Assembly (NCBI GenBank): GCA_028874905.1
Contig: JAPPGZ010000081.1
Coordinates: 1-64,000 of the forward strand
Source of the DNA: Gemmatimonadota bacterium
Lineage (GTDB): Bacteria > Gemmatimonadota > Gemmatimonadetes > Longimicrobiales > Gaopeijiaceae
Length of the DNA: 64,000 bases
Direction: 5' to 3'
Both the position numbers and the translations under genes were made by a program. The stretch's first letter is position 1, and each line of letters starts with the position of its first letter. Positions 1 to 64,000 of the stretch are shown here, piece after piece. The notes under the pieces are model-generated. The model saw nothing but the letters and a program-made list of their open reading frames with translations. It did not search any database and was not told the DNA's origin.

Positions 1-46
<46 letters not shown>

Positions 47-57
47 GTGAGATCTTT

Positions 58-86
58 AAGTTATGGAATCTCATTATGGGGGTCAA
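58..86 (-). promoter_or_regulatory. Possible sigma-70-type promoter of the tRNA
   Basis: On the minus strand, TTGACC (86-81) is followed after 15-17 bases by CATAAC or TAACTT (65-58), about 12 bases upstream of the tRNA. The -35 hexamer is good and the -10 is weak. The assignment rests only on these matches and on the position directly upstream of a stable RNA. Confidence 0.4.
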
Positions 87-153
87 CGGCCCCTGGGAGA
101 CCAGCCCGGCCCCTCGCCGCTCTCGGTGCTCGCGTGGGTTTATCCACGGACTC

Positions 154-1146
154 CTACGCTCCCCTGGTCTCCAGTCGTCTGCAGTACCAGTCGATCCACC
201 CGTTCGAGAAGCTCCACACCTTCGCCCGCCGGGTAATGATCTCGACTTCGCGACGCGTCATCTTGGTCTCCCGCTTCAGAACCTTCGGGTTGGCGCGGCT
301 GATGGCGAGGGTGCGCACGGCGAAGAGCAGCGGGAGCAGGCAGAACAGCCGCACCCTGTGATTCGGGCGGGGGATCAGGCGGATGTAGGCGCGCGCTGCC
401 GCCAGATGGCGATCCGCCTTCCGCACCAGCCTGTCCAGGACCGCCATGGCAGCGTTCCGGTTGGCCGGCTCGAAGAGCTCGTCGGGACGAATGCGAGTAT
501 CGGGAAGGAACGCGGTCGGAACGTACACCCATCCCCGGTCCCGGTCCTCATGAAGGCCCCTGATCACGTTGACCGTCTGAAGGGCCAGGCCGAATTCGCG
601 CCCGAGCTCCATCATGCGCGTCCGCTCGCCCCGCAGCCGGAGGCGAAGCGCGAAGAGTTCCGTCAGCAGGTATCCCACCCTCCCGGCCACCTCGTGCATG
701 TAGTCGTCGAGATCCGCCTCGTCCTGGAACATCGATCCCCTCTCGGTCCAGCGGGCCATTCCCGCACTCGACTCCCGGACCCGCCTCACCACGATGTCCC
801 GCGCCTCGGGGGCGAGGCGCTCGAGTCCGTCCAGAACCGTGGCCGCCTGCCGAGCGACCAGGGCGTCCGGTGTCGCCTCGCGGGCCTCTTCGAGTCGTCC
901 GGCGAAGGTAGCACGGTCACCCTGTCCCTCGAGCACGCTTCGCCATTCCTTCAGGAGGCCTATCTTCTCGTCGTCCCCGAGTTCCTGGTTGTCCTCCAGG
1001 TAATCGGAAACGCGGAGGAGAAGGTAGGCGACCATGACTTCCTCCCGAAGCGGCGGGGGAAGCAAGTCGATGCCCACGGCGAAGGTGCGGCTCGACTGTA
1101 CCAGAAGCTCTTGAAGCGTGGCCACGCAAACAAATGTATCCCGCAT
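154..1146 (-). CDS. Squalene/phytoene synthase family protein
   Basis: This predicted protein of about 330 aa belongs to the trans-isoprenyl diphosphate head-to-head synthases, which make squalene or phytoene from two prenyl diphosphates. The first aspartate-rich motif DYLED is at residues 48-52. The second lies near 190-210 (NVIRGLHEDRDRGWVYVP), where the family usually has D-x-x-E-D but this protein has G at the first Asp. The N-terminal SRTFA substrate motif is present. The start at 1146 matches family length; an upstream in-frame ATG at 1227 would add residues unlike the family. The product (squalene or phytoene) cannot be told. The gene is divergent from the pterin dehydratase gene. Confidence 0.82.
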   Translation of the reverse strand: MRDTFVCVATLQELLVQSSRTFAVGIDLLPPPLREEVMVAYLLLRVSDYLEDNQELGDDEKIGLLKEWRSVLEGQGDRATFAGRLEEAREATPDALVARQAATVLDGLERLAPEARDIVVRRVRESSAGMARWTERGSMFQDEADLDDYMHEVAGRVGYLLTELFALRLRLRGERTRMMELGREFGLALQTVNVIRGLHEDRDRGWVYVPTAFLPDTRIRPDELFEPANRNAAMAVLDRLVRKADRHLAAARAYIRLIPRPNHRVRLFCLLPLLFAVRTLAISRANPKVLKRETKMTRREVEIITRRAKVWSFSNGWIDWYCRRLETRGA

Positions 1147-1238
1147 CGTGCGACGGTCCAACCATGGCGTTAGGTTAGTAGTCGAAGTGGAACATATGGT
1201 TGGGTCGTCCAGAGGGCCGTGAATCACCGTGGGGACCG

Positions 1239-1529
1239 ATGGCAGATAAGCTCTCCCCGAGCCAGATCGAGGAATGGACCGCTGCGCATTCCAGGTGGAA
1301 GTTCAAGGACAACGGGATACGCAAGCACTACACGTTCCCCTCGTTCCGCAGCGCCATCGTGTTCGTCAACCGGGTCGCAACGATCGCTGACGAGGAGGGT
1401 CACCACCCGGATATCCAGATCCGGTACGACCGCGTGTCTCTCCACCTCTGGTCGCACGACGCCGGGGGCGTGACCGAGCGGGATCTCAAGCTGGCGGAGC
1501 GAATCGACTTCGCAACTTCGGCCCGCTAG
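1239..1529 (+). CDS. phhB: 4a-hydroxytetrahydrobiopterin dehydratase (pterin-4-alpha-carbinolamine dehydratase)
   Basis: This 96-aa protein is of the PCD/DCoH type. It dehydrates 4a-hydroxytetrahydropterin after aromatic amino acid hydroxylation, although many bacterial copies have other or unknown roles. The signature E-E-G-H-H-P-D-I is near residues 51-58, followed by the downstream Tyr, His-Leu-Trp and Asp positions of the family. The start at 1239 (MADKLSP) matches usual family length; an in-frame start at 1200 is less likely. Only 11 bases separate it from the RND pump gene downstream. No phenylalanine hydroxylase gene is visible nearby. Confidence 0.9.
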   Translation: MADKLSPSQIEEWTAAHSRWKFKDNGIRKHYTFPSFRSAIVFVNRVATIADEEGHHPDIQIRYDRVSLHLWSHDAGGVTERDLKLAERIDFATSAR

Positions 1530-1540
1530 GGGCAAACCCA

Positions 1541-4500
1541 TTGGCTGACTCCGGGTCGCGTGACGGCCGCGTGACGGGCGGCGGCGGTCCGATAGGCTTC
1601 ATGGCGAGGAATGGCGTTGCCGCCAATGTCCTCATGCTGTTCCTGCTCCTGGCCGGCCTCGGGGCGGCGAGCAATCTGGTTCAGGAGGTCCTGCCCGACT
1701 TCTCTCTGGAACGGGTTCAGATCGTGGTGCCTTACCCGGGGGCGGCCCCGCAGGAGGTGGAGGAGTCCATCGTTCGCCGGATCGAGGAGGAGATCCGTGC
1801 GGTGGACGGGCTGCAGCGCATGGAATCGACGGCTGCCGAGGGGCTCGGGACCGTCGTCGTCGAGTTCAGGTCGGGAACGGACATCAATCGCGCCCTGAAC
1901 GACGTCAAGGCCCGGGTCGACCGCATCCCGAGCTTTCCGGCCGGCGCCGAGCGGCCCGAGGTGCGCGAAATCACGAGTCGCCAGAGCGTGATCCGGCTCC
2001 TCGTTCACGGCGACGTCCCGGAGCGCACGCTTAAGGAGTTGGCGTACGGTATCGAAGAGGGGATCTCCTCCCTCCCGGAAGTCTCCCTGGCCGAGACCAG
2101 CGGCGCGAGAAGGTACGAGATCTCCATCGAGGTGCCGCTCAGGCACCTGAGGGCCCTTGGATTGACGCTGGACGATGTCGCTTTCGCCGTGAGGCAGGGA
2201 TCCCTCGAGCTGTCCGCGGGCATGGTGTCGACCGCCAACGAGGAAGTGCTGGTCAGGACGCTGGGACAGAACTACGACCAGGCCGACTTCGAGGACATCG
2301 TCGTCCTGACGCGCCCGGATGGCACAGCGGTTCGGCTGGGCGAGATCGCAACCGTACGGGACGGATTCGCGGATTCCGATCTCAGCGTGCACTACAACGG
2401 ACATCCGGCGGTTCGGGTGGACGTGTTTCGCACCTCCGAGGAACAGGTGCTGGATATCGCGCGAGTGGTGAACGACTACCTGGCGGCAGAAGTCGTGCCG
2501 GCGCTCCCGGAAGGCACCGGGATCGCGGTATGGAAGGACGACTCGGAGGAGGTGGGGGGACGCCTGGGCCTCATGATCGAGAACGCGCTGCTTGGATTGG
2601 CGCTCGTTTTCCTTTGCCTCGCGCTCTTCCTCGAGATCCGGCTGGCCGTGTGGGTTGCCGTGGGGCTGGCGGTCGCGTTCACCGGGACCTTTCTGGTGAT
2701 GGGGCTGCTGGGCATCTCGATCAACATGTTCTCGCTGATGGCGCTCGTGCTTGCACTGGGCATTGTCGTGGACGACGCGATCGTAGTGGGCGAAAGCGTC
2801 TTCACCGAGCGGGAACGCGGTGCCCGGGGCATCACGGCGGCGGTCAGGGGCGCGCGCCTGGTCAGCGGCCCGGTCATCTTCTCGGTTCTCACCACGGTTA
2901 CGGCATTCGCGGCGCTGCTGCCGGCTCCGGGACCCCAGGGGAAGCTCGGCCGGAGCATCCCCATCGTCGTCATCGTGGTCCTTTTCCTTTCGCTGGTCGA
3001 GTCGCTGCTCGTCCTGCCGAACCACCTGTCACACCTGAAGAGCGCGACGGAAAACGCGCGCAACCGGCTGTCCCGACTGCTCCGCAGCATCCAGCGGGCC
3101 ACCGACGGGCTCCTCAAGCGGATTACAGAAGGCCCATTGGATCGGGGGCTGCGATTCGCGGTCGATCAACCGCTGGTCGTAATGGCTTCCGCAACGGCAC
3201 TGCTTGTCCTCTCCGGAGCCGTCGTCGCCTCGGGCATCGTCCCCAACCAGTTCCTCACCCCCATTGAGGGAGAGGTCGTCTCCGCCAACGTGGAGATGCC
3301 CGCGGGTACGCCCGGCGAACGGACGGCGGCGGTGCTCGGGGAACTCGAAGCGGCGGGAAGGCGGGCGGCCGGAAGGCTGGAGGAGGATCACGTCGGCGAC
3401 GGGGAGACGCTGGCATACGACGTCGCGGTCACCGTGGGCGAGCCGGCCACGCTCTACGATCCACTGGCCGGAGACGAGGTCAGTGCACCACGCGGCCACG
3501 TGGGAGCCGTGCAATTCAAGTTGACGGGGTGGGAGCAACACGGTATTGCCGCTTCGACCTTCGAGAGGGTGTGGCGCGAAGAAGCGGGCACGTTCCCCGG
3601 GGCCGAGTCGGTGTCGATTTCCTCGAACCTGCTGGGGCTGGGGCTGCCGGTCCACTTCGAGCTTTCGCATCCGAACGCCGAGCGCCTGGGTATAGTAGCG
3701 GACGCGTTCACCACCGAAGTTGCCGCCCTGGACGGTGTATTCGATGTCCGGAACAACCTCGACGAGGGATACCGGGAGCTTCAGCTCGAACTGGAGCCGG
3801 GAGCCCGAACACTGAACCTGACCCTGGACAGCTTCGCGGGGCAGGTGCGCTCCGCAATCTTCGGATCGGAAGCGCTGAGGGTGCAGAGGGGCCGGGAAGA
3901 CATGCGGGTCTACGTCCGGCTTCCGGAGGACGAGCGCAACTCGCCGGCCGACATCGAGCACTACCTCGTGCGGACTCCCGGCGGCGAGCTGCCTCTGGCC
4001 CAGGTGGCATCCGCGCGGTTTGCCAGGTCGGCCGCCACCATACATCGGGTCGACGGCCGCCGTGCCGTTACGGTGACCGCCGATATCGATCCCCGGCTCA
4101 CATCGGCTGCGCAGGCCAACCGGAGCGTGGACAACGACCTCCTCCCGCGCCTGATTGAGGAGCACCCCGGACTGGAACACACCATCGGAGGTCTGCGAAA
4201 GGACCAGGAGCACGCCTACTCCGTGCTGAGCCGGTCGCTCTTCCTGGCGCTGCTCGTCATGTACGCACTGATGGCAATCCCCTTCGGTTCCTACTCGCAG
4301 CCGCTCATCGTGATGGCCGCAGTGCCGCTGGGAGCGATCGGCGCCCTGGCCGGACACATGCTGCTGGGTCTCAGCTGGGGCCTCTGGTCGCTCTACGGAC
4401 TGATCGGCGTCTTCGGCGTGGTCGTGAACGACTCGCTGATCATGATCAAGTCCATCAACGATCTGCGGGACTCCGGAATGTCACCGCGCGATGCGGTCAT

Positions 4501-4750
4501 CGCCGGGGGCAAGGGCCGCTTTCGCCCCATCCTGCTGACGTCGCTGACCACGTTTCTGGGGGTGTCCCCGATTGTCTTCGAGAGCAGCACCTACGCGCAG
4601 CACCTGGTGCCTCTCGCGACCTCGGTGGGGTTCGGCGTACTGATTGCGACGTTTCTGCTGATGCTGGTCGTGCCGGCCCTCGCGATGCTGAACTACAATG
4701 TCGTGGGGTGGATCGGCGAGCGGCGGGCGAGAGCCGTGCTGCCGCAATAG
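1541..4750 (+). CDS. RND-family efflux transporter permease (AcrB/MdtB-like)
   Basis: This large inner-membrane protein (about 1069 aa) has the duplicated RND plan: a first transmembrane helix near residues 23-43, a large periplasmic loop, a helix bundle near 335-500, then a second copy of the arrangement. The two adjacent TM4 Asp residues of the proton relay are present (VVDDAIVVGES). The matching TM10 site reads GVVVNDSLIM, so Asn stands where AcrB has the relay Lys, as in a known subgroup of orphan RND pumps. The start is a TTG at 1541, giving the usual GPIxxMARN leader. No membrane-fusion or TolC gene is adjacent. Substrate unknown. Confidence 0.93.
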   Translation: MADSGSRDGRVTGGGGPIGFMARNGVAANVLMLFLLLAGLGAASNLVQEVLPDFSLERVQIVVPYPGAAPQEVEESIVRRIEEEIRAVDGLQRMESTAAEGLGTVVVEFRSGTDINRALNDVKARVDRIPSFPAGAERPEVREITSRQSVIRLLVHGDVPERTLKELAYGIEEGISSLPEVSLAETSGARRYEISIEVPLRHLRALGLTLDDVAFAVRQGSLELSAGMVSTANEEVLVRTLGQNYDQADFEDIVVLTRPDGTAVRLGEIATVRDGFADSDLSVHYNGHPAVRVDVFRTSEEQVLDIARVVNDYLAAEVVPALPEGTGIAVWKDDSEEVGGRLGLMIENALLGLALVFLCLALFLEIRLAVWVAVGLAVAFTGTFLVMGLLGISINMFSLMALVLALGIVVDDAIVVGESVFTERERGARGITAAVRGARLVSGPVIFSVLTTVTAFAALLPAPGPQGKLGRSIPIVVIVVLFLSLVESLLVLPNHLSHLKSATENARNRLSRLLRSIQRATDGLLKRITEGPLDRGLRFAVDQPLVVMASATALLVLSGAVVASGIVPNQFLTPIEGEVVSANVEMPAGTPGERTAAVLGELEAAGRRAAGRLEEDHVGDGETLAYDVAVTVGEPATLYDPLAGDEVSAPRGHVGAVQFKLTGWEQHGIAASTFERVWREEAGTFPGAESVSISSNLLGLGLPVHFELSHPNAERLGIVADAFTTEVAALDGVFDVRNNLDEGYRELQLELEPGARTLNLTLDSFAGQVRSAIFGSEALRVQRGREDMRVYVRLPEDERNSPADIEHYLVRTPGGELPLAQVASARFARSAATIHRVDGRRAVTVTADIDPRLTSAAQANRSVDNDLLPRLIEEHPGLEHTIGGLRKDQEHAYSVLSRSLFLALLVMYALMAIPFGSYSQPLIVMAAVPLGAIGALAGHMLLGLSWGLWSLYGLIGVFGVVVNDSLIMIKSINDLRDSGMSPRDAVIAGGKGRFRPILLTSLTTFLGVSPIVFESSTYAQHLVPLATSVGFGVLIATFLLMLVVPALAMLNYNVVGWIGERRARAVLPQ

Positions 4751-4772
4751 GTATCTCGTGGGCGCTTCGTAA

Positions 4773-4789
4773 CGCCCGGGTGCCGGGCG
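4773..4789. terminator. Hairpin between convergent genes, possible bidirectional terminator
   Basis: CGCCCGG (4773-4779) and CCGGGCG (4783-4789) form a 7-bp perfect stem with a 3-base loop. It lies between the RND gene stop (4750) and the convergent aminotransferase stop (4791). A clear T-tract is absent on both strands, so intrinsic termination is only suggested by position and stem. Confidence 0.35.
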
Positions 4790-4790
4790 C

Positions 4791-6104
4791 CTACCTCGTT
4801 GCCTCGGCCGTGATCGCGGATACCAGCACTTCCAGTCCCGCTTCGAGTTCCCGCCCGCTGATCGTGGCGGGCGGTGTCAGCTCGACCACCTCGCCGCGGG
4901 CTCCGGCGGGCAACACGATCAGCCCGCGGTCAAGCGCGCTCTTCGCAACCGCCGCGGCCAGGCCCATGTCTGCGGTGTCGGCGGCATCTGTCCGCGCTGG
5001 CCCCGGCACGCGCAGCTCCACACCCAGCATGAGCCCCCTTCCCCGCACCTCTCGCACTTCTTCGCGACCAGCCAGCGTCGCCGTCAGGTAGTCGAGGGCA
5101 CAGCTCCCGAGTCGGCGCGCGCGCCCGGACAGGTCCTCCGTCTCCAGCGCCGCCAGGAAGCCCAGGCCCGCGGCGCAACCGAGGGGATGGCCCTGAAACG
5201 TGCTCGTGTGCACGGCCTCGCCCGATGACGGCGGCCACGCGTCCATGACCTCACGGGGCCCGCAGCAGGCCGACAGCGGCATGCCGCCGCCGAGGGCCTT
5301 TCCCAGGCACACCAGGTCGGGCACGACCCGGTCGTGATCGCAAGCCAGGAGATCGCCCGTCCGCCCCATTCCCGTGAAGATCTCGTCGGCGACCAATAGC
5401 GCGCCTCCCGCCCGGACAAGCTCCGCCAGCTGCGCCAGGAACCCCGAAGGCGGTATGCGCACGCCCGCCCTGCCCTGGATCGGCTCAACGAGCACGGCCC
5501 CGATCGGGACCGCTGCCTGGCCGGAGAGCAGGGTGTCGATTTCGCTCAGCACACCCTCGGCCGCGCCAACCGACGACGGGAATCGCACGAAGTGCACGTG
5601 ATCGGCCAGGCGATTCGTGAACGGACGCCGAAAGTGCTCCCGGTGGGTCGTCGCCAGGGCTCCGAGCGTGAGCCCGTGGTAGCCGCCCTCGAAGGCGATG
5701 ATTCCGTGCCGGCCGGTGGCGAGCTGGGCGGTCTTGAGCGCGGCTTCCACGGCATCCGATCCGCTGAGGCCCAGGATGGTACGCGTGTCGGGCCAGGGCA
5801 TCAGCGCCGCGAGCGCCTCGAGCAACTCCACCTTCACAGCCGGTGGATGAATGTCGCCCATGCCGTGGATCAACCGGCCGGCCTGGGCCGCGATCCGCTC
5901 GGCGACCAACGGATGGCGGTGCCCGGCCAGGGCGACGCCAAAGGCACCGGTGAAGTCCAGGTACGTGTTTCCGGCAGCGTCCCGGACGGTTGCGCCCTCG
6001 GCGTCGGTCCAGAAGGGCGGCGGGGGCCGCAGGAAAGTGACGTTCCTGGACTCGACCCCGCTCAGGCGCTCCGCCAGGTCCCGGTTTGCCGAGTCAGTGG
6101 GCAA
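4791..6104 (-). CDS. Class III (omega) aminotransferase, PLP-dependent
   Basis: This is a 437-aa fold-type I aminotransferase related to acetylornithine, 4-aminobutyrate and diaminobutyrate aminotransferases. Visible features are the glycine-rich SGSDAVEAALK cofactor region, FEGGYHG, the PLP-phosphate site VADEIFTGMGRTG, and the Schiff-base lysine in CLGKALGGGMPLS. The later TFQGHPLGCAAGL segment is also typical. Its start overlaps the end of the antiporter gene by 11 bases, so it is the last gene of a minus-strand run from ligA through PolX and the antiporter. The amino donor cannot be assigned from sequence. Confidence 0.88.
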   Translation of the reverse strand: MPTDSANRDLAERLSGVESRNVTFLRPPPPFWTDAEGATVRDAAGNTYLDFTGAFGVALAGHRHPLVAERIAAQAGRLIHGMGDIHPPAVKVELLEALAALMPWPDTRTILGLSGSDAVEAALKTAQLATGRHGIIAFEGGYHGLTLGALATTHREHFRRPFTNRLADHVHFVRFPSSVGAAEGVLSEIDTLLSGQAAVPIGAVLVEPIQGRAGVRIPPSGFLAQLAELVRAGGALLVADEIFTGMGRTGDLLACDHDRVVPDLVCLGKALGGGMPLSACCGPREVMDAWPPSSGEAVHTSTFQGHPLGCAAGLGFLAALETEDLSGRARRLGSCALDYLTATLAGREEVREVRGRGLMLGVELRVPGPARTDAADTADMGLAAAVAKSALDRGLIVLPAGARGEVVELTPPATISGRELEAGLEVLVSAITAEATR

Positions 6105-7065
6105 GGCCGATCCAGACCATGCACCCGCCGTAGGCCACGAGGAGGAGCAGCCCCTCCGAGCGCCTCACTTTTCGGGCGCTGGCCGCCACGGGCCATACAA
6201 GCAGCGACAGCAGGAGCACCGCGGGAAGTTCCGTGGTGAGGACCGTGCCCTCGATCTCGAAGCCCTGGACCAGTGCGGAGCCCCCCATGACCGCCGTCAG
6301 ATTGAAGATGTTCGACCCGATGATGTTCCCCACCGCGACATCCGCGTGCTTCCGGGCGGCTGCCACCAGCGAAGTCACCAGCTCCGGCAGCGAGGTTCCG
6401 ATGGCAATCACGGTGGCCCCGATCACCATCTCGCTCGCGCCCAACGAGTCGACCAGGTAGGTCGCGCCAGTGATGATCGCCCGCCCCCCCAGTCCCAGAC
6501 CGATGGCTCCTGCCGCCACCAGACCGAGGTTGCCGATGCGGCTTGTCGCGTGCTCCTGATGATCCCCGTCGCGTGCAAGACCGACCTCGTCCAGGATGTC
6601 CGCGGCGTCCTCCTCGGTCGACACGAAGGTGATCGCCAGGTACACGGTCAGCAGCACGAGCAGCACCACGCCGTCGCCCCGGCTGACGCCGCCATCCATC
6701 ACGAACGGGAAGATCATGACCGTGATCAGGATCATGATCGGCACTTCGCGCGCGATCACGCGATCGGCCACCGCAACGGGCCGCAGGAGCGCGGTCGCGC
6801 CCAGGATGAGGCCGATGTTGGCAAGATTCGAGCCCAGAACGTTGCCCGCGGCCAGATTCCCCGCACCGTCGATGGCCGCCTGAACGCACACCACCAGCTC
6901 GGGCGCCGACGTTCCCAGCGACACGAGTGTGAGGCCGACTACCACCGGGCTGACGCCCATTTCCGATGCAATGCGCACGGAGCCGCGCACCAGCCATTCG
7001 GCACCGAAGTAGAGAGCGCCGAAGCCGCCGGTGAGGAACAGGAGGTTCGCGATCAGCTCGCTCAA
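6094..7065 (-). CDS. Calcium/sodium antiporter family protein (CaCA, YrbG-like)
   Basis: This 323-aa inner-membrane cation exchanger has two inverted alpha repeats. The first is GTSAPELVV ... GNVLGSNLANIGLIL (near residues 52-87) and the second GTSLPELVTSL ... GNIIGSNIFNLTAVMG (near 217-250). The paired acidic residues in GTSxPEL are the ion-binding glutamates of the family. About ten hydrophobic segments fit the usual topology. It overlaps the PolX-like gene stop by ATGA at 7062-7065 and the aminotransferase start by 11 bases, implying co-transcription. Exchange of Ca2+ for Na+ or H+ is inferred from family. Confidence 0.92.
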   Translation of the reverse strand: MSELIANLLFLTGGFGALYFGAEWLVRGSVRIASEMGVSPVVVGLTLVSLGTSAPELVVCVQAAIDGAGNLAAGNVLGSNLANIGLILGATALLRPVAVADRVIAREVPIMILITVMIFPFVMDGGVSRGDGVVLLVLLTVYLAITFVSTEEDAADILDEVGLARDGDHQEHATSRIGNLGLVAAGAIGLGLGGRAIITGATYLVDSLGASEMVIGATVIAIGTSLPELVTSLVAAARKHADVAVGNIIGSNIFNLTAVMGGSALVQGFEIEGTVLTTELPAVLLLSLLVWPVAASARKVRRSEGLLLLVAYGGCMVWIGLAH

Positions 7066-8816
7066 TCACTCCTCCGGCCAAGCCACTGCCTAAACGCCGA
7101 AAGCTCTGCAGCGTTTGCAATCTGAGCTGGTTGCAACCATCCCCTCCGAGCCTGGTCGATTCCGTACCGCATGTTGTCCAGCCGCGCCACCGAGTGCGCA
7201 TCGGAATTTACAACGACTCTAACGCCCAACTCACGGCACAGCCAAAGTCCCTGGTCGTCGAGGTCGAGGCGCCGGGGGCTGCCGTTGACCTCGACGGCGA
7301 CATCGAGGTCCCGGGCGGCCTCGAGCAGCGCCTTCAGGTCGAGAGGATAGGGATCGCGCCGCCCCAGTTTCCTTCCCGTGGGATGACAGAGGACATCGAC
7401 CAGCGGATTCTCCATCGCCCTGATGATACGGTCCGTCATTCGGCTCCGGGACATGGCAAAGGTGGAATGGACGGAGACGAGCACGATGTCCAGCGTCGCA
7501 AGCGTCTCGTCGGCGAGGTCGAGGGTGCCGTCGGGAAGGATGTCCACCTCGCAGCCCCGCAGGATGGCGATGCCGGGGAAGTCGCCTTGCACGCGCGCGA
7601 TCTCCGCAGCCTGCGCCCGGAGGGCGGCCGCATCCAGGCCGGGGACGACACCGGTCGACGGGGAATGGTCGGTCACGGCGATATAGCCGTATCCGCGCGC
7701 CGCTGCGGTCTCGACCATGGTTCGCAGGGTCGCGGCGCCGTCGCTCCATGTGGTGTGCAGGTGGAGATCGCCGCGAATGTCGTCCAGCGTGACGAGGGAT
7801 GGGAGGCCGCGCTCTGCGCGCTCGACCGTGACGCCGTCCTCCCGCAGCTCCGGGGGGATCCACGGGAGCCGAAGCCGTTCGTACATGGCGGCCTCACCGG
7901 GGGCGGGGCTCGCGTCGGTTACCGTCCCGCCGGCTCCGGCGATCCCCGTGGGGGTGATCTCCAGGCCGTAGCGACGCGCCCGGGCGGCCAGCGCGTCGAG
8001 ATAGGCCGGCGGACCGGTGAGGTGGTGGGCGACTGGATCCACTAGTCCACGGGGGACGGCCACCATCCGGATTCGTACGCCGTCCACCTCGACCGGGACC
8101 GGATTATCGCCCCTGTTCCCGTCCAGCCGCACTTGCGGACACTCGCACACCAGGTCCCAGAGGGCCTCGCACGACGCCGCGCAGACGATGTCGGTTGTAG
8201 CCACGATTTCGGTGCGCCGCCGGATGTCGCCGGCGACGCTCAATTCGACACCTCTTCCGCGCAGAAAGCCGGTCAGCCGCTCCACGGCCCTGTCCGCCTG
8301 TGAGAGTAGTGACTTGCCGCGCAGCGCACGTCGTGCCTCGAGGCTGCGACGAATGTGGCTCGCCACCGAGGGGCCAAAGCCGTCCAGCCCATGGATCGAC
8401 CGGCCTTCGAGTGCGGCTTCCAGTTTCTCGACCGAATCCACGCCTGCGTCCCAGAGCGTCCTGGCCCGCGTGGCGCCGACGCCGTCGACGCGCGTCAGAT
8501 CGAGCAGCCCACGCGGGATCCGGGCCCTGTAGTCCTCCAATCGCCTTGCCGAGCCGGTATGGACCAATTCACTCAGGAGTCCCGCCAGCCCCTTCCCGAT
8601 GCCGGGCACCCGGGTCAGATCGGAGCCGGACAGGATGATTTCCGCCAGTGAATGGTGGAAGCGCCGAATGACGGTGGCGGCGCGCCGGTAGTGGGCGACC
8701 CGATGCGAGTCATCCCCGTCCAGGGCCATCAGGTCTGCAAGCTCGGCGACCAGCCGCCCGATTTCGCCGTTGCCCAGCGACTGCCTGCCGACTTGCACAC
8801 CTCCCGTTTGGCGCAC
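7062..8816 (-). CDS. polX: PolX-like protein: helix-hairpin-helix, degenerate pol X palm and PHP domain
   Basis: The 584-aa protein has the bacterial PolX layout: 8-kDa/HhH region (about 1-165, VPGIGKGLAGLL), pol X palm (about 170-330), and a C-terminal PHP phosphoesterase domain (about 347-580). PHP metal motifs look intact: DLHLHTTWSDG (350-360), TDHS, GCEVDI, VHS, CHPTG and NSDAH (537-541). The palm is degraded: the D-x-D pair reads T-T-D (T207, D209), GS-x-R-R reads GDIRR, and the third Asp is replaced near R250. Polymerase activity is therefore doubtful while 3'-5' exonuclease or phosphatase chemistry may persist. It starts (GTG) 3 bases after ligA; a slightly later start is possible. 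Confidence 0.9.
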   Translation of the reverse strand: MRQTGGVQVGRQSLGNGEIGRLVAELADLMALDGDDSHRVAHYRRAATVIRRFHHSLAEIILSGSDLTRVPGIGKGLAGLLSELVHTGSARRLEDYRARIPRGLLDLTRVDGVGATRARTLWDAGVDSVEKLEAALEGRSIHGLDGFGPSVASHIRRSLEARRALRGKSLLSQADRAVERLTGFLRGRGVELSVAGDIRRRTEIVATTDIVCAASCEALWDLVCECPQVRLDGNRGDNPVPVEVDGVRIRMVAVPRGLVDPVAHHLTGPPAYLDALAARARRYGLEITPTGIAGAGGTVTDASPAPGEAAMYERLRLPWIPPELREDGVTVERAERGLPSLVTLDDIRGDLHLHTTWSDGAATLRTMVETAAARGYGYIAVTDHSPSTGVVPGLDAAALRAQAAEIARVQGDFPGIAILRGCEVDILPDGTLDLADETLATLDIVLVSVHSTFAMSRSRMTDRIIRAMENPLVDVLCHPTGRKLGRRDPYPLDLKALLEAARDLDVAVEVNGSPRRLDLDDQGLWLCRELGVRVVVNSDAHSVARLDNMRYGIDQARRGWLQPAQIANAAELSAFRQWLGRRSD

Positions 8817-8819
8817 GTC

Positions 8820-10928
8820 CTATGAGGCCGCGGGCGGCTCGTCCACGGAATCCGCGGGCGGAGCACCGAAATCACCCAGCTCCTCCGCAAAACGCTCCCG
8901 AAACCGGGTCTCGTCAAGCACTTCCACACCCAAAGCCTGGGCCTTGGCCAACTTCGACCCGGCGTTGGCGCCGGCGAGCAGGAAATCCGTCCGTTTGCTG
9001 ACCGCGCCCGTTACCCTCGCACCCGACTCCTGCAGCAGCTTCTTGAGCGCGCCGCGCGATGACATCTCGAGCGTTCCCGTCAACACGAACGTCTTCCCCG
9101 CCCAGCTGGCACCCGCGTCCTGCGGCTCCTCGGGCAGAATGAAGTCAAAGCCCCTGGCAAGCAGGTTGTCCAGGGCGACCGCCACCCTCGCGTCATCCAG
9201 GAATCCCCGAATCGCGGCGGACATCTTGGGGCCCACGCCGTGCACTTCCTCCAGATCTTCCGGAGACGCCTCGCGAATCGTGTCGATCGCCCGGAAGTGA
9301 GCGGCCAGGTCACCGGCCACGGCAAATCCCACCTCGGGGATTCCAAGGCCGACCAGAAACCGCGCGAGTTCCACCCGCCGCCGCCGCCGGATCGCGTTCA
9401 CCAGGTTGCGCGCCGAGAGCTCCGCGAAGCCCCCCAGCGGCACGAGGTCACCCTCCTCCATGTCGAAGAGGTCGGCGAGTTCGCGCACGAGCCCCCGATC
9501 GACGAGCAGCGCGGCCGTTTCGCCGCCCAGGCCCTCGATATCCAGCGCACTCCGTCCCGCGAAGTGCGTGATCCGGCCCTTGAGCTGCGCGCGGCAGGCG
9601 AAATGGTTCGGACAGATCGTAAACGGCCCCTTCTCCACCGGTGCGGTTCCGCAGGACGGACAGGCATCGGGCATGACGAAGCGCGCGCCGCGATCACGCT
9701 CTTCCTCATGGACGCGCTCGACAACCTGGGGGATGACGTCGCCAGCGCGCTGGATCCGTACCAGGTCGCCCTCGCGGACATCCTTGCGCTCCAACTCCTC
9801 GCGGTTGTGCAGCGAGGCCCGGGACACCGTCACGCCGCCCACCTCCACGGGTCGCAGCAGCGCCACCGGAGTGAGCACCCCGGTGCGGCCCACCGACACG
9901 AAGATCCGGTCGATCCGGGTGACTTCCTTGCGCGGTTCGAACTTGTACGCGATCGCCCACCGGGGATGATGCGCCGTGCTCCCCAGCGTCGCGCGCGGCC
10001 CCAGCGGGTCAAGCTTCACCACGATACCGTCGATCTCGTAGTCCAGAGCGTCACGATCCGACTCGAAGCGCCCGTGATACCCGGCGATCTCATCTACCGA
10101 ATCGACCACTTCGATCCGCTCCGGAGTGCGGAACCCCCACGCCCTCAGCGCGCGCAGCCCCTCCGAGTCGGTTTCCACGGAAACGCCGTCAACGGCCATG
10201 ACATCGAAGGCGAGCACGGTGAGCGGGCGCTGGGCCGTGATCCTCGAGTCGAGCTGCCGGAGAGCTCCCGAGGTAGCGTTGCGCGGGTTCTGGTAGGGGG
10301 GATCCCCCGCTTCGATGCGCCGCTGGTTGAGCGACTCGAAGTCCGGCAGGTACATGAGCGCTTCCCCGCGCACGGACAGGAACCGGGGCACCGCGAACGC
10401 ACCGTCGTCGAGACGCAGGGGAACCGTGGCGATGGTGCGGACGTTCTCGGTCACGCCTTCCCCGACACGGCCGTTGCCCCTTGTGACGGCGCGCTCCAGT
10501 ACGCCGTCCACGTATACCAGCTCGACCGACGCGCCGTCCAGCTTCGGCTCGAGGACGTACCGTACTGCCTCGTCGCCGATCGCGTTGCGAAGCCGCTCGT
10601 CGAACCGGCGCACCGAGTCGATGTCGTGGGCCGAGTCCAGCGACAGCATCGGGACGGCGTGCTCGACATTGGGAAGGCTGTCAACCGGATCCGCGCCCAC
10701 CCGCTGCGTCGGGGAATCGGCGGCCATCAGCGACGGGTGGGCGGCCTCGAGCGCAAGCAGCCTGTGGAAGAGCGCATCGTACGCAGAGTCGGAGATCTCG
10801 GGCGCGCTCTCCGCATGGTACAGTCGGTTGTGGCGTTCGATCTCCGGACGGAGCCGTGCGATCTCCCGGCGCGCCTCCTCCTCGGTGGGGGCCTTGGGGC
10901 CCGGAAGATCGTGGTCGATGCGGGTCAT
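8820..10928 (-). CDS. ligA: NAD+-dependent DNA ligase LigA
   Basis: This is the replicative DNA ligase, about 702 aa, which seals nicks using NAD+. The N-terminal Ia domain is followed by the adenylation domain with the catalytic lysine in EPKLDGAS. It also has an OB fold, a four-Cys zinc finger (CPSCGTAPVEKGPFTICPNH then ACR), HhH repeats (VHGVGPKMSAAI) and a C-terminal BRCT domain beginning at WAGKTFVLTGTLE. The start at 10928 (MTRIDHD) fits the family; an in-frame ATG at 11000 adds an unrelated extension. It heads a minus-strand operon with the PolX-like gene. Confidence 0.97.
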   Translation of the reverse strand: MTRIDHDLPGPKAPTEEEARREIARLRPEIERHNRLYHAESAPEISDSAYDALFHRLLALEAAHPSLMAADSPTQRVGADPVDSLPNVEHAVPMLSLDSAHDIDSVRRFDERLRNAIGDEAVRYVLEPKLDGASVELVYVDGVLERAVTRGNGRVGEGVTENVRTIATVPLRLDDGAFAVPRFLSVRGEALMYLPDFESLNQRRIEAGDPPYQNPRNATSGALRQLDSRITAQRPLTVLAFDVMAVDGVSVETDSEGLRALRAWGFRTPERIEVVDSVDEIAGYHGRFESDRDALDYEIDGIVVKLDPLGPRATLGSTAHHPRWAIAYKFEPRKEVTRIDRIFVSVGRTGVLTPVALLRPVEVGGVTVSRASLHNREELERKDVREGDLVRIQRAGDVIPQVVERVHEEERDRGARFVMPDACPSCGTAPVEKGPFTICPNHFACRAQLKGRITHFAGRSALDIEGLGGETAALLVDRGLVRELADLFDMEEGDLVPLGGFAELSARNLVNAIRRRRRVELARFLVGLGIPEVGFAVAGDLAAHFRAIDTIREASPEDLEEVHGVGPKMSAAIRGFLDDARVAVALDNLLARGFDFILPEEPQDAGASWAGKTFVLTGTLEMSSRGALKKLLQESGARVTGAVSKRTDFLLAGANAGSKLAKAQALGVEVLDETRFRERFAEELGDFGAPPADSVDEPPAAS

Positions 10929-11037
10929 CACACTGAAACGGTAAATCCGGCCAAGGGCTTCGGGGAAGGGCGTACCCGCCGCAAGCCATACACTGTACAT
11001 TGCAGATCGTCACTGTTCACCCACAGGAGGTTCCCGG

Positions 11038-12663
11038 ATGCAGCTCTCACGTGGCCAGTTCCGTCCTGCCGCCCTCTCGCTTGCCGCGGCGGTCGCCATC
11101 CCCACCCTGCTTTCCGCGCAGATGGAGCCCACCACTCCCCGCAGCGCCGCCGAGGGGGACGGTCCCCACGAGCGGCTGATCCTCCGCGGCGCCACCATCA
11201 TCGACGGCACCGGCGCCCCGCCCATGGGACCCGTGGATATCGTGATCGAAGGCGACAGGATATCCGAAATCCAGACGGTTGGATATCCCGGAGTCCCCAT
11301 CAACGAGGAACGCCGCCCCTCCGGCGCCACGAAGGAGATCGACATGACCGGCATGTTCATCATGCCCGGCTTCGTGGACATGCACGCGCACACCGGCGGT
11401 CCGGGCAAGGCGGCCCAGCCCGAGTACACCTACAAGCTCTGGATGGGACACGGCATCACGACCTCACGCGGCGTCGGCCACGGACCCATGATGTGGGCGC
11501 TGCAGGAGAAGGCGCTGGCCGAACGCAACGAGATCGTCGCCCCGCGCATGTTCACCTACGCGCGCCCGGGCGAGGCCTGGGACCGCGGCCCCGTCGACTC
11601 TCCCGAGAAGGCGCGCGAGTGGGTGCGTTGGGCCGCCGAGGTCGATGTGGAAGGCGCGAAGATCGACGGCCTCAAGCTCGGCGCGATGGACCCCGACATC
11701 ATGGCCGCGGTGATCGACGAGGCGAAGAAGTTCGGGCTCGGCAGCGTCGCCCACCTCGGCCAGATGGGCGTGGTGCGCATGACCGCCCTCGACGCTGCCG
11801 AAGTCGGGCTCGACATGATGACCCACTACTACGGCCTCATGGAGTCGATGCTGACCGACTACAGCGTCCAGGACTGGCCGCTCGACTACAACTACCAGGA
11901 CGAGCAGCACCGCTTCGGCAACGTGGGACGCCTCTGGAACCAGGCCGCCGAGCCGGGATCCGAGCAGTGGAACGACCTCATCGACCGGTTCCTCGAGCTC
12001 GACTTCGGCCTCGACCCCACGATGACGATCTACGAGGCCAGCCGCGACGTGATGCGCTCCCGCGAGGCCGACTTCCACGACGAGTACACGCTGCCCAGCC
12101 AGTGGGACTTCTACCAGCCGTCGCGCATTGCCCACGGGTCCTACTGGTTCTACTGGACGAGCGAGGACGAGTACCACTGGAAGCGCTTCTTCCAGAAGTG
12201 GATGCACTTCCTCAACGACTACAAGAACGCGGGCGGGCGCGTAACCACCGGTTCCGACTCCGGCTTCATCTACAAGCTCTACGGCTTCGACTACATCCGT
12301 GAGCTCGAACTGCTGCGCGAGGCGGGCTTCCATCCTGTCGAGGTGATCCGCTCCGCAACCCTGTTCGGCGCCGAGGAGCTCCACGACCCCAAGGGCACCA
12401 CCATCGACTTCGGCATTCTGCGACCTGGCCTCAAGGCCGACATGGTCGTCGTGGACGAGAACCCGCTCCAGAATCTCAAGGTGCTATACGGCAACGGCGC
12501 CGTGAAGCTCAACGACGAGACCGGCGAGGTGGAGCGCGTGGGCGGCATCAAGTACACGATCAAGGACGGAATCGTCTACGACGCGCAACAGCTGCTGGCC
12601 GACGTGCGCGAAATGGTCCGCAAGGCCAAGGAGGAGCGGGCGGTCTCCGACGGGGATAGCTGA
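11038..12663 (+). CDS. Exported amidohydrolase family protein
   Basis: This 541-aa protein has an N-terminal signal peptide (hydrophobic to about residue 26, ending LLSAQ) and an amidohydrolase TIM barrel. Metal-site motifs are visible: GFVDMHAHTGG (H-x-H), GLKLG, VAHLG, MTHYYG and TTGSDSG. A RILILRG-like start and a late GLKADMVVVDENPL segment are the beta-sandwich halves typical of imidazolonepropionase and dipeptidase-like members. A strong AGGAGG site precedes the ATG at 11038. Its stop overlaps the start of the DNA methyltransferase by one base. Substrate unknown; a periplasmic cyclic-amide or dipeptide hydrolase is plausible. Confidence 0.88.
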   Translation: MQLSRGQFRPAALSLAAAVAIPTLLSAQMEPTTPRSAAEGDGPHERLILRGATIIDGTGAPPMGPVDIVIEGDRISEIQTVGYPGVPINEERRPSGATKEIDMTGMFIMPGFVDMHAHTGGPGKAAQPEYTYKLWMGHGITTSRGVGHGPMMWALQEKALAERNEIVAPRMFTYARPGEAWDRGPVDSPEKAREWVRWAAEVDVEGAKIDGLKLGAMDPDIMAAVIDEAKKFGLGSVAHLGQMGVVRMTALDAAEVGLDMMTHYYGLMESMLTDYSVQDWPLDYNYQDEQHRFGNVGRLWNQAAEPGSEQWNDLIDRFLELDFGLDPTMTIYEASRDVMRSREADFHDEYTLPSQWDFYQPSRIAHGSYWFYWTSEDEYHWKRFFQKWMHFLNDYKNAGGRVTTGSDSGFIYKLYGFDYIRELELLREAGFHPVEVIRSATLFGAEELHDPKGTTIDFGILRPGLKADMVVVDENPLQNLKVLYGNGAVKLNDETGEVERVGGIKYTIKDGIVYDAQQLLADVREMVRKAKEERAVSDGDS

Positions 12664-13553
12664 TGAAGAGCGACCAGGGTGGTCCGTCGGGGCGGATCAT
12701 CCTGGCCGACAACCTCCCCGTGCTGCGGGGGATGGAGGGGGGAAGCGTCCAGCTCGTCTACGTCGATCCGCCCTTCAATACCGGGCGGGCGCAGGCGCGA
12801 ACGCGCATCCGGGTCGAGCGCGACGAGGAGGGAGACCGCACCGGCTTCCAGGGCGCCCGCTACCGCACCACGATCCTGGGCCGCAGCAGCTACGACGACC
12901 ACCACCCCGACTACCTCGCCTTTCTCGAACCGCGGCTTAGCGAGGCGCACAGGGTGCTCGCGTCCACGGGGTCGCTCTTCCTCCACATCGACTGCCGCGA
13001 AGCGCACTACTGCAAGATCCTCCTGGACGAGATCTTCGGCCGCGCGTCGTTCATGAACGAGATCATCTGGGCGTACGACTACGGCGCGCGTTCGAAGCGG
13101 AAGTGGCCGGCCAAGCACGACACGATCTTCTGGTACGCGAAGGACCCGGGCGCGTACACCTTCAACTTCGACGAGATGGACCGGATTCCGTACATGGCCC
13201 CGGGCCTGGTCGGCCGCGAGAAGGCCGCCCGCGGCAAGACGCCCACCGACGTGTGGTGGCACACGATCGTGAGTCCGACCGGCGGCGAGAAGACTGGGTA
13301 TCCCACGCAGAAGCCCCTGGGGGTGCTGGAACGCATCGTGAAGGTGCACTCGAATGCGGGCGACACGGTGCTGGACTTCTTTGCGGGCAGCGGGACGACG
13401 GGTGAGGCCGCGGCCCGTCACGGCAGGAACTACATTCTGGTCGATTCGAACCCGGAGGCGGCGAGGGTGATGGCCGGGCGGTTGGGCAAGTTCGGGGTCG
13501 AGTGTGTGGGGTTCGAAGGCGCAGCCGTAGGGGGCGTTCGCCTCAATCCGTAG
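12663..13553 (+). CDS. Orphan beta-class DNA methyltransferase (N6-adenine or N4-cytosine)
   Basis: This 296-aa protein has motif order DPPF (YVDPPFNTG, about residues 34-42) before the AdoMet motif DFFAGSGTTGEAA (near 238-250). That order defines beta-class amino-methyltransferases. Intermediate segments such as LDEIFGRASFMNEIIW and YPTQKPLGVLERIV are typical of DNA methylases of the Mod/site-specific type. No endonuclease gene is adjacent, so it looks solitary. The ATG overlaps the preceding amidohydrolase stop (TGATG), implying translational coupling to an apparently unrelated exported enzyme. The recognition sequence cannot be inferred. Confidence 0.9.
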   Translation: MKSDQGGPSGRIILADNLPVLRGMEGGSVQLVYVDPPFNTGRAQARTRIRVERDEEGDRTGFQGARYRTTILGRSSYDDHHPDYLAFLEPRLSEAHRVLASTGSLFLHIDCREAHYCKILLDEIFGRASFMNEIIWAYDYGARSKRKWPAKHDTIFWYAKDPGAYTFNFDEMDRIPYMAPGLVGREKAARGKTPTDVWWHTIVSPTGGEKTGYPTQKPLGVLERIVKVHSNAGDTVLDFFAGSGTTGEAAARHGRNYILVDSNPEAARVMAGRLGKFGVECVGFEGAAVGGVRLNP

Positions 13554-13571
13554 GCCTGAGCAGCCCGGTGC

Positions 13572-13904
13572 TCACGCGGGATTGTCCACGGGCTCCAACT
13601 TCACTGCCGTGCCGTAGCACATCATTTCGGCGGCACCCCGGCTCACCTCGGCGGACTGAAAGCGGATAGCCAGAATCGCGTTCGCGCCCAGCGCCTCGGC
13701 TTCGGCGATCATCCGGTCCACCGCCTGCTCCCGCACCTCGGCCAGCAGCTTGGTGTATTCGTACACCTCGCCACCCGCCAGATTCCGCAGGCTGGCGATG
13801 AGGTCACGACCGATGTGGCGCACGCGCACGGAACTGCCCCTCACCATGCCCAGGGCGCGCACTACACGATGCCCGGCCACCGCCTCCGTCGTTGCCAATA
13901 TCAT
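13572..13904 (-). CDS. YbjQ/UPF0145 family protein
   Basis: This 110-aa protein starts MILATTEAVAGHRV, the conserved opening of the UPF0145/YbjQ family, and has the core GGEVYEYTKLLAEVREQA followed by A-EALGANAILAIRF. YbjQ proteins form a small homo-oligomeric fold of unsettled function (heavy-metal binding has been suggested). Its ATG overlaps the anti-sigma stop by ATGA (13901-13904), so it is the third gene of the sigma/anti-sigma operon. It is convergent with the methyltransferase. Confidence 0.85.
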   Translation of the reverse strand: MILATTEAVAGHRVVRALGMVRGSSVRVRHIGRDLIASLRNLAGGEVYEYTKLLAEVREQAVDRMIAEAEALGANAILAIRFQSAEVSRGAAEMMCYGTAVKLEPVDNPA

Positions 13905-14335
13905 CGGTGTACGTGACGGTACGGGTCCGTTCCGAATTCCCTGTAGCGGTCCCAGATCACGTTGGCGAGCAGTACCAGTATCCCGATGACGATGGCCCCG
14001 GTCGCGAGCTTGACAACTATCGCCGACGGCGACCTGACGAAGGTCCAGACACCGTAGCCGAGCCAGGCGACGAATCCGGCGAGCGCGAGCACCCATCCCA
14101 CCGGCTGTGTGATCCGGTTTCTGATCCGGTCCCACACCGAGTCGTCGACGGTGGCGGCGAAAGACAGGTCCTGCAGGTCCTGTTTCATGGAGCGGAAGAT
14201 CGCAAACTCGCGTTGCAGCTCGCTCGACCCCGCCAGCCGTCCCTCGATACGCGCCCTCTCCTCGGGTGTGACCTCGCCATCGAGGAAGCGCATGAGCTCC
14301 TCATGGCTCACGTCGTTGGGCAGGTTTGCGTTCAT
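13901..14335 (-). CDS. Putative membrane-anchored anti-sigma factor
   Basis: This protein of about 144 aa has an N-terminal helical domain beginning HEELMRFLDGEVTPEERAR, which resembles the anti-sigma zinc-finger fold, then two hydrophobic segments (about 87-105 and 112-133). The usual C-x-x-C zinc ligands are absent (GSSELQREF in that place), so it would be a zinc-free version. It lies 52 bases downstream of an ECF sigma gene on the same strand, the standard partner arrangement. A longer start at 14362 is possible. The anti-sigma function is inferred from position and the N-terminal pattern. Confidence 0.72.
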   Translation of the reverse strand: MNANLPNDVSHEELMRFLDGEVTPEERARIEGRLAGSSELQREFAIFRSMKQDLQDLSFAATVDDSVWDRIRNRITQPVGWVLALAGFVAWLGYGVWTFVRSPSAIVVKLATGAIVIGILVLLANVIWDRYREFGTDPYRHVHR

Positions 14336-14387
14336 AGGCTCGTCCGCCTCCGGAGCGACCACGTCCTCCGGTGCTCCATGGTCATGT

Positions 14388-15014
14388 TCACGGGTAGTCC
14401 GCCTGTGACTCCCGCAGCACCCCCGCCAGCGCCCGCCGCGCGTGGAAGAGCCGGCTGGCCACCGTTCCTTCCGGAATGTTCAATATCCCGGCGATCTCAC
14501 CGTAGCGAAACCCTTCAATTTCCTTCAATACGATTATCTCGCGGTGATCTTCACTCAGCTGCTCGAGTCCAGACCAGAGCAACTCCTTCGCAGCCTTCTT
14601 CTGACGCATGCGTTCGGGCCCCGACTCGGGGTCGGCCGGCTTCATCTCCAGCCTCTCGTCGAGTGCCTCCAGCTGGAATCGGACCTTGCGGCTTCGAAGT
14701 GCGTCCCTGCATTGATTCCTCAGAATCTGAAAGAACCACGGCGCGAACGGTCTCTTCAGGTCGAAGCGGGGGAGCGACTTCCACGCCTTCACGAACGCGT
14801 CCTGCAGCGCGTCCCGCGCATCGTCCGGATTTCCCATCATCCCCAGAGCCACCCGCATTCCGGGCCGTTCGTACGCCCTGACGATCGGTTCGAAGAATCG
14901 AGCGTTGCCTGCCTGACACTTTCGCAGAAGTTCCCGTTCCAGGTCAGGGAGCAAGCTTCCTCCATGTCGGATTCCAGTGCACGTAAGCACATACGGTGAT
15001 CTGGATCGTAACAT
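14388..15014 (-). CDS. ECF-family RNA polymerase sigma factor
   Basis: The protein has sigma region 2 (LLRKCQAGNARFFEPIV through DDARDALQDAFVKAWKSL and WFFQILRNQCRDALR) and region 4 (LSEDHREIIVLKEIEGFRY, then the DNA-binding helices GEIAGILNIPEGTVASRL). This is the compact two-domain architecture of extracytoplasmic-function sigma factors. The exact start is uncertain: an ATG at 15014 is used here, but region 2 begins about 25 codons further in and a later start near a GGAGGA site (about 14953) is possible. It is followed by the anti-sigma and YbjQ genes. Confidence 0.88.
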   Translation of the reverse strand: MLRSRSPYVLTCTGIRHGGSLLPDLERELLRKCQAGNARFFEPIVRAYERPGMRVALGMMGNPDDARDALQDAFVKAWKSLPRFDLKRPFAPWFFQILRNQCRDALRSRKVRFQLEALDERLEMKPADPESGPERMRQKKAAKELLWSGLEQLSEDHREIIVLKEIEGFRYGEIAGILNIPEGTVASRLFHARRALAGVLRESQADYP

Positions 15015-15121
15015 TCTAATCGTGAAGGCGGCGAGGTGCCCGGGGGACTGGCAGGCGTCGGCCCGGTCGCTCAGATTGGGCCGTGTCCCGAATTCCAACC
15101 TGCACACACGGATAGCCCTCG

Positions 15122-16750
15122 ATGGATCCTGAATGTACCCGGCGCCCTCGCGCCATCGTCACGACCACACTGATCGCATCCCTCTTCGCCATGGCACAGA
15201 CGCATGGCGAGGCACAGGAAGTGGAGTACCCGGCCGGCTTCGACGAAGAGGCCAGGTACTACTCCGAGGCGCTCGGTCCCCTGACCCGACCGATCACGAC
15301 CAATTCGATGCGTGCGCAGCAGTTCTTCGACCAGGGCGTGCAGATGATGTACGCCTTTACGCCGCTGCGGGCCGCCCGGTCGTTCCGTCAGGCACAGCGG
15401 GAAGACCCCGACTGCGCGATGTGCTATTGGGGCGAGGCCTGGGCCTGGGGACCCTACCTGAACGGACCCATGGGTCCCGACGACGCACCGCGTGCATATG
15501 AGAATATCCGGAAGGCAAAGGATCTGGCGGAAGATCACGCCAACGATGTCGAGAGGGCCCTGATCGATGCCATGGCGATCCGGTACACGCAGGAGCACGA
15601 CAACGACGAGCGGAAGATGCTCGATTCGCTGTACTCGCGGGCGATGGCCGACGTCTACGAGCACTTCCCACACGATCTGGACGTGGGCACGCTCTACGGC
15701 GAATCGCTCATGCTGCTGGAACCGAGGCGCGGGCGCTGGGATATCGGGAAGCCGGCAGTGATGAAGATCCACAGGATCCTCGAGGCCGTTCTGGCCATGG
15801 ACATCGCACACCCGGGTGCGTGCCATCTCTACGTGCACGCGACGGAGCCCACGATCAAGCCCGAGAAGGCGGAGGCGTGCGCGGATTATCTCGGCGCGTC
15901 GATCCCCGGGGCCAGCCATATTCAGCACATGCCGTCCCACACCTACAACCGGGTCGGACGCTGGGGCGACGCGGTGCGCTCCAATCTCGCCGCCTGGCAC
16001 TCCGACCAGCGCGCCGAAGAGGATGTTGCGTGGGCCATATACCCGTCGCACAACCTGCACATGCTCCTCTTCGCCGCGTCCATGGACGGCCAGGGGGCGG
16101 TCGCCATGCAGGCTGCCCGGGACTACGGCAAGATCGTGCCGGGAGGCGCCTTCTACGAGGCCATGACGATGCTTCGCTTCGGCCGCTTCGACGAGATCCT
16201 GGAGCTGGACGATCCTCCCACCGGAGGGATACAGCGCGGCTTCTGGGACTTCGCGCGCGGCTACGCCTACCTGCGCAACGACGAGCCCGGCCGCGCGTCG
16301 GTCTACCTGGAAAGGGTGCGGCGGGCGGCGGAAAAGACCCCCGACGGTGAGCGCTTCAGGGGTCATTCGGCTGCGGACCTGCTGGGTGTGGTCTCGGGCA
16401 TTCTGGAAGGCGAGATCCTGCGCCATGAAGGAGAAACCGACCGGGCCATCGAGGTGCTGGAAGCCGCGATCGCACGCGAAGACGGACTCCGCTATGACGA
16501 GCCCGAGCCGCTGAACTTCTCCGCCCGCCACTGGCTCGGCGATCTGCTGCTGGAGCTGGAGCGGTATCCGGAAGCGGAACGTGTGTTCCGCGCCGCGCTG
16601 GAGGACCACCCCATGAACGGCTGGTCCCTTTTCGGACTGGAAGCGGCTCTTCGCGCTCAAGGGCTGGATTCAAAGGCGGCTGAAATACGCGAGCTGTTTC
16701 AGTCGGCCTGGGCGAGATCGGACACCTGGATCACCGGACCCATATTCTAG
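15122..16750 (+). CDS. Secreted tetratricopeptide-repeat protein
   Basis: This 542-aa protein has a signal peptide (hydrophobic to about residue 26, AQTHGEAQ) and multiple TPR-like helical pairs, for example FFDQGVQMMYAFTPLRAARS early and LGDLLLELERYPEAERVFR late. Conserved His-rich stretches sit mid-protein: HATEPTIKPEKAEAC and HIQHMPSHTYNRVGRW. These are characteristic of a family of large bacterial TPR proteins of unknown function. It probably acts as a periplasmic scaffold; metal binding by the histidines is speculation. It is divergent from the sigma operon. Confidence 0.8.
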   Translation: MDPECTRRPRAIVTTTLIASLFAMAQTHGEAQEVEYPAGFDEEARYYSEALGPLTRPITTNSMRAQQFFDQGVQMMYAFTPLRAARSFRQAQREDPDCAMCYWGEAWAWGPYLNGPMGPDDAPRAYENIRKAKDLAEDHANDVERALIDAMAIRYTQEHDNDERKMLDSLYSRAMADVYEHFPHDLDVGTLYGESLMLLEPRRGRWDIGKPAVMKIHRILEAVLAMDIAHPGACHLYVHATEPTIKPEKAEACADYLGASIPGASHIQHMPSHTYNRVGRWGDAVRSNLAAWHSDQRAEEDVAWAIYPSHNLHMLLFAASMDGQGAVAMQAARDYGKIVPGGAFYEAMTMLRFGRFDEILELDDPPTGGIQRGFWDFARGYAYLRNDEPGRASVYLERVRRAAEKTPDGERFRGHSAADLLGVVSGILEGEILRHEGETDRAIEVLEAAIAREDGLRYDEPEPLNFSARHWLGDLLLELERYPEAERVFRAALEDHPMNGWSLFGLEAALRAQGLDSKAAEIRELFQSAWARSDTWITGPIF

Positions 16751-16866
16751 GCTGCGCTCGTAACTAACGGTGCTACAACATCTTAAGCGAACTGGAGCAC
16801 CGTTCTGCCGCGTGGGGAATCTACTTGACTCGCGCCGTGCCCTCCGGTAGCTTTTGGTCCCCAATC

Positions 16867-16890
16867 AATAATCATTCTTATTACTGATAA
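16867..16890 (+). promoter_or_regulatory. AT-rich inverted repeat upstream of suf operon, candidate Fur-like site
   Basis: In an otherwise very GC-rich region this AT-rich stretch contains AATAA (16867-16871) and TTATT (16878-16882) as an inverted repeat separated by 6 bases. Aligning 16867-16885 to the 19-base Fur consensus gives about 12 matches by eye. It lies 13-36 bases upstream of the sufC ATG and just before its CGGAG ribosome site. Iron-dependent control of suf genes is well known; the regulator here (Fur, IscR or other) is inferred. Confidence 0.4.
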
Positions 16891-16902
16891 CGGAGTCCTT
16901 CG

Positions 16903-17676
16903 ATGGACAACGCGCCGATTCTCAACGTGGCGGCCCTGAGGGCCAAGGTCGCGGACGAGGATCTCGAGATTCTGAAGGGTGTGGACCTCACCATCAAGCC
17001 GGGAGAAATCCACGCAATCATGGGCCCGAACGGATCCGGCAAGAGCACGCTGGCCAAGGTGATCGCCGGTCATCCGGCCTATGAGCCCACCGGTGGATCG
17101 GTGTACTTCGGCGGCGAGGACCTGCTCGACATGGAACCGGATGAGCGCGCCCAGGCCGGCGTGTTCATGGCGTTCCAATACCCCGTCGAGATTCCCGGCG
17201 TGTCCATCGCCAACTTCCTGCGGACCGCCCTCCGGGCCCGGCTGGAGGAGGACGAAGAGCTGGATCTCTTCGACTTCCAGGAGTTGCTCATGGACCGGAT
17301 GGAGCTGCTGGAGATGGACCCCTCGTTCGCGCAGCGACCCGTGAACGACGGTTTCAGCGGGGGCGAGAAGAAGCGCAACGAGATTCTGCAGATGGCGGTC
17401 CTGAAGCCGTCTCTGGCGGTCATGGACGAGACGGACTCCGGCCTGGACATCGACGCGCTCAAGATCGTCGCCAACGGGGTCAACACCCTGAAACGGGAAA
17501 GCCCGGGCAAATCCGTGCTGCTGATTACGCATTACCAGCGCATCCTGAACCATATCAGCCCCGATGTGGTACACGTCATGGTGGACGGCAGGATCGTGGA
17601 ATCGGGCGGCCCGGAGGTCGCGCTGGAGTTGGAGGCCCGTGGCTACGAGGAATACAGGAAGGCCCACGCGGCCTGA
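16903..17676 (+). CDS. sufC: Fe-S cluster assembly ATPase SufC
   Basis: This 257-aa ABC-type ATPase of the SufBCD scaffold drives Fe-S cluster assembly. Walker A is GPNGSGKST (about 44-52). The signature region reads [12 protein letters not shown] and Walker [13 protein letters not shown], followed by the switch His in [10 protein letters not shown], all as in SufC. It is the first gene of a sufC-sufB-sufD-Rieske-sufS operon, 59 bases before sufB, with an AT-rich candidate regulatory site upstream. Cytoplasmic. Confidence 0.97.
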
Positions 17677-17735
17677 TCGCGGCGCGTTCGGCAATTGCCG
17701 GACCCGGCGGTTCAAGGGGCACAAGGAGGAGTCAG

Positions 17736-19151
17736 ATGCCTAGCAACGAGGTCATCCAGGGACTGGGACTGGACGACTACAAGTTTGGTTTCGTTACGGA
17801 TTCGGAGCCGGTCTTCCGCACGCGGCCCGGGCTCGATGCTGAAATCGTAGAGCAGATTTCCGCACGCAAGGACGAACCTGAGTGGATGCTCAAGCGCCGC
17901 CTGAAAGCGCTTCGAATCTACGAATCGAAGCCGATGCCCAAGTGGGGGGGCGACCTGTCCGAGCTCGAGGACACGCTGAGACAGACGTACTTCTACGTGA
18001 AGCCCCAGGAGCAGATGGAACGGTCCTGGGACGACGTTCCAGAGAGCATCAAGGAGACTTTCGAGCGCCTGGGCATTCCCGAGGCCGAGCGGAAGATCCT
18101 GGCGGGCGTTGGAGCCCAGTATGACTCCGAGATGGTGTACCACTCGCTGAAAGAGGAGTGGGAAGCGAAGGGCGTCATCTTCGACTCGATCGAAGACGGT
18201 CTGAAGAACCATCCCGAGCTGTTCAGAAAGCACTTCGGGACGGTGATCCCGGCCGCCGACAACAAGTTCGCGGCGCTCAACTCCGCGGTGTGGTCCGGCG
18301 GGTCCTTCGTGTACATCCCGCGCGGGGTGGAACTGGAAACCCCGCTGCAGGCGTACTTCCGGGTCAACCAGGAGCGGCTGGGGCAGTTCGAGCGCACGCT
18401 CATCATCGCCGACGAGGGATCACGCGCGCACTACATCGAGGGGTGTACCGCGCCCGTATACTCGACCGACTCCTTCCACTCGGGCGTGATCGAGATTGTC
18501 GTCAACCGTAACGCCTATTTCCGCTACACGACGATTCAGAACTGGTCGAACAACATGTACAACCTGGTGACCCAGCGGGCGCTGGTTAACCAGGGCGCGC
18601 ACATGGAGTGGCTTGACGGCAACCTCGGGTCGAAGCTGACCATGAAGTACCCGTCGTGCTACCTGATGGGCGAGCGCGCGCACGGCGAGATTCTCTCGAT
18701 CGCGTACGCCGGGGACGGCCAGCATCAGGACACCGGTGGCAAGGTGATCCACGTGGCACCGAACACATCGTCCAGCATCGTGTCGAAGTCGATCTCGAAG
18801 GGGACGGGACGCTCCTCGTACCGCGGACTGTGCAAGGTCTACGACGGGGCCGCGAACGCCCGCTCGAACGTGGAGTGCGACGCGCTCCTGATCAACGAGA
18901 CATCCCGCACCGACACCTTCCCGTACATCGAGATCGACGAGAAGTCGGCGACGGTGGGCCACGAGGCCACGGTGTCGAAGGTCGGTGACGAGCAGCTCTT
19001 CTACCTGATGAGCCGCGGGATGGACGAGGCCGAAGCCATGGCACTGATCGTACGCGGCTTCATCGAGCCCATCGCGAAGGAGTTGCCGCTCGAATACGCG
19101 GTCGAGTTGAATCGGCTGATCGAGATGGAGATGGAAGGGAGCGTCGGGTGA
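17736..19151 (+). CDS. sufB: Fe-S cluster assembly scaffold SufB
   Basis: This 471-aa SufB subunit forms the SufBC2D scaffold on which nascent Fe-S clusters assemble. It has the N-terminal SufB region, then the beta-helix core including [34 protein letters not shown] (with the conserved Cys), and a C-terminal [18 protein letters not shown] helix shared with SufD. An AAGGAGGA ribosome site precedes the ATG. Its stop overlaps the sufD GTG start by four bases (GTGA), indicating translational coupling. Confidence 0.97.
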
Positions 19152-20497
19152 GCCAGGCCGCTGCCGTGCACAAACGGACGGCCCCGGTCATAGGGCGGGC
19201 GGCCGTGGTCGAGACGGCGACCACGGATCCGCCGTGGCTCAGGGCCCGGCGCGACGAAGCGTGGTCGATCTACCAGGCCACGCCCATGCCCTCGACGCGC
19301 TCCGAGGAATGGCGGTATACGGACCTTGCCCGCAAGCTGCGGCTGGATGAACTCGTCGTTGCGGACGGGGACCGCGGGCCCGGTGCCGGGGCCGGGACCG
19401 TGCTGCCCGACGCATTGCGCCAAACGATGGACCAGGATCGGGACGGCGCCGGTCGCATCGTGGAGGTCGACGGCAAGGTGGTGTCGGTGGAGCTGGACGA
19501 ATCGCTCGCCCGCCAGGGCGTCGAGCTGGCATCGCTCAGAGACGCGGCTCGTCAGGGTGACGGTGACATCCAGAGGCTTCTCGCCACCGAGGCCGTCCCG
19601 GCTTCGGACGGCAAGTTCCCCGCGCTCAATGCCGCACTGTGGAGCGACGGGGTGTTCCTGCGGATTCCCCGCGGCGTCCACGTCGAGCGTCCCATTCGGC
19701 TCAGCCGCTGGGTATCGCGACCGGGCAACGCGACCTTCACCCGCATTCTCATCGTCGCGGAGACGTCGAGCCGGCTTTCGTTCGTCGAGGAGATCCTCTC
19801 GCCAGACTTCGACAGGACGACGCTTGTCAATAGCGCAGTCGAGGTCTTCGCAAGGGGCGGCGCGCAGGTGCAGTACGTTTCACTCCAGCGCCTCGGACAT
19901 GGCGGCTTCTACCTTGCCAACCAGCGCACCCTCGCCGAGAGAGACTCCACGCTGGACACGCTCAATGTCGCTCTCGGAGGTTCGGTCGGACGAGTGGATC
20001 TCAACGCACGCCTCCTCGGCCCGGGGGCCAACAGCGACATGCTCGGTCTCTATTTCGGCGACACCGAGCAGCACTTCGACTTCAACACCAGCCAGGATCA
20101 CGTGTCGCCCAGCGCACACAGCGATCTGCTCTACAAGGGAGCCCTGGACGGTTCGGCCCGCGGGGTTTTCCGGGGCATCATCCGCGTCCATGAAGGTGCC
20201 CAGGGCACCGACGCCTACCAGACCAACCGGAATCTGATCCTCTCCGACGACGCGATCGCGACGTCGTTGCCGAACCTGGAGATCGAGGCCGACGACGTCC
20301 GCTGTTCCCACGGGGCCACGGTCGGCCAACTCGACGCCGAAGCGCTATTCTATCTGATGAGCCGCGGGCTGACGCGGGGGAAGGCCGAGCGGCTGGTTGT
20401 CCTGGGCTTCCTCGGCGAGGTCCTGGCACGGTTGCCTATGGGCGGTGTGGTGGAGAAGGTGACGAATGCGATTGTGGCGAAACTCCGCAATGTCTAG
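19148..20497 (+). CDS. sufD: Fe-S cluster assembly protein SufD
   Basis: This 449-aa paralogue of SufB has the variable N-terminus with the SEEWRYTDL motif (about residues 56-64) followed by the beta-helix core: [33 protein letters not shown] and the [19 protein letters not shown]-terminal region. In the SufBC2D complex it supports iron entry and cluster formation. The GTG start overlaps the sufB stop; its own stop lies 8 bases inside the next gene. Gene order is C-B-D. Confidence 0.95.
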
Positions 20498-20828
20498 GCC
20501 GCGGGCCGCCGGCCCGCCGTCGTCCCGCGTGCGCGTGGCGTCAGCCGACGAAATACCGCCGGACACGCTCAGGGCCGTGGCAACCGATGTCGGTCCCGTG
20601 GTACTCGTCAATCTGGACGGTGACATCTACGCGCTGGAAGATCGGTGCTCCCACCAGGACTACCCGTTGTCAGCCGGCGAACTGGAGGACGGGGAGCTGG
20701 AGTGTGCCTTTCATGGCGCCCGATTCGACGTATGCACCGGCCGCGCCACGCAGCTGCCGGCGGTGGTCCCGGTGCGAACCTTTCCGGTGGAAGTGCAGGG
20801 TGGCGAGGTCTTCATACGGTTGGACTGA
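20490..20828 (+). CDS. Rieske-type [2Fe-2S] ferredoxin in the suf operon
   Basis: This 112-aa Rieske domain protein is of the non-haem oxygenase ferredoxin type. Cluster ligands are C-S-H in DRCSHQDYPLS and C-x2-H in ECAFHGARFDV, with the usual spacing. It has no membrane anchor or signal peptide, so it is probably a soluble electron carrier. The ATG at 20490 overlaps the sufD stop by 8 bases, and the stop is 21 bases before sufS. A Rieske ferredoxin between sufD and sufS recurs in several phyla; its precise role in cluster assembly is unproven. Confidence 0.92.
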   Translation: MSRPRAAGPPSSRVRVASADEIPPDTLRAVATDVGPVVLVNLDGDIYALEDRCSHQDYPLSAGELEDGELECAFHGARFDVCTGRATQLPAVVPVRTFPVEVQGGEVFIRLD

Positions 20829-20849
20829 CCGTTCCGCCGTTCCACGCGG

Positions 20850-22112
20850 ATGGGCAGACCCGCGAGTGCCGTGACGGGTTCGCGACTCGACGTTGCCAGG
20901 ATCCGCGAGGACTTTCCAATCCTGGACCAGACGGTCGATGGGCGGCCCCTCGTCTACCTGGACAGTGCAGCGTCGTCGCAGAAGCCTCTGCAGGTCATCG
21001 ACGCGATCCGCACGTACTACCTGCGGGATCACGCCAACGTCCACCGCGGCGTGCACGAACTTGCGCGCAGGGCGACAGAGGCATACGAGGACAGCCGCGC
21101 CCGGGTCGCCCGGTGGGTCAACGCCGCCGACGCCCACGAGATCGTCTGGACGCGCGGAACAAGCGAGGCCCTCAACCTGGTCGCGTTCTCCATCGGACAG
21201 GCGCGAGTCGGACACGGCGACGAGATCATCGTTTCCGCCATGGAGCACCATTCGAACCTCGTGCCGTGGCAACTGCTCGCGGAGCGCAACGGCGCGAAAC
21301 TGCGTTTCGTCGAGCTGACCGACGCGGGCCGCCTCGACCTGGACCAGCTTCGCGATATGCTTGGCGCGCGCACGAGGGTCGTTGCGTTGCCGCACGTCTC
21401 CAACGCGTTGGGCACCATCAACCCGGTTCGGGAAATCGGGAGACTCGTGCGCGGTCGGAGTGACGCCGTCCTCGTCCTGGACGGCGCACAGGGAGCTCCT
21501 CACCTGGCCGTCGACGTGCAGTCCCTGGGCTGCGACTTCTACGCGTTCTCGGGACACAAGATGTGCGGCCCGACGGGAATGGGAGCGTTGTGGGGCAACC
21601 GGCAGCTGCTTGAGGAGATGCCCCCGTATCAGGGAGGCGGCGAGATGATCGAACACGTCTACCGGGATCACAGCACGTGGGCCGAGGTGCCCCACAAATT
21701 CGAGGCCGGTACGCCCAACATCGCCGGCGCCGTGGGGATGGCTGCCGCGGCGGACTACCTTGACGGCGTGGACCGGGCAGCCATCCATGAGCACGAAAAG
21801 TCGCTCACCCGCCGCGCAATCAGTCTCCTCGCCGATGTGGAGGGACTGCGCATCTTCGGACCCGGCGCCCTGGAGGAGCGGGCCGGAGTGGTGCCGTTCG
21901 TGATCGACGGGACCTCGGCTCAGGACGTCGCCACCATTCTGGACGCCCAGGGAATCGCGGTGCGGGCCGGTCACCATTGTGCCCAACTGGTGGTGGACCG
22001 CTTTCAGGTGTCGGCAACCACGCGGGCATCTTTTTACCTCTACAACACTGTCGAAGAGGTGGAGCAACTCGCCGAAGGCGTCCGCACCGCCCGAAACGTC
22101 CTCCTCGGCTGA
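20850..22112 (+). CDS. sufS: Cysteine desulfurase SufS
   Basis: This 420-aa class II cysteine desulfurase takes sulfur from L-cysteine for Fe-S assembly. The PLP lysine is in FSGHKMCGPTG, cofactor contacts are TRGTSEALNLVA and EHHSNLVPW, and the active-site cysteine is in RAGHHCAQ on the short loop typical of SufS. It ends the suf operon. No sufE or sufU partner, which SufS normally needs as sulfur acceptor, follows it; that partner must be elsewhere or replaced. Confidence 0.96.
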   Translation: MGRPASAVTGSRLDVARIREDFPILDQTVDGRPLVYLDSAASSQKPLQVIDAIRTYYLRDHANVHRGVHELARRATEAYEDSRARVARWVNAADAHEIVWTRGTSEALNLVAFSIGQARVGHGDEIIVSAMEHHSNLVPWQLLAERNGAKLRFVELTDAGRLDLDQLRDMLGARTRVVALPHVSNALGTINPVREIGRLVRGRSDAVLVLDGAQGAPHLAVDVQSLGCDFYAFSGHKMCGPTGMGALWGNRQLLEEMPPYQGGGEMIEHVYRDHSTWAEVPHKFEAGTPNIAGAVGMAAAADYLDGVDRAAIHEHEKSLTRRAISLLADVEGLRIFGPGALEERAGVVPFVIDGTSAQDVATILDAQGIAVRAGHHCAQLVVDRFQVSATTRASFYLYNTVEEVEQLAEGVRTARNVLLG

Positions 22113-22202
22113 CCTGCTACCTTAGGAATGAGTTGTCGAGCGACGTGCGATGGCGCACACGCCCCGCACCGGCAGAACATCGGACAGAAAGGACCCGCCG
22201 CC

Positions 22203-22823
22203 TTGTCTAATCGATCGCATATCAGCAGGTGGTGCCTGGTGGCGCCCGCAGCCATCCTTCTCGCGACGGCTTGCGGAGACCGGACGGAAGAGGCGCCGAC
22301 GCCGGACCCGTTCATCTCCACCGACAATCCCCGTGACGAACTGACCGAAGTCGACTACGGCGATCTGGACCCGTCCCAGGTCAGCCTCAACACGCCGTGG
22401 GGACGCAACATCGTGTCGAAGGACGCCACCCCCGATCGGGATCCCGCGACACTCATGGACGTGAGCACCCAGAGCTCGGATGGCTACGACCGTGTGATCT
22501 TCACCTTCGAGTCGCACATCCCGGGATTCCGGCTGGCCCTTGGGACCGAGGCGGGTGGCGGGTGCGACGGCACCGCCGCGGCCACCGAGGCTCCCGCCCA
22601 CCTCGCGGTGGAGTTCGCCGGCGCCCGTGCAAATCGGGACGGCGGTGCCATCGTGACGGATCAGAGCCGCACCGTGGACTTCCCCGCGCTGGCGGCGGCG
22701 ATGCAGACCTGCGACGAGGGCGATCGCGTGCGATGGATTCTCGGCACGACCGGCGAGGTCGAATACCGGATCATGGAAACGCTGGGCGAGCCACGTCTCG
22801 TCGTGGACCTGCGACACCCCTAG
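22203..22823 (+). CDS. AMIN-like domain lipoprotein
   Basis: This 206-aa predicted lipoprotein begins at a TTG (22203) preceded by AAAGGA. The N-terminus has a hydrophobic stretch ending in the lipobox-like LLATACG. The mature part contains a beta-rich domain running from SSDGYDRVIFTFESHIPGF to a final LGEPRLVVDLRH, the pattern of the AMIN-like domain found in secreted actinobacterial and other proteins. Some AMIN relatives bind peptidoglycan or secretin partners; function here is unknown. An upstream in-frame ATG at 22128 lacks a signal-peptide-like start. Confidence 0.75.
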   Translation: MSNRSHISRWCLVAPAAILLATACGDRTEEAPTPDPFISTDNPRDELTEVDYGDLDPSQVSLNTPWGRNIVSKDATPDRDPATLMDVSTQSSDGYDRVIFTFESHIPGFRLALGTEAGGGCDGTAAATEAPAHLAVEFAGARANRDGGAIVTDQSRTVDFPALAAAMQTCDEGDRVRWILGTTGEVEYRIMETLGEPRLVVDLRHP

Positions 22824-22937
22824 CGCTGCGCGGGCCGCGGACTCCACCGCAGAGCACGCCGGTAGTCACCCCAACCGGCTCCCGGGGCACGGCCATGGCG
22901 CGTTGCGCGTATTTGCGGGGCTTCATTATCCTGCAAT

Positions 22938-24227
22938 ATGAGACTTGCCAGCATCGTTCCGGCGGTGGTGATCAGCGTGTGCCTTGGCGCATCGTGTTCC
23001 GGCGACGATTCCGGCACCGTGACACCGCCTCCCGTCGATACGACGACCGTTACGCCACCCGGGAGCGGAGCACGATGTGAGGACGGCAAGGCGCGAGACT
23101 TTTCCTGCTCGCGCGTCGACCTCGTGTCGCGGCTCCGGAAGGATCAGATCGCCGCGGAGGAAGGCCTCGTCAACGACATCTGGGGCTGGAACGACCGCCT
23201 CACCCGGACGGAGTGGGCGCTGGTCGGCCACTCGGGCGGCACATCCTTCGTCAATCTCAAGGACCCGCGTTTTCCCGTCTACACCGGCATTCTGCCCCTG
23301 TCGGAAGGTGCCGCCAAGAGCATCTGGCGAGATATCAAGGTGTACCGCGACCATGCCTTTATCGTCGCCGACGGTGCGGGTGAACACGGGATGCAGGTCT
23401 TTGACCTGACCGAACTCCGCTCGGTGACCGAGCCGCCCGTGACCTTCACGCCCACCGTGACCTATGACAGAATCCACAGTGCCCACAACATCGTGATCAA
23501 CGAGGAGACCGGATTCGCCTACTCTGTCGGGGGGAATGGCGGCGGGGACACATGCGGGGGCGGCTTGCACATGATCGACATCCGCATGCCCGCCGACCCG
23601 CAATTCGCAGGGTGCTTCGCGGACACCACCACGGGCTACAAGGGGACCGGCTACACTCATGACGCGATGTGCATCGTGTACCGCGGCCCTGATGCCGAGC
23701 ACCGTGGTCGCGAGGTCTGCTTCGGATCCAACGAGACGGGTCTCAGCATTGCCGACGTCACGGACAAGCAGGAGCCCTTCGCGCTGGCGTCCGTGTCCTA
23801 TCCCGCGGTCGGCTATACGCACCAGGGATGGATCGATGAGGCTCACGAGTACTTCTACATGAACGACGAGTTCGACGAATTCGCGTCGCAGGGTGCTACC
23901 CGGACGCTCGTCTGGGATGTGACGGATCTCGAAGACCCCATTGTGGCGAAGGAGTTCCTGAGCGAAACCCAGGCGACGGATCATAACCTGTACGTCGTCG
24001 GCGACCTGATGTACCAGTCCAACTACAGGGTCGGCCTCCGGGTACTCAACATCGCCGACCGAGAGAACCCCCGGGAGATCGCGTTCTTCGACACCGAACC
24101 GAACGGCGGGGACGTTGCGGGCACAAACGGGTCGTGGTCGAATTACCCGTTCTTCGCCAGCAGCCTGATCGCCGTCACCTCGATGGACGAGGGCGTCTTC
24201 TTCGTCCGGCGGACCGGCGGGAATTGA
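22938..24227 (+). CDS. Choice-of-anchor B family lipoprotein (LVIVD-type beta-propeller)
   Basis: This 429-aa protein has a lipoprotein signal (VCLGASCSG) and a proline/threonine linker. The conserved core that follows matches the choice-of-anchor B family closely: NDIWGWNDR, WRDIKVYRDHAFIV, HGMQVFDLTELR, AHNIVINEETGFAY, YTHDAMCIVYRGPD, YTHQGWIDEAHEYF and DHNLYV. These short repeats form a propeller-like fold found in cell-surface proteins of unknown function, often with Cys pairs as seen here. Its stop overlaps the TTG start of the D-aminoacylase-like gene (TTGA at 24224-24227). Confidence 0.88.
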   Translation: MRLASIVPAVVISVCLGASCSGDDSGTVTPPPVDTTTVTPPGSGARCEDGKARDFSCSRVDLVSRLRKDQIAAEEGLVNDIWGWNDRLTRTEWALVGHSGGTSFVNLKDPRFPVYTGILPLSEGAAKSIWRDIKVYRDHAFIVADGAGEHGMQVFDLTELRSVTEPPVTFTPTVTYDRIHSAHNIVINEETGFAYSVGGNGGGDTCGGGLHMIDIRMPADPQFAGCFADTTTGYKGTGYTHDAMCIVYRGPDAEHRGREVCFGSNETGLSIADVTDKQEPFALASVSYPAVGYTHQGWIDEAHEYFYMNDEFDEFASQGATRTLVWDVTDLEDPIVAKEFLSETQATDHNLYVVGDLMYQSNYRVGLRVLNIADRENPREIAFFDTEPNGGDVAGTNGSWSNYPFFASSLIAVTSMDEGVFFVRRTGGN

Positions 24228-25828
24228 ACTACCGGGGATTCCTGCCGAGTGCAGCGTTTCTGCTCGCCGTGCTCGTCGCCTGCACGCCGGGCAGCCCGCA
24301 GGCGGACCTGCTACTGACCGGCGGCTCCGTGCTCGACGGGACCGGCGACGATGCCGTGAATGCGGACATCGCGGTGGCGGGCGACCGCATCGTGTTCGTG
24401 GGCGATGCGAGCGACCGTGGGCTGGCCGCCACCGACACGCTCGATGTAGCCGGACTGGTCGTGGCCCCCGGATTCATCGATATGCACTCCCATGCCGAAC
24501 TGCACAGCGACCACGGGCGCGACGCGCGGGCGTTTCTCTTTCAGGGGATCACCAGCGTGGCGCTGGGGCTGGACGGCGGTGGCAGTGCGGAGGTTGCCGC
24601 ACAGCTGGCCGCCTGGGAGGGGGACGGGATCGGCGTGAACGCGTTCCTTTTCGTGGGGCACAACTCGGTGCGGGCGTGGGTGATGGGGATGGAGGACCGT
24701 GCACCGACCGCCGAGGAACTCGACGAGATGCGCGCTCTGGTTCGCCAGGGAATGGAGGAAGGCGCCCTGGGCCTTTCCACGGGACTCTTCTATCTGCCGG
24801 GAAACTACGCTGATACGGAAGAGGTGATCGAGCTGAACCGGGTCGCGGCCGCGTACGAGGGCGCGATCTACGACACGCACGACCGGGACCTCGGGGCGGC
24901 GTATCCTCCATTCGGCTACCTGGAGTCGATCGCGGAAGGGATTCGCATCGGTGAAGAGGCGGGCACGAAGGTCATCTTCAGCCACTTCAACGCGCAGGGC
25001 GCACACAACTACGGACGGGCCCCCGAGGGCGCCGCACTCATCGAGGCCGCCCGGGCGCGGGGCGTCGAGGTCGCGGGCGCCCACCATTCGTATACCGCCA
25101 CGCAGTCCAATCTGCGCTCCTATACGATCCCGGGCTGGGCCGCCGTGGGCGGCGATACGGACATGGTTCGCCGTTTCGACGATCCTGACACGGTCGCCGT
25201 CATCGACCGGCAGACGCGCGAGATGCTCGCGATCCGCGGTGGTGCCGAGCGGTTGCTCTTCGCAGACCAGCGCCCCGATCTGAACGGGAGGACCCTGCAG
25301 GATGTCGCGGACGAATGGGGGATGGCAGCGCCCGCCGCGGCACGGCACATACTGCGGGAGGGGAACGCCGCCGTCATGAATCTCGGGCTGTACGACGTTG
25401 AAAACGTGCGCTATCTGGCCCAACTCGACTGGATGATGACGTGCACGGACGGACGCGACCCGGGCCCGACGCGTCCGATCACGCATCCCCGCGCGTTCGG
25501 GTCATTCACGAAGAAGATCCGCGATCTCGTACTGGACGAACGCCTGATCACGCTTCCCCACACGATCCGCTCGATGACAGGCCTCGCCGCGGATTTTCTC
25601 GGCTGGACCGACCGCGGCTACTTGCGCGAGGGATATGCAGCCGACATCACGGTCCTGGACCTGAACGCCGTCGACGACATGGCGACGTACGAGAACCCCC
25701 ACCAATACTCTCGCGGGACCGTGCACGTGCTCGTCAACGGGACCTTCGCCGTCCGGGACGGCGAGGCCACCATGGCACTTCCGGGGCGTGCGCTGGTGCG
25801 GGGCGGCAGGCCGTTCGATGCAGGATAG
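24224..25828 (+). CDS. N-acyl-D-amino-acid deacylase-like lipoprotein amidohydrolase
   Basis: This 534-aa protein begins with TTG at 24224, giving the lipobox leader LLAVLVACTPG. It has the amidohydrolase fold of D-aminoacylases: GGSVLDGTGDDAV, GFIDMHSHAELHSD (H-x-H), THDRD, SHFNAQG, and the C-terminal HPRAFGSFTKK ... MTGLAADFLG ... GYAADITVLDLN ... YENPHQYSRGTVHVLVNG. The cysteine found in the classic enzyme's NCG motif is replaced (GLDGGG). Predicted role: release of free D-amino acids, or a related amide hydrolysis, outside the inner membrane. It overlaps the enoyl-CoA hydratase start by 11 bases. Confidence 0.85.
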   Translation: MNYRGFLPSAAFLLAVLVACTPGSPQADLLLTGGSVLDGTGDDAVNADIAVAGDRIVFVGDASDRGLAATDTLDVAGLVVAPGFIDMHSHAELHSDHGRDARAFLFQGITSVALGLDGGGSAEVAAQLAAWEGDGIGVNAFLFVGHNSVRAWVMGMEDRAPTAEELDEMRALVRQGMEEGALGLSTGLFYLPGNYADTEEVIELNRVAAAYEGAIYDTHDRDLGAAYPPFGYLESIAEGIRIGEEAGTKVIFSHFNAQGAHNYGRAPEGAALIEAARARGVEVAGAHHSYTATQSNLRSYTIPGWAAVGGDTDMVRRFDDPDTVAVIDRQTREMLAIRGGAERLLFADQRPDLNGRTLQDVADEWGMAAPAAARHILREGNAAVMNLGLYDVENVRYLAQLDWMMTCTDGRDPGPTRPITHPRAFGSFTKKIRDLVLDERLITLPHTIRSMTGLAADFLGWTDRGYLREGYAADITVLDLNAVDDMATYENPHQYSRGTVHVLVNGTFAVRDGEATMALPGRALVRGGRPFDAG

Positions 25829-26627
25829 CGGCGGCGGGCAGCACCGCGGTCGCGAAGTCATCACGAGCCGCGACGGACGCCTTCTCACCCTCGCGCTCAA
25901 CCGTCCGCACCGCCTCAACGCGGTGAGCATGCCACTCTATGAGCAGTTGGTCGCGGGACTGGAGTCCGCCGCGGCCGACCCGGAGGTGCGCTGCGTGATC
26001 CTGACCGGCACGGGTCGCGCCTTTTCTGCCGGTGCCGACCTCAAGGAGCATCGCGACACACCGCCGTCCCCGGAAGAGCGGGCGCGCTACATCCAGGCCG
26101 GACAGCGGGCAAACCACCTGATCCAGACGATCGGCACCCCGGTCGTCGCGGCCGTGAACGGACACGCGATCGGTGCGGGGCTTGAGATTGCGCTCTCCGC
26201 GGATCTCGCCGTGGTGGCCGACGATGCCAGACTGCGGCTCCCCGAAGTCGCGCTCGGCACCTTCGTGGGCGGCGGCGCCGTGTATACCCTGGCCCAGAGG
26301 GTGGGGGTGCTCAAGGCCCGCGAAATCATCTACATGGGTGATTTCTTCTCGGGAGCCGAGGCGGCCGCCATGGGCGTCGTGAACCGCGCCGTGCCCCCGG
26401 CGGACGTCCTGCCCGTGGCCACGCGCTGGGCGGAGCGGCTTGCTCGGCGGGCACCGATCCCCCTCGCCGCAGCGAAGCGCCTGATGGGTGCCGCGCCGGA
26501 GATCTCCCGAGAAGAGGCGTTGCAACGCGAACGCGAAGTTCTCGAAGCCATCTTCGATACCGAGGACTGGACCGAGGGGCTGGCCGCATTCCATGCCGGC
26601 CGAAGACCCGACTTCACGGGAAGATGA
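25818..26627 (+). CDS. Enoyl-CoA hydratase/isomerase (crotonase) family protein
   Basis: This 269-aa crotonase-fold enzyme has the two oxyanion-hole segments FSAGADLKEH and NGHAIGAGLEIAL, and the active-site region RLPEVALGTFVGGG, where the glutamate is kept. The C-terminal trimerisation helices include PIPLAAAKRLM. The start at 25818 overlaps the deacylase stop, and its stop overlaps the acyl-CoA synthetase start by ATGA. Substrate chain type unknown; hydration of an enoyl-CoA in a catabolic chain is likely given the neighbours. Confidence 0.9.
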   Translation: MQDSGGGQHRGREVITSRDGRLLTLALNRPHRLNAVSMPLYEQLVAGLESAAADPEVRCVILTGTGRAFSAGADLKEHRDTPPSPEERARYIQAGQRANHLIQTIGTPVVAAVNGHAIGAGLEIALSADLAVVADDARLRLPEVALGTFVGGGAVYTLAQRVGVLKAREIIYMGDFFSGAEAAAMGVVNRAVPPADVLPVATRWAERLARRAPIPLAAAKRLMGAAPEISREEALQREREVLEAIFDTEDWTEGLAAFHAGRRPDFTGR

Positions 26628-28831
26628 CGCTCGCCCGCATCTTCGAGCCGCGCTCGATCGTGGTCGTGGGTGCCAGCACCGACCCGGGGAAGCGCGGGCA
26701 CCAGATCCTCCGCGCGCTGGGTAAATCGGGCTACGCGGGCAAGGTCTACGCGGTCAACCCGGCGGGCGGAACGCTACTGGGACACACGCTGCTGCGCTCC
26801 CTGGACGAGCTTCCGGAGGCGGTCGATCTCGCAGTGCTGTGCACGCCGGCCGCGACCGCACCCGGACTGGTTCGTGCCTGTGGCGAAAGGGGAGTCGGCG
26901 GCGCTGTGGTACTGGCCGTGGGATTCGGCGAGTCGGGGCCCGAAGGGGCGCGGCTGGAGGCCGAGTTGGCGGCGGCTGGGCGCAACAGTGGTGTCCGCGT
27001 GGTCGGGCCCAATACCTCGGGGCTCCTCAACCTGCTCCGCGGCGTCAACCTGATCGGGGCGCGGGGCGTGCGGCCGGGGGGAATCGGCCTGCTCGTCCAG
27101 TCGGGAAACATCGCCCTGGGGCTCATGAACGAGATCACCCGGCGCTCCACGCTCGGTATCTCCATCTGCTGCGGCCTCGGGAATGAGGTCGACGTCGGCT
27201 TCGGCGAGGTCCTCGAGTTCCTCGGCGGGCATGACGGGACAACCGGCGTGATCGCCCACGTCGAGGGGTGCAAGGACGGTCGGGCCCTGTTGAGCGCGGC
27301 CAGGGCGGTGACACGCCACAAGCCGGTGGTCGTGGTCAAGTCGGGACGCACCGCCCTCGGCGCCGAGGCGGCGACCTCCCACACCGGAGCCGTGGCCGGA
27401 CCCTACGACCGCCTCCGTGCCGGCCTCGCGCAGGCCGGAGTGGTCGAGGTCGTGCGCACCGATGAGCTGTCCCATATCGCCGAAACCCTGGTCTCCCAAG
27501 TGCCCGGTCCGGCGGGCGGCGGGATTGCCATCCTCTCCGACGGCGGCGGACAGAACACGCTGGCCGTCGACTTCCTTACCGAACTGGGCGCACCCCTGGC
27601 CGAACTCGGCGAGGCTACCATGTCGACGCTGAGAGGCCGCCTCGGACCGGCCGCGGCCGTGCGGAATCCGGTGGACGTGGCGGGTGCGGCGGACTCGGAT
27701 CCCGGCGTCTTTCCGCGTGCTCTGAAGGCGCTCGCCGCCGACCCTGCGGTCGGTGTGGCACTTGTCGTGGGGCTCTTCGGCGGCTACGGAATCCGCTTTT
27801 CAGACCAGCTTGCCAGGGTCGAGACCGCGGCGGCGGACGACATGGCCGCAACGATGCGTGCCGCGGGCAAGGGGCTGATCGTGCAGTCCCTCTACACCGC
27901 AATGGAAAGCGCGCCGTTGGACGCGCTGCGCCGGGTGGGCGTCCCCGTGATCGAGTCCCTCGAGGTCGCGTGCCGCGCGGTTGCGGAGTTGCAGCGCCGG
28001 GGCGACAGGCGGGCGCGGGCCGAGTCTCGCCAGGACCCCGCCGACCCCTTCGCGGACTCGCCGCGGGTCGCAGCCAAATCTTTATTCATGGCACCGACCG
28101 ATCATCATTCGATCATCGCCGCACGTTCAGAGGGACGGACCACCCTGTCGGAACTCGAGGCCCGGGATGTGCTGGGCGACTGCGGGCTCGCCTTCGAACC
28201 GGCCGAAATCATCCGCTCCGGGGAAGAAGCGGCCGAAAAGGCTGTTCGAGCCCCCCACAGCGTCGCGCTCAAGCTTCTCTCGAAGCACATCACCCACAAG
28301 TCGGACGCGCGAGGGGTCGTCCTCGACATCCTCACTCCGGAAGAAGCCCGCACCGCCTTCGAGAGAATCGTGGCCAGTGCCCGCAGCTATGCGCGCGTGC
28401 GAGGCCTTCCCACGGAGCGGTACGCGGCGCTGGCGTCGCCCATGCTGTCCAACCCCATCGCCGAATTCCTGATCGGAGCCTATCGGGACAGCCAACTGGG
28501 TCCGGTCCTCACCATCGGCGCCGGCGGGGTCTGGGTCGAGGTGTTTCGCGATGTCGCTCACCGCGTGCTGCCCGTGGACGATGCCGAGATCGCGTCAATG
28601 CTCTCGGAGCTGAAGGCGAACGCGTTGCTGGCCGGCACGCGAGGCCGGCCCGCCGTCCGCACAGGGCCCATCGTGTCCGCGGCGAGCGCGATCGCGCAGA
28701 GTCTGCTCCAATGGGGCGACGTCGCCGAAGCCGAGGTCAACCCGCTGTTCGTCTACGAAGACCGCGTGGTCCCGATCGACGCGCGGGTGGTGTTGACGAG
28801 GGAGCGGGGCACGGCCGCGGCACTCGAATAG
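26624..28831 (+). CDS. ADP-forming acyl-CoA synthetase (acetate--CoA ligase family), fused subunits
   Basis: This 735-aa protein fuses the alpha and beta parts of nucleoside-diphosphate-forming acyl-CoA synthetases. A CoA-binding Rossmann domain (1-130, IVVVGASTDPGKRG) is followed by succinyl-CoA ligase-like domains (about 140-450) carrying the phosphohistidine loop TSHTGAVAG, and by an ATP-grasp domain (about 500-735) with GPVLTIGAGGVWVEVF and AEVNPLFVY. It interconverts acyl-CoA + ADP + Pi and acid + ATP + CoA. It is coupled by ATGA to the enoyl-CoA hydratase. The acid used is unknown. Confidence 0.92.
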   Translation: MTLARIFEPRSIVVVGASTDPGKRGHQILRALGKSGYAGKVYAVNPAGGTLLGHTLLRSLDELPEAVDLAVLCTPAATAPGLVRACGERGVGGAVVLAVGFGESGPEGARLEAELAAAGRNSGVRVVGPNTSGLLNLLRGVNLIGARGVRPGGIGLLVQSGNIALGLMNEITRRSTLGISICCGLGNEVDVGFGEVLEFLGGHDGTTGVIAHVEGCKDGRALLSAARAVTRHKPVVVVKSGRTALGAEAATSHTGAVAGPYDRLRAGLAQAGVVEVVRTDELSHIAETLVSQVPGPAGGGIAILSDGGGQNTLAVDFLTELGAPLAELGEATMSTLRGRLGPAAAVRNPVDVAGAADSDPGVFPRALKALAADPAVGVALVVGLFGGYGIRFSDQLARVETAAADDMAATMRAAGKGLIVQSLYTAMESAPLDALRRVGVPVIESLEVACRAVAELQRRGDRRARAESRQDPADPFADSPRVAAKSLFMAPTDHHSIIAARSEGRTTLSELEARDVLGDCGLAFEPAEIIRSGEEAAEKAVRAPHSVALKLLSKHITHKSDARGVVLDILTPEEARTAFERIVASARSYARVRGLPTERYAALASPMLSNPIAEFLIGAYRDSQLGPVLTIGAGGVWVEVFRDVAHRVLPVDDAEIASMLSELKANALLAGTRGRPAVRTGPIVSAASAIAQSLLQWGDVAEAEVNPLFVYEDRVVPIDARVVLTRERGTAAALE

Positions 28832-28850
28832 CCCGGATGCCCACGCGGTG

Positions 28851-30113
28851 CTACGGCTGCAGCACCACCTTGACCGCCTTGCTGCGGCGGTGGTCGTAGG
28901 CGGCGCGCAACGCGTCGCGGTACTGGGCCAGCGGGAAGACGTGGGTGACCAGACCGTCCAGCGCCGTGTTGCCCGCAGCCAGGTCCGCCGCCATGCGCTC
29001 CAGCGTCACCTCGAAGGTGTGAGGCCGACGTCCCTTCCACTCCTCGGCACCGTACCCGACGTAGCCCAGAACCCGAAGTTCCTTCGCCCACAGGGACGTC
29101 AGATCCAGCTTGCGCAGCTGGCCCGCACACCCGAGAAGCACGACCCGACCCCGCGCCGACGCGTAGCGCAGCGACTGCATCATGCTCGACCGGGACCCGA
29201 CGCAGTCGAACACCAGGGGAAAACCGCCGCCCGCATAGACTTCGTCCCCGATGACCGGCATGTAGGCGCTCGCCCCGGTTTCGACCAGCGCCTGGCGCGC
29301 CTCGTCTCCCGGCGTAACGACCTCGTCGGCGCCCAGCGCCCTGGCCAGCGCGACCTCGTGCGGCCGCTTCGCTTGCGCCACGAGATGGCCGGTATAGCCC
29401 AGAGTGCGCAGCGACCAGATGGCTGCGAACGCGATCGTACCGCTCCCGATCACCAGAACCGGCCCGCGGGACTGCAATCCACCGCTTCGCAACACGGCAT
29501 GCACTCCGATCGAGAAGGGTTCGGCGAGTACGGCGACCCGGTCCGACACGCCGTCCGGCACCGGGAAGACCTGCCGCTTGTGCGCGATCAGCTGCTCGCC
29601 CCAGCCGCCGGGCAGGTCGCGATGGTACCCGATGGTCAGCCCCGGAGCCAGGCCGCCCGGGGTCACCTGCAAGGGTCCTTCGTCTCCCGACTGTTCGCAG
29701 GTGGAATGACGCCCCGCCGCGCACGACGGGCACCAGGAGTCCTCCTCCCAACCACGGGCCTCGCAATGCAGCATGGGGTCCACGACAACACGCTGGCCGA
29801 CCTCCAGATTCAACACCCCGGATCCCACTTCCGCCACGCGTCCCAGGATCTCGTGCCCGAGCACCGCGGGGAACGACCCGAAAGGCTCCATCGCCGGGCT
29901 GGACTTGAAGGAGATGTTCCCCAGGTCGCTGCCGCAGATCCCGCACAGCTCGACATCGATCGGGACCCAGTCGTCACCCGGCACTGCCGGCACCGATCGA
30001 TCCACCAGGCGCACGCCGGAGGGACCGCCGTAGACGAAGGCGTCACTGACACGGCCCAGGCTCCGGGCGAGGATGAACCCGGGGATCGTTACCTTGAATT
30101 CGACGGCTTGCAT
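28851..30113 (-). CDS. Zinc-dependent medium-chain alcohol dehydrogenase family protein
   Basis: This protein of about 420 aa has catalytic zinc ligands in CGICGSD and GHEILGRV, a structural zinc region CEARGWEEDSWCPSC ... C, and a Rossmann NAD(P) fold with VLVIGSGTIAFAA. It resembles threonine/sorbitol dehydrogenase-type members of the MDR superfamily. The start at 30113 (MQAVEF) is preferred over an in-frame ATG at 30179. It is divergent from the thiolase and convergent with the acyl-CoA synthetase. Substrate unassigned. Confidence 0.88.
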   Translation of the reverse strand: MQAVEFKVTIPGFILARSLGRVSDAFVYGGPSGVRLVDRSVPAVPGDDWVPIDVELCGICGSDLGNISFKSSPAMEPFGSFPAVLGHEILGRVAEVGSGVLNLEVGQRVVVDPMLHCEARGWEEDSWCPSCAAGRHSTCEQSGDEGPLQVTPGGLAPGLTIGYHRDLPGGWGEQLIAHKRQVFPVPDGVSDRVAVLAEPFSIGVHAVLRSGGLQSRGPVLVIGSGTIAFAAIWSLRTLGYTGHLVAQAKRPHEVALARALGADEVVTPGDEARQALVETGASAYMPVIGDEVYAGGGFPLVFDCVGSRSSMMQSLRYASARGRVVLLGCAGQLRKLDLTSLWAKELRVLGYVGYGAEEWKGRRPHTFEVTLERMAADLAAGNTALDGLVTHVFPLAQYRDALRAAYDHRRSKAVKVVLQP

Positions 30114-30224
30114 CGGTGTGTCCGGTGGTGGCGCAGGATCTGTCTGGCGTCGCACGGTCCGCACCCGTGAGTACGGCACCCCTGCGAAGGTGGTAAAGTA
30201 AACAGACGTGGGTCGAGGTCACCA

Positions 30225-31499
30225 ATGAAGACTGCCATCGTTTCCGGCTGCCGCACCCCGTTCACCAGGGCAGGCACCCACTTCGCGCGCATGACGGCAA
30301 TCGAACTGGGTCGCCACGCGGTGACGGAACTCCTGGCTCGTACCCCGGTTCCGCCGGACCTGGTCGACCAGCTGATCTACGGCACGGTCGTCCATGACCC
30401 TCAAGCACCCAACATCGCGCGCGAAGTCGGGCTGGCCACGCTGCCGAAGGACGTTCCGGCCACGACCGTTTCGCGGGCATGCGCGTCGGCCAACCAGGCG
30501 ATCACCGACGGGGTGAACCTGATCGAGGCAGGCGTGGCCGATGTCGTCGTGGCCGGCGGGGCCGAGTGCCTGTCGCGGGTCCCCATCCTGGCGTCCGACC
30601 GCCTCGCCAGAACGCTGGTGTCGGCCTCGAAGGCGAGGAGCCTCGGTGCGCGGCTTCGCGCGTTCACCGCACTCCGCCCGCGCGACCTCGTACCGGTCGC
30701 CCCGGCGATCGCCGAATACTCGACCGGCGAGACCATGGGCGCGGCGGCCGAGCGCATGGCCAAGGAGAACGGGATTTCGCGCGAGGATCAGGACCGATGG
30801 GCGCTGGGGTCGCACCGCAAGGCGCACGCCGGCACCGAGGACGGGCGGCTCGCAGCGGAAATCGCCCCGGTCTACGTACCCCCGCGCTACGCGGACATCG
30901 TGGAACGCGACAACGGCATCCGACCGGACACCTCGATGGGGGCGCTGTCCGGACTCCGTCCCGTATTCGACCGGCGATTCGGATCCGTGACTGCGGGCAG
31001 CTCGTCGCCGCTGACCGACGGGGCGTCCGCCGTGATGCTGATGGCGCCGACACGCGCGCATGAGTTGCAGCTGGAACCGCTGGGGCATGTGCGCAGCTAC
31101 GCGTTCACGGCCCTCGATCCCGGCGCGCAACTCCTCCAGGGACCTGCCTACGCCGCTCCCATCGCCCTCGAGCGCGCCGGGATCACCATGGCCGATATCG
31201 ACCTGCTGGAGATGCACGAGGCGTTCGCCGCCCAAGTACTGTCGAACCTGCAGGCCTGGGACTCCGACGCCTTCGGCCGCGACGAACTCGGCCGCTCCGG
31301 CCGACTGGGCCATCCCGACCCGGAGGCGATCAACGTGATGGGCGGCTCGATCGCGATCGGTCACCCGTTCGGCGCCACGGGCGGGCGGTTGACCGTGACG
31401 CTCCTCAACGAGTTGAAGCGGCGAGACGGCCAGTTCGGCATGGTGACCGTGTGCGCAGCAGGCGGAATGGGCTTCGCGATGGTCCTGGAGCGGGCCTAG
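30225..31499 (+). CDS. Acetyl-CoA C-acyltransferase (thiolase, FadI-like)
   Basis: This 424-aa thiolase has the acyl-accepting Cys in VSRACASANQAI (near 87-98), HEAFAAQ, the GGSIAIGHPFGATGGR loop with its catalytic His, and the second Cys in TVCAAGGMGFAM. The long insertion and overall length match the trifunctional-enzyme beta-subunit (FadI/HADHB) group, which cleaves 3-ketoacyl-CoA. It is near an enoyl-CoA hydratase and an acyl-CoA synthetase on the same strand. No 3-hydroxyacyl-CoA dehydrogenase is visible in the window. Confidence 0.93.
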   Translation: MKTAIVSGCRTPFTRAGTHFARMTAIELGRHAVTELLARTPVPPDLVDQLIYGTVVHDPQAPNIAREVGLATLPKDVPATTVSRACASANQAITDGVNLIEAGVADVVVAGGAECLSRVPILASDRLARTLVSASKARSLGARLRAFTALRPRDLVPVAPAIAEYSTGETMGAAAERMAKENGISREDQDRWALGSHRKAHAGTEDGRLAAEIAPVYVPPRYADIVERDNGIRPDTSMGALSGLRPVFDRRFGSVTAGSSSPLTDGASAVMLMAPTRAHELQLEPLGHVRSYAFTALDPGAQLLQGPAYAAPIALERAGITMADIDLLEMHEAFAAQVLSNLQAWDSDAFGRDELGRSGRLGHPDPEAINVMGGSIAIGHPFGATGGRLTVTLLNELKRRDGQFGMVTVCAAGGMGFAMVLERA

Positions 31500-31530
31500 C
31501 CGAGCCCGACTTGGCTTGGCTTGGCCTGGC

Positions 31531-32034
31531 TTAGCCAGACGATCTGCGAACCTCCAGGCGCGGCGCGATTCGACCCGCCAGCCGTTGCGGGAAACGCGAC
31601 CCCACATAGACCTGCTTGCCGCTGCGCAGCACGACGCGGACGGCCCTGTTGCCTCGTATGGTCCACGCGGTCTTCCGTCCCGTCGGGCGAATCCCCCATC
31701 CGCCAAACTCGCGGATCGGACGGTACGTGACCGCCTCTGCCGACTCCATGTTCCGGTACGCGATCCGCTTGCGCACGAGGTGGAGCGGTCCGAAGGCGAT
31801 GAAGAGGTGGTCGTTACGGACCTCCACATCGAGACACAGGAAGAGAGCGCTCATGAGGAGGGGGAAGAGCAGCACGGCCCCTACAGTCAGGACCAGCGCC
31901 ATCGTCGACATGGGTTCGCGCCCCGCCCCGTAGACCGTCGCACCGACCGCAGCCAGGCACGCACCCCAGACCAGAACCCACACCCAGGCCGGGGCCCAGG
32001 TTCGCTCACGGTATGCTGCGCGTTCACGCTTCAT
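31531..32034 (-). CDS. Small membrane protein with two TM helices and a C-terminal beta domain
   Basis: This 167-aa protein begins YRERTWAPAWVWVLV and has two hydrophobic helices (about 17-35 and 45-66). A soluble domain follows (LDVEVRNDHLFIAFGPLHLV ... VRVVLRSGKQVYVGS) with a PH-like beta pattern. The arrangement recalls DUF3093 proteins, though I cannot confirm membership. Its ATG overlaps the stop of the molybdenum-hydroxylase FAD subunit (ATGA at 32031-32034), making it the last gene of that operon. Function unknown. Confidence 0.7.
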   Translation of the reverse strand: MKRERAAYRERTWAPAWVWVLVWGACLAAVGATVYGAGREPMSTMALVLTVGAVLLFPLLMSALFLCLDVEVRNDHLFIAFGPLHLVRKRIAYRNMESAEAVTYRPIREFGGWGIRPTGRKTAWTIRGNRAVRVVLRSGKQVYVGSRFPQRLAGRIAPRLEVRRSSG

Positions 32035-33056
32035 GACACGGTCAACTCCTCCAGCGCCCGCCGGACGTACACGGGAACCATTGCCCGCCGCCATTCGGCA
32101 TCCACGATCAGGTTGTCCAGGGGCCGGCACTGCGCGTGGGCCCGCGCCGCCAACGCGTCGATCGTCGCGCCGTCGAGCTGGCCCCCGACCGCCAGGTCCG
32201 ACCAGCCAGCCAGCACCCGCGGCCGCGCTCCGAGAGCGGATACGACGCCGGTCAGTCGCTTCACGGTTCCCGTTTCCCCGAAGTCGCCCACGACCGCCAC
32301 CGAGAGGAGTGGGAAGTCGATCGAATTGCGCTGGCGCAGCTTGCCGTATGCGCTGCGGCGGTTCCGCGCAATGGGAATGGTGACTCCGGTCACGATTTCG
32401 TCGGGCGCCCGGCGGGTGTTCCAGATGCCATCGGTCACGAAGAAGTCTGAAGCGTCCATGACCCTTTCGCCATGCGGGCCCGCCAGGGTGAGGTTGGCCC
32501 CAAGTGCGATGAGATTGGGTGGCGTGTCAGCCGAATGGGCGGCCACGCACTTCTTGCCAACCCCGGTTACGTGGCAAACGGTCCCATCCTTCTTGAGACA
32601 GTATCCGAGCGCGCTTCGCCAGAACCGCGTCTGGTTGTAGTAGGTGCACCGCGTGTCGAGGCAGACGTTGCCGCCGATCGTGCCCATGTTGCGCAGTTGG
32701 GGACCTGCTACCAGGCCCGCTGCAGCCGCCAGACCGGGAAAGTGATGTCGGACGAGCGGGTTGGCGGCGACGTCGGCAAGGGTCTCGAGCGCGCCGATGC
32801 GCAGGGCCGTGCCCGTCCCCGGCGCGCGGGTGCCCGTCCCGGCGCCGGGACCCTCCACTACCTCGATCCCGCGCATGGCGCGAATGCCCTTGAGCGCCAC
32901 CACATGCGCCGGCGTGAAGAGCCGATGCTTCATGTTGGGCATCAGGTCGGTGCCGCCCGCAATGGGCATCGCGTCCGTGCCGAACTCGGCCAGCATGGCG
33001 ACGGCCTCCTGCACCTTGCGGGGCCGGTGATAACGGAAGGGCGGAAGGCGGAGCAT
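32031..33056 (-). CDS. FAD subunit of a molybdenum hydroxylase, 4-hydroxybenzoyl-CoA reductase beta-like (HcrB)
   Basis: This 341-aa protein is of the xanthine-dehydrogenase FAD-binding family: PIAGGTDLMPNMKH (FAD pyrophosphate loop) and LRNMGTIGGNVCLDTRC. It contains Cys137, Cys153, Cys161 and Cys170. As I recall, the 16-8-9 spacing equals that of the [4Fe-4S] ligands in 4-hydroxybenzoyl-CoA reductase beta (Cys122, 138, 146, 155), an insertion absent from ordinary xanthine dehydrogenases. Surrounding residues (CTYYNQTRFWRSALGYCL) also fit. It probably passes electrons into an aromatic acyl-CoA or similar reductase. It lies 2 bases after the DUF1460 gene. Confidence 0.88.
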   Translation of the reverse strand: MLRLPPFRYHRPRKVQEAVAMLAEFGTDAMPIAGGTDLMPNMKHRLFTPAHVVALKGIRAMRGIEVVEGPGAGTGTRAPGTGTALRIGALETLADVAANPLVRHHFPGLAAAAGLVAGPQLRNMGTIGGNVCLDTRCTYYNQTRFWRSALGYCLKKDGTVCHVTGVGKKCVAAHSADTPPNLIALGANLTLAGPHGERVMDASDFFVTDGIWNTRRAPDEIVTGVTIPIARNRRSAYGKLRQRNSIDFPLLSVAVVGDFGETGTVKRLTGVVSALGARPRVLAGWSDLAVGGQLDGATIDALAARAHAQCRPLDNLIVDAEWRRAMVPVYVRRALEELTVS

Positions 33057-33058
33057 CG

Positions 33059-33988
33059 TCAGCGGCGTGCGTGCCGTCCCTCGGGCGCGAGCGGCCGCGC
33101 GACCATGATCCCGTCCTGGCCACCGATCCGCTTGATCCGCTCGGCCAGCGTCTCCTCGCTGATCTGCACGTGCGAACCCACCAGGGGCGCATGGAGGAGC
33201 CTAAGCTCGCCGTCCCGCCAGAGTGCGATTCCGGTGTGAGCGATGTCCAGCCCGGCGACCGTGCTGGTGGCGGCAATGACGTCGCCGTCACGGATGAGGT
33301 AAGCCTTCGCCGCAATCTCCTCTTGCGGTATGTAGTAGCGCGCCGTGGCGCTGATTCGCTTCTCCGCATGGATGACTTCGGCCACGACATCCGCATCGGC
33401 GAGTTGCCTGTATGCTTCAGGGTGGGTGGACATGAAATCGATGGCCGAGCTGTCCGCAACGCCGCCGAGCTCCCGCGACAGTGCGGTCACCAGGCCAGCG
33501 GTCTCGTTGTCCGCGATCCACTCGCTGAAGTAGTGGAGGCGGCTGGGATAGCCGTCCAGCACCCCGCCGCGGTAGCGGACTTGCGTGAGTTCGTCCCGGT
33601 ACGCGGTCGCGAAGGCGTCGTCCGCCGTGCCGCTCCATGCCAACCGCGCGAGCACCAGGGCAGTCTCGACGAAGGTCACGCAGTCGAGCGCCTGCAGGTT
33701 GACGACGAGCCGTTCGGGTCCGGGGACTTCCAGCGTGTGCGGCTCGTAGGGCGTCCCGACGAAACGTTCGCCGATGCGCGCGAGGAGGTCGCCGAAGCGG
33801 GGGAAGGTTTCGGGCCGCTGCGCGACCGCCCACTCGAAATGATCGCGCGCGATCTCCCAGTCGCGGTCCGTACCGGAGGCGGGGCGGCTCTCGCATGCCT
33901 CCGCACCGAGGACGGCCACGAGCGGGACGGCTGCGGCCGCACACCGGAGCCACAGCGTGTGACGGCCGGTTCCGGACCCGCCCCTCAT
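33059..33988 (-). CDS. DUF1460 (N-acetylmuramoyl-L-alanine amidase-like) exported protein
   Basis: This 309-aa protein starts at 33988 with a hydrophobic leader (about 11-30) and a possible lipid-attachment Cys (GAEACES). The mature part is DUF1460-like: the nucleophile Cys in NLQALDCVTFVETAL, YRGGVLDGYPSRLHYFSEW, and the His in DIAHTGIALW, an NlpC/P60-like Cys-His arrangement linked to peptidoglycan stem hydrolysis. Its start overlaps the large molybdopterin subunit stop (ATGA), and its stop is 2 bases before the FAD subunit. It is thus embedded in the molybdoenzyme operon, which is odd for a cell-wall enzyme. Confidence 0.85.
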   Translation of the reverse strand: MRGGSGTGRHTLWLRCAAAAVPLVAVLGAEACESRPASGTDRDWEIARDHFEWAVAQRPETFPRFGDLLARIGERFVGTPYEPHTLEVPGPERLVVNLQALDCVTFVETALVLARLAWSGTADDAFATAYRDELTQVRYRGGVLDGYPSRLHYFSEWIADNETAGLVTALSRELGGVADSSAIDFMSTHPEAYRQLADADVVAEVIHAEKRISATARYYIPQEEIAAKAYLIRDGDVIAATSTVAGLDIAHTGIALWRDGELRLLHAPLVGSHVQISEETLAERIKRIGGQDGIMVARPLAPEGRHARR

Positions 33989-36387
33989 CGCCCCACCGAT
34001 CGCAGCGCCCGCCAGACGCGAGGCGGCGAGAACGGCAGCGAGTCCATGCGCACGCCTACCGCGTCGTATATGGCGTTGGCAATGGCGGGAATGGACGGAT
34101 GCAGCGGCCCTTCCCCGGCCTCCTTGGCGCCGTAGGGGCCCTCCGGGTCGATCGACTCGACGATCAGCGACTCCAGTGCTGGCGTGTCCAGGCTCGTCGG
34201 GATCCGGTAGTCCAGCAGCGAGGGCGCGTTGTGCAGGCCCACGCGTCCCTGGTCCTCCGACTTGAAGATCTGTTCCTCCATGAGCGCCTCGGCGAAGCCC
34301 ATGTACGCCGAGCCCTCCATCTGCCCGGCGACCAGCACCGGGTTCAGCGCCCGTCCGCAGTCGTGCGCAATCCAGATCCTGTCGACCGTGACGAACCCCG
34401 TCTCCACATCCACCTCCACCTCGGCCACGTGCGCAGTGAACGAGAACGCGGGAGAAGCGCCGATCGTCGCACCCCTGTAGTCCCCATGAACATCCTTGGG
34501 CGTGTTGTACCACCCCGTCGCGCCCAGAGTGCCGACCGCGGACTCCGCCAGGTTGAAGGCGTCCCGCACCGGCATGCTCGTGCCCGTATCGCCGGCCCGC
34601 ACCGCCAGCCCCCCGGCCAGCAGCACCTCGCGCGGCTTCACGCCCCACTCGGCCGCAACGGCCTCCTGCACCTGCGCCTTGAGCTTCCGCGCCGCGTCGA
34701 TGCACGCGTTCCCCAGCATGAAGGTGACCCTGGACGAGTACGCGCCCAGGTCGACCGGCGTGAAGTCGGTGTCGCCCGCCAGCACCCGGACATGGTCCAG
34801 CGGCACGCCCAGCTCCTCGGCCACGATGTACGCGACCATGGAGTCGACGCCCTGGCCGATCTCGGAGGCGCCCGAGAAGACCGCCACCCGCCCCGACCGG
34901 TCCACCTGCAGCTGGATCCCCGACTGCGGCATGTCGTTGGGGTAGATCGGGTAGTTGGTGCCCGTGATGTAGGTGGAACCGGCCACGCCCACCCCGCGCC
35001 CGAACGGCAGACGGCGATGCTTCCGCTTCCAGGCGCTCGCGCGCTCCACCTCGTCCAGGCACTCCAGGAAGCCGTTCGACGTGATCCGCAGGTCGTTGAC
35101 GGTGCGCGTATTCGCGCCGATGAAGTTGCGCCGGCGCAGTTCGATCGGATCGATATCGAGCTTCTCGGCGATCCGGTCGAGCTGAACTTCGAACGCGAAC
35201 CGGGGCTGCACCGAGCCGTGGCCGCGCTTCGGTCCGCACGCCGGCTTGTTCGTGTACGCCCGCGTCGAGTGGAAGCGGTAGGCAGGCATCCGGTACGGCG
35301 CCGTCAGGAGCTGCCCGGCGTAGTAGGTCGTGACCAGCCCGAAGGACGCGTACGCGCCGCCGTCCATCACGATGTCGGCGTCGACCGAGGTGAGCATCCC
35401 GTCGCGCGAGGCCCCGGTCCGGTATCGCATGTGGAAAGGATGGCGCCCACGGTGCGAATAGAAGACCTCTTCGCGCGTGTACAGGATCTTGACCGGCCGG
35501 CCCGTCATCATCGACAGCCTGGCCACGCAGAATTCCAGGTCGAAGGGCTCCGACTTGCCGCCGAAGGCGCCGCCAACCGGGGGCTGAATGACCCGCACCT
35601 GCGCCGGATCCACCTCCAGGACCCGGGCCAGTTCCCGGTGGAGGTAGTGGGGAACCTGCGTCGCCGACCACACGGTGAGTTTGCCGTTCCCCTCGGCGAG
35701 CCCGATCGCGCAGTGGGGTTCGATGGGCGTGTGGGTCGTCCCTTCGAAGAAGTAGTCGCCCTCGACCACCACATGCGAGTCGCCGAGCCCGGCTTCCACG
35801 TCGCCAAACTCGAGGTTCACGACCTTGGTCACATTGCCGTTCCACCCCGGCTTGCGCGGCTCGTGGATGTACGGGCCCGAGTCGGCGGCGATCGCCTCAT
35901 GCGGGTCGAGGTACGCCGGGAGCTCCTCGTACGCCACGTCGATCAGGTCCAGCGCAGCAATCGCCGTGTCCTCGTCCACCGCCGCCACCGCTGCCACGCC
36001 GTCGCCGATGTAGCGCACCCGGTCCACGCACAGGGGATACTCGTCCGGCGTCCACGGGATGATGCCGTACCGCGTGGGCATATCCCGGCCGGTCACCACC
36101 GCGTGGACGCCCTCCAGCGCTTCGGCGCGCGACGTGTCGATCGCGAGGATGCGCGCATGCGGATGGGGACTCCTGAGGATCTTCCCGTGCAGCATCCCGG
36201 GCAGCCGGATGTCGTCGGTGTAGCGCGCCCTGCCGGTCGCCTTCGCCAGGCCGTCGACCTTTCGCATGGGGCGGCCGATGGTGGAAAGGGCGTCGCCGGG
36301 GCGGACCGTCTCGCGGGCGTCGGGGCCGGTGGCGCGCCTCGCCACGTCGCGCGCGCCCACACGCCCGGCAGCGTCCCGCGAACTCAC
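33985..36387 (-). CDS. Molybdopterin-binding large subunit, 4-hydroxybenzoyl-CoA reductase alpha-like (HcrA)
   Basis: This 800-aa protein belongs to the xanthine-oxidase family large subunits. Visible motifs are GRARYTDDIRLPGMLHGKIL, the cofactor loop GGAFGGKSEPFDLEF, AGDTDFTPVDLGAYSSRVTF, GQMEGSAYMGFAEAL, and the C-terminal GPYGAKEAGEGPLHPSIPAI carrying the catalytic glutamate. The DTDFTPVDLGAYSSR and GAKEAGEGPLHP stretches favour the 4-hydroxybenzoyl-CoA reductase branch. It is coupled by ATGA to both the upstream [2Fe-2S] subunit and the downstream DUF1460 gene. True substrate not proven. Confidence 0.88.
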   Translation of the reverse strand: MSSRDAAGRVGARDVARRATGPDARETVRPGDALSTIGRPMRKVDGLAKATGRARYTDDIRLPGMLHGKILRSPHPHARILAIDTSRAEALEGVHAVVTGRDMPTRYGIIPWTPDEYPLCVDRVRYIGDGVAAVAAVDEDTAIAALDLIDVAYEELPAYLDPHEAIAADSGPYIHEPRKPGWNGNVTKVVNLEFGDVEAGLGDSHVVVEGDYFFEGTTHTPIEPHCAIGLAEGNGKLTVWSATQVPHYLHRELARVLEVDPAQVRVIQPPVGGAFGGKSEPFDLEFCVARLSMMTGRPVKILYTREEVFYSHRGRHPFHMRYRTGASRDGMLTSVDADIVMDGGAYASFGLVTTYYAGQLLTAPYRMPAYRFHSTRAYTNKPACGPKRGHGSVQPRFAFEVQLDRIAEKLDIDPIELRRRNFIGANTRTVNDLRITSNGFLECLDEVERASAWKRKHRRLPFGRGVGVAGSTYITGTNYPIYPNDMPQSGIQLQVDRSGRVAVFSGASEIGQGVDSMVAYIVAEELGVPLDHVRVLAGDTDFTPVDLGAYSSRVTFMLGNACIDAARKLKAQVQEAVAAEWGVKPREVLLAGGLAVRAGDTGTSMPVRDAFNLAESAVGTLGATGWYNTPKDVHGDYRGATIGASPAFSFTAHVAEVEVDVETGFVTVDRIWIAHDCGRALNPVLVAGQMEGSAYMGFAEALMEEQIFKSEDQGRVGLHNAPSLLDYRIPTSLDTPALESLIVESIDPEGPYGAKEAGEGPLHPSIPAIANAIYDAVGVRMDSLPFSPPRVWRALRSVGR

Positions 36388-36917
36388 GCGCCCACCCTCT
36401 CAACGGGAGTTGCCTCCGGCGCCGGCTCGTCCGGCTCGGGTCCCCGCACCTCCCCGCCCAGCCGGGTCGCCGCCGCCTCCACGGCGTCGTAGATCTTCGC
36501 GTAACCCGTGCAGCGGCAGAGGTTGCCCGCGAGCGCGGCCCGGATCTCCTCCCGCGTCGGGGCCGGATTGCGATCGAGCAGCGCCACCGAGCTGCACAGG
36601 ATGCCGGGCGTGCAGAACCCGCACTGCGCGGCCCCGTTGAGGTCGAACTCGTCCTGCACCGGGTGCGGCTCGGTCCCCTCGGCAAGCCCCTCGACGGTAC
36701 GTACCTCCCGCCCCTCGGCCTCCCACACCGGCGTGATGCACGACAGGATGGCGCGGCCGTCCATGATGACGGTGCAGGCGCCGCAGTCCCCCTTGTCGCA
36801 CCCCTGCTTGGACCCCGTCAGACCCAGTCCATAGCGCAGCGTCTCCAGCAGGGTGTAGTGCGCGGGCACCCCGCAAACGCGCTCGTCTCCATTCACCCGC
36901 AGGCGAACAACTTCCAT
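36384..36917 (-). CDS. [2Fe-2S] subunit of the molybdenum hydroxylase (HcrC-like)
   Basis: This protein of about 177 aa has a plant-type [2Fe-2S] domain (CDKGDCGACTV plus downstream C in ILSC) followed by the alpha-helical second cluster domain (CGFCTPGI and GNLCRCTGYAKI). The start at 36917 has an AAGGAGG site. A proline/glutamate-rich tail of about 25 residues extends beyond the usual end. It is first in a five-gene minus-strand operon: small subunit, large subunit, DUF1460, FAD subunit and membrane protein. Confidence 0.93.
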   Translation of the reverse strand: MEVVRLRVNGDERVCGVPAHYTLLETLRYGLGLTGSKQGCDKGDCGACTVIMDGRAILSCITPVWEAEGREVRTVEGLAEGTEPHPVQDEFDLNGAAQCGFCTPGILCSSVALLDRNPAPTREEIRAALAGNLCRCTGYAKIYDAVEAAATRLGGEVRGPEPDEPAPEATPVERVGA

Positions 36918-36935
36918 CGGGGACCTCCTTCGGCC

Positions 36936-36941
36936 TATAAT
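36936..36941 (+). promoter_or_regulatory. TATAAT -10 element in the divergent HcrC-like/bacilliredoxin spacer
   Basis: A perfect TATAAT stands about 55 bases upstream of the bacilliredoxin ATG in a GC-rich context. The reverse strand reads TATTAT over nearly the same bases (36942-36937) and could serve the molybdenum-hydroxylase operon with a very short leader. No convincing -35 is seen on the plus strand. Confidence 0.4.
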
Positions 36942-36996
36942 ATCGGTTACAAGCACCCGTACAACCACCGAGCCCAGGGACAGGACCCGCAAGAAC

Positions 36997-37413
36997 ATGC
37001 CATACCCCGAGATGATGGTCGCCCCGATGCGGCACGAACTGGTTCAGATCGGCTTCCAGGAACTCCGCAGCGCGGAGCAGGTCAACCAGGCGATGGACGC
37101 CATGGAAGGAACCGTGCTCGTGGCGGTCAATTCCGTGTGCGGCTGCGCCGCCGGAATCTTCCGTCCGGCAGTGATGCTGGCCCTCCAGGGCGAAAAGCAG
37201 CCCGACCACAAGGTCACGGTCTTTGCCGGACAGGATCTGGATGCCACCGCGGAGGCCCGCAAGCAGCTGATCGGCTACCCGCCGTCCTCCCCTTCGATCG
37301 CATTGCTGAAGGACGGCGATGTCGTGTTCATGCTCGAGCGCTTCCAGATCGAGGGACGGTCAGCGCCCGCGATCGCCGACGACCTGCAGGCCGCCTTCGA
37401 GGCGCACTGCTAG
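36997..37413 (+). CDS. BrxA/BrxB family bacilliredoxin
   Basis: This 138-aa protein of the YphP/YqiW type has the family's CGC active site (SVCGCAAGIFRP, near 47-58), the opening MPYPEMMVAPMRHELV, and the PPSSPSIALLKDGDVVFMLERFQI region. In Bacillus these proteins remove bacillithiol from S-thiolated proteins. Whether this organism makes bacillithiol cannot be seen here, so a more general thiol-disulfide role is possible. It is divergent from the molybdenum hydroxylase operon. Confidence 0.92.
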   Translation: MPYPEMMVAPMRHELVQIGFQELRSAEQVNQAMDAMEGTVLVAVNSVCGCAAGIFRPAVMLALQGEKQPDHKVTVFAGQDLDATAEARKQLIGYPPSSPSIALLKDGDVVFMLERFQIEGRSAPAIADDLQAAFEAHC

Positions 37414-37489
37414 CCGCTGGCCGGCACGCAGCCCGCAGCTCGCCCCGGACGGCGGCCAGCCCCGGCCAGCCCCGAGGCGCGCCGCCGGG

Positions 37490-37894
37490 CTAGTCCCCTT
37501 CGCTGCGGCTCGCGAGCCACCCGTCCGCGGAGTACCGGCCGCCGCCGTGCGTGAAGAAGAAGAGCCAGGTGAAGCAGTAGAAGGCGGCAAGTTCGCCACC
37601 GTTCAGGATCGGCCAGAATCCCTGCGGTACGTGCACCATGAAGTACGCGACCGCCATCTGACCGGAGCAGATGAAGGCCACCGGCCTGGTGAACAGCCCG
37701 AGCATCAGCAGCAGGCCGCCGAAGAACTCGATGACCCCGGCGGCGCCCATGAGGCTCATCAGGCTCTCCACGGGTTCCCTGTCCAGCACCCCGAACAGCT
37801 TCTGGGCTCCGTGCTGAGCGTAGAGGAAGCCGGCTACCACGCGCAGCGCGTTGTGAGCGAACTCCTTGAGTCCCGCATGCTCCGTCTTGAACAT
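37490..37894 (-). CDS. DoxX family membrane protein
   Basis: This 134-aa protein has four hydrophobic helices and DoxX signatures: LRVVAGFLYAQHGAQKLFG near the N-terminus, AAGVIEFFGGLLLMLGLFTR in the middle, and the NGGELAAFYCFTWLF segment. DoxX/YphA-like proteins are small inner-membrane proteins tied to redox or thiol stress in some bacteria. The ATG is preceded by a purine-rich site. It stands alone between two operons. Confidence 0.88.
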   Translation of the reverse strand: MFKTEHAGLKEFAHNALRVVAGFLYAQHGAQKLFGVLDREPVESLMSLMGAAGVIEFFGGLLLMLGLFTRPVAFICSGQMAVAYFMVHVPQGFWPILNGGELAAFYCFTWLFFFTHGGGRYSADGWLASRSEGD

Positions 37895-38030
37895 CTTGCT
37901 GATCGCCTCCTGGGTGGCGGTGGGTCGTCGGTACGGACAGCGAACGCGGACAGCGTAACCGCCCGAGGCTCAGGGTGAAAGATCCCGCGGCGTGGAGAGC
38001 CCGCCGCGCCGGCAGAAGCGGGCGTCCGCG

Positions 38031-38792
38031 CTACCGTCCGGGACCCAGCCGTCCGCGATCCCCCCGTCGGAGACGCCGCCGTTCCCGTTTCTCCCTGCGC
38101 CGTCTGCGCCGGGCCTCACGCCGGCTTTCGCCCGGGTAGCGGTACTCGATCTCGACCGAGCTGAGCACCGAGAAGCCGTCGATCCGCACGATCGGCATGT
38201 CCCCCGATGCCGGCAGCGACCGCATCTCCTTGTGCTCGAAGCTGCCGAGAATCGCCGAACCCGAGCACTCGATGTGCAGACCCGGCGGCACGATGACCTC
38301 CACCGAACCCATCACCGCCGTCACCGTAAAGGCCGTCTGGCCGGGACCCAGGAGGGCTTCCCTCAGGTCGAGTTCCATCGACCCCATGACCGCCACCAGG
38401 GTGTTGCGCCGGGCGGGTATCCAGGCGCCGCTGCGGTTGGTCTCGCCGAAGATGGCCACGGCGCGATCGGCAGGCCGGATCCGCCCCGCGGGCATGTCCG
38501 CTGCAATCCGGGGCAGCGTCGCGAGTTCGTCCCCCCGACCCGCGGGCGAGCCGGGCGCGCCTACGCGAAGTCCCTCGATCGCCGTCCCGATCTCGGGCAT
38601 GGTGCGAGCCTCCTGTGCCAGGGTCACACGCCGCTCGAATTCCTCGATGGTCACGAGATCCTGGGCAAAGGCCTCGCTGAGAATGTCGATCGCCTTCTCA
38701 CGGGCCTCGTCCACCGAGATGGGCCGCTCCCGGCCCGCCGGTCCCCTTGCCTGTCCACCCGCCGGTCCGACCGGCGGCTTCCGCTTCTTCAT
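38031..38792 (-). CDS. DUF1707 plus LiaF-like (cell-wall-active antibiotic response) domain protein
   Basis: This 253-aa protein has an N-terminal DUF1707/SHOCT-like helical domain (about 20-70: AIDILSEAFAQDLVTIEEFERRV). A beta-rich domain follows (about 110-215) with the repeated pattern VAVMGSMELDLREALL and VTAVMGSVEVIVPPG, as in LiaF/DUF2154 C-terminal domains. A strongly basic tail ends it. Such proteins link to envelope-stress sensing. There is no obvious TM helix. The ATG overlaps the potassium channel stop (ATGA). Confidence 0.82.
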   Translation of the reverse strand: MKKRKPPVGPAGGQARGPAGRERPISVDEAREKAIDILSEAFAQDLVTIEEFERRVTLAQEARTMPEIGTAIEGLRVGAPGSPAGRGDELATLPRIAADMPAGRIRPADRAVAIFGETNRSGAWIPARRNTLVAVMGSMELDLREALLGPGQTAFTVTAVMGSVEVIVPPGLHIECSGSAILGSFEHKEMRSLPASGDMPIVRIDGFSVLSSVEIEYRYPGESRREARRRRRREKRERRRLRRGDRGRLGPGR

Positions 38793-39661
38793 TCCGCCCC
38801 CACGTCCACTACTGTTCCCCCGCATCCCTTGCAGAACTGCGCGTCGTAATCGTGTCCGCCGCTGTGGCAGTCCGAACACACCCGGTCCCTCACGCTCGGC
38901 GACCCTTCCATCTTCCTGGCCATATGCGCTGCCTGTGCCATTTCCACACTTACGATCCCCGTCGGCACGGCGATCAGCCCATACCCCATCAGCATGATGA
39001 TGGCCGCCAGGAATTTGCCCACGGACGTCGCCGGCGTAATGTCGCCGAAGCCCACGGTTGTGAGCGTGACCACCGCCCAATAGACCGACTGGGGGATCGA
39101 CGTGAACCCGGCGGTCGACCCCTCGATCAGGTACATGAACGAGCCCAGAATCACAACCAGGGTGACCACCGAGATCAGGAAGACGATGATCCGGTAGCGG
39201 CTTGCCGCCAGCGCCCGTCCCAGGGTCCTGGCTTCGCCCATGTAGCGCACCAGCTTGAGCACCCGGAACACCCGCAGTACCCGCAGCACCCGGATGATGA
39301 GCAGGAAGCCCCCGTCCAGCAGGAGCAGGCTGAGGTAGGTCGGGATGATCGCCAGCAGATCGATGATACCGAAGAAGCTCAGCGCGTACCGCCGCTTCGA
39401 CCGCACCGCGGCCAGTCTCGCCGCGTATTCGATCGTGAAGAGGATCGTGAAGATCCACTCCAGGACGCGCAGCAGGAAACCATGCTCCTCCACGACCGTT
39501 TCCACCGAATCCAGCATGACCACGACGACACTGGACAGGATCGTGAGGATCAGCACGACGTCGAACGCCGTCGCCGCCCCGTTCTGGTCCGATTCGAAGA
39601 GGACGTCGTAGAGCCGTCCCCGCCACGGCGGACCGTTTTCGGGGCGGTTCGTCGGGCTCAT
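38789..39661 (-). CDS. Voltage-gated potassium channel with C-terminal zinc-ribbon-like tail
   Basis: This protein of about 290 aa has six transmembrane segments. S4 carries regularly spaced arginines ([18 protein letters not shown]), and the pore loop holds the K+ filter [12 protein letters not shown]. The C-terminus carries CSDCHSGG ... FCKGCGG, two C-x2-C pairs that could bind zinc. The start at 39661 overlaps the msrA stop by ATGA, and its own stop overlaps the DUF1707 gene by ATGA, so the three genes are translationally coupled. No large regulatory domain such as RCK or cNMP is present. Confidence 0.9.
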
Positions 39662-40338
39662 CCGCGGTCGGGATCCGGCTCGGGGACGCCGCTCGGACAG
39701 GAGAGGCCGGTGCCTCCGAGGCCGCAATATCCGCCCGGGTTCTTCGCCAGATACTGCTGGTGGTACTCTTCGGCGTAGTAGAACTCGGGCGCTTCCGCGA
39801 TCTCGGTGGTAATCGCACCGAATCCCGCGCCCGAAAGCTCGGCCTGGAAGACATCGCGGGTTGCCTCGGCCTGGTGGCGCTGGTGATCGCCCACCACGTA
39901 CACCGCCGAGCGGTATTGCGTACCCAGGTCCGCCCCCTGCCGCATGCCCTGGGTCGGGTCATGCCCTTCCCAGAAGGCCGCCAGGAGCGTACGGTAGTCG
40001 ATCACATCCGGATCGAACACGACGAGCACCGCCTCCGCGTGCCCGGTTCCCCCCGTACACACCTCTTCGTAGGTCGGGTTCGGCGTCAGTCCGCCCTGAT
40101 AGCCGACGGCGGTCGAATACACGCCGCGCAGCTCCCAGAACTGCCGCTCGGCTCCCCAGAAGCAGCCCATTGCGAAGTGCGCCTGCTGGAAGCCGGGTGG
40201 GAACGGCGGCTTGATTCGGTTGCCGCTCACATGGTGCACTTCGGGTACGGGCAACGGTTCGGCGCGACCCGCAAGTGCGTCGCCCGGAGCTGGCATTCGA
40301 GCTTTCCGAGGATCGATAAACATTTGACGGAAATCCAT
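39658..40338 (-). CDS. msrA: Peptide-methionine (S)-S-oxide reductase MsrA
   Basis: This protein of about 226 aa reduces methionine-S-sulfoxide in proteins. The catalytic site is [13 protein letters not shown], followed by the family segments [36 protein letters not shown], and a C-terminal resolving-Cys tail [12 protein letters not shown], as in the three-Cys E. coli type. The start at 40338 (MDFRQMF) gives a length like E. coli MsrA; 40323 is an alternative. It is only about 21 bases from the divergent ammonia-lyase start, so promoters must overlap coding sequence. Confidence 0.95.
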
Positions 40339-40359
40339 TGCCCAAACAAGGTAAAGGTT

Positions 40360-41538
40360 GTGAACTGGACACTCAATCCCGACGCGGCGGCGCCCACGCC
40401 ATACCCGGCCGCGCTGAAAAGGATCATCGGCGGCAACGCCCATCGCGAGGCACTCGCCGAGATCGCGGCGTGGCCTGGTTACGCCCCGACGCCTCTGCGT
40501 ACCGCGGCAAAGCTGGCGTCAAGCCTGGGGATCGAGTCCGTGTGGGTGAAGGATGAGAGCGGCCGATTCGGACTGGGCAGCTTCAAGGCGCTGGGCGGGG
40601 CGTATGGAATACGCCGGGTGATGAAGGGTGGGCGAGACCGCGCCGCGTCCTCCGCCGGAAAGCGTGGCGAGGGCCACCCGGCAACCCCGACCGTCACCTG
40701 CGCTTCCGACGGGAATCACGGGCGGTCCGTCGCGTGGGGTGCCCACATGTTCGGATGCGACGCCGTCGTCTACCTGCCCGCGCATGTGACCGAGATTCGT
40801 GCCGACGCGATCCGGTCGTACGGGGCGCGGGTCGTCCGCGTGGACGGCGAGTACGACGACGCGGTCGCCCGGGCGGCGCGCGACGCCACGCGGAACGGGT
40901 GGACCGTGATCTCCGACACCTCATATCCGGGGTACATGGAAATCCCGCGTCATGTCATGGTGGGATACACGATCATGATCAGCGAGGTGCTGGATGTACT
41001 TCAGCCCACCCTGAATGTGGTTCAGCCCACCCCAGATATGTCATTGCCCACCCACGTGTTCATCCAGGGCGGGGTGGGCGGGCTGGCGGCCGCCGTGATC
41101 GGGCGCCTGTGGGAGCGCCTGGGCGAGCATCGCCCCGTGGCGGTGATCGTCGAGCCGGCCGCAGCCAACGGCCTCCTTCAGAGTGCGCTCGCGGGGAAGC
41201 CGAGCGCGAGCCGCGGCGACCTGCATACGATCATGGCGGGGCTGAGCTGCCGCGAGATCTCGCCGCTCGCGTGGGAGATCGTCGGCAAGGGGGCCCACGC
41301 GTTCATGACCGCGCCGGAAGACGGGATCGCACCGCTCATGCGCGCCGCCGCACAGGGCGACCTGGGGGAGCCGTTCGAGGGCGGGGAGTCGGGTGTGGCA
41401 GGGCTGCTGGGCCTGATCGAGGTCGCGCGGGACGAAGAGCGGCGCCGGGCGATCAGGCTGGACGAGCGCTCGCGTGTTCTCGTGTTCAATACCGAAGGCG
41501 CGACCGACCCGGAACTGTACGCCCGGATTGTGGATTGA
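40360..41538 (+). CDS. Diaminopropionate ammonia-lyase-like PLP enzyme
   Basis: This protein of about 392 aa is of PLP fold type II. The Schiff-base lysine is in [15 protein letters not shown]; other motifs are [48 protein letters not shown] and a C-terminal [12 protein letters not shown]. These match diaminopropionate ammonia-lyase, which converts 2,3-diaminopropionate (and some serine) to pyruvate and ammonia. The GTG start at 40360 is preferred. A short repetitive insert (three near-repeats ending in PT, DNA 40991-41053) precedes the THVFIQGG strand. The OsmC-like gene follows on the same strand after 70 bases. Confidence 0.85.
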
Positions 41539-41608
41539 TACTTTTCCGACCGTTCGCCCGACAACTCGCACAGGGGGCGACGCCCATCGCCGGTACGAGG
41601 TCTCCACC

Positions 41609-42076
41609 ATGAAACAACAACCCTTCTATACCGCACGTGCCAGCGTCGCCAAGGTGGACGGAATCCACCGCCGCGCGACCCTGGAAGACGGTACCGAGGT
41701 CGACTTCGGCGTCCACGGGCCCATCAAGGCCCACTACCGCCTCGACGCCGAACCCGACCGGCCCCTGCCCGTCGACTATCTCGTCGCGGCGGCCGCCGGC
41801 TGACTGCTCGGGACGCTCAACGGCGCACTGGAGGTGCGCGGGATCCCGATGGCCAACGATGCGATCAGCGTTCGCGCCGAAGGCGTCAACGAAGTGGTGG
41901 ACCGGATGGTGCTGCTCACGAAGATCCACGCGCACTACACGATCCGGCTGCCCGCAGGCGCCGCGCGCGACAAGGTGGACCGCGCGCTCGCCACGCACGT
42001 TGCGAAGTGCCCGACGGCTCGCAGCCTCGAGGGAGCGGTCGAAGTCACCTGGTCGGCGGATGTGACGGAGGGCTAG
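41609..42076 (+). CDS. OsmC family protein with in-frame TGA at the catalytic Cys position, candidate selenoprotein
   Basis: Read through one TGA (41801-41803), this is a full-length OsmC-like protein of 155 residues. The first part ends PVDYLVAAAAG; the second continues in the same frame LLGTLNGALEVRGIPMAN and ends with KCPTARSLEGAVEVTW. In OsmC/Ohr peroxidases the peroxidatic Cys lies just where the TGA is (G-C-L motif), at residue 65; the resolving Cys (KCPTA) is kept. TGA is a normal stop elsewhere in this window. A SECIS-like hairpin follows the TGA. The natural reading is selenocysteine at the peroxidatic site of a thiol peroxidase; a nonsense mutation or sequencing error is the alternative. 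Confidence 0.8.
41809..41848 (+). promoter_or_regulatory. Candidate bacterial SECIS element within the OsmC-like coding region
   Basis: CGGGA (41809-41813) pairs with TCCCG (41844-41848) as an outer stem. Inside it, GCGCAC (41823-41828) pairs with GTGCGC (41834-41839), closing a 5-base loop TGGAG (41829-41833). The apical loop starts 25 bases after the TGA, inside the usual bacterial SECIS range, and has G at its second and third positions, as SelB recognition needs. Stem pairing was checked by eye only. Confidence 0.6.
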
Positions 42077-42127
42077 GCGGCAAGGGCCCTCGCGGCTTGT
42101 GCTCCCGGGGACCGGGCCCCCGGCGAA

Positions 42128-43348
42128 TCAGTTCCGCGGCGCGAACCGCACGCGGGCCACCCGCTGCACGCCGAGCGAGTCCGTGGTGATCCCATAGAGC
42201 ATCGAATCCGTGGCCCACGGAGACGGCAGCTCTGCAATGCGGCGGGGCCAGCGGTAGCGGGCGACGAGTTCCGTTCCGGCCCAGACATCCGCCTCGCGCA
42301 CCTCCTCGCCGTCGGCCCCCGTCTTTTCGACCCACAGCCGGCCGCCGGCGTCGAAGAACATTCCCTCGAGCGGTGGCTTGCGTTCGGGGATCCCGAACGG
42401 ATGATCGTCGAGGTCCGACCTGTCGAGCTCGCGCTGGATTCTGGACTCCGCGGTGGCCAGTTCGTCCCGGCTCAGCATCGGTCCCTCGAGCGGCGGACCC
42501 TCGATCAGCGAAACGGTCCCGTCCGGATCGTGATAGTTGATCGAATACTGCGAGGTGATGGCCTCCGCCCAGGCGCCCCCTTGGGCGTGCGCGTGAATCC
42601 AGGTCGGGCCGAACCAATGATGGAGGTACATGATGCCGCGGACACTGCGACCCTCGAATTCGCGCTCGAATTCGGTCGTGGCCTGACCCGTGTACTGGCG
42701 CTCGGCGTCGGCCAGGACGACAGTGTCCACCGCGCCGTCGGGGTTCACCTGGAGGCGGGCGGTGACGCCGCGGAGCTGCGCGGTCAGATTCGTGGCGTCC
42801 TCACTCGTCACTGGCCCGACATTGACCAGGTTGCCGTCCGCGTCGAAGGTGAAGGGATCGCGCAAGCCGACCATGCCGGGGTGGAGGCTTCTCATGCCTC
42901 TCAGGTACTCGGCGCTCGCCGATTCCAGCGCGAACACGCTGTAACGGGCGCTCTCGCGCACCCACAGCTGGCCGTCCGGACCGAAAGCCAGGCAACAGAT
43001 GTCGGAGAGTTCGCCCGGGCCCTCGCCGTACCCCCCGAACCGGAACGCGAAACCGCCATCGGATTCAAAAACGCGGATTTCGCTCGTCTGCCCGTCGGCT
43101 ACGAGCAGTCGGCCCTGAGCGTCTTCGGCGATCGACGCGATCCTGGTGAACAGGTACGGGTCGTCGCCGTCCATCTCACCGATTTCGAGATCGATCGAGC
43201 CCTCGAACGTGGGGACTTCGGGAAAGACGCGGGCGGGCTCGTCCTCGGCGCAGGCGAGCATGGCGAGGGCCAGCGCGGCGCGGGTCGCCGCCGTGACAGT
43301 CGGACGAGTGGCAGCCCGCGGCCGACTGAATGTCGCCGGGCCGTTCAT
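42128..43348 (-). CDS. 6-bladed beta-propeller (NHL-like) lipoprotein
   Basis: This 406-aa predicted lipoprotein (leader ending LALAMLACAED) has propeller blade motifs such as IAEDAQGRLLVADGQTSEIR, the FGGYGEGPGELSD turn, and a late GMFFDAGGRLWVEKTGADGE blade. It resembles another lipoprotein in this window (50841-52070), including the GxGEGPGEL and W-VE-TGADG motifs, so the two are paralogues. Its ATG overlaps the stop of the HEAT-repeat protein (43345-43348), suggesting a two-gene unit. Ligand unknown. Confidence 0.82.
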   Translation of the reverse strand: MNGPATFSRPRAATRPTVTAATRAALALAMLACAEDEPARVFPEVPTFEGSIDLEIGEMDGDDPYLFTRIASIAEDAQGRLLVADGQTSEIRVFESDGGFAFRFGGYGEGPGELSDICCLAFGPDGQLWVRESARYSVFALESASAEYLRGMRSLHPGMVGLRDPFTFDADGNLVNVGPVTSEDATNLTAQLRGVTARLQVNPDGAVDTVVLADAERQYTGQATTEFEREFEGRSVRGIMYLHHWFGPTWIHAHAQGGAWAEAITSQYSINYHDPDGTVSLIEGPPLEGPMLSRDELATAESRIQRELDRSDLDDHPFGIPERKPPLEGMFFDAGGRLWVEKTGADGEEVREADVWAGTELVARYRWPRRIAELPSPWATDSMLYGITTDSLGVQRVARVRFAPRN

Positions 43349-46065
43349 GACGTTGTCGGAGGTTCACGCATGACCTCGAGGAGGAACTCGATGGCCTGCT
43401 CCGAGTCCGTGCGGCCAATCCAGTAGACGGCCCTCGTGCGTACCCCGGGATCGGCTTCCGCCCGAGCCAGCTCGATCATCTTGCCGACGACCGCCTCGGC
43501 GCTTTCCCCGTTGGACTGAGTCCTGCGGTAGAGGGCGTAGAAGATCCGCTCCTTCATTTCGGACTCTTCCATTTGTGCGTACGACCGGCCGACGCGCTCC
43601 AGGTCGACGGACGGTCCCCGGGACCACGCTTCGAGCGCCGATTGACGGGAATCGGAATCCTGCTCCTGGTCCATCGCCAGTTCGAACAGCCAGTTCGTGA
43701 CGGCTTCCTCTCCCGCCTCGGCACGGCGGCCGAGCACCATGAGAAGCACCATTTCGAGCTCCGGGGATCCGGTTGTTCCATGGAGTTCGATCAAACTCTC
43801 GGTTGATACGTCGGTTCTCTGTCCAAGCGCCTGGAGGACGGCGTTGCGGAGATCAACCGGCTGCGAACCGTCCCGGGCGAATGCCGTGAGCGCACGGCGT
43901 GCCACAGCCTGATCGCTACGCTGCAGCGCCCAGATGGCCCCGTCGCGCACATCGGAGTCGTCGGATTGCATGAGCAAGTCCGCCAGCGCGCGGACCGCAG
44001 TGGCCGTATTGAAGCTCGCCAGCGCCAGAACGGCCGCCTGCCGGGTATCCGATGCCGGATGATTGGTGGCGGCGGCAACCAACACTCTCTGGGCTTCCAC
44101 CGTCTGTTGCCCCGCCAGCCATGTGACCGCCTGTTGCCGCAGACTCGCGGAGCATCGGTCAGTGCTCTCCAGTACGCTGAGAATGAACCGCAGCCGATCC
44201 GCCCCCCTGGTTTCCAGGCGCAGCAGAGCCGTCAGGGCCGCCTGTTGCACCGACGTATCCTCACAGCCCGCGGGAACCTGCTGTCCCGCATACGTCGCGA
44301 CCTGGGACAGCGCGAGGAGTTCTGCGTCGATTCGCCGCAGGTCGGCCGGCGGCACGCCGATCTGCACCTGGTCGATTTGTACCGGGTCGATCCGCAACGC
44401 ATAGGTGGCAGCCTCCAACGAGTCCGCCAGCGACGACAGAACCACTGATGCCTGGTCCGCCTCTCCAGTCTCCTGCGCCATGGTCCGGGCCGCCGAGTCC
44501 AGCTGCGCCGCCCGAGCCCGAAGCTGCCGGAGCACCGGCGCTATCGAGTCCGGACTCGTCGGCGTTGGCGGAGGCACCCCCTGCGCCGTGTCCGGCCGCG
44601 CCGGTTCTCCGGCAATCGCGGCCCGGTAGGCCCGCGCCGCCGCCTCGCGAGCCGCCTCCTCGGCTGCCAACGCCGCCCGATATACGGATGCCACCGAATC
44701 CTCACGCGCCTCCTTTGCGGCCAGGGCCGCCCGGTAGGCGCGCGCTGCCGAGTCCTTCGCCGCCTCCTGGGCCGCCAGCGCCGCCCGATACACCGCCGCC
44801 GCCGAGTCCTGTCGCGCTTCGAATACCGCGAGGGCCGCCCGGTACGCCGCGGCCGCCGAGTCCTGCCCAACTCTCTGGGCCTCAAGCGCGGCCCGGTATG
44901 CGGCCGACGCCGAATCCTGCGCTGCCTGCCGCCCCTCAAGCGCTGCCAGATACACGGCCGTCGCCGAATCCCGGCCGGCGTTCTGCACCGACAGAGCCGC
45001 ATCGTACACACGCTGGGCCGAGTCCGGCGATATTTGACGCTGCGACAGGGCTCTCTCATATGCACGACGCGCCATGTCCGCCCGCGTGCGATGCGCGCCC
45101 AATGCTCCCTGGTAGGCCCGCTGCGCCGAGTCCACCTGCCTCCGCTGCGTGGATAGCGCCCGCCGATATGACCGTTGCGCCGAATCCGCCCTCGACCGTT
45201 GCCTGGTCAACGTTCTCTGATACGACCGCTGCGCCGAGTCCGCCCAGGAACGCTGTCTGCTCGCTGCTCTCTGGAACGACTGCTGGGCCGAATCCGCCCG
45301 CGACCGCTGCAGATACAGTGCTCTTTGGTAGGCCCGGTGCACGGAATCCGCGTGTGAGCGTTCCAATGCCAACGCCCTCTGGTAGGTCCGGTGGGCCGAA
45401 TCAACCCGCGACCGCTGCGAAGTCAGTGCCGCCTGAAACGCGCGTTGCGCCGACTCCTGCCGCTCCCGTTGCGTGGCCAGGGCCCTCTGATATGCCCGCT
45501 GTGCCGACTCCTGCCGCGCACGCAGCGCGGCCAGCGTTACCGAGGGCGTGTCGGCCTGCAGCACCGCTTCCGCCTGGCGCAACGCCTCCTCGGCCGCGCG
45601 CGGGTCGCCCCGCTCCGCGAGTTGGCGGAGAACCCGAATCCGGAGATCACGCCATTCGTTGTGGAGGCGGCCCGGCGAGACAAGACCACTCGAGTTGTCG
45701 TAGTAGCGATCCCTGGCCTCGGCATAGACCGACAGAGTCTCCAGGAGAGCCAACGCCTCGTCCAGATTGCCCTGCCGATAACGCGCAAACGCCTCCCAGT
45801 AGTAGGAGTCGGCGGCGTATCGCGCGTTATCGAAACGCTCGCGAAGCTCGGCAAAGAGCTCTGCCGCTGCTTCGAATTCCTCGCTATTGACCGCGCGCCG
45901 TGCCTGGAGGAACAACTCCTCCTCCATCTGCCGGGTACTCTGGGCGGACAGGCGTCCGGCCGGTAAACCGGATACCGGCCCTGTGACCATCAAGGCGGTG
46001 TCCGCCAGCATCAGCACGGCCAGCATCGAACCAACGGTGACGAGATCCTTCGTACGGGCTGTCAT
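43345..46065 (-). CDS. Exported protein with seventeen 18-residue helical repeats and C-terminal HEAT repeats
   Basis: This protein of about 906 aa has four parts. A signal/anchor segment (VGSMLAVLMLADTALMV) is followed by a TPR-like region (about 45-125), a long tandem array of 18-residue repeats (about 184-489; pattern D/E-S-A-x-R-x-Y-x-x-A-L), and HEAT-like repeats (about 600-900, e.g. RQAAVLALASFNTATAVRAL and AVYWIGRTDSEQAIEFL). The repeats shift from Arg/Gln-rich to Ala/Glu-rich. HEAT domains usually bind other proteins. It overlaps the propeller lipoprotein start by ATGA. An in-frame ATG at 46086 is an alternative start. Confidence 0.78.
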   Translation of the reverse strand: MTARTKDLVTVGSMLAVLMLADTALMVTGPVSGLPAGRLSAQSTRQMEEELFLQARRAVNSEEFEAAAELFAELRERFDNARYAADSYYWEAFARYRQGNLDEALALLETLSVYAEARDRYYDNSSGLVSPGRLHNEWRDLRIRVLRQLAERGDPRAAEEALRQAEAVLQADTPSVTLAALRARQESAQRAYQRALATQRERQESAQRAFQAALTSQRSRVDSAHRTYQRALALERSHADSVHRAYQRALYLQRSRADSAQQSFQRAASRQRSWADSAQRSYQRTLTRQRSRADSAQRSYRRALSTQRRQVDSAQRAYQGALGAHRTRADMARRAYERALSQRQISPDSAQRVYDAALSVQNAGRDSATAVYLAALEGRQAAQDSASAAYRAALEAQRVGQDSAAAAYRAALAVFEARQDSAAAVYRAALAAQEAAKDSAARAYRAALAAKEAREDSVASVYRAALAAEEAAREAAARAYRAAIAGEPARPDTAQGVPPPTPTSPDSIAPVLRQLRARAAQLDSAARTMAQETGEADQASVVLSSLADSLEAATYALRIDPVQIDQVQIGVPPADLRRIDAELLALSQVATYAGQQVPAGCEDTSVQQAALTALLRLETRGADRLRFILSVLESTDRCSASLRQQAVTWLAGQQTVEAQRVLVAAATNHPASDTRQAAVLALASFNTATAVRALADLLMQSDDSDVRDGAIWALQRSDQAVARRALTAFARDGSQPVDLRNAVLQALGQRTDVSTESLIELHGTTGSPELEMVLLMVLGRRAEAGEEAVTNWLFELAMDQEQDSDSRQSALEAWSRGPSVDLERVGRSYAQMEESEMKERIFYALYRRTQSNGESAEAVVGKMIELARAEADPGVRTRAVYWIGRTDSEQAIEFLLEVMREPPTTS
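44599..45516 (-). repeat. Seventeen tandem 54-base coding repeats (18 residues each)
   Basis: The protein sequence repeats every 18 residues without gaps, for example RADSAQRSYRRALSTQRR and RQDSAAAVYRAALAAQEA. Conserved positions are acidic-Ser-Ala (3-5), an aromatic (9) and Ala-Leu (12-13). Eighteen residues equal five full turns of an alpha helix (3.6 per turn), so conserved residues align along one face. The DNA repeats have diverged at third positions, so the array is old rather than a recent slippage product. Confidence 0.9.
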
Positions 46066-46120
46066 CTGTATTCCTCCATCAGCCATGCGCTCCCGCTTCG
46101 ATTGTCGCGAGCGCCTGGAA

Positions 46121-46579
46121 TCACAAGTCTCCTGTAGCGCTTGCCGCGCGCAGCCGGGTCAGGGTGCCCTTCCACTCCATGCTCTCGAGGGCCAACTGCC
46201 GCTCGAAGTCGGGCGCGTCCGGACCCAGCCCGGAAATCTGCAGCAGCACCAGCTCCAGGTCCTCGAGCAACGCCCGTTCCAGAGGAGAGCGGGACGCCTT
46301 CATGTCCAGGAACATGCGGGTGTCGCCGAGCAGTTCGCGGGCCCACCTGGCCAGGTCCTGCTGTGAAGTCGGCGTGCCCTGATCGATTCGGAACGCGGTG
46401 AGCAGCGTCGCGGCCCGGTCCATGTGCCGTGTGGTCTCGTAGTCGACCGCGGGCTGGACGAGTGTGGTGAACGCGGCGGGGGTTTCCGACGTGGCGTTCG
46501 TGGCAACGCGTGTGGGTGCCTCGGCCTCCCGTCGCTCCCGCGCGACAGTCGACTCGGCGGTCGCCGCATCCGCGACCAC
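46121..46579 (-). pseudogene. C-terminal fragment of interrupted anti-sigma-like gene
   Basis: This 152-residue open segment lies in the same frame as the anti-sigma-like gene upstream (46595-47119), separated from it by one TAA (46595-46597) and five codons. It encodes a soluble helical region (TTLVQPAVDYETTRHMDRAA ... LLEDLELVLLQISGLG), the kind of extracytoplasmic domain expected after the single TM helix. No ribosome site precedes its first GTG. It is either the lost half of a nonsense-mutated gene or a separately translated piece. Confidence 0.5.
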
Positions 46580-46594
46580 GACCGCGGCTGCGGA

Positions 46595-47119
46595 TTAGCG
46601 CGGGTCCACGGGCGGCGCGGCCTCCAGCTCGACGACTGCCGCAGGTTCGACAGCCGCCGCTGGTGCATTCGGCCCCGGCGTCTCGACGGCGGCGGGACCG
46701 GCAGGCGGTCCGTCCGTCACCGCCCCAGGGCCGTCGTAGCTCCGGCCCAGCATCAGCCCCAACACCAACGAGGCAGCCGCAGCCAGTCCCGCCGCCCATC
46801 CCGTACTGATCCGCTTCGCTGTCCACCGGGCCGGAAAGCGCGCGGGATCCCCGGTTGGCTCGGCCGACACCCGGTGTGCCGGCGCCGTGCCTGCCGCCCG
46901 CTTCGCAACCGCCGAGCCCACCGATGGCCCGGACGTCCATGCCGCCTCGATCCTCCCCCACATTTCCTCCCGGGGTGCCGGGGGTGGCGCGTTGTACGCG
47001 CCCGCATCCATACGTGCGCTGACGTCCGGCCACATCGCATCGGATGGCGTCGGGGGCGGCGTGTTGTATGACGCACCCTCACGGCGGAGGAACGCCGCAA
47101 AGCGGTCGAGGTCGGTCAT
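46595..47119 (-). CDS. Putative anti-sigma factor, truncated by an in-frame TAA
   Basis: This protein of about 174 aa begins MTDLDRFAAFLRREG. It has two near-copies of a short motif (YNTPPPTPSDAMW and YNAPPPAPREEMW) in the cytoplasmic part, one TM helix (GWAAGLAAAASLVLGLMLG, about 100-120) and a Pro/Ala-rich tail cut by TAA. The ATG at 47119 overlaps the ECF sigma stop by ATGA, the usual sigma/anti-sigma coupling. The open frame resumes directly after the stop for another 150 residues. Function is inferred from context. Confidence 0.65.
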   Translation of the reverse strand: MTDLDRFAAFLRREGASYNTPPPTPSDAMWPDVSARMDAGAYNAPPPAPREEMWGRIEAAWTSGPSVGSAVAKRAAGTAPAHRVSAEPTGDPARFPARWTAKRISTGWAAGLAAAASLVLGLMLGRSYDGPGAVTDGPPAGPAAVETPGPNAPAAAVEPAAVVELEAAPPVDPR

Positions 47120-47778
47120 GACGCCCACTCCCCGGCGTGCACGGCCAGCTGCTCCCGCAACCGGGCCCGGGCCCGAAAGAGTTGCGACTTGGACGTGCCG
47201 GTCTGAATGCCGAGCATCTGCCCTATCTCCGCATGGGTGTAGCCCTCGAGGTCGTGCAGTATGAAGACGGCACGATAGCCGTCCGGCAGATTGTCGATGG
47301 CCCGGTGCAGGTCGGCGCGGACGTCAGGCTCCAGCCGGGATGCCGGCGAAGCGCCCCGCAACTGATCGTCCAGTTCGGTTTCGCGGGTCCGAAGGCGCTT
47401 CACCTTGCGCAGTCCGTTCAAGGACACGCTGGTCGCCACCGTGGATATCCACGTGCCGAACGCCGCCTCGCCGCGGAAGGTGTGGATCTTGGTAAATGCG
47501 CGCACGAACGTCTCCTGCGTGAAGTCCTGGGCGAGGTCGTACTCACCGGCGAACCGGTAGCAGATGCGGAAGACACGGTCGACGTGCATGTCGTACAGTG
47601 ACCGCGCGACCCTGTGATCCCCGTTCTTGAATCGCTGTATGAGTTGCGCTTCCGTCACCGAGCCGAGTCTCCGGTTGCGCGCCGGCGTGCCCGTTCCCGA
47701 TTCTCCCTTTCCCGACTCGTTGACACCGGTGCCGCGCCGATGGGTTGCGTGCCGTGCCGGGGGGCGGGTGGGGTTCAT
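47116..47778 (-). CDS. ECF-family RNA polymerase sigma factor
   Basis: This protein of about 220 aa has region 2 (LIQRFKNGDHRVARSLYD, DLAQDFTQETFVRAFTKI and AAFGTWISTVATSVSLN) and region 4 (LPDGYRAVFILHDLEGYTH, AEIGQMLGIQTGTSKSQLF). The first 40 residues are basic and low-complexity, so a later start (for example the GTG at VTEAQLIQRF) is possible. The ATG at 47778 overlaps the aminotransferase stop by four bases, and its stop overlaps the anti-sigma start. It is distinct from the sigma gene at 14.4-15.0 kb. Confidence 0.88.
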   Translation of the reverse strand: MNPTRPPARHATHRRGTGVNESGKGESGTGTPARNRRLGSVTEAQLIQRFKNGDHRVARSLYDMHVDRVFRICYRFAGEYDLAQDFTQETFVRAFTKIHTFRGEAAFGTWISTVATSVSLNGLRKVKRLRTRETELDDQLRGASPASRLEPDVRADLHRAIDNLPDGYRAVFILHDLEGYTHAEIGQMLGIQTGTSKSQLFRARARLREQLAVHAGEWAS

Positions 47779-48686
47779 TGCGCCTCCTCCACCACCACCG
47801 TTCCGGACGCCGCCGTCAGTGCCCCATAGAGCGCGCCGAGGCGAGCGGTCATCGGCCCCGGAACGCCCTCGCCGATTGTCCGCCCGTCGATCTCGGTCAC
47901 GCTCGCCAGTTCGCCCATCGTGCCGGTGCAGAACGCTTCGTCCGCGCGGTACGCTTCGGTCAGCGAGAGGTCGGCGACGCGGGTGGGGATGCCGTGCTCT
48001 CCGCACAGATCGAGAACCGTCGCGCGCGTGATCCCCTCTGGACATGCGACGGTCCGGCTCGTCAAGACGACACCCTCGGACACGAAAAAGAGGTGCGTGG
48101 CATTCGTCTCGGCGATGAAGCCCCGCCGGTCGAGCATGACCGCGTCGTCGGCGCCGGCCGCGTTGGCCTCGATCTTCGCCAGGATCGACTGGAGCAGGTT
48201 GGCGTGGTGGATCTTCGGGTCCAACGTGTCCGGATCGAATCTTCGAACGGAACTCGTGACGAGGCGCAGCCCCGACCGCCCGTACACGGGAGACTTGTGC
48301 TCGGCGACCACGATCAGGGTGGGCCCCGCCTGGTTGAGCCGCGGGTCCATCCCGCTCGTGACCTTGACCCCGCGAGTCAGCGTGAGACGAATGTGGACGC
48401 CGTCGCGCATGCGATTCGCGGCCAGGGTCCTCCGGATCTCCTCGATGATGTCGTCGTCCGTCGGTATGACATCGAAGGCGAGCGCGAGAGCCGAAGAGCG
48501 CAGGCGCGCGAGATGCTCGCGGAGTTTGAAGATTCTCCCGTCGTACAGGCGGAGTCCCTCCCAGACTGCATCGCCCCCCTGCACGACCGAGTCGAACGGG
48601 CTGATACCCGCCTGATCGCGGTGTTGGAGCTCGCCGTTGATGTTCACGAGAATGTCCCGGTTGCGCTCGTCGAAGCTCTGGAGCAT
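47775..48686 (-). CDS. Class IV aminotransferase (branched-chain or D-amino-acid type)
   Basis: This protein of about 303 aa is of PLP fold type IV: ISPFDSVVQGGDAVWEGLRLY, the Schiff-base lysine in LDPKIHHANLLQSILAKIEA, GADDAVMLDRRGFIAETN and CTGTMGELASVTEIDGR. These match IlvE-like enzymes, but D-alanine transaminases and aminodeoxychorismate lyases share the fold. The ATG at 48686 has a GGGAG site 8 bases upstream; the ATG at 48701 is possible. It precedes and overlaps the ECF sigma gene. Confidence 0.87.
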   Translation of the reverse strand: MLQSFDERNRDILVNINGELQHRDQAGISPFDSVVQGGDAVWEGLRLYDGRIFKLREHLARLRSSALALAFDVIPTDDDIIEEIRRTLAANRMRDGVHIRLTLTRGVKVTSGMDPRLNQAGPTLIVVAEHKSPVYGRSGLRLVTSSVRRFDPDTLDPKIHHANLLQSILAKIEANAAGADDAVMLDRRGFIAETNATHLFFVSEGVVLTSRTVACPEGITRATVLDLCGEHGIPTRVADLSLTEAYRADEAFCTGTMGELASVTEIDGRTIGEGVPGPMTARLGALYGALTAASGTVVVEEAQ

Positions 48687-48879
48687 CGGAAGGTCTCCCA
48701 TCCTCTTCAGTGACACGACCGGAACGCGCGATGGTTGTGTGTCACCGGTTTGCCATCGGCGCAGACACCCGCCTATCGTCGAGCTTCGCGAATCCCTTCC
48801 GCAACCCCGGAACAATTGCACCACCATCGGTATACAAGACATCGAGCGTTTCTTGTGCCATTCCGATGGGGCTTCGGCC

Positions 48880-50151
48880 ATGCCCGCAAGCGCGCGCCAA
48901 CCCACGGGGCGCCCCGGCAGTTTCCTCACCCCGCTGACAGCCGGCGTGGTGCTCGCCCTGGCGGGTTGCTTAACCTCTCCCGACCTGCCCGAAGCCGCGG
49001 TGATCGAGATTGTTTCGGGCGACGACCAGATCCAGGGCCGTGGACGAACACTCCACGAACCGATCGTCGTGCGGGCGCTGGACGGGGCCGGTTTTCCCAT
49101 CGCCGGCTTGCGACTCCGGTTTTCCTCCCTGGATCACGGGACGGTTGTTGACCCCCCATCGGTGACCACCGATTCGCTCGGCCAGGCGGCGGCGTCCTGG
49201 ACTCTGGGTCTTGTGGCCGGAACGCAAACCTTGACGGCCTCCGTTCCGGCCCGCCGCGGTCCCAGCGTCGAGTTTACGGCCACGGCCCGTCAGGGCGACT
49301 TCGATATCCAGATCGTCTTCGATACCGCGGTGGCAACGGAGCACAGAATCGCGATCAGGAACGCAGCCGAGCGCTGGACGGCCGTCATCGTGGGCGACTT
49401 GCCCGACCAGTTGTTCGAGCGGGGATTCCTCCCGGCGTATCATTGCCAAGGCGTCGAAGAACTCCTCATCCCTCCCGGCGGCGTGGTGGACGATGTGCGG
49501 CTGGGGGTAAGGATCGAGCGAGATCCGAACCTCGCCTATCGGCTTGCACATTGTTCTCGCCGGGAGACGGAGCCATCGACGCTGCTGGCACAGTGGAGCG
49601 TGAGTGCCGGCCTCCTTGACGCGGTGGGTGCCGACCTTGAGGGCTGGACGACACACCTGATCGGTCACCTGCTCGGTTTCGGATGGGGCTGGGGAGACCG
49701 CCGCCGGAATGCCGTCCGCGATGAGGGTCTTGGCGCCGACACGCATTTTCCGGATCCGGCTACGGTGGCCGCCTTTGACGCGGCCGGTGGAGCCGCCTGG
49801 ACCGGCTCCAAGGTTCCGGTCCAGAATCACGGCCCCCGATGGCTCGTCGACACCCATTGGAGGGAGTCGGTGATGTCCACAGAAATCATGAGCCCGGATT
49901 TCACCGAGGATCTACGGCTCAAGCCATTCCGTGAACTGTCGCTGAGCGCGATCACGGTCCAGGCGATGGCCGCGATAGGCTATGAAGTCGACGTGAACGA
50001 GGCCGACGCGTACACGCTGCCAACAGCCGGTGTTGCGGCAGAGCCGGCAGCATCGCGTCCCCGTTCCCGTCAGTGGGGGGATATCGAGCAACGAACGGTA
50101 GCCATCTTCGATGCGTCGGGACGGGTGGTCAGCGTGACCCGGCGCCGGTAG
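48880..50151 (+). CDS. Leishmanolysin-like lipoprotein with degenerate metal site and Ig-like domain
   Basis: This 423-aa protein has a lipobox leader (VVLALAGCLTS), then a bacterial Ig-like domain (about 35-135; IAGLRLRFSS, TDSLGQAAASWTLG), then a domain resembling secreted metalloproteases of the leishmanolysin type. The later pattern HWRESVMSTEIMSPDF followed by LSAITVQAMAAIGYEVD fits that family well. The zinc site reads THLIGHLLGFGWGW: both His are kept but the catalytic Glu of HExxH is Leu (L260). It probably binds rather than cleaves. It is divergent from the class IV aminotransferase. Confidence 0.72.
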   Translation: MPASARQPTGRPGSFLTPLTAGVVLALAGCLTSPDLPEAAVIEIVSGDDQIQGRGRTLHEPIVVRALDGAGFPIAGLRLRFSSLDHGTVVDPPSVTTDSLGQAAASWTLGLVAGTQTLTASVPARRGPSVEFTATARQGDFDIQIVFDTAVATEHRIAIRNAAERWTAVIVGDLPDQLFERGFLPAYHCQGVEELLIPPGGVVDDVRLGVRIERDPNLAYRLAHCSRRETEPSTLLAQWSVSAGLLDAVGADLEGWTTHLIGHLLGFGWGWGDRRRNAVRDEGLGADTHFPDPATVAAFDAAGGAAWTGSKVPVQNHGPRWLVDTHWRESVMSTEIMSPDFTEDLRLKPFRELSLSAITVQAMAAIGYEVDVNEADAYTLPTAGVAAEPAASRPRSRQWGDIEQRTVAIFDASGRVVSVTRRR

Positions 50152-50243
50152 CCTGGGCCCTCGCGTTGCGGACGCCCCCAGCCCCCGACATGATTGATTC
50201 GTGGTCCCACCCGACAAACCCCGTCCACATGAGGGTCCGAATC

Positions 50244-50795
50244 ATGAAACGCATCCCTTTGCCCTCCCTGCTGACCCTGCTCGTGCTCGCGTCGTGCACG
50301 CAAGCGGCCGACGACGCCGCGGGCGCCGCGTCGACCGACGCGTTGGACAGCCAGGCACCCCACATGCCCAACGACGCCGAGCGCGAGGCCATCCTGGCTG
50401 CCGTGCAGGGCATATTCGACGCGTTGGCTGCGGGCGACGGCGAGATCCTCCGCGACATCATGCACCCGGATGTGCTGATGCACTCGGTGGAGAGGGCGGC
50501 CGACGGTACGCGATCCAGCTCCACCTCGACGCGGGATCAGCTCATTACGCGGCTGGAGGGCAGCGAGGAGGTCCTCACTGAGCGCATGTGGGATCCGGAG
50601 GTGCGTGTCAGCGGCGACCTGGCCATGGTCTGGACGCCGTACGACTTCTACGTGGGGGACGACTTGAGCCACTGCGGCGCCGACGCGCTCCTGCTCACCC
50701 GGAACGACGACGAGTCGTGGACCATCGTCGCGCTGTCATGGACGCGGCTCCAGCCGCCGGAGTGCGAGTTGCATCCGGACGGTCCGCCTGCATGA
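50244..50795 (+). CDS. SnoaL-like/DUF4440 lipoprotein
   Basis: This 183-aa predicted lipoprotein starts MKRIPLPSLLTLLVLASCTQ. The mature region has the NTF2-like fold pattern: AVQGIFDALAAGDGEILRDIMHPDVLM, then beta strands ending DESWTIVALSWTR. DUF4440 proteins are small ligand-binding or enzyme-like domains, often in envelopes. The start at 50244 is favoured by the signal peptide; an ATG at 50229 is possible. It follows the leishmanolysin-like gene by 92 bases. Confidence 0.8.
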   Translation: MKRIPLPSLLTLLVLASCTQAADDAAGAASTDALDSQAPHMPNDAEREAILAAVQGIFDALAAGDGEILRDIMHPDVLMHSVERAADGTRSSSTSTRDQLITRLEGSEEVLTERMWDPEVRVSGDLAMVWTPYDFYVGDDLSHCGADALLLTRNDDESWTIVALSWTRLQPPECELHPDGPPA

Positions 50796-50840
50796 TGCAG
50801 CCGTCGGTCAAGGTCGTGGGTAGAGGACCGGCGGTGCTCC

Positions 50841-52070
50841 CTACATGCCCACCGGTTGCAGCGAAGCCATCCGGATCACGCGAACGGTCGGTATGCCCAC
50901 TTCGTCCGCCTCGATATAGGCCATCAGTCCGTTTGGACCAAAGGCGCTCGGGATCCTGACTCCGTCGACGGGCAGCGTCCCCACGTAGCCTCCCTCCGGG
51001 GTCACGATGTCGATCGGTCCCGGTTCGCTGCCATCCGCCCCGGTTCGCTCGACCCAGATTCGATCCTCCCAGTCCACCGCCATGTTGGCGATGACCGGGA
51101 CCTCGTCCGCGAACCGTAGCTCGTCCACACTCTCCCGCTCGATGCGGAAGATGCCCACGTTGCTGGGCACTTCGCGAGCGCGATAGCGGTCCCGCGCGGC
51201 TTCCTTCATGGCTTCGGTGACCGTGAGGGGCGCGATCGGGCGCTCCACCGCGCCCACCACGCTGCCGTCTCGCGCGACCAGCTTGACCCGGTACCCGATC
51301 GAGTCGACCACCGCGAGGCGGCCGTCGGAGATCACGTCGAAGTAAAGGCGCGGCTCGAAGGCGCGCCCCGCGGACAGCCTGGATACGCCATCGGCGGACG
51401 ATCGCCCGGGACTCCTCCTCTCATCCTCCGGATCGGGCAGTTCCCAGGCAGTGTAGAGGACCTCCGGCGTGCCGTGCTCGATGGGGAAGATCTCGATGGG
51501 TCGGCCGGGGGGATCCAGTTGCGGCAGCCCTTGGCGCCACCGCGCGGTGTCGGCGCGCAAGACGGTAGAAACCAGGCTCCCGTCCGGGAATGCCTTCGAC
51601 CTCAGGAAGGGAACACCTGTAAAGGGACTCACAGGCATCCTGCGGAGGTGTTTCCCGTCCGAACCGAAGACGTCAATACGGCGCACACTACCAACGACGT
51701 AACCGCCGTCTCGACATACGTGGAGCGACGAAGGCGACTGCAATTCCCCCGGTCCTTCCCCCGACCCTCCCACGAAGCGCACGAAGGTCCCGTCCGTGCC
51801 CAACACCACGATTCGGTCTTCCTGCCTATCGAGGATGTGGGCGTTGCCCGCCTCGTCGAATGCAACGTCCGCGATCGAACCGAAGCTCTCCCAGTCCTCT
51901 CCCATGTAGGCGCCGACCGTGTAGACATCCTCGGTCACGGCGGCCAGCATGATGTCCGGGCCCTCCAGCGTTCCCGGACGACCACCGGTGCCGGGGCCGG
52001 GCGTGGCGTCGCTGCACGCAGCGGTGGCTGCCAGCGCGCTCGTGATCAGGGACAGGGCCTTGATCCGCAA
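50841..52070 (-). CDS. 6-bladed beta-propeller lipoprotein, paralogue
   Basis: This 409-aa lipoprotein starts with TTG (MRIKALSLITSALAATAAC). Blades include IADVAFDEAGNAHILDRQED, FVGGSGEGPGELQSPSSLHV and MAVDWEDRIWVERTGADGSE, shared in pattern with the lipoprotein at 42128-43348. Similar solo propeller lipoproteins are frequent in Gemmatimonadota and Bacteroidota. Its ligand is unknown. It lies between two plus-strand genes on its own transcript. Confidence 0.82.
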   Translation of the reverse strand: MRIKALSLITSALAATAACSDATPGPGTGGRPGTLEGPDIMLAAVTEDVYTVGAYMGEDWESFGSIADVAFDEAGNAHILDRQEDRIVVLGTDGTFVRFVGGSGEGPGELQSPSSLHVCRDGGYVVGSVRRIDVFGSDGKHLRRMPVSPFTGVPFLRSKAFPDGSLVSTVLRADTARWRQGLPQLDPPGRPIEIFPIEHGTPEVLYTAWELPDPEDERRSPGRSSADGVSRLSAGRAFEPRLYFDVISDGRLAVVDSIGYRVKLVARDGSVVGAVERPIAPLTVTEAMKEAARDRYRAREVPSNVGIFRIERESVDELRFADEVPVIANMAVDWEDRIWVERTGADGSEPGPIDIVTPEGGYVGTLPVDGVRIPSAFGPNGLMAYIEADEVGIPTVRVIRMASLQPVGM

Positions 52071-52223
52071 CGTAGTCTCCTCGCTTGAGGGATCGGACAG
52101 TTGCCCACAAACTAATCTTTTCGTTTGTCGGTGTCACGTCGGCACGCGGGTCGCTGGCCCGCCTCCGGACCGACCGGTACATTCGCTCCATTCCGCACAC
52201 CACCCGTCAAGCCCGGAGGACCC

Positions 52224-53501
52224 ATGGACCGCGCGCCCCGCCTACCCCGCCGCCGCTTCCTCCACCTGACCGGCTGTGCCGTGGGCCTCGCCGCCACCTC
52301 CGCCTGCGCATCCACCGCGCGCTCAAGCGGACCAGGTGCCCGCGAGGTCTCAGGCTCCAGCGCTGCGGGTGTCCCACTGACGGTCGATCGCACCTATAAC
52401 CCCACCCGCTTCGACCCGTGGATCGAACTCGACCGCGCTGCCTGGGCCCACAACGTCCGCGAGGCCACGCGGCTGGCGAGCGGGCGCCCGATCCTCGCCG
52501 TCGTGAAGAACAACGCGTACGGCCTGGGCGACCGTGCGGTCGGGCCGCTCCTGGCCGGAATGCCCCAGGTGGGCGGCCTCGCTGCCGTGCGCGTCGAGGA
52601 GGCCCTGGCCATGCGCCAAGAGGGCGTCACCAAGCCGATCGTGGTCATGGCCGAGGGGTCCGAGGACGAGATCGAGGAGATGATGAGGCACGATGTGCTG
52701 CCGTCCGTGTGGCTGGACGACGCGCCGGGACGCCTGCGCAGCGTGTCCAGGCGGCTGGGCCGGCCCGTTCCCGTCCAACTCTTCATCGACACGGGGATGA
52801 ACCGCGAGGGGATGCCCCACACACGCGCCCGGTCGTGGATCGAGGAACTCGTCCGGAGCGAGTACGTCGACGTGAACGGCACCTACACCATGTTCACCCA
52901 CGACCTGGATTTCGACCGGGAGCAGCACGCTCGCTTCGAAGAGCTGCTGGGCTGGGCCCGCGGGAAGAACCTGCCCCTCGGGACCCTCCACGCCGCCCCC
53001 ACCTATGAGCTCTTCCACCTGCCCGAGGCCCACTACGACATGGTGCGGCCTGGCAATGCCCTGTTCGGGAATCCCCCCGGCGAGGAGGCCAGGGAAATGG
53101 CCGACCTCAAGCCGGTGTTCAGCCTGAAAACGCGGGTTGTGCGGGTCGAGCACCTCGAGCCGGGCGACAGCGCGGGCTTCAACCGCACGTTCATGCCCGA
53201 CCGTGCCACCTGGGTCGCGCTTCTACCGATCGGGCGCACCGACGGCTACCCGTCCCAGGCGAACGGAACCTGCGAAGTGCTGATCAACGGCCGTGTGTAC
53301 CCGGTCGCGGGCGGGGTCAACTCCGCCCACACTATCCTCGACATCGGTCCGGACAAGACCGTCGAGGTCGGCGATGTGGCCACGCTCATCGGGCCCGACC
53401 ACCCGGCCGTCCTGCCGCACACCGTGGCCGAGCGTACGGAGCTCGGCTTCCTTCGGATCATCCAGAGCATGAACCCGCGGCTTCCGAGACGGGTAGTGTA
53501 G
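52224..53501 (+). CDS. Tat-exported alanine-racemase-like PLP protein lacking the catalytic tyrosine
   Basis: This 425-aa protein has a twin-arginine leader (RRRFLHLTGCAVGLAA) and possible lipid Cys28, then an alanine racemase N-terminal barrel with the PLP lysine K95 in AVVKNNAYGLG. The second catalytic residue, the Tyr of the usual G-Y-A-D-G motif, is Arg here (LPIGRTDGYP, R338), and the CMDQ motif region reads GGVNSAHTILDIG. Two-base racemisation is therefore unlikely; the enzyme may do another fold-type III reaction or bind PLP. An AGGA site precedes the ATG. Confidence 0.85.
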   Translation: MDRAPRLPRRRFLHLTGCAVGLAATSACASTARSSGPGAREVSGSSAAGVPLTVDRTYNPTRFDPWIELDRAAWAHNVREATRLASGRPILAVVKNNAYGLGDRAVGPLLAGMPQVGGLAAVRVEEALAMRQEGVTKPIVVMAEGSEDEIEEMMRHDVLPSVWLDDAPGRLRSVSRRLGRPVPVQLFIDTGMNREGMPHTRARSWIEELVRSEYVDVNGTYTMFTHDLDFDREQHARFEELLGWARGKNLPLGTLHAAPTYELFHLPEAHYDMVRPGNALFGNPPGEEAREMADLKPVFSLKTRVVRVEHLEPGDSAGFNRTFMPDRATWVALLPIGRTDGYPSQANGTCEVLINGRVYPVAGGVNSAHTILDIGPDKTVEVGDVATLIGPDHPAVLPHTVAERTELGFLRIIQSMNPRLPRRVV

Positions 53502-53579
53502 CGGCGGGTCCACACGAGAAGAGGCTTGACCACAGGCGAGCCGTCGACAGAACGCATGGCGACGCACAAGGAGGCATCG

Positions 53580-55373
53580 ATGCCGACTACCCATTTCCGT
53601 CGAACCTACCTCCAAGGCCTCCGGGATCGTGCGCTTGCTTTCGCTCGGCGCGCGCGCCCAGCCGCCCTACTCGGCTTGCTGGTCATCCCCCCCAACGCCA
53701 CGGCACAGATCCAGCAGCACCTCGACCTCCGCGTCCCCATGCGGGACGGCGTCGAGTTGTCCGCCAATCTCTGGCTGCCCGACGTCGCCGGACCTCATCC
53801 GACAGTCCTCGTACGCACACCCTACATCAAGGCCAATGAGCGATACCCCGAACTGGGGAAGCAGTACGCCGACCGCGGGTACGCCTTCATCGTCCAGGAC
53901 GCACGCGGACGGGGTGACTCGGACGGGAGTTTCGGCTTCTTCTTCGCCGACGCGGAGGACGGATACGACACGATTGAGTGGATCGCCCGCCAGCCCTGGT
54001 CGAATGGGCGGGTCGGCATGGTCGGCGGCTCCTACCTGGCGACGGTGCAGTGGCTCGCAGCCCGCGAGGGCGCGCGCAATCTGGTCTGCATGATCCCCCA
54101 GGCGCCGGGCGGAAACTACTTCGACGAGCTTCCCTACATCGGGGGCGCCTGGCTGATGAAGTGGTCGCTGGACTGGATCAACGGCACTTCCGGAAGGACG
54201 GCTCAAGGGCCCGTCATGGGTGTCACCGATTGGGACGCAGTGTACGCCCACCGTCCACTCATCACCATGGACGACGCGATGGGGCGCGACATGCCCCTCT
54301 ACAACGACTTTCTGAATCACCCCACCAGGGACGCCTACTGGGACCGGATCCTCTTCGAGGACGAAGATTTCGCGGGGATCGACCTGCCAATCCTCGTCTT
54401 CACCGGTTGGTTCGATGCCGATCAGCCTGGCACCATGCGCTACTGGGAGGGAATGCGGGACCACTCACCAGGAGCTGACAAGCAGCACATCATCATCGGC
54501 CCCTGGGACCACGGGCAGGCCATCAGCGGCGGCGCGCTCAGTCTGGGTGAGTTCCGCTTCACACCGGAGTCCGTCGTGGACGTGCAGGCCGTCCATATGG
54601 ACTTCTTCGACTACTGCCTCGCCGGCAAGCGATCGACTCCGGACCTGCCGAGGGCAAGCGTGTACCTCACGGGCTCGAACGAATGGCGGGAGTTCGACGC
54701 GTATCCGCCCGCCGAGATGGAGCCACAGAGCCTTTATCTGTCGAGCCGCGGCGGAGCGAACTCGCTGGCCGGGGACGGACGCCTGGCCTGGAGCCCACCC
54801 AGCGAAGAGACACCCGACCGGTATACCTACGATCCGCAGAACCCCGTTCCGTCAGATATCGGTGGGGCTGCGCAGGGGATCGACCAGCGGCCGATCGAAA
54901 GACGCCACGACGTCCTCGTCTACACGAGCGACGTACTCGATTCTCCAGTCGAGATCATCGGTGCGGTCGAGGCAGTCATCCATGCTGCAACCGACGGGCT
55001 GGACACGGACTTCACGGCAAAGCTCGTGGACGTGCAGCCGGACGGCCGCGCCCTCAAGCTCGGTTGGTGGGACGCCGCTGCCATTCGCGCCCGCTACCGC
55101 AACGGTTTCGAGGCGGAGGAGCTGCTCACTCCGGGGCAGGAGGAGGAGTACCGGATCAAGCTCGGGCACATCGGGCACACGTTCCTGCCGGGTCATCGAA
55201 TCCGGTTGGAGGTCTCCAGCAGCGCCTACCCATTCTTCGCACCCAATCCGAACACCGGAAACCCCGTGGCCACGGACACGGAATGGCGCGTCGCCCAGCA
55301 GACGGTCTTCCACGACGCCGCGCGACCGTCGCGCCTGGTCCTGCCGGTGATGCCCAGACGCGTGATTCCGTAG
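53580..55373 (+). CDS. CocE/NonD family alpha/beta hydrolase, exported
   Basis: This 597-aa protein has an N-terminal signal (ALLGLLVIPPNATAQ), an alpha/beta hydrolase core and a C-terminal jelly-roll domain (about 400-590), the plan of cocaine esterase and X-Pro dipeptidyl-peptidases. Catalytic motifs are GMVGGSYLATVQW (nucleophile Ser), FTGWFDADQPG (Asp) and IGPWDHG (His). The start at 53580 has a GGAGG site; an in-frame start at 53526 is less likely. Substrate may be a peptide or ester. It is 13 bases upstream of the KAS III gene. Confidence 0.9.
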   Translation: MPTTHFRRTYLQGLRDRALAFARRARPAALLGLLVIPPNATAQIQQHLDLRVPMRDGVELSANLWLPDVAGPHPTVLVRTPYIKANERYPELGKQYADRGYAFIVQDARGRGDSDGSFGFFFADAEDGYDTIEWIARQPWSNGRVGMVGGSYLATVQWLAAREGARNLVCMIPQAPGGNYFDELPYIGGAWLMKWSLDWINGTSGRTAQGPVMGVTDWDAVYAHRPLITMDDAMGRDMPLYNDFLNHPTRDAYWDRILFEDEDFAGIDLPILVFTGWFDADQPGTMRYWEGMRDHSPGADKQHIIIGPWDHGQAISGGALSLGEFRFTPESVVDVQAVHMDFFDYCLAGKRSTPDLPRASVYLTGSNEWREFDAYPPAEMEPQSLYLSSRGGANSLAGDGRLAWSPPSEETPDRYTYDPQNPVPSDIGGAAQGIDQRPIERRHDVLVYTSDVLDSPVEIIGAVEAVIHAATDGLDTDFTAKLVDVQPDGRALKLGWWDAAAIRARYRNGFEAEELLTPGQEEEYRIKLGHIGHTFLPGHRIRLEVSSSAYPFFAPNPNTGNPVATDTEWRVAQQTVFHDAARPSRLVLPVMPRRVIP

Positions 55374-55386
55374 CTGGGGCCCGCGA

Positions 55387-56424
55387 ATGGACTGGCCGGG
55401 CAAACGCGGCTCGCATCCGATCGGCCTGCTCGGCCTGGGCATCCATCTGCCCGAGCGCGTCATGACGAACGACGAATGGGCGGAGTACGTCGACACCTCG
55501 GACGAATGGATCGTGGAGCGCACGGGAATCCGTACGCGGCGAATTGCAGGGAGGGAAGAAAGCACGGCCGATTTGGCGCTGGCTGCGGCTCAGGCGGCTC
55601 TGGCAGACTGTGCCCTTGAGCCTGCGGATATCGACGAGATCGTGCTCGCGACCGATACACCCGAAGTCTTCATACCGGACACTGCGGCGTACGTGCAGGC
55701 CCGTCTCGGCGTCGGCCACATCCCATGTTACGACCTGGCTGGCAGCGGCTGCGCCGGCTTCGTGCTGGCGCTGGACATCGCGCGGTCGCGGACGCTCGCG
55801 GACGGACGCCGGGTCCTGGTGATCGGAGTCGAACTCCTCACCCGTCTCATGGACTGGCAGGACCGCAACACCTGTGTGCTCTTTGGCGACGCGGCGGGCG
55901 CGGCGGTCGTCGGCGCGGGCCCGGGCGCGGTCGAAATCGTGGCCGCGACGGCGGGAACGGACGGCAGCAAGAGCGACATCCTCGGGGTGGAGGCCGGGGG
56001 CACGCGGTTACCGATTACGGTCGAGCGAGTGCAGCAAGGTCTGCACAAGCTCGTCGTGATGGAGGGGCGGGAGGTCTTCCGCGAGGCCGTGGGCCGGATG
56101 AGCCAAGTCTCACTGCAAGTCCTGGAGAAGGCCGGCGTCTCCATGGACGACGTGGCGCTCGTGGTGCCGCATCAGGCCAACCTCCGCATCCTCAACGCCG
56201 TCGCAAGGCGCCTGGACATCCCCGAAGCGCGGGTCTTCATGAACGTCCAGGAGTACGGCAATACGGGCTCGGCGTCCGTTCCCGTTGCCCTGTGGGAGGC
56301 CCGGGATCAGGGACGGATCAAGCCAGGCGACCTGGTCCTCCTCACGGCCTTCGGGGCCGGATTCCATTGGGCGGCGGCGTTGCTACGCTTTCAGGAGTCC
56401 CCTGGCATAGACTCCGGCTGCTGA
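55387..56424 (+). CDS. 3-oxoacyl-ACP synthase III family protein (FabH-like)
   Basis: This 345-aa ketoacyl synthase III has the catalytic Cys in DLAGSGCAGFVLAL, the His in PHQANLRILNAV, and the Asn in YGNTGSASVPVAL, with the FabH opening GLGIHLPERVMTNDEWA and DEWIVERTGIRTR. These enzymes start fatty-acid synthesis with acyl-CoA and malonyl-ACP. Which primer is used, and whether this is the housekeeping FabH, is not clear because no other fab genes are adjacent. Its stop is 2 bases from the convergent amidohydrolase stop. Confidence 0.92.
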   Translation: MDWPGKRGSHPIGLLGLGIHLPERVMTNDEWAEYVDTSDEWIVERTGIRTRRIAGREESTADLALAAAQAALADCALEPADIDEIVLATDTPEVFIPDTAAYVQARLGVGHIPCYDLAGSGCAGFVLALDIARSRTLADGRRVLVIGVELLTRLMDWQDRNTCVLFGDAAGAAVVGAGPGAVEIVAATAGTDGSKSDILGVEAGGTRLPITVERVQQGLHKLVVMEGREVFREAVGRMSQVSLQVLEKAGVSMDDVALVVPHQANLRILNAVARRLDIPEARVFMNVQEYGNTGSASVPVALWEARDQGRIKPGDLVLLTAFGAGFHWAAALLRFQESPGIDSGC

Positions 56425-56426
56425 TT

Positions 56427-57983
56427 CTACCACTCCCCCGTCACCGGATGGGTCGGAAGGCTCTCGATGTCGATGATGTCCCCCTCCTTCATCACGACTT
56501 CCAGCTGGCGGATGTTGGAGATGGCGGCGAGGGGATCGGCCCCGAGGACCAGGATGTCGGCCAGTTTTCCGACTTCGAGCGTCCCGAACTCGTCGAGGGC
56601 CTTACAGGCCATCGCGCCGTGTTTCGTTGCCGCGACGATCGCCTCCGATGCGGTCATGCCGAGCTCCACCAGCCCCTCGATGGCGATGATCGTGCCGATG
56701 CCGGGCTTCAGATGATCCGCAGCGGGCCGCTCCTCACGCGTGAATTCCGGGGCGACACCCCCAGCGCCGAAGAGCAGGTTGTCGGGCCCGACCGAGACGA
56801 TGCACCCTGCCTCGATGAGCTTGCGGCCGTTCATCTGACGCATCTCCAGGTTCCCGATCGTCACCGACCGGGGATCCGGGATGCCGGTTTCCTGGATCTT
56901 GCGTCGCACCTCGGCCGTCGTCAGCGGTGCACGGCGTTCCTTCTCCAGCTTCGCCCACCGCTCCGCCGCCCTCTCCCGCTCCTCCAGATGCAGTTTCCAC
57001 ACCTCTCCGGTGTACTTGTTCGGGAGCAGCGAGCAGATGATGTCCCGCTCGACGATCATTTCCACGAGTTCGTCGGTGATCTCCCGCATGGCTGTGACTT
57101 CGGGGTGCTGAATCAGGTCGATCCCGGCAAGAATGGAGAGGCGCAGCCCCTCCAGCGTGGTCGAGTGGGTCTCCGCCACCAGGCCGCGCTTCTGCGTCTC
57201 CTCGACGATGACCCGCTGGGCACGCGGCGAGAAGCCTATGGTGGTCGGGTAGTTGAAGTGGTGCGTGCCGCCGTACTTGATGAAGTCCGGTCCAAGATCC
57301 AGGTAGGCGTTCATGGCGACCCGGAGTTCCTCCGGCGTCATGTGCATGAGCTCTTCGCCACTCCCCAGGGTGATGGAGTCGTTGATCTGCTCCTCGAAGA
57401 GCGTCAGCTCTGACTCGCGGTCGCCCGAGAAGGTCTCGGAGAAGGGGCCGCCCCACCCGACGATATTGCCGGCCACGTACATGCGTGGGCCCACCACCTC
57501 GCCCCGGGCAATGGCGTCGCGCACCTGCATCCCGGGAAGCAGGGCCCCGTAGCTGTCGCGGATCGTCGTGACCCCGTGCTTGAGATGGAGCTGGGCTCCC
57601 TGGAGGTTCAGGTCGGCATTGCGGTCCCAGTAGCGCGCGTTGGTTTCGCTCCAGCGCATGCCGAAGGAGAGCGACATGTGCACGTTCGTGTCGACGAACC
57701 CGGGCGTCACGTACTTGCCGGCGCCGTCGATAACACGGGCACCGGCAGGCACCCGAACCGCGTCCCGGGGGCCGATCGCGGCAATGCGTCTGCCCTCGAC
57801 CACGACCGTCGCGTCGGCCAGGGGCAGCCCGCCGTTGCCGTCGATCACGGTGGCCCCCACGATCGCTGTCGCGCCCTGAGGTGTCTGCAAGGCACGCGCC
57901 GGGACCACGGCGGCCAGGAGGAGGACGCCGACAGGGAACAATGCGGGTCGCAGTGCTCCAGGGCCGTCTTTGAGTCTTTTCAT
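56427..57983 (-). CDS. Exported amidohydrolase, SusCD-linked paralogue 2
   Basis: This 518-aa protein has a signal peptide (LFPVGVLLLAAVVPARA) and an amidohydrolase barrel. The first metal motif reads GFVDTNVHMSL, with Asn where H-x-H is usual. Other motifs are intact: DFIKYGG (bridging lysine region), ETHSTTLEGLRLS, DLIQHPE, SVGPDNLLFG and the sandwich LADILVLGADPLA. It is last in a SusC-SusD-amidohydrolase-amidohydrolase operon and closely resembles its upstream neighbour over the whole length, so it arose by tandem duplication. Substrate probably linked to SusCD uptake. Confidence 0.88.
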   Translation of the reverse strand: MKRLKDGPGALRPALFPVGVLLLAAVVPARALQTPQGATAIVGATVIDGNGGLPLADATVVVEGRRIAAIGPRDAVRVPAGARVIDGAGKYVTPGFVDTNVHMSLSFGMRWSETNARYWDRNADLNLQGAQLHLKHGVTTIRDSYGALLPGMQVRDAIARGEVVGPRMYVAGNIVGWGGPFSETFSGDRESELTLFEEQINDSITLGSGEELMHMTPEELRVAMNAYLDLGPDFIKYGGTHHFNYPTTIGFSPRAQRVIVEETQKRGLVAETHSTTLEGLRLSILAGIDLIQHPEVTAMREITDELVEMIVERDIICSLLPNKYTGEVWKLHLEERERAAERWAKLEKERRAPLTTAEVRRKIQETGIPDPRSVTIGNLEMRQMNGRKLIEAGCIVSVGPDNLLFGAGGVAPEFTREERPAADHLKPGIGTIIAIEGLVELGMTASEAIVAATKHGAMACKALDEFGTLEVGKLADILVLGADPLAAISNIRQLEVVMKEGDIIDIESLPTHPVTGEW

Positions 57984-58044
57984 GGTGATTGCACTCCTTT
58001 CAGCGTCGGCGGCTCAAGACGACGCACGCGGCGGCACCGGCGGA

Positions 58045-59607
58045 CTACCGCCATTCGCCGGTGATTGGATTCGTCGGCAGGTTTTCAAAGTCTATGATCA
58101 CGCCTTCCTTCATCACGACCTCGAGTTCGCGGATGTTGGAGATGTCGGCCAGAGGGTCGCCCCGGAGAACGAGAACGTCGGCGAGCTTGCCCACCTCCAG
58201 CGTCCCGAAGTCGTCGAGGGCCTTGCAGGCCATCGCGCCGTGCTTCGTGGCCGCAACGATGGCCTCCGCGGGAGTCATGCCGAGTTCCACCAGACCCTCG
58301 ATCGCAACGATCGTCCCGATGCCGGGCTCCAGGTGCTCCGGCACCGGGTGATCTTCGCGCAGGAACTCCGGGGCCACGCCCGGACGGCCGAAGAGGAGGT
58401 TGTCGGCTCCGACAGAGACGATGCATCCTGCCTGGATGAGCTTTTGTCCATTGGCCCAGCGCGCCTCGAGATTGCTCCAGTAAATGGTCTCGGGGTGGCG
58501 CAGTCCCGTAGCCTCCACCTCGCGCCTGATTTCAAAAGACGTTTTGGGTATGCGTCGTTTCGGTGCACCCGTTGCCTGCGCCTCCGTCAGAGCCTTCCGC
58601 GCTTCCTCACGCTGCTCAAGGCGCTGCTGCCAGATCCTTCCCGTGTACTTGTTGGGCAGCAAGGAGCAGATCACGCCCCGTTCGACGATGAGGTCCACGA
58701 GTTCATCGGTGATGACCCTCAGGCCCACGTTTTCCGGATGCTGAACGACGTCGATTCCGGCGAGCAGCGAGAGTCGCAGGCCTTCCAGGGAGGTGGAGTG
58801 GGTTTCGGCAACCAGACCGCGTTTGTGCGTCTCTTCGACGATTACTCGCTGCACACGCGGCGAGAAGGAGATGAGGGCCGGAGAGGTGTGTGAGGTGCCG
58901 TTGTACTTGATGAAGTCCGGTCCCCTGTCCAGGTAGACGTTCATCGCCACCCGCATCTCCTCGGGAGTCATGTTGAGGAATTCTTCCGCGGTGCCCAGCG
59001 TGAACAGATCGTCGAGTTGTTCCTGGAAGAACGTGAGTTCGGATCTGGGAGGGGCCCGGCGGGTGGAAGGTCCTTCCCAACCGAGAATGTTCCCCGCCAC
59101 GTACATTCGCGGACCAACCCATACACCAGCAGCAATGGAGTCACGGACGGCCATCAATGCCTCCGGTGGGCCGTAGCTGTCCCGCACCGTCGTGACCCCA
59201 TACTTGAGCTGACCCTGCACCCCTTGCAGGACCAGCTCCTCAAGGCGGTCCCAGTAGCGGGCAAAGGTATACTCGCCCGTCGGGCCACCCGTTATGGGGC
59301 CCATATGCACATTGGTGTCGACGATGCCGGGCGTGACGTACTTCCCGGCACCGTCGATTACGTGGGCCCCCGCCGGCACTGCGACCGAGGCACGGGGTCC
59401 GATCTCCGCGATCCTCGCACCCTGGATCAGGATGGTCGCGTCAGGGACCGGCGCCCCCCCATGCCCGTCGATCACCGTGGCTCCGACGATCGCGATCGTG
59501 CCGTCGGTGGCTTGGAAGGCGGTGGCGGGATCTGCCGAAACGAGGCCAAGACCGACGCACGGAAGGACAAGTCGGGCGGCTCTGTTGCAAATGCGGAGGT
59601 GCTTCAC
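58045..59607 (-). CDS. Exported amidohydrolase, SusCD-linked paralogue 1
   Basis: This 520-aa protein has a signal peptide (LVLPCVGLGLVSADPATA) and shares most motifs with the downstream copy: IVDTNVHMGP (Asn for the first metal His), GVTTVRDSYG, DFIKYNGTSH, AETHSTSLEGLRLS, DVVQHPE, SVGADNLLFG and LADVLVLRGDPLA. It differs in the middle loop and after the TNVHM motif, suggesting a different substrate. It lies 15 bases downstream of the SusD-like gene. Confidence 0.88.
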   Translation of the reverse strand: MKHLRICNRAARLVLPCVGLGLVSADPATAFQATDGTIAIVGATVIDGHGGAPVPDATILIQGARIAEIGPRASVAVPAGAHVIDGAGKYVTPGIVDTNVHMGPITGGPTGEYTFARYWDRLEELVLQGVQGQLKYGVTTVRDSYGPPEALMAVRDSIAAGVWVGPRMYVAGNILGWEGPSTRRAPPRSELTFFQEQLDDLFTLGTAEEFLNMTPEEMRVAMNVYLDRGPDFIKYNGTSHTSPALISFSPRVQRVIVEETHKRGLVAETHSTSLEGLRLSLLAGIDVVQHPENVGLRVITDELVDLIVERGVICSLLPNKYTGRIWQQRLEQREEARKALTEAQATGAPKRRIPKTSFEIRREVEATGLRHPETIYWSNLEARWANGQKLIQAGCIVSVGADNLLFGRPGVAPEFLREDHPVPEHLEPGIGTIVAIEGLVELGMTPAEAIVAATKHGAMACKALDDFGTLEVGKLADVLVLRGDPLADISNIRELEVVMKEGVIIDFENLPTNPITGEWR

Positions 59608-59622
59608 GGTTGTGCCTCTCGA

Positions 59623-60900
59623 TCAGGGTATGTTCGGGTTGCCGTGCCGCTCGACGTTCGGCAACGGCCAGCAGGTCGCGTTGCCGTACTGCCGTCCCAG
59701 ATGGTCGACACCCGTAAAGAAGGGGATCTCGTGCGCGGTGCCCATGTAGCGGAGATGGTCGTTCAACCGGTGTCCACCTTCCAGGAAAAGTTCCCGGCTC
59801 CGTTCCTGTAGGACCTGGGCAAGGATATCGCCGTCCGTTGCCGGATCGAACGAAGGCAGTCCGGCTCGTGCATGCAGCGCGTTGATGATATCCACTGCGG
59901 TTTGTCCCCCGCTCACCTCCGCGATGATCAACTGGGCTTCCTCCCAGGTTGCCAGCGGTATGGGCGTGCCGAGCGACGTGTACTTCGTCTGCTTGAAGTG
60001 GTCGAGCGGGGGAGCAGTCGGGAGCACGGAGGTGAACTCGACCGCCACCCTGGGATCCGCAACGCCCTTCCATTCCAGATCTCTGAACCGAGGGGATACG
60101 GTGAACGCCGTAGCGCGCGTATACCGGTCGTAGCCCTTGTTGTACCGGCGCGGGTGGTCGTCTCCGCGAGACGCCACCTTCATGAACCCTTCTGGAACCG
60201 CCTGGGCATCCGACACCGCGCCCGGGCCATCCCCGAGATCCAGACGGACCCTCGCCCGCCCAACGCGCGCCATGTTCACAATCTCGGCTGTGCCGCCGGA
60301 CAACGCCTGCGTGAAGTGTTCCTCCGCCATCCGCAGGACCTGATCCGGCGTGAGCAGGGAACCGCCGTCGATGGCCATCTCGCAAAAGGCCTCGCCGAGC
60401 ATGACGTAGTTGTACCCGGCATATGCATGGGCGGTGGCGATGAGCGAGGCCTTGTTCGGGACGTCAGCGTCCGGAAACTCCGTGATCCGCCGGACAGCAT
60501 CCTCGGCTTCGGTTCTGGCTGTCTGAATCGGCGTGTACTGGCCAAAGCCCGTGCCCTGGCAAGGGGCCTGGGCCATGTTCTGATGGTTCGCGTCGATGAT
60601 GCGACCACCCCACTCCCGGTCGATCTGGGCGCCGCTCGAGTGCCACATCTCGTCGCTGAATGCCGAGCTGCCAAACGTGTAGTTGTTGTAGGCGCACTCG
60701 AAGTCGGCGACCGCACTATTGACCAGAAGGCCGGAGATGGCCGGATCCTCGAGGGCGCTCTCGTCCACCACGCCGGGGAGCTCCACTTCGAGTAGATCGT
60801 CGCAGCCGGTGAGCCCTCCCAGGATCAGCAACAGGCTGGCAACCGTCGTGAGAACCCCGACCCCACCCTTCCCTTGCTTCCGTCGATTTCCGTGTGTCAT
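59623..60900 (-). CDS. SusD/RagB-family outer-membrane lipoprotein
   Basis: This 425-aa lipoprotein (LLLILGGLTGCDDLLEVELPG) has TPR-like helices and the C-terminal Q-E-R-SRELFLEGGHRLNDHLR motif characteristic of SusD/RagB proteins, which cap a SusC barrel and capture ligand outside the cell. It is 12 bases downstream of the SusC gene. Several aromatic/Cys positions (CAYNNYTF, CWPLPN) are visible but the ligand is unknown. Usually such pairs import glycans or peptides. Confidence 0.92.
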   Translation of the reverse strand: MTHGNRRKQGKGGVGVLTTVASLLLILGGLTGCDDLLEVELPGVVDESALEDPAISGLLVNSAVADFECAYNNYTFGSSAFSDEMWHSSGAQIDREWGGRIIDANHQNMAQAPCQGTGFGQYTPIQTARTEAEDAVRRITEFPDADVPNKASLIATAHAYAGYNYVMLGEAFCEMAIDGGSLLTPDQVLRMAEEHFTQALSGGTAEIVNMARVGRARVRLDLGDGPGAVSDAQAVPEGFMKVASRGDDHPRRYNKGYDRYTRATAFTVSPRFRDLEWKGVADPRVAVEFTSVLPTAPPLDHFKQTKYTSLGTPIPLATWEEAQLIIAEVSGGQTAVDIINALHARAGLPSFDPATDGDILAQVLQERSRELFLEGGHRLNDHLRYMGTAHEIPFFTGVDHLGRQYGNATCWPLPNVERHGNPNIP

Positions 60901-60912
60901 TGATCTAGCCCC

Positions 60913-63900
60913 TCAGAAGGATGTCCGAACCGTAAGGATGATGCGCTGGTACGTCGGCCACTGATCCTGGATGTATGCCACCATGCCGTGGGTAGCCGCG
61001 TTCACGTTCGCGTACGTGGGCCTTCCCTGGGTCGCATGCACCTCGGGATCGATGACCGGATGCCCGAACCTTTCGTCTTCGGCGATCCACAGCGTCACGA
61101 GGTTCTGACCGGATAGCGTTACAGACGCCGTCGAGGCCCCGAACTTCTCGGACCACTCGACCGGGACATCGAAGCGCATCGACAGATCGCGCAACTTCGC
61201 GAATCCGGCATCCACAAGGCCGATCTGACAGGTTCCCCCACCAAACTGGTCATAGGCGGCGAGGATCGGATCACGTTCGGGAGGCGGGACATTCATTTGC
61301 CGCGTATTCCGGAAGAACATGTGTGTCCACCCCACCCGCGTGTCGCACTTCACATATCCACCGACTGCATCGGCGGTCGCGCTGAGCGTCAGCTTCCTGA
61401 ACCGGAGCGAGGTGTTCATTCCGGCCTCCCAACCCGGGAATGGCTGTCCCCGGTACGCGGTGCCCGCCTGGTCGCACGGGACGGGTCCTCCCCCACCGGA
61501 GATTGGATCCCCTCCCTCGCACATCAGGTTGACAAGGTTGCCGTTCGCGTCCCATTCAGCAGAAAGAACGTGTTTCATGAAAAGACTGCCGACCGGGAAA
61601 CCCTCGACGTGCCGTTGGCCGGCCCAAGGAGCTCCAAACTGTGGAGGCGTGAGGCCACCAAGATCGACCACCTTGTTGTCGGTGGTGGAGAAGGTCGCTC
61701 CTACATTCCAGTTCCAGTCCGCGCGGCGGATCGGATCGGCCCCTACTCCGATCTCGAATCCCTGGTTCTTGATCGTACCGACGTTGACGAATTCCACCCC
61801 GGGGAAGCCGAGCGACGGAAGGGCAGCCTGGGCTACGATCGCCTTGCTCCGGGTCTGGTTGTAGTAGGTGAACTCCATGGCCACCCGCTCATCCCACACG
61901 CTTGCGTCGAAGCCCAGTTCGAACTCCTCGCCCACCTCGGGCTCGAGATCGGGATTCCCGATGTTCGATCGCGTCAGGGCGGCCGAGCCATCGGGGCCGG
62001 TGATGGGCGCGTAGAGCCGAGTGGCGGCGAAAACGTCGGGCTGCTGTCCCGCCTTGCCCCAGGCGCCGCGCAGCTTAAGTGTGTTGATGAAATCGAGGTT
62101 CCAGAACGGTTCCTCGTTGACGATCCAGGTGGCACTTGCCTTGGGGTATACGACGAAGTCGAAGTTCTCCCCGAAGGCGCTGTTGTCGTCAGCCCGCACG
62201 GCACCTGTAAGGAATACCCGGTTCCTCCATCCAACCCGTTGCTGCACATAGACGCCAAGGGTCTTGTTCTCGATGAAGTCTTCGCCTGCGAACCGGACAG
62301 CTGCGGAACTGATGGTTTCCAGGCCCGGCACGGGGAACTCCCTCCCCGAAGCCGTGGTGATGGTGTTTTCCCTGAGGTAGTATTGAGCTCCGAGCGATGT
62401 CTCCCCCGACAGCTCGTCGGTGAAGTCGCTCGAAACACTTCCGGCATAGTCGACCGTCAATGTGCGGAAGTGGTCTTCCAGGACCTCTTTCCGGCCCAGA
62501 CTCGAGCTTCTGAACGGGCCGGGCTGCTGGGCCGTGCGGGGCCAGAAGCTGAATGAACGACCGTTGTTCGAATCGAATCCGGCGGTGAGCCTGTGGCTGA
62601 ACCAGTTGACGGGCGAGTGTGTGAGGTTGAGGCTGAGATTGATCCGATCAATCGTTTCCTCGCCCGCGATCGTTTCCATGTCCTCGGGAGCCTCGCGGTA
62701 CAATCCCCGTGAGCGCGTATTGAGCTTCCGGGGATCCCCGTAGATGATGTCGCCGGTTATCGGTTGCTGTACGCCTTCGTTGTGCGTCGTCTGATGGATG
62801 ATGCCCAGCCGCAGGCCCACCTCGAAGGGACCGGCGGTATAGGAGAGGTTGGATCTTCCGGTAAGCCGGTTCAGCCAGTGGTACGAGACGATCCCCTCGT
62901 CCCGGTCGGCCGAGCCGGAGAGGTAGTAGCGAATGCCGTCGCGCGTCGATCCGCTGGCGCTCGCGTAGAGCGACATCGGCCGGCCTGTACGGAAGATGGG
63001 CGTTCCCCTTTCCTGTTCGCTCCTGACGATATTGAGGGAAATGAGCTGGTCTGTATCTGGATCCCTGGCCCACACGACCGGAAAGACGTTCTCCGGATTT
63101 CGAAGGAAGTTGCCTCCGGTCCTAACCTGAACGTTGAACCGAGGCGCCCCCGTTGTCCCACGCTTGGTAATGATGTTGACGACGCCGTTTCCCGCCTCGG
63201 TGCCATAGAGCGTCGCGGCCGCAGGTCCCTTGATGATTTCAATCCTCTCGATGTCGTCGATCGGCAGATCATTGAGGCGGGACGGCGGAGTGCGTTGCTG
63301 CCGGTTCGCGGCAGGCGCATCTTCGCGGGAATCGATCCGGACGCCATCTACAAAGAAGATGGGCTCGGAACCCAGCGAGAGGCTTCCGGCCCCTCGGATC
63401 TTCAATCGCTGACCCGCCCCGATCTCGCCACCCGAGTTCCTGATCCTGACGCCCGGAACGGCGGTGGCCATGAACTGGTTGATATTCACCGGCGCCTGCT
63501 GATTCAACCGTTCGGGCACGGACAGCGACGCCACTACGGTCCCGATGGCGCGCTTCTCGACTTCGCGTGCCTGGCCCGTGACCACGATCTCGTCGAGACT
63601 GATCGCCTGCGGAGCGAGTTCCAGCCGAATACCCGTATCTCCCACCTGTACGGTTTGCGTGACGGTGCCAAACCCGAGCATTTGCACCCGCAGGGTAACT
63701 TCCGTCCCCTGAAGGTTCTCCAATCGGAACCGGCCACCGCCATCGGTCACGGTGCCGCCCTGGGTCCCTTCCACCAGGACTTCCGCTCCAACGAGGGGCT
63801 GCGCCGTATTCGCGCTGACGACCGTCCCCCCTACCACCTGGGCCCGTGCAGGAAGGGCAACGGCCAAGAGGGCAAGCACCGGAGCGATGAGAGGAACGAA

Positions 63901-63981
63901 CCCTCCAAGCCCCGGTGTCGGGCCCCGGATTCGAGCTGTGGACATGCCGGATTGAGTGTGTGTCGGACGAGCGTGCCACAT
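60913..63981 (-). CDS. SusC/RagA-family TonB-linked outer-membrane protein
   Basis: This 1022-aa protein begins at 63981 after AAGGAGG. It has a signal peptide (VLALLAVALPARA), a carboxypeptidase-D-like beta domain (about 48-125), a TonB plug (about 135-255; LDEIVVTGQA, GPAAATLYGTEAGNGVVNII), and a 22-strand barrel ending in an aromatic residue (ILTVRTSF). The energy-coupled importer works with the SusD-like protein and the two exported amidohydrolases encoded next to it. No TonB/ExbBD genes are in the window. Confidence 0.95.
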   Translation of the reverse strand: MWHARPTHTQSGMSTARIRGPTPGLGGFVPLIAPVLALLAVALPARAQVVGGTVVSANTAQPLVGAEVLVEGTQGGTVTDGGGRFRLENLQGTEVTLRVQMLGFGTVTQTVQVGDTGIRLELAPQAISLDEIVVTGQAREVEKRAIGTVVASLSVPERLNQQAPVNINQFMATAVPGVRIRNSGGEIGAGQRLKIRGAGSLSLGSEPIFFVDGVRIDSREDAPAANRQQRTPPSRLNDLPIDDIERIEIIKGPAAATLYGTEAGNGVVNIITKRGTTGAPRFNVQVRTGGNFLRNPENVFPVVWARDPDTDQLISLNIVRSEQERGTPIFRTGRPMSLYASASGSTRDGIRYYLSGSADRDEGIVSYHWLNRLTGRSNLSYTAGPFEVGLRLGIIHQTTHNEGVQQPITGDIIYGDPRKLNTRSRGLYREAPEDMETIAGEETIDRINLSLNLTHSPVNWFSHRLTAGFDSNNGRSFSFWPRTAQQPGPFRSSSLGRKEVLEDHFRTLTVDYAGSVSSDFTDELSGETSLGAQYYLRENTITTASGREFPVPGLETISSAAVRFAGEDFIENKTLGVYVQQRVGWRNRVFLTGAVRADDNSAFGENFDFVVYPKASATWIVNEEPFWNLDFINTLKLRGAWGKAGQQPDVFAATRLYAPITGPDGSAALTRSNIGNPDLEPEVGEEFELGFDASVWDERVAMEFTYYNQTRSKAIVAQAALPSLGFPGVEFVNVGTIKNQGFEIGVGADPIRRADWNWNVGATFSTTDNKVVDLGGLTPPQFGAPWAGQRHVEGFPVGSLFMKHVLSAEWDANGNLVNLMCEGGDPISGGGGPVPCDQAGTAYRGQPFPGWEAGMNTSLRFRKLTLSATADAVGGYVKCDTRVGWTHMFFRNTRQMNVPPPERDPILAAYDQFGGGTCQIGLVDAGFAKLRDLSMRFDVPVEWSEKFGASTASVTLSGQNLVTLWIAEDERFGHPVIDPEVHATQGRPTYANVNAATHGMVAYIQDQWPTYQRIILTVRTSF

Positions 63982-64000
63982 GATCTGCCTCCTTGTGGGG

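What the first reader, a model, noticed from the sequence alone, without database searches (positions are those of the whole stretch)
41609..42076. OsmC-family gene with TGA at the peroxidatic cysteine codon: likely selenoprotein
Reading through TGA at 41801-41803 in one frame gives a complete OsmC-like protein, with the stop exactly where the family has its peroxidatic Cys (AAAG-x-LLGTL), while the resolving Cys (KCPTA) is kept. TGA is the ordinary stop throughout this window (ATGA overlaps), so code reassignment does not explain it. Selenocysteine at a thiol-peroxidase active site is chemically sensible. As I recall, OsmC-like families figure among selenoproteins known from marine metagenomes; the occurrence here should be checked for novelty.
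Basis: partly seen in the sequence, partly recalled or inferred. Interest (0 to 1): 0.9.

Follow-up and report, generated by a model that had tools for sequence, protein, structure and literature searches.

The report
Selenocysteine OsmC protein, Cys-free lineage
A bacterial gene that looks broken by a stop signal is most likely read through to insert the rare amino acid selenocysteine into the active site of a redox protein, and close relatives in three bacterial phyla carry the same signal rather than cysteine.

Summary
Observation and main interpretation hold. TGA 41801-41803 interrupts an OsmC-fold gene at the family's catalytic Cys. In 98 related genomes 87 matches over 38 bits carry this TGA; the 17 site-covering matches without it are weak (22-29 bits). 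It is also in 80 of 80 loci from named records, and 32 of 32 and 7 of 7 site-covering matches in two other phyla. Purifying selection is alike before and after it. A hairpin 19 nt downstream meets published bacterial SECIS limits and pairs in 498 of 498 cells, with two-sided changes at 3 of 6 pairs. The genome has selA, selB, selD and tRNA-Sec(UCA). OsmC-like selenoproteins are known since 2005 as UxxT; this lineage is UxxxT, fails NCBIfam OsmC_like_Se (29.4 against 95 bits), lacks the Ohr catalytic Glu position, comes in two sub-families (both in 31 of 54 carriers), and showed no Cys form at the cut-offs used. Sec insertion is strongly supported, though not observed as protein; peroxidase-like activity is inferred. 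New variant of a known kind.

The parts
41609..42076 (+). osmC-like selenoprotein gene (sub-family A), 155 codons plus TAG stop; best fitting start ATG 41609
   Evidence: AlphaFold2 model mean pLDDT 96.4, OsmC/Ohr fold
41801..41803 (+). TGA codon 65, read as selenocysteine at the position of the peroxidatic Cys of OsmC/Ohr
41823..41839 (+). bacterial SECIS-type hairpin GCGCAC-UGGAG-GUGCGC; stem starts 19 nt and apical loop 25 nt after the TGA
   Evidence: published limits in PMC13188914 (passage)
42008..42010 (+). codon 134 (TGC), the resolving-Cys position (KCPTA); the only Cys codon of the ORF
   Evidence: invariant in alignments A1 and A4

Best explanation
The gene encodes a selenoprotein of the OsmC fold. 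When the ribosome reaches UGA at codon 65, a hairpin 19 nt downstream in the mRNA acts as the bacterial SECIS. SelB with GTP and Sec-tRNA(UCA), made by SelA with selenophosphate from SelD, inserts selenocysteine, and translation runs on to the TAG at 42074 (Sec insertion: strongly supported by sequence, not observed as a protein; the roles of the Sel proteins are established knowledge). The product folds like OsmC/Ohr: Sec65 sits in the central helix where those enzymes carry the peroxidatic Cys, and Cys134 is at the resolving position (alignment and model). The likely chemistry (inferred) is that the selenolate attacks a hydroperoxide or other oxidised substrate, the selenenic acid forms a Se-S bond with Cys134, and a thiol reductant resets it. 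The protein belongs to a Sec-containing lineage with two sub-families, A (this gene) and B, both present in this genome. The confidence given is for Sec insertion and the fold; peroxidase-type activity I put at about 0.6.
For: Conservation of the TGA: 87 matches over 38 bits in 98 relatives, all with TGA; 80 of 80; 32 of 32 and 7 of 7 site-covering rows in two other phyla; identity to the window protein down to 48% within A (L163). dN/dS 0.134 before, 0.176 after the TGA over 231 pairs. Codons +7 to +12 hardly vary even at silent sites, exactly where the hairpin lies. 83 distinct rows: 100% of cells paired, 35 cells changed on both sides and covariation score 0.253, each reached by 0 of 500 shuffles; slid controls at most 2 such cells. 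The three two-sided exchanges each join an amino-acid change on one arm to a silent change on the other. Hairpin MFE -12.7 kcal/mol, z -3.4. Full Sec machinery. selB over cut-off in 51 of 54 genomes with TGA-OsmC, in 14 of 44 without (counted by hand; Fisher p 2.6e-11). Fold.
Against: No protein or read-through measurement. The Fisher test and the shuffles ignore relatedness; the number of pairs with two-sided change was reached by 2 of 500 shuffles and the number of further pair types by 220 of 500. 3 of 54 carriers (G024, G029, G032; 81-88% complete) and 3 of 8 carriers outside Gemmatimonadota (G409, G413, G414; completeness not told) lack a selB over cut-off. In this genome the selB match covers only model positions 2-343 of 581. 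The Ohr catalytic Glu is 10 residues before its Cys (PMC5962072); here that position is Val or Leu in 62 of 62 rows, with Asp one residue later in all 62, so the peroxidase step is not secured. The 45-nt stretch around the hairpin folds only slightly better than shuffles (z -1.2), and the hairpin after the TGA of selD also only slightly (z -1.4).
Confidence: 0.93

Rival explanations
1. Premature stop: a pseudogene or two short proteins, one ending at the TGA and one restarting at GTG 41834.
For: Mechanical ORF calling gives a 109-aa ORF ending at 41803 and an 80-aa ORF from GTG 41834.
Against: Same TGA, never TAA or TAG, at the site in the relatives read and in the site-covering rows; similar constraint on both sides; the OsmC match and the high-confidence fold need both halves. 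A restart after the TGA would lack most of the central helix 54-76.
Confidence: 0.01
2. UGA is read here by another route, as Cys by a tRNA-Cys(UCA) or as Trp by genome-wide reassignment.
For: Cys at this site would make an ordinary OsmC; UGA-reading tRNA-Cys variants have been reported in some bacteria (recalled, not looked up).
Against: TGA is an ordinary stop in 8 of 10 neighbouring ORFs. The genome has selA, selB, a selD that itself carries a TGA, and a tRNA-Sec with a UCA anticodon scoring 69.3 bits against 47. The covarying hairpin is what SelB-dependent insertion needs. A full survey for odd tRNA-Cys genes was not made.
Confidence: 0.03
3. Sec is inserted as described, but the protein is not a hydroperoxide reductase; it is a selenol redox protein of the uncharacterised YhfA/COG1765-like side of the OsmC superfamily (for example a persulfide, disulfide or electrophile-handling enzyme). 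This shares the Sec step with the best explanation and contests only its chemistry.
For: The acidic residue stands at -9, as in four ordinary OsmC-type proteins of related genomes (L089, L090, L091, L096), not at -10 as in Ohr; 57 of 62 rows have Val and 5 Leu at -10. YhfA's activity is described as unknown (PMC5962072, passage). The best NCBIfam partial match of the A members tested is OsmC_like_Se.
Against: Foldseek ranks E. coli OsmC and an Ohr first, though at 19-20% identity; both redox positions are kept; the only PDB sequence match below E 0.01 is T. thermophilus OsmC; one B member hit only the OsmC peroxiredoxin model TIGR03562, weakly.
Confidence: 0.4

Closest known systems
OsmC-like selenoprotein of the Sargasso Sea and GOS metagenomes (COG1765/PF02566; PMC1088965, PMC2398784; listed in the 2026 review PMC13188914; passages seen)
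   Same: OsmC superfamily, Sec at a catalytic position, predicted bacterial SECIS downstream.
   Different: Published motif UxxT from 3 and 5 sequences; here UxxGT, that is UxxxT (G at +3 and T at +4 in 62 of 62 rows). The 2005 sequences themselves were not at hand to compare.
NCBIfam NF041052 OsmC_like_Se, OsmC-related (seleno)protein
   Same: OsmC superfamily; weak partial match.
   Different: This protein scores 29.4 bits against a cut-off of 95; 0 of 98 related genomes have a match over the cut-off.
OsmC and Ohr peroxidases (E. coli OsmC 1qwi/1nye, T. thermophilus OsmC 1ukk, C. violaceum OhrB 6eb4)
   Same: Fold (TM 0.68-0.74 on the query for these entries), Cp and Cr positions.
   Different: Sec in place of Cp; no acidic residue at -10; 18-23% identity.
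SelD selenoprotein of the same genome (G000 C44)
   Same: In-frame TGA followed by a hairpin (-15.5 kcal/mol, z -1.4).
   Different: Unrelated protein; other hairpin sequence.

Membership tests
Bacterial selenoprotein (SelB/SECIS route) | In-frame TGA with homology on both sides | tested here: met
Bacterial selenoprotein (SelB/SECIS route) | TGA aligned with Cys of homologues | tested here: met
   1ukk has Cys; ordinary OsmC proteins of relatives L193 and L194 have Cys
[quoted passage not shown]
   5-nt loop UGGAG (or 3-nt GGA if U-G pairs), 6-7 bp, spacing 25-26 nt, -12.7 kcal/mol; covariation
Bacterial selenoprotein (SelB/SECIS route) | selA, selB, selC, selD in the genome | tested here: met
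Bacterial selenoprotein (SelB/SECIS route) | Sec found in the protein | not testable with these tools
   needs 75Se labelling or mass spectrometry
OsmC superfamily (PF02566) | Score over the Pfam cut-off; OsmC fold | tested here: met
   52.1 against 27.5 bits
NF041052 OsmC_like_Se | Score over the curated cut-off of 95 bits | tested here: not met
   29.4 bits; of six other A and B members four score 23-29 bits and two have no NF041052 hit
Published OsmC-like UxxT selenoprotein | UxxT motif | tested here: not met
   UxxGT in 62 of 62 rows
Ohr peroxidase | Peroxidatic and resolving Cys positions | tested here: met
   U65 and C134 aligned with the two Cys of OsmC 1ukk, with Sec for the first
Ohr peroxidase | Glu ten residues before the peroxidatic Cys | tested here: not met
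   Val 57, Leu 5 of 62 rows; Asp at -9 in 62 of 62
Ohr/OsmC peroxidase | Catalytic Arg near the active site | tested here: inconclusive
   R21 invariant in A1 and A4 but its place in the site was not measured
Ohr/OsmC peroxidase | Hydroperoxide reductase activity | not testable with these tools
   needs enzyme assay

The most novel reading that the evidence does not exclude
A deep OsmC lineage that is obligately Sec-dependent. It spans at least Gemmatimonadota, Acidobacteriota and Eiseniibacteriota (by record titles), has two sub-families often in one genome, and has no Cys form at all, which suggests chemistry that Cys cannot do and a catalytic site different from Ohr/OsmC (Asp at -9 in place of Glu at -10). 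The conserved SECIS hairpin has also shaped the protein: Ala/Val and Gly/Ala exchanges in the helix after Sec track silent changes on the other arm of the hairpin.
Probability: 0.4. Interest if true: 0.65.

Novelty: new variant of a known kind. Interest (0 to 1): 0.5.

Why it matters
The 2026 review says nearly all selenoproteins have Cys homologues, usually far more abundant (PMC13188914, passages). This lineage showed no Cys form in the searches made over three phyla, so it could test what Sec gives that Cys cannot. Annotation with table 11 would be expected to cut these genes at the TGA, and the NCBIfam OsmC_like_Se model does not reach the lineage. The hairpin also gives a clear case of an RNA signal inside a coding region that fixes codons and covaries with amino acids.

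Tried and rejected
Pseudogene, split gene and code reassignment were considered and rejected (see rivals). Phage origin: a scan of viral contigs found 33 pattern matches and no relative. Operon logic: none of the 11 neighbours tried was found near more than 24 of 129 loci (49 + 80), but many loci hold only 1-1.5 kb of flank and one query (the PALP-family enzyme) was cut out of frame, so no functional partner could be inferred. Rfam gave no hit over gathering score in the window. ARAGORN did not report the tRNA-Sec at the contig start; Rfam did. Two apparent oddities were explained: rows with an extra TAG or TGA run past the gene's own stop, and 'Gammaproteobacteria' carriers (L136, L164, L171) have the same contigs and coordinates as G159, G271 and G405 of the window's own family. 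A first residue count failed through a wrong pattern and was redone. One L205 translation gave no family; its coordinates were guessed and may be out of frame, so it counts for nothing.

Full report
What is there. Reading 41609-42073 with TGA as Sec gives 155 residues with one TGA at codon 65 and a TAG stop. The product matches Pfam OsmC (52.1 bits, cut-off 27.5) across the stop, and HMMER aligns codon 65 and C134 with the two active-site Cys of T. thermophilus OsmC 1ukk. An AlphaFold2 model from 42 window and named-record sequences has mean pLDDT 96.4, with codon 65 in the long helix 54-76 and C134 between two helices. Foldseek puts E. coli OsmC first and an OhrB second. The model was made with Cys at 65.

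Source. The window is contig C107 of a 4.05 Mb genome, 111 contigs, 94.8% complete. Same-family genome G047 has a contig of the same length, matched at the same place, as a record titled Longimicrobiales bacterium (L036 and L176), so this is an uncultured Gemmatimonadota member; the window's own name was not given.

Sec machinery. selB 313 bits over a 242 cut-off, matched over model positions 2-343 of 581 in a 682-aa frame; selA 421 bits; selD 378 bits with its own in-frame TGA; tRNA-Sec 69.3 bits over 47 with a CUUCAAA anticodon loop, that is UCA. The tRNA gene begins at the start of contig C84, whose first 52 bases recur, on the other strand, at the start of contig C14.

Conservation. In 98 related genomes there were 105 matches in 67 genomes. 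87 matches carry the TGA: 50 in sub-family A (53-99% identity, 49 genomes) and 37 in sub-family B (30-44%, 36 genomes); both are present in 31 of the 54 carrier genomes, A alone in 18, B alone in 5. 18 matches carry none: one C-terminal fragment that does not reach the site, and 17 weak matches of 22-29 bits that were not read one by one; two such weak matches that were read (L193, L194) are ordinary Cys-containing OsmC. A scan of named genome records found 158 relatives, of which the best 80 were returned; 80 of 80 have TGA; the other 78 were not seen. In 395 genomes of the phylum, 117 have a match at E 1e-8 and every listed row has TGA, but the list was cut. Four weak genomes were followed up: G316 and G179 (in pieces) have TGA, G065 and G304 have only ordinary OsmC. 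In 396 genomes of a second phylum (that of G412, a record titled Acidobacteria), 32 genomes match at E 1e-12, with 32 of 33 rows TGA and the other not covering the site. In 47 genomes of a third (that of G419, a record titled Eisenbacteria), 7 genomes match at E 1e-10, 7 of 7 rows TGA. In some searches at most nine candidates per genome were scored. No Cys form was seen. A Cys form much more diverged than B would not be told from ordinary OsmC by these searches.

Selection. NG86 over 231 pairs of 22 same-genus sequences: median dN/dS 0.134 before the TGA, 0.176 after, 0.168 after with the first 14 codons left out.

Hairpin. At 41823-41839 lies GCGCAC-UGGAG-GUGCGC, 19 nt after the TGA. All 148 stretches examined (129 A, 19 B) form all six pairs, G-U counted as a pair; the loop is UGGAG in 126, UGGAA in 20, UGGAU in 2. 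On 106 of them, 83 distinct, 498 of 498 cells pair. Cells paired, cells changed on both sides (35) and the covariation score are each reached by 0 of 500 shuffles; pairs with two-sided change (3) by 2 of 500; further pair types (6) by 220 of 500, so that last measure says nothing. Sliding the partner by 1 to 3 columns leaves at most 2 two-sided cells. Pair 26-36 goes C-G to U-A, pair 27-35 A-U to G-C, pair 23-39 G-C to C-G once (L163). By the codon frame these swaps join an amino-acid change on one arm (Ala to Val, Val to Ala, Gly to Ala) to a silent change on the other, which codon usage alone would not be expected to produce. Loop, stem, spacing and energy meet the bacterial SECIS limits quoted in PMC13188914 (passages). 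The hairpin alone folds better than shuffles (z -3.4); the 45-nt stretch around it hardly does (z -1.2).

Co-occurrence. 51 of 54 genomes with a TGA-OsmC have selB over cut-off, against 14 of 44 without (counted by hand; Fisher 2.6e-11; relatedness not corrected). The three exceptions are 81-88% complete bins. Outside Gemmatimonadota 5 of 8 carriers have selB over cut-off; four non-carriers of the window's family in the same call had no match.

Relation to known families. OsmC-like selenoproteins are in print (PMC1088965: passages and tables; PMC2398784: table passage; PMC13188914: passages), with motif UxxT. Here it is UxxGT in 62 of 62 rows. The NF041052 cut-off is not reached. Searches of the library for OsmC with selenoprotein, selenocysteine or selenoproteome, for Gemmatimonad with selenocysteine, for Palauibacter and for novel selenoproteins listed no paper that by title or shown abstract describes this lineage; only the papers named here were opened. 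A tree of 45 rows puts the 35 Sec rows together (91/89, below the starred level; long branches meet), with A one group (92/41) and B mixed with rows from the second phylum. One origin of Sec in this lineage is favoured but not shown.

Mechanism. Sec insertion rests on independent lines and I hold it at about 0.95. The chemistry is inferred from the fold and the two redox positions. The Glu of the Ohr triad (Glu51 and Cys61; PMC5962072 passages) has no acidic counterpart ten residues before Sec, while Asp at -9 is present in 62 of 62 rows, the register of some COG1765-like proteins (label recalled; sequences). I therefore give peroxidase-type activity about 0.6 and another selenol redox role about 0.4.

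Noticed in passing
L064 (G000 C102 end) and L065 (G000 C31 start): The sub-family B paralogue of this genome is split between two contigs that share 55 identical bases spanning the TGA and hairpin.
   Followed up: partly
L008 1-91 and L013 1-55: The tRNA-Sec gene also lies on a contig junction (52 shared bases).
   Followed up: partly
G006 C17 7397-7618; G015 C38 28754-29041: Sub-family B matches in these two genomes cover only part of the protein (query 7-79 and 54-150); whether by contig ends or frame breaks was not checked.
   Followed up: no
L204, L205: Sec-OsmC sequences of the second phylum that branch off next to the B group in the tree (86/80), possibly a third sub-family.
   Followed up: partly
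window 36997-37413, 37490-37894, 39658-40443: Redox-type genes nearby: a PF06491 disulphide isomerase-type protein with a CGC motif, DoxX, and MsrA.
   Followed up: partly
L163 6144-6188: The most diverged hairpin: first pair flipped from G-C to C-G together with a Gly to Ala change in the protein.
   Followed up: yes
L136, L164, L171: Records titled Gammaproteobacteria whose genomes coincide in contigs with Gemmatimonadota-family genomes G159, G271, G405: probably mislabelled bins.
   Followed up: partly
L063 2762-2857 (G046 C40 39987-40082): A second C-terminal fragment of sub-family A (69% identity, 32 residues) about 2.3 kb downstream of the intact gene, perhaps a decayed duplicate.
   Followed up: no
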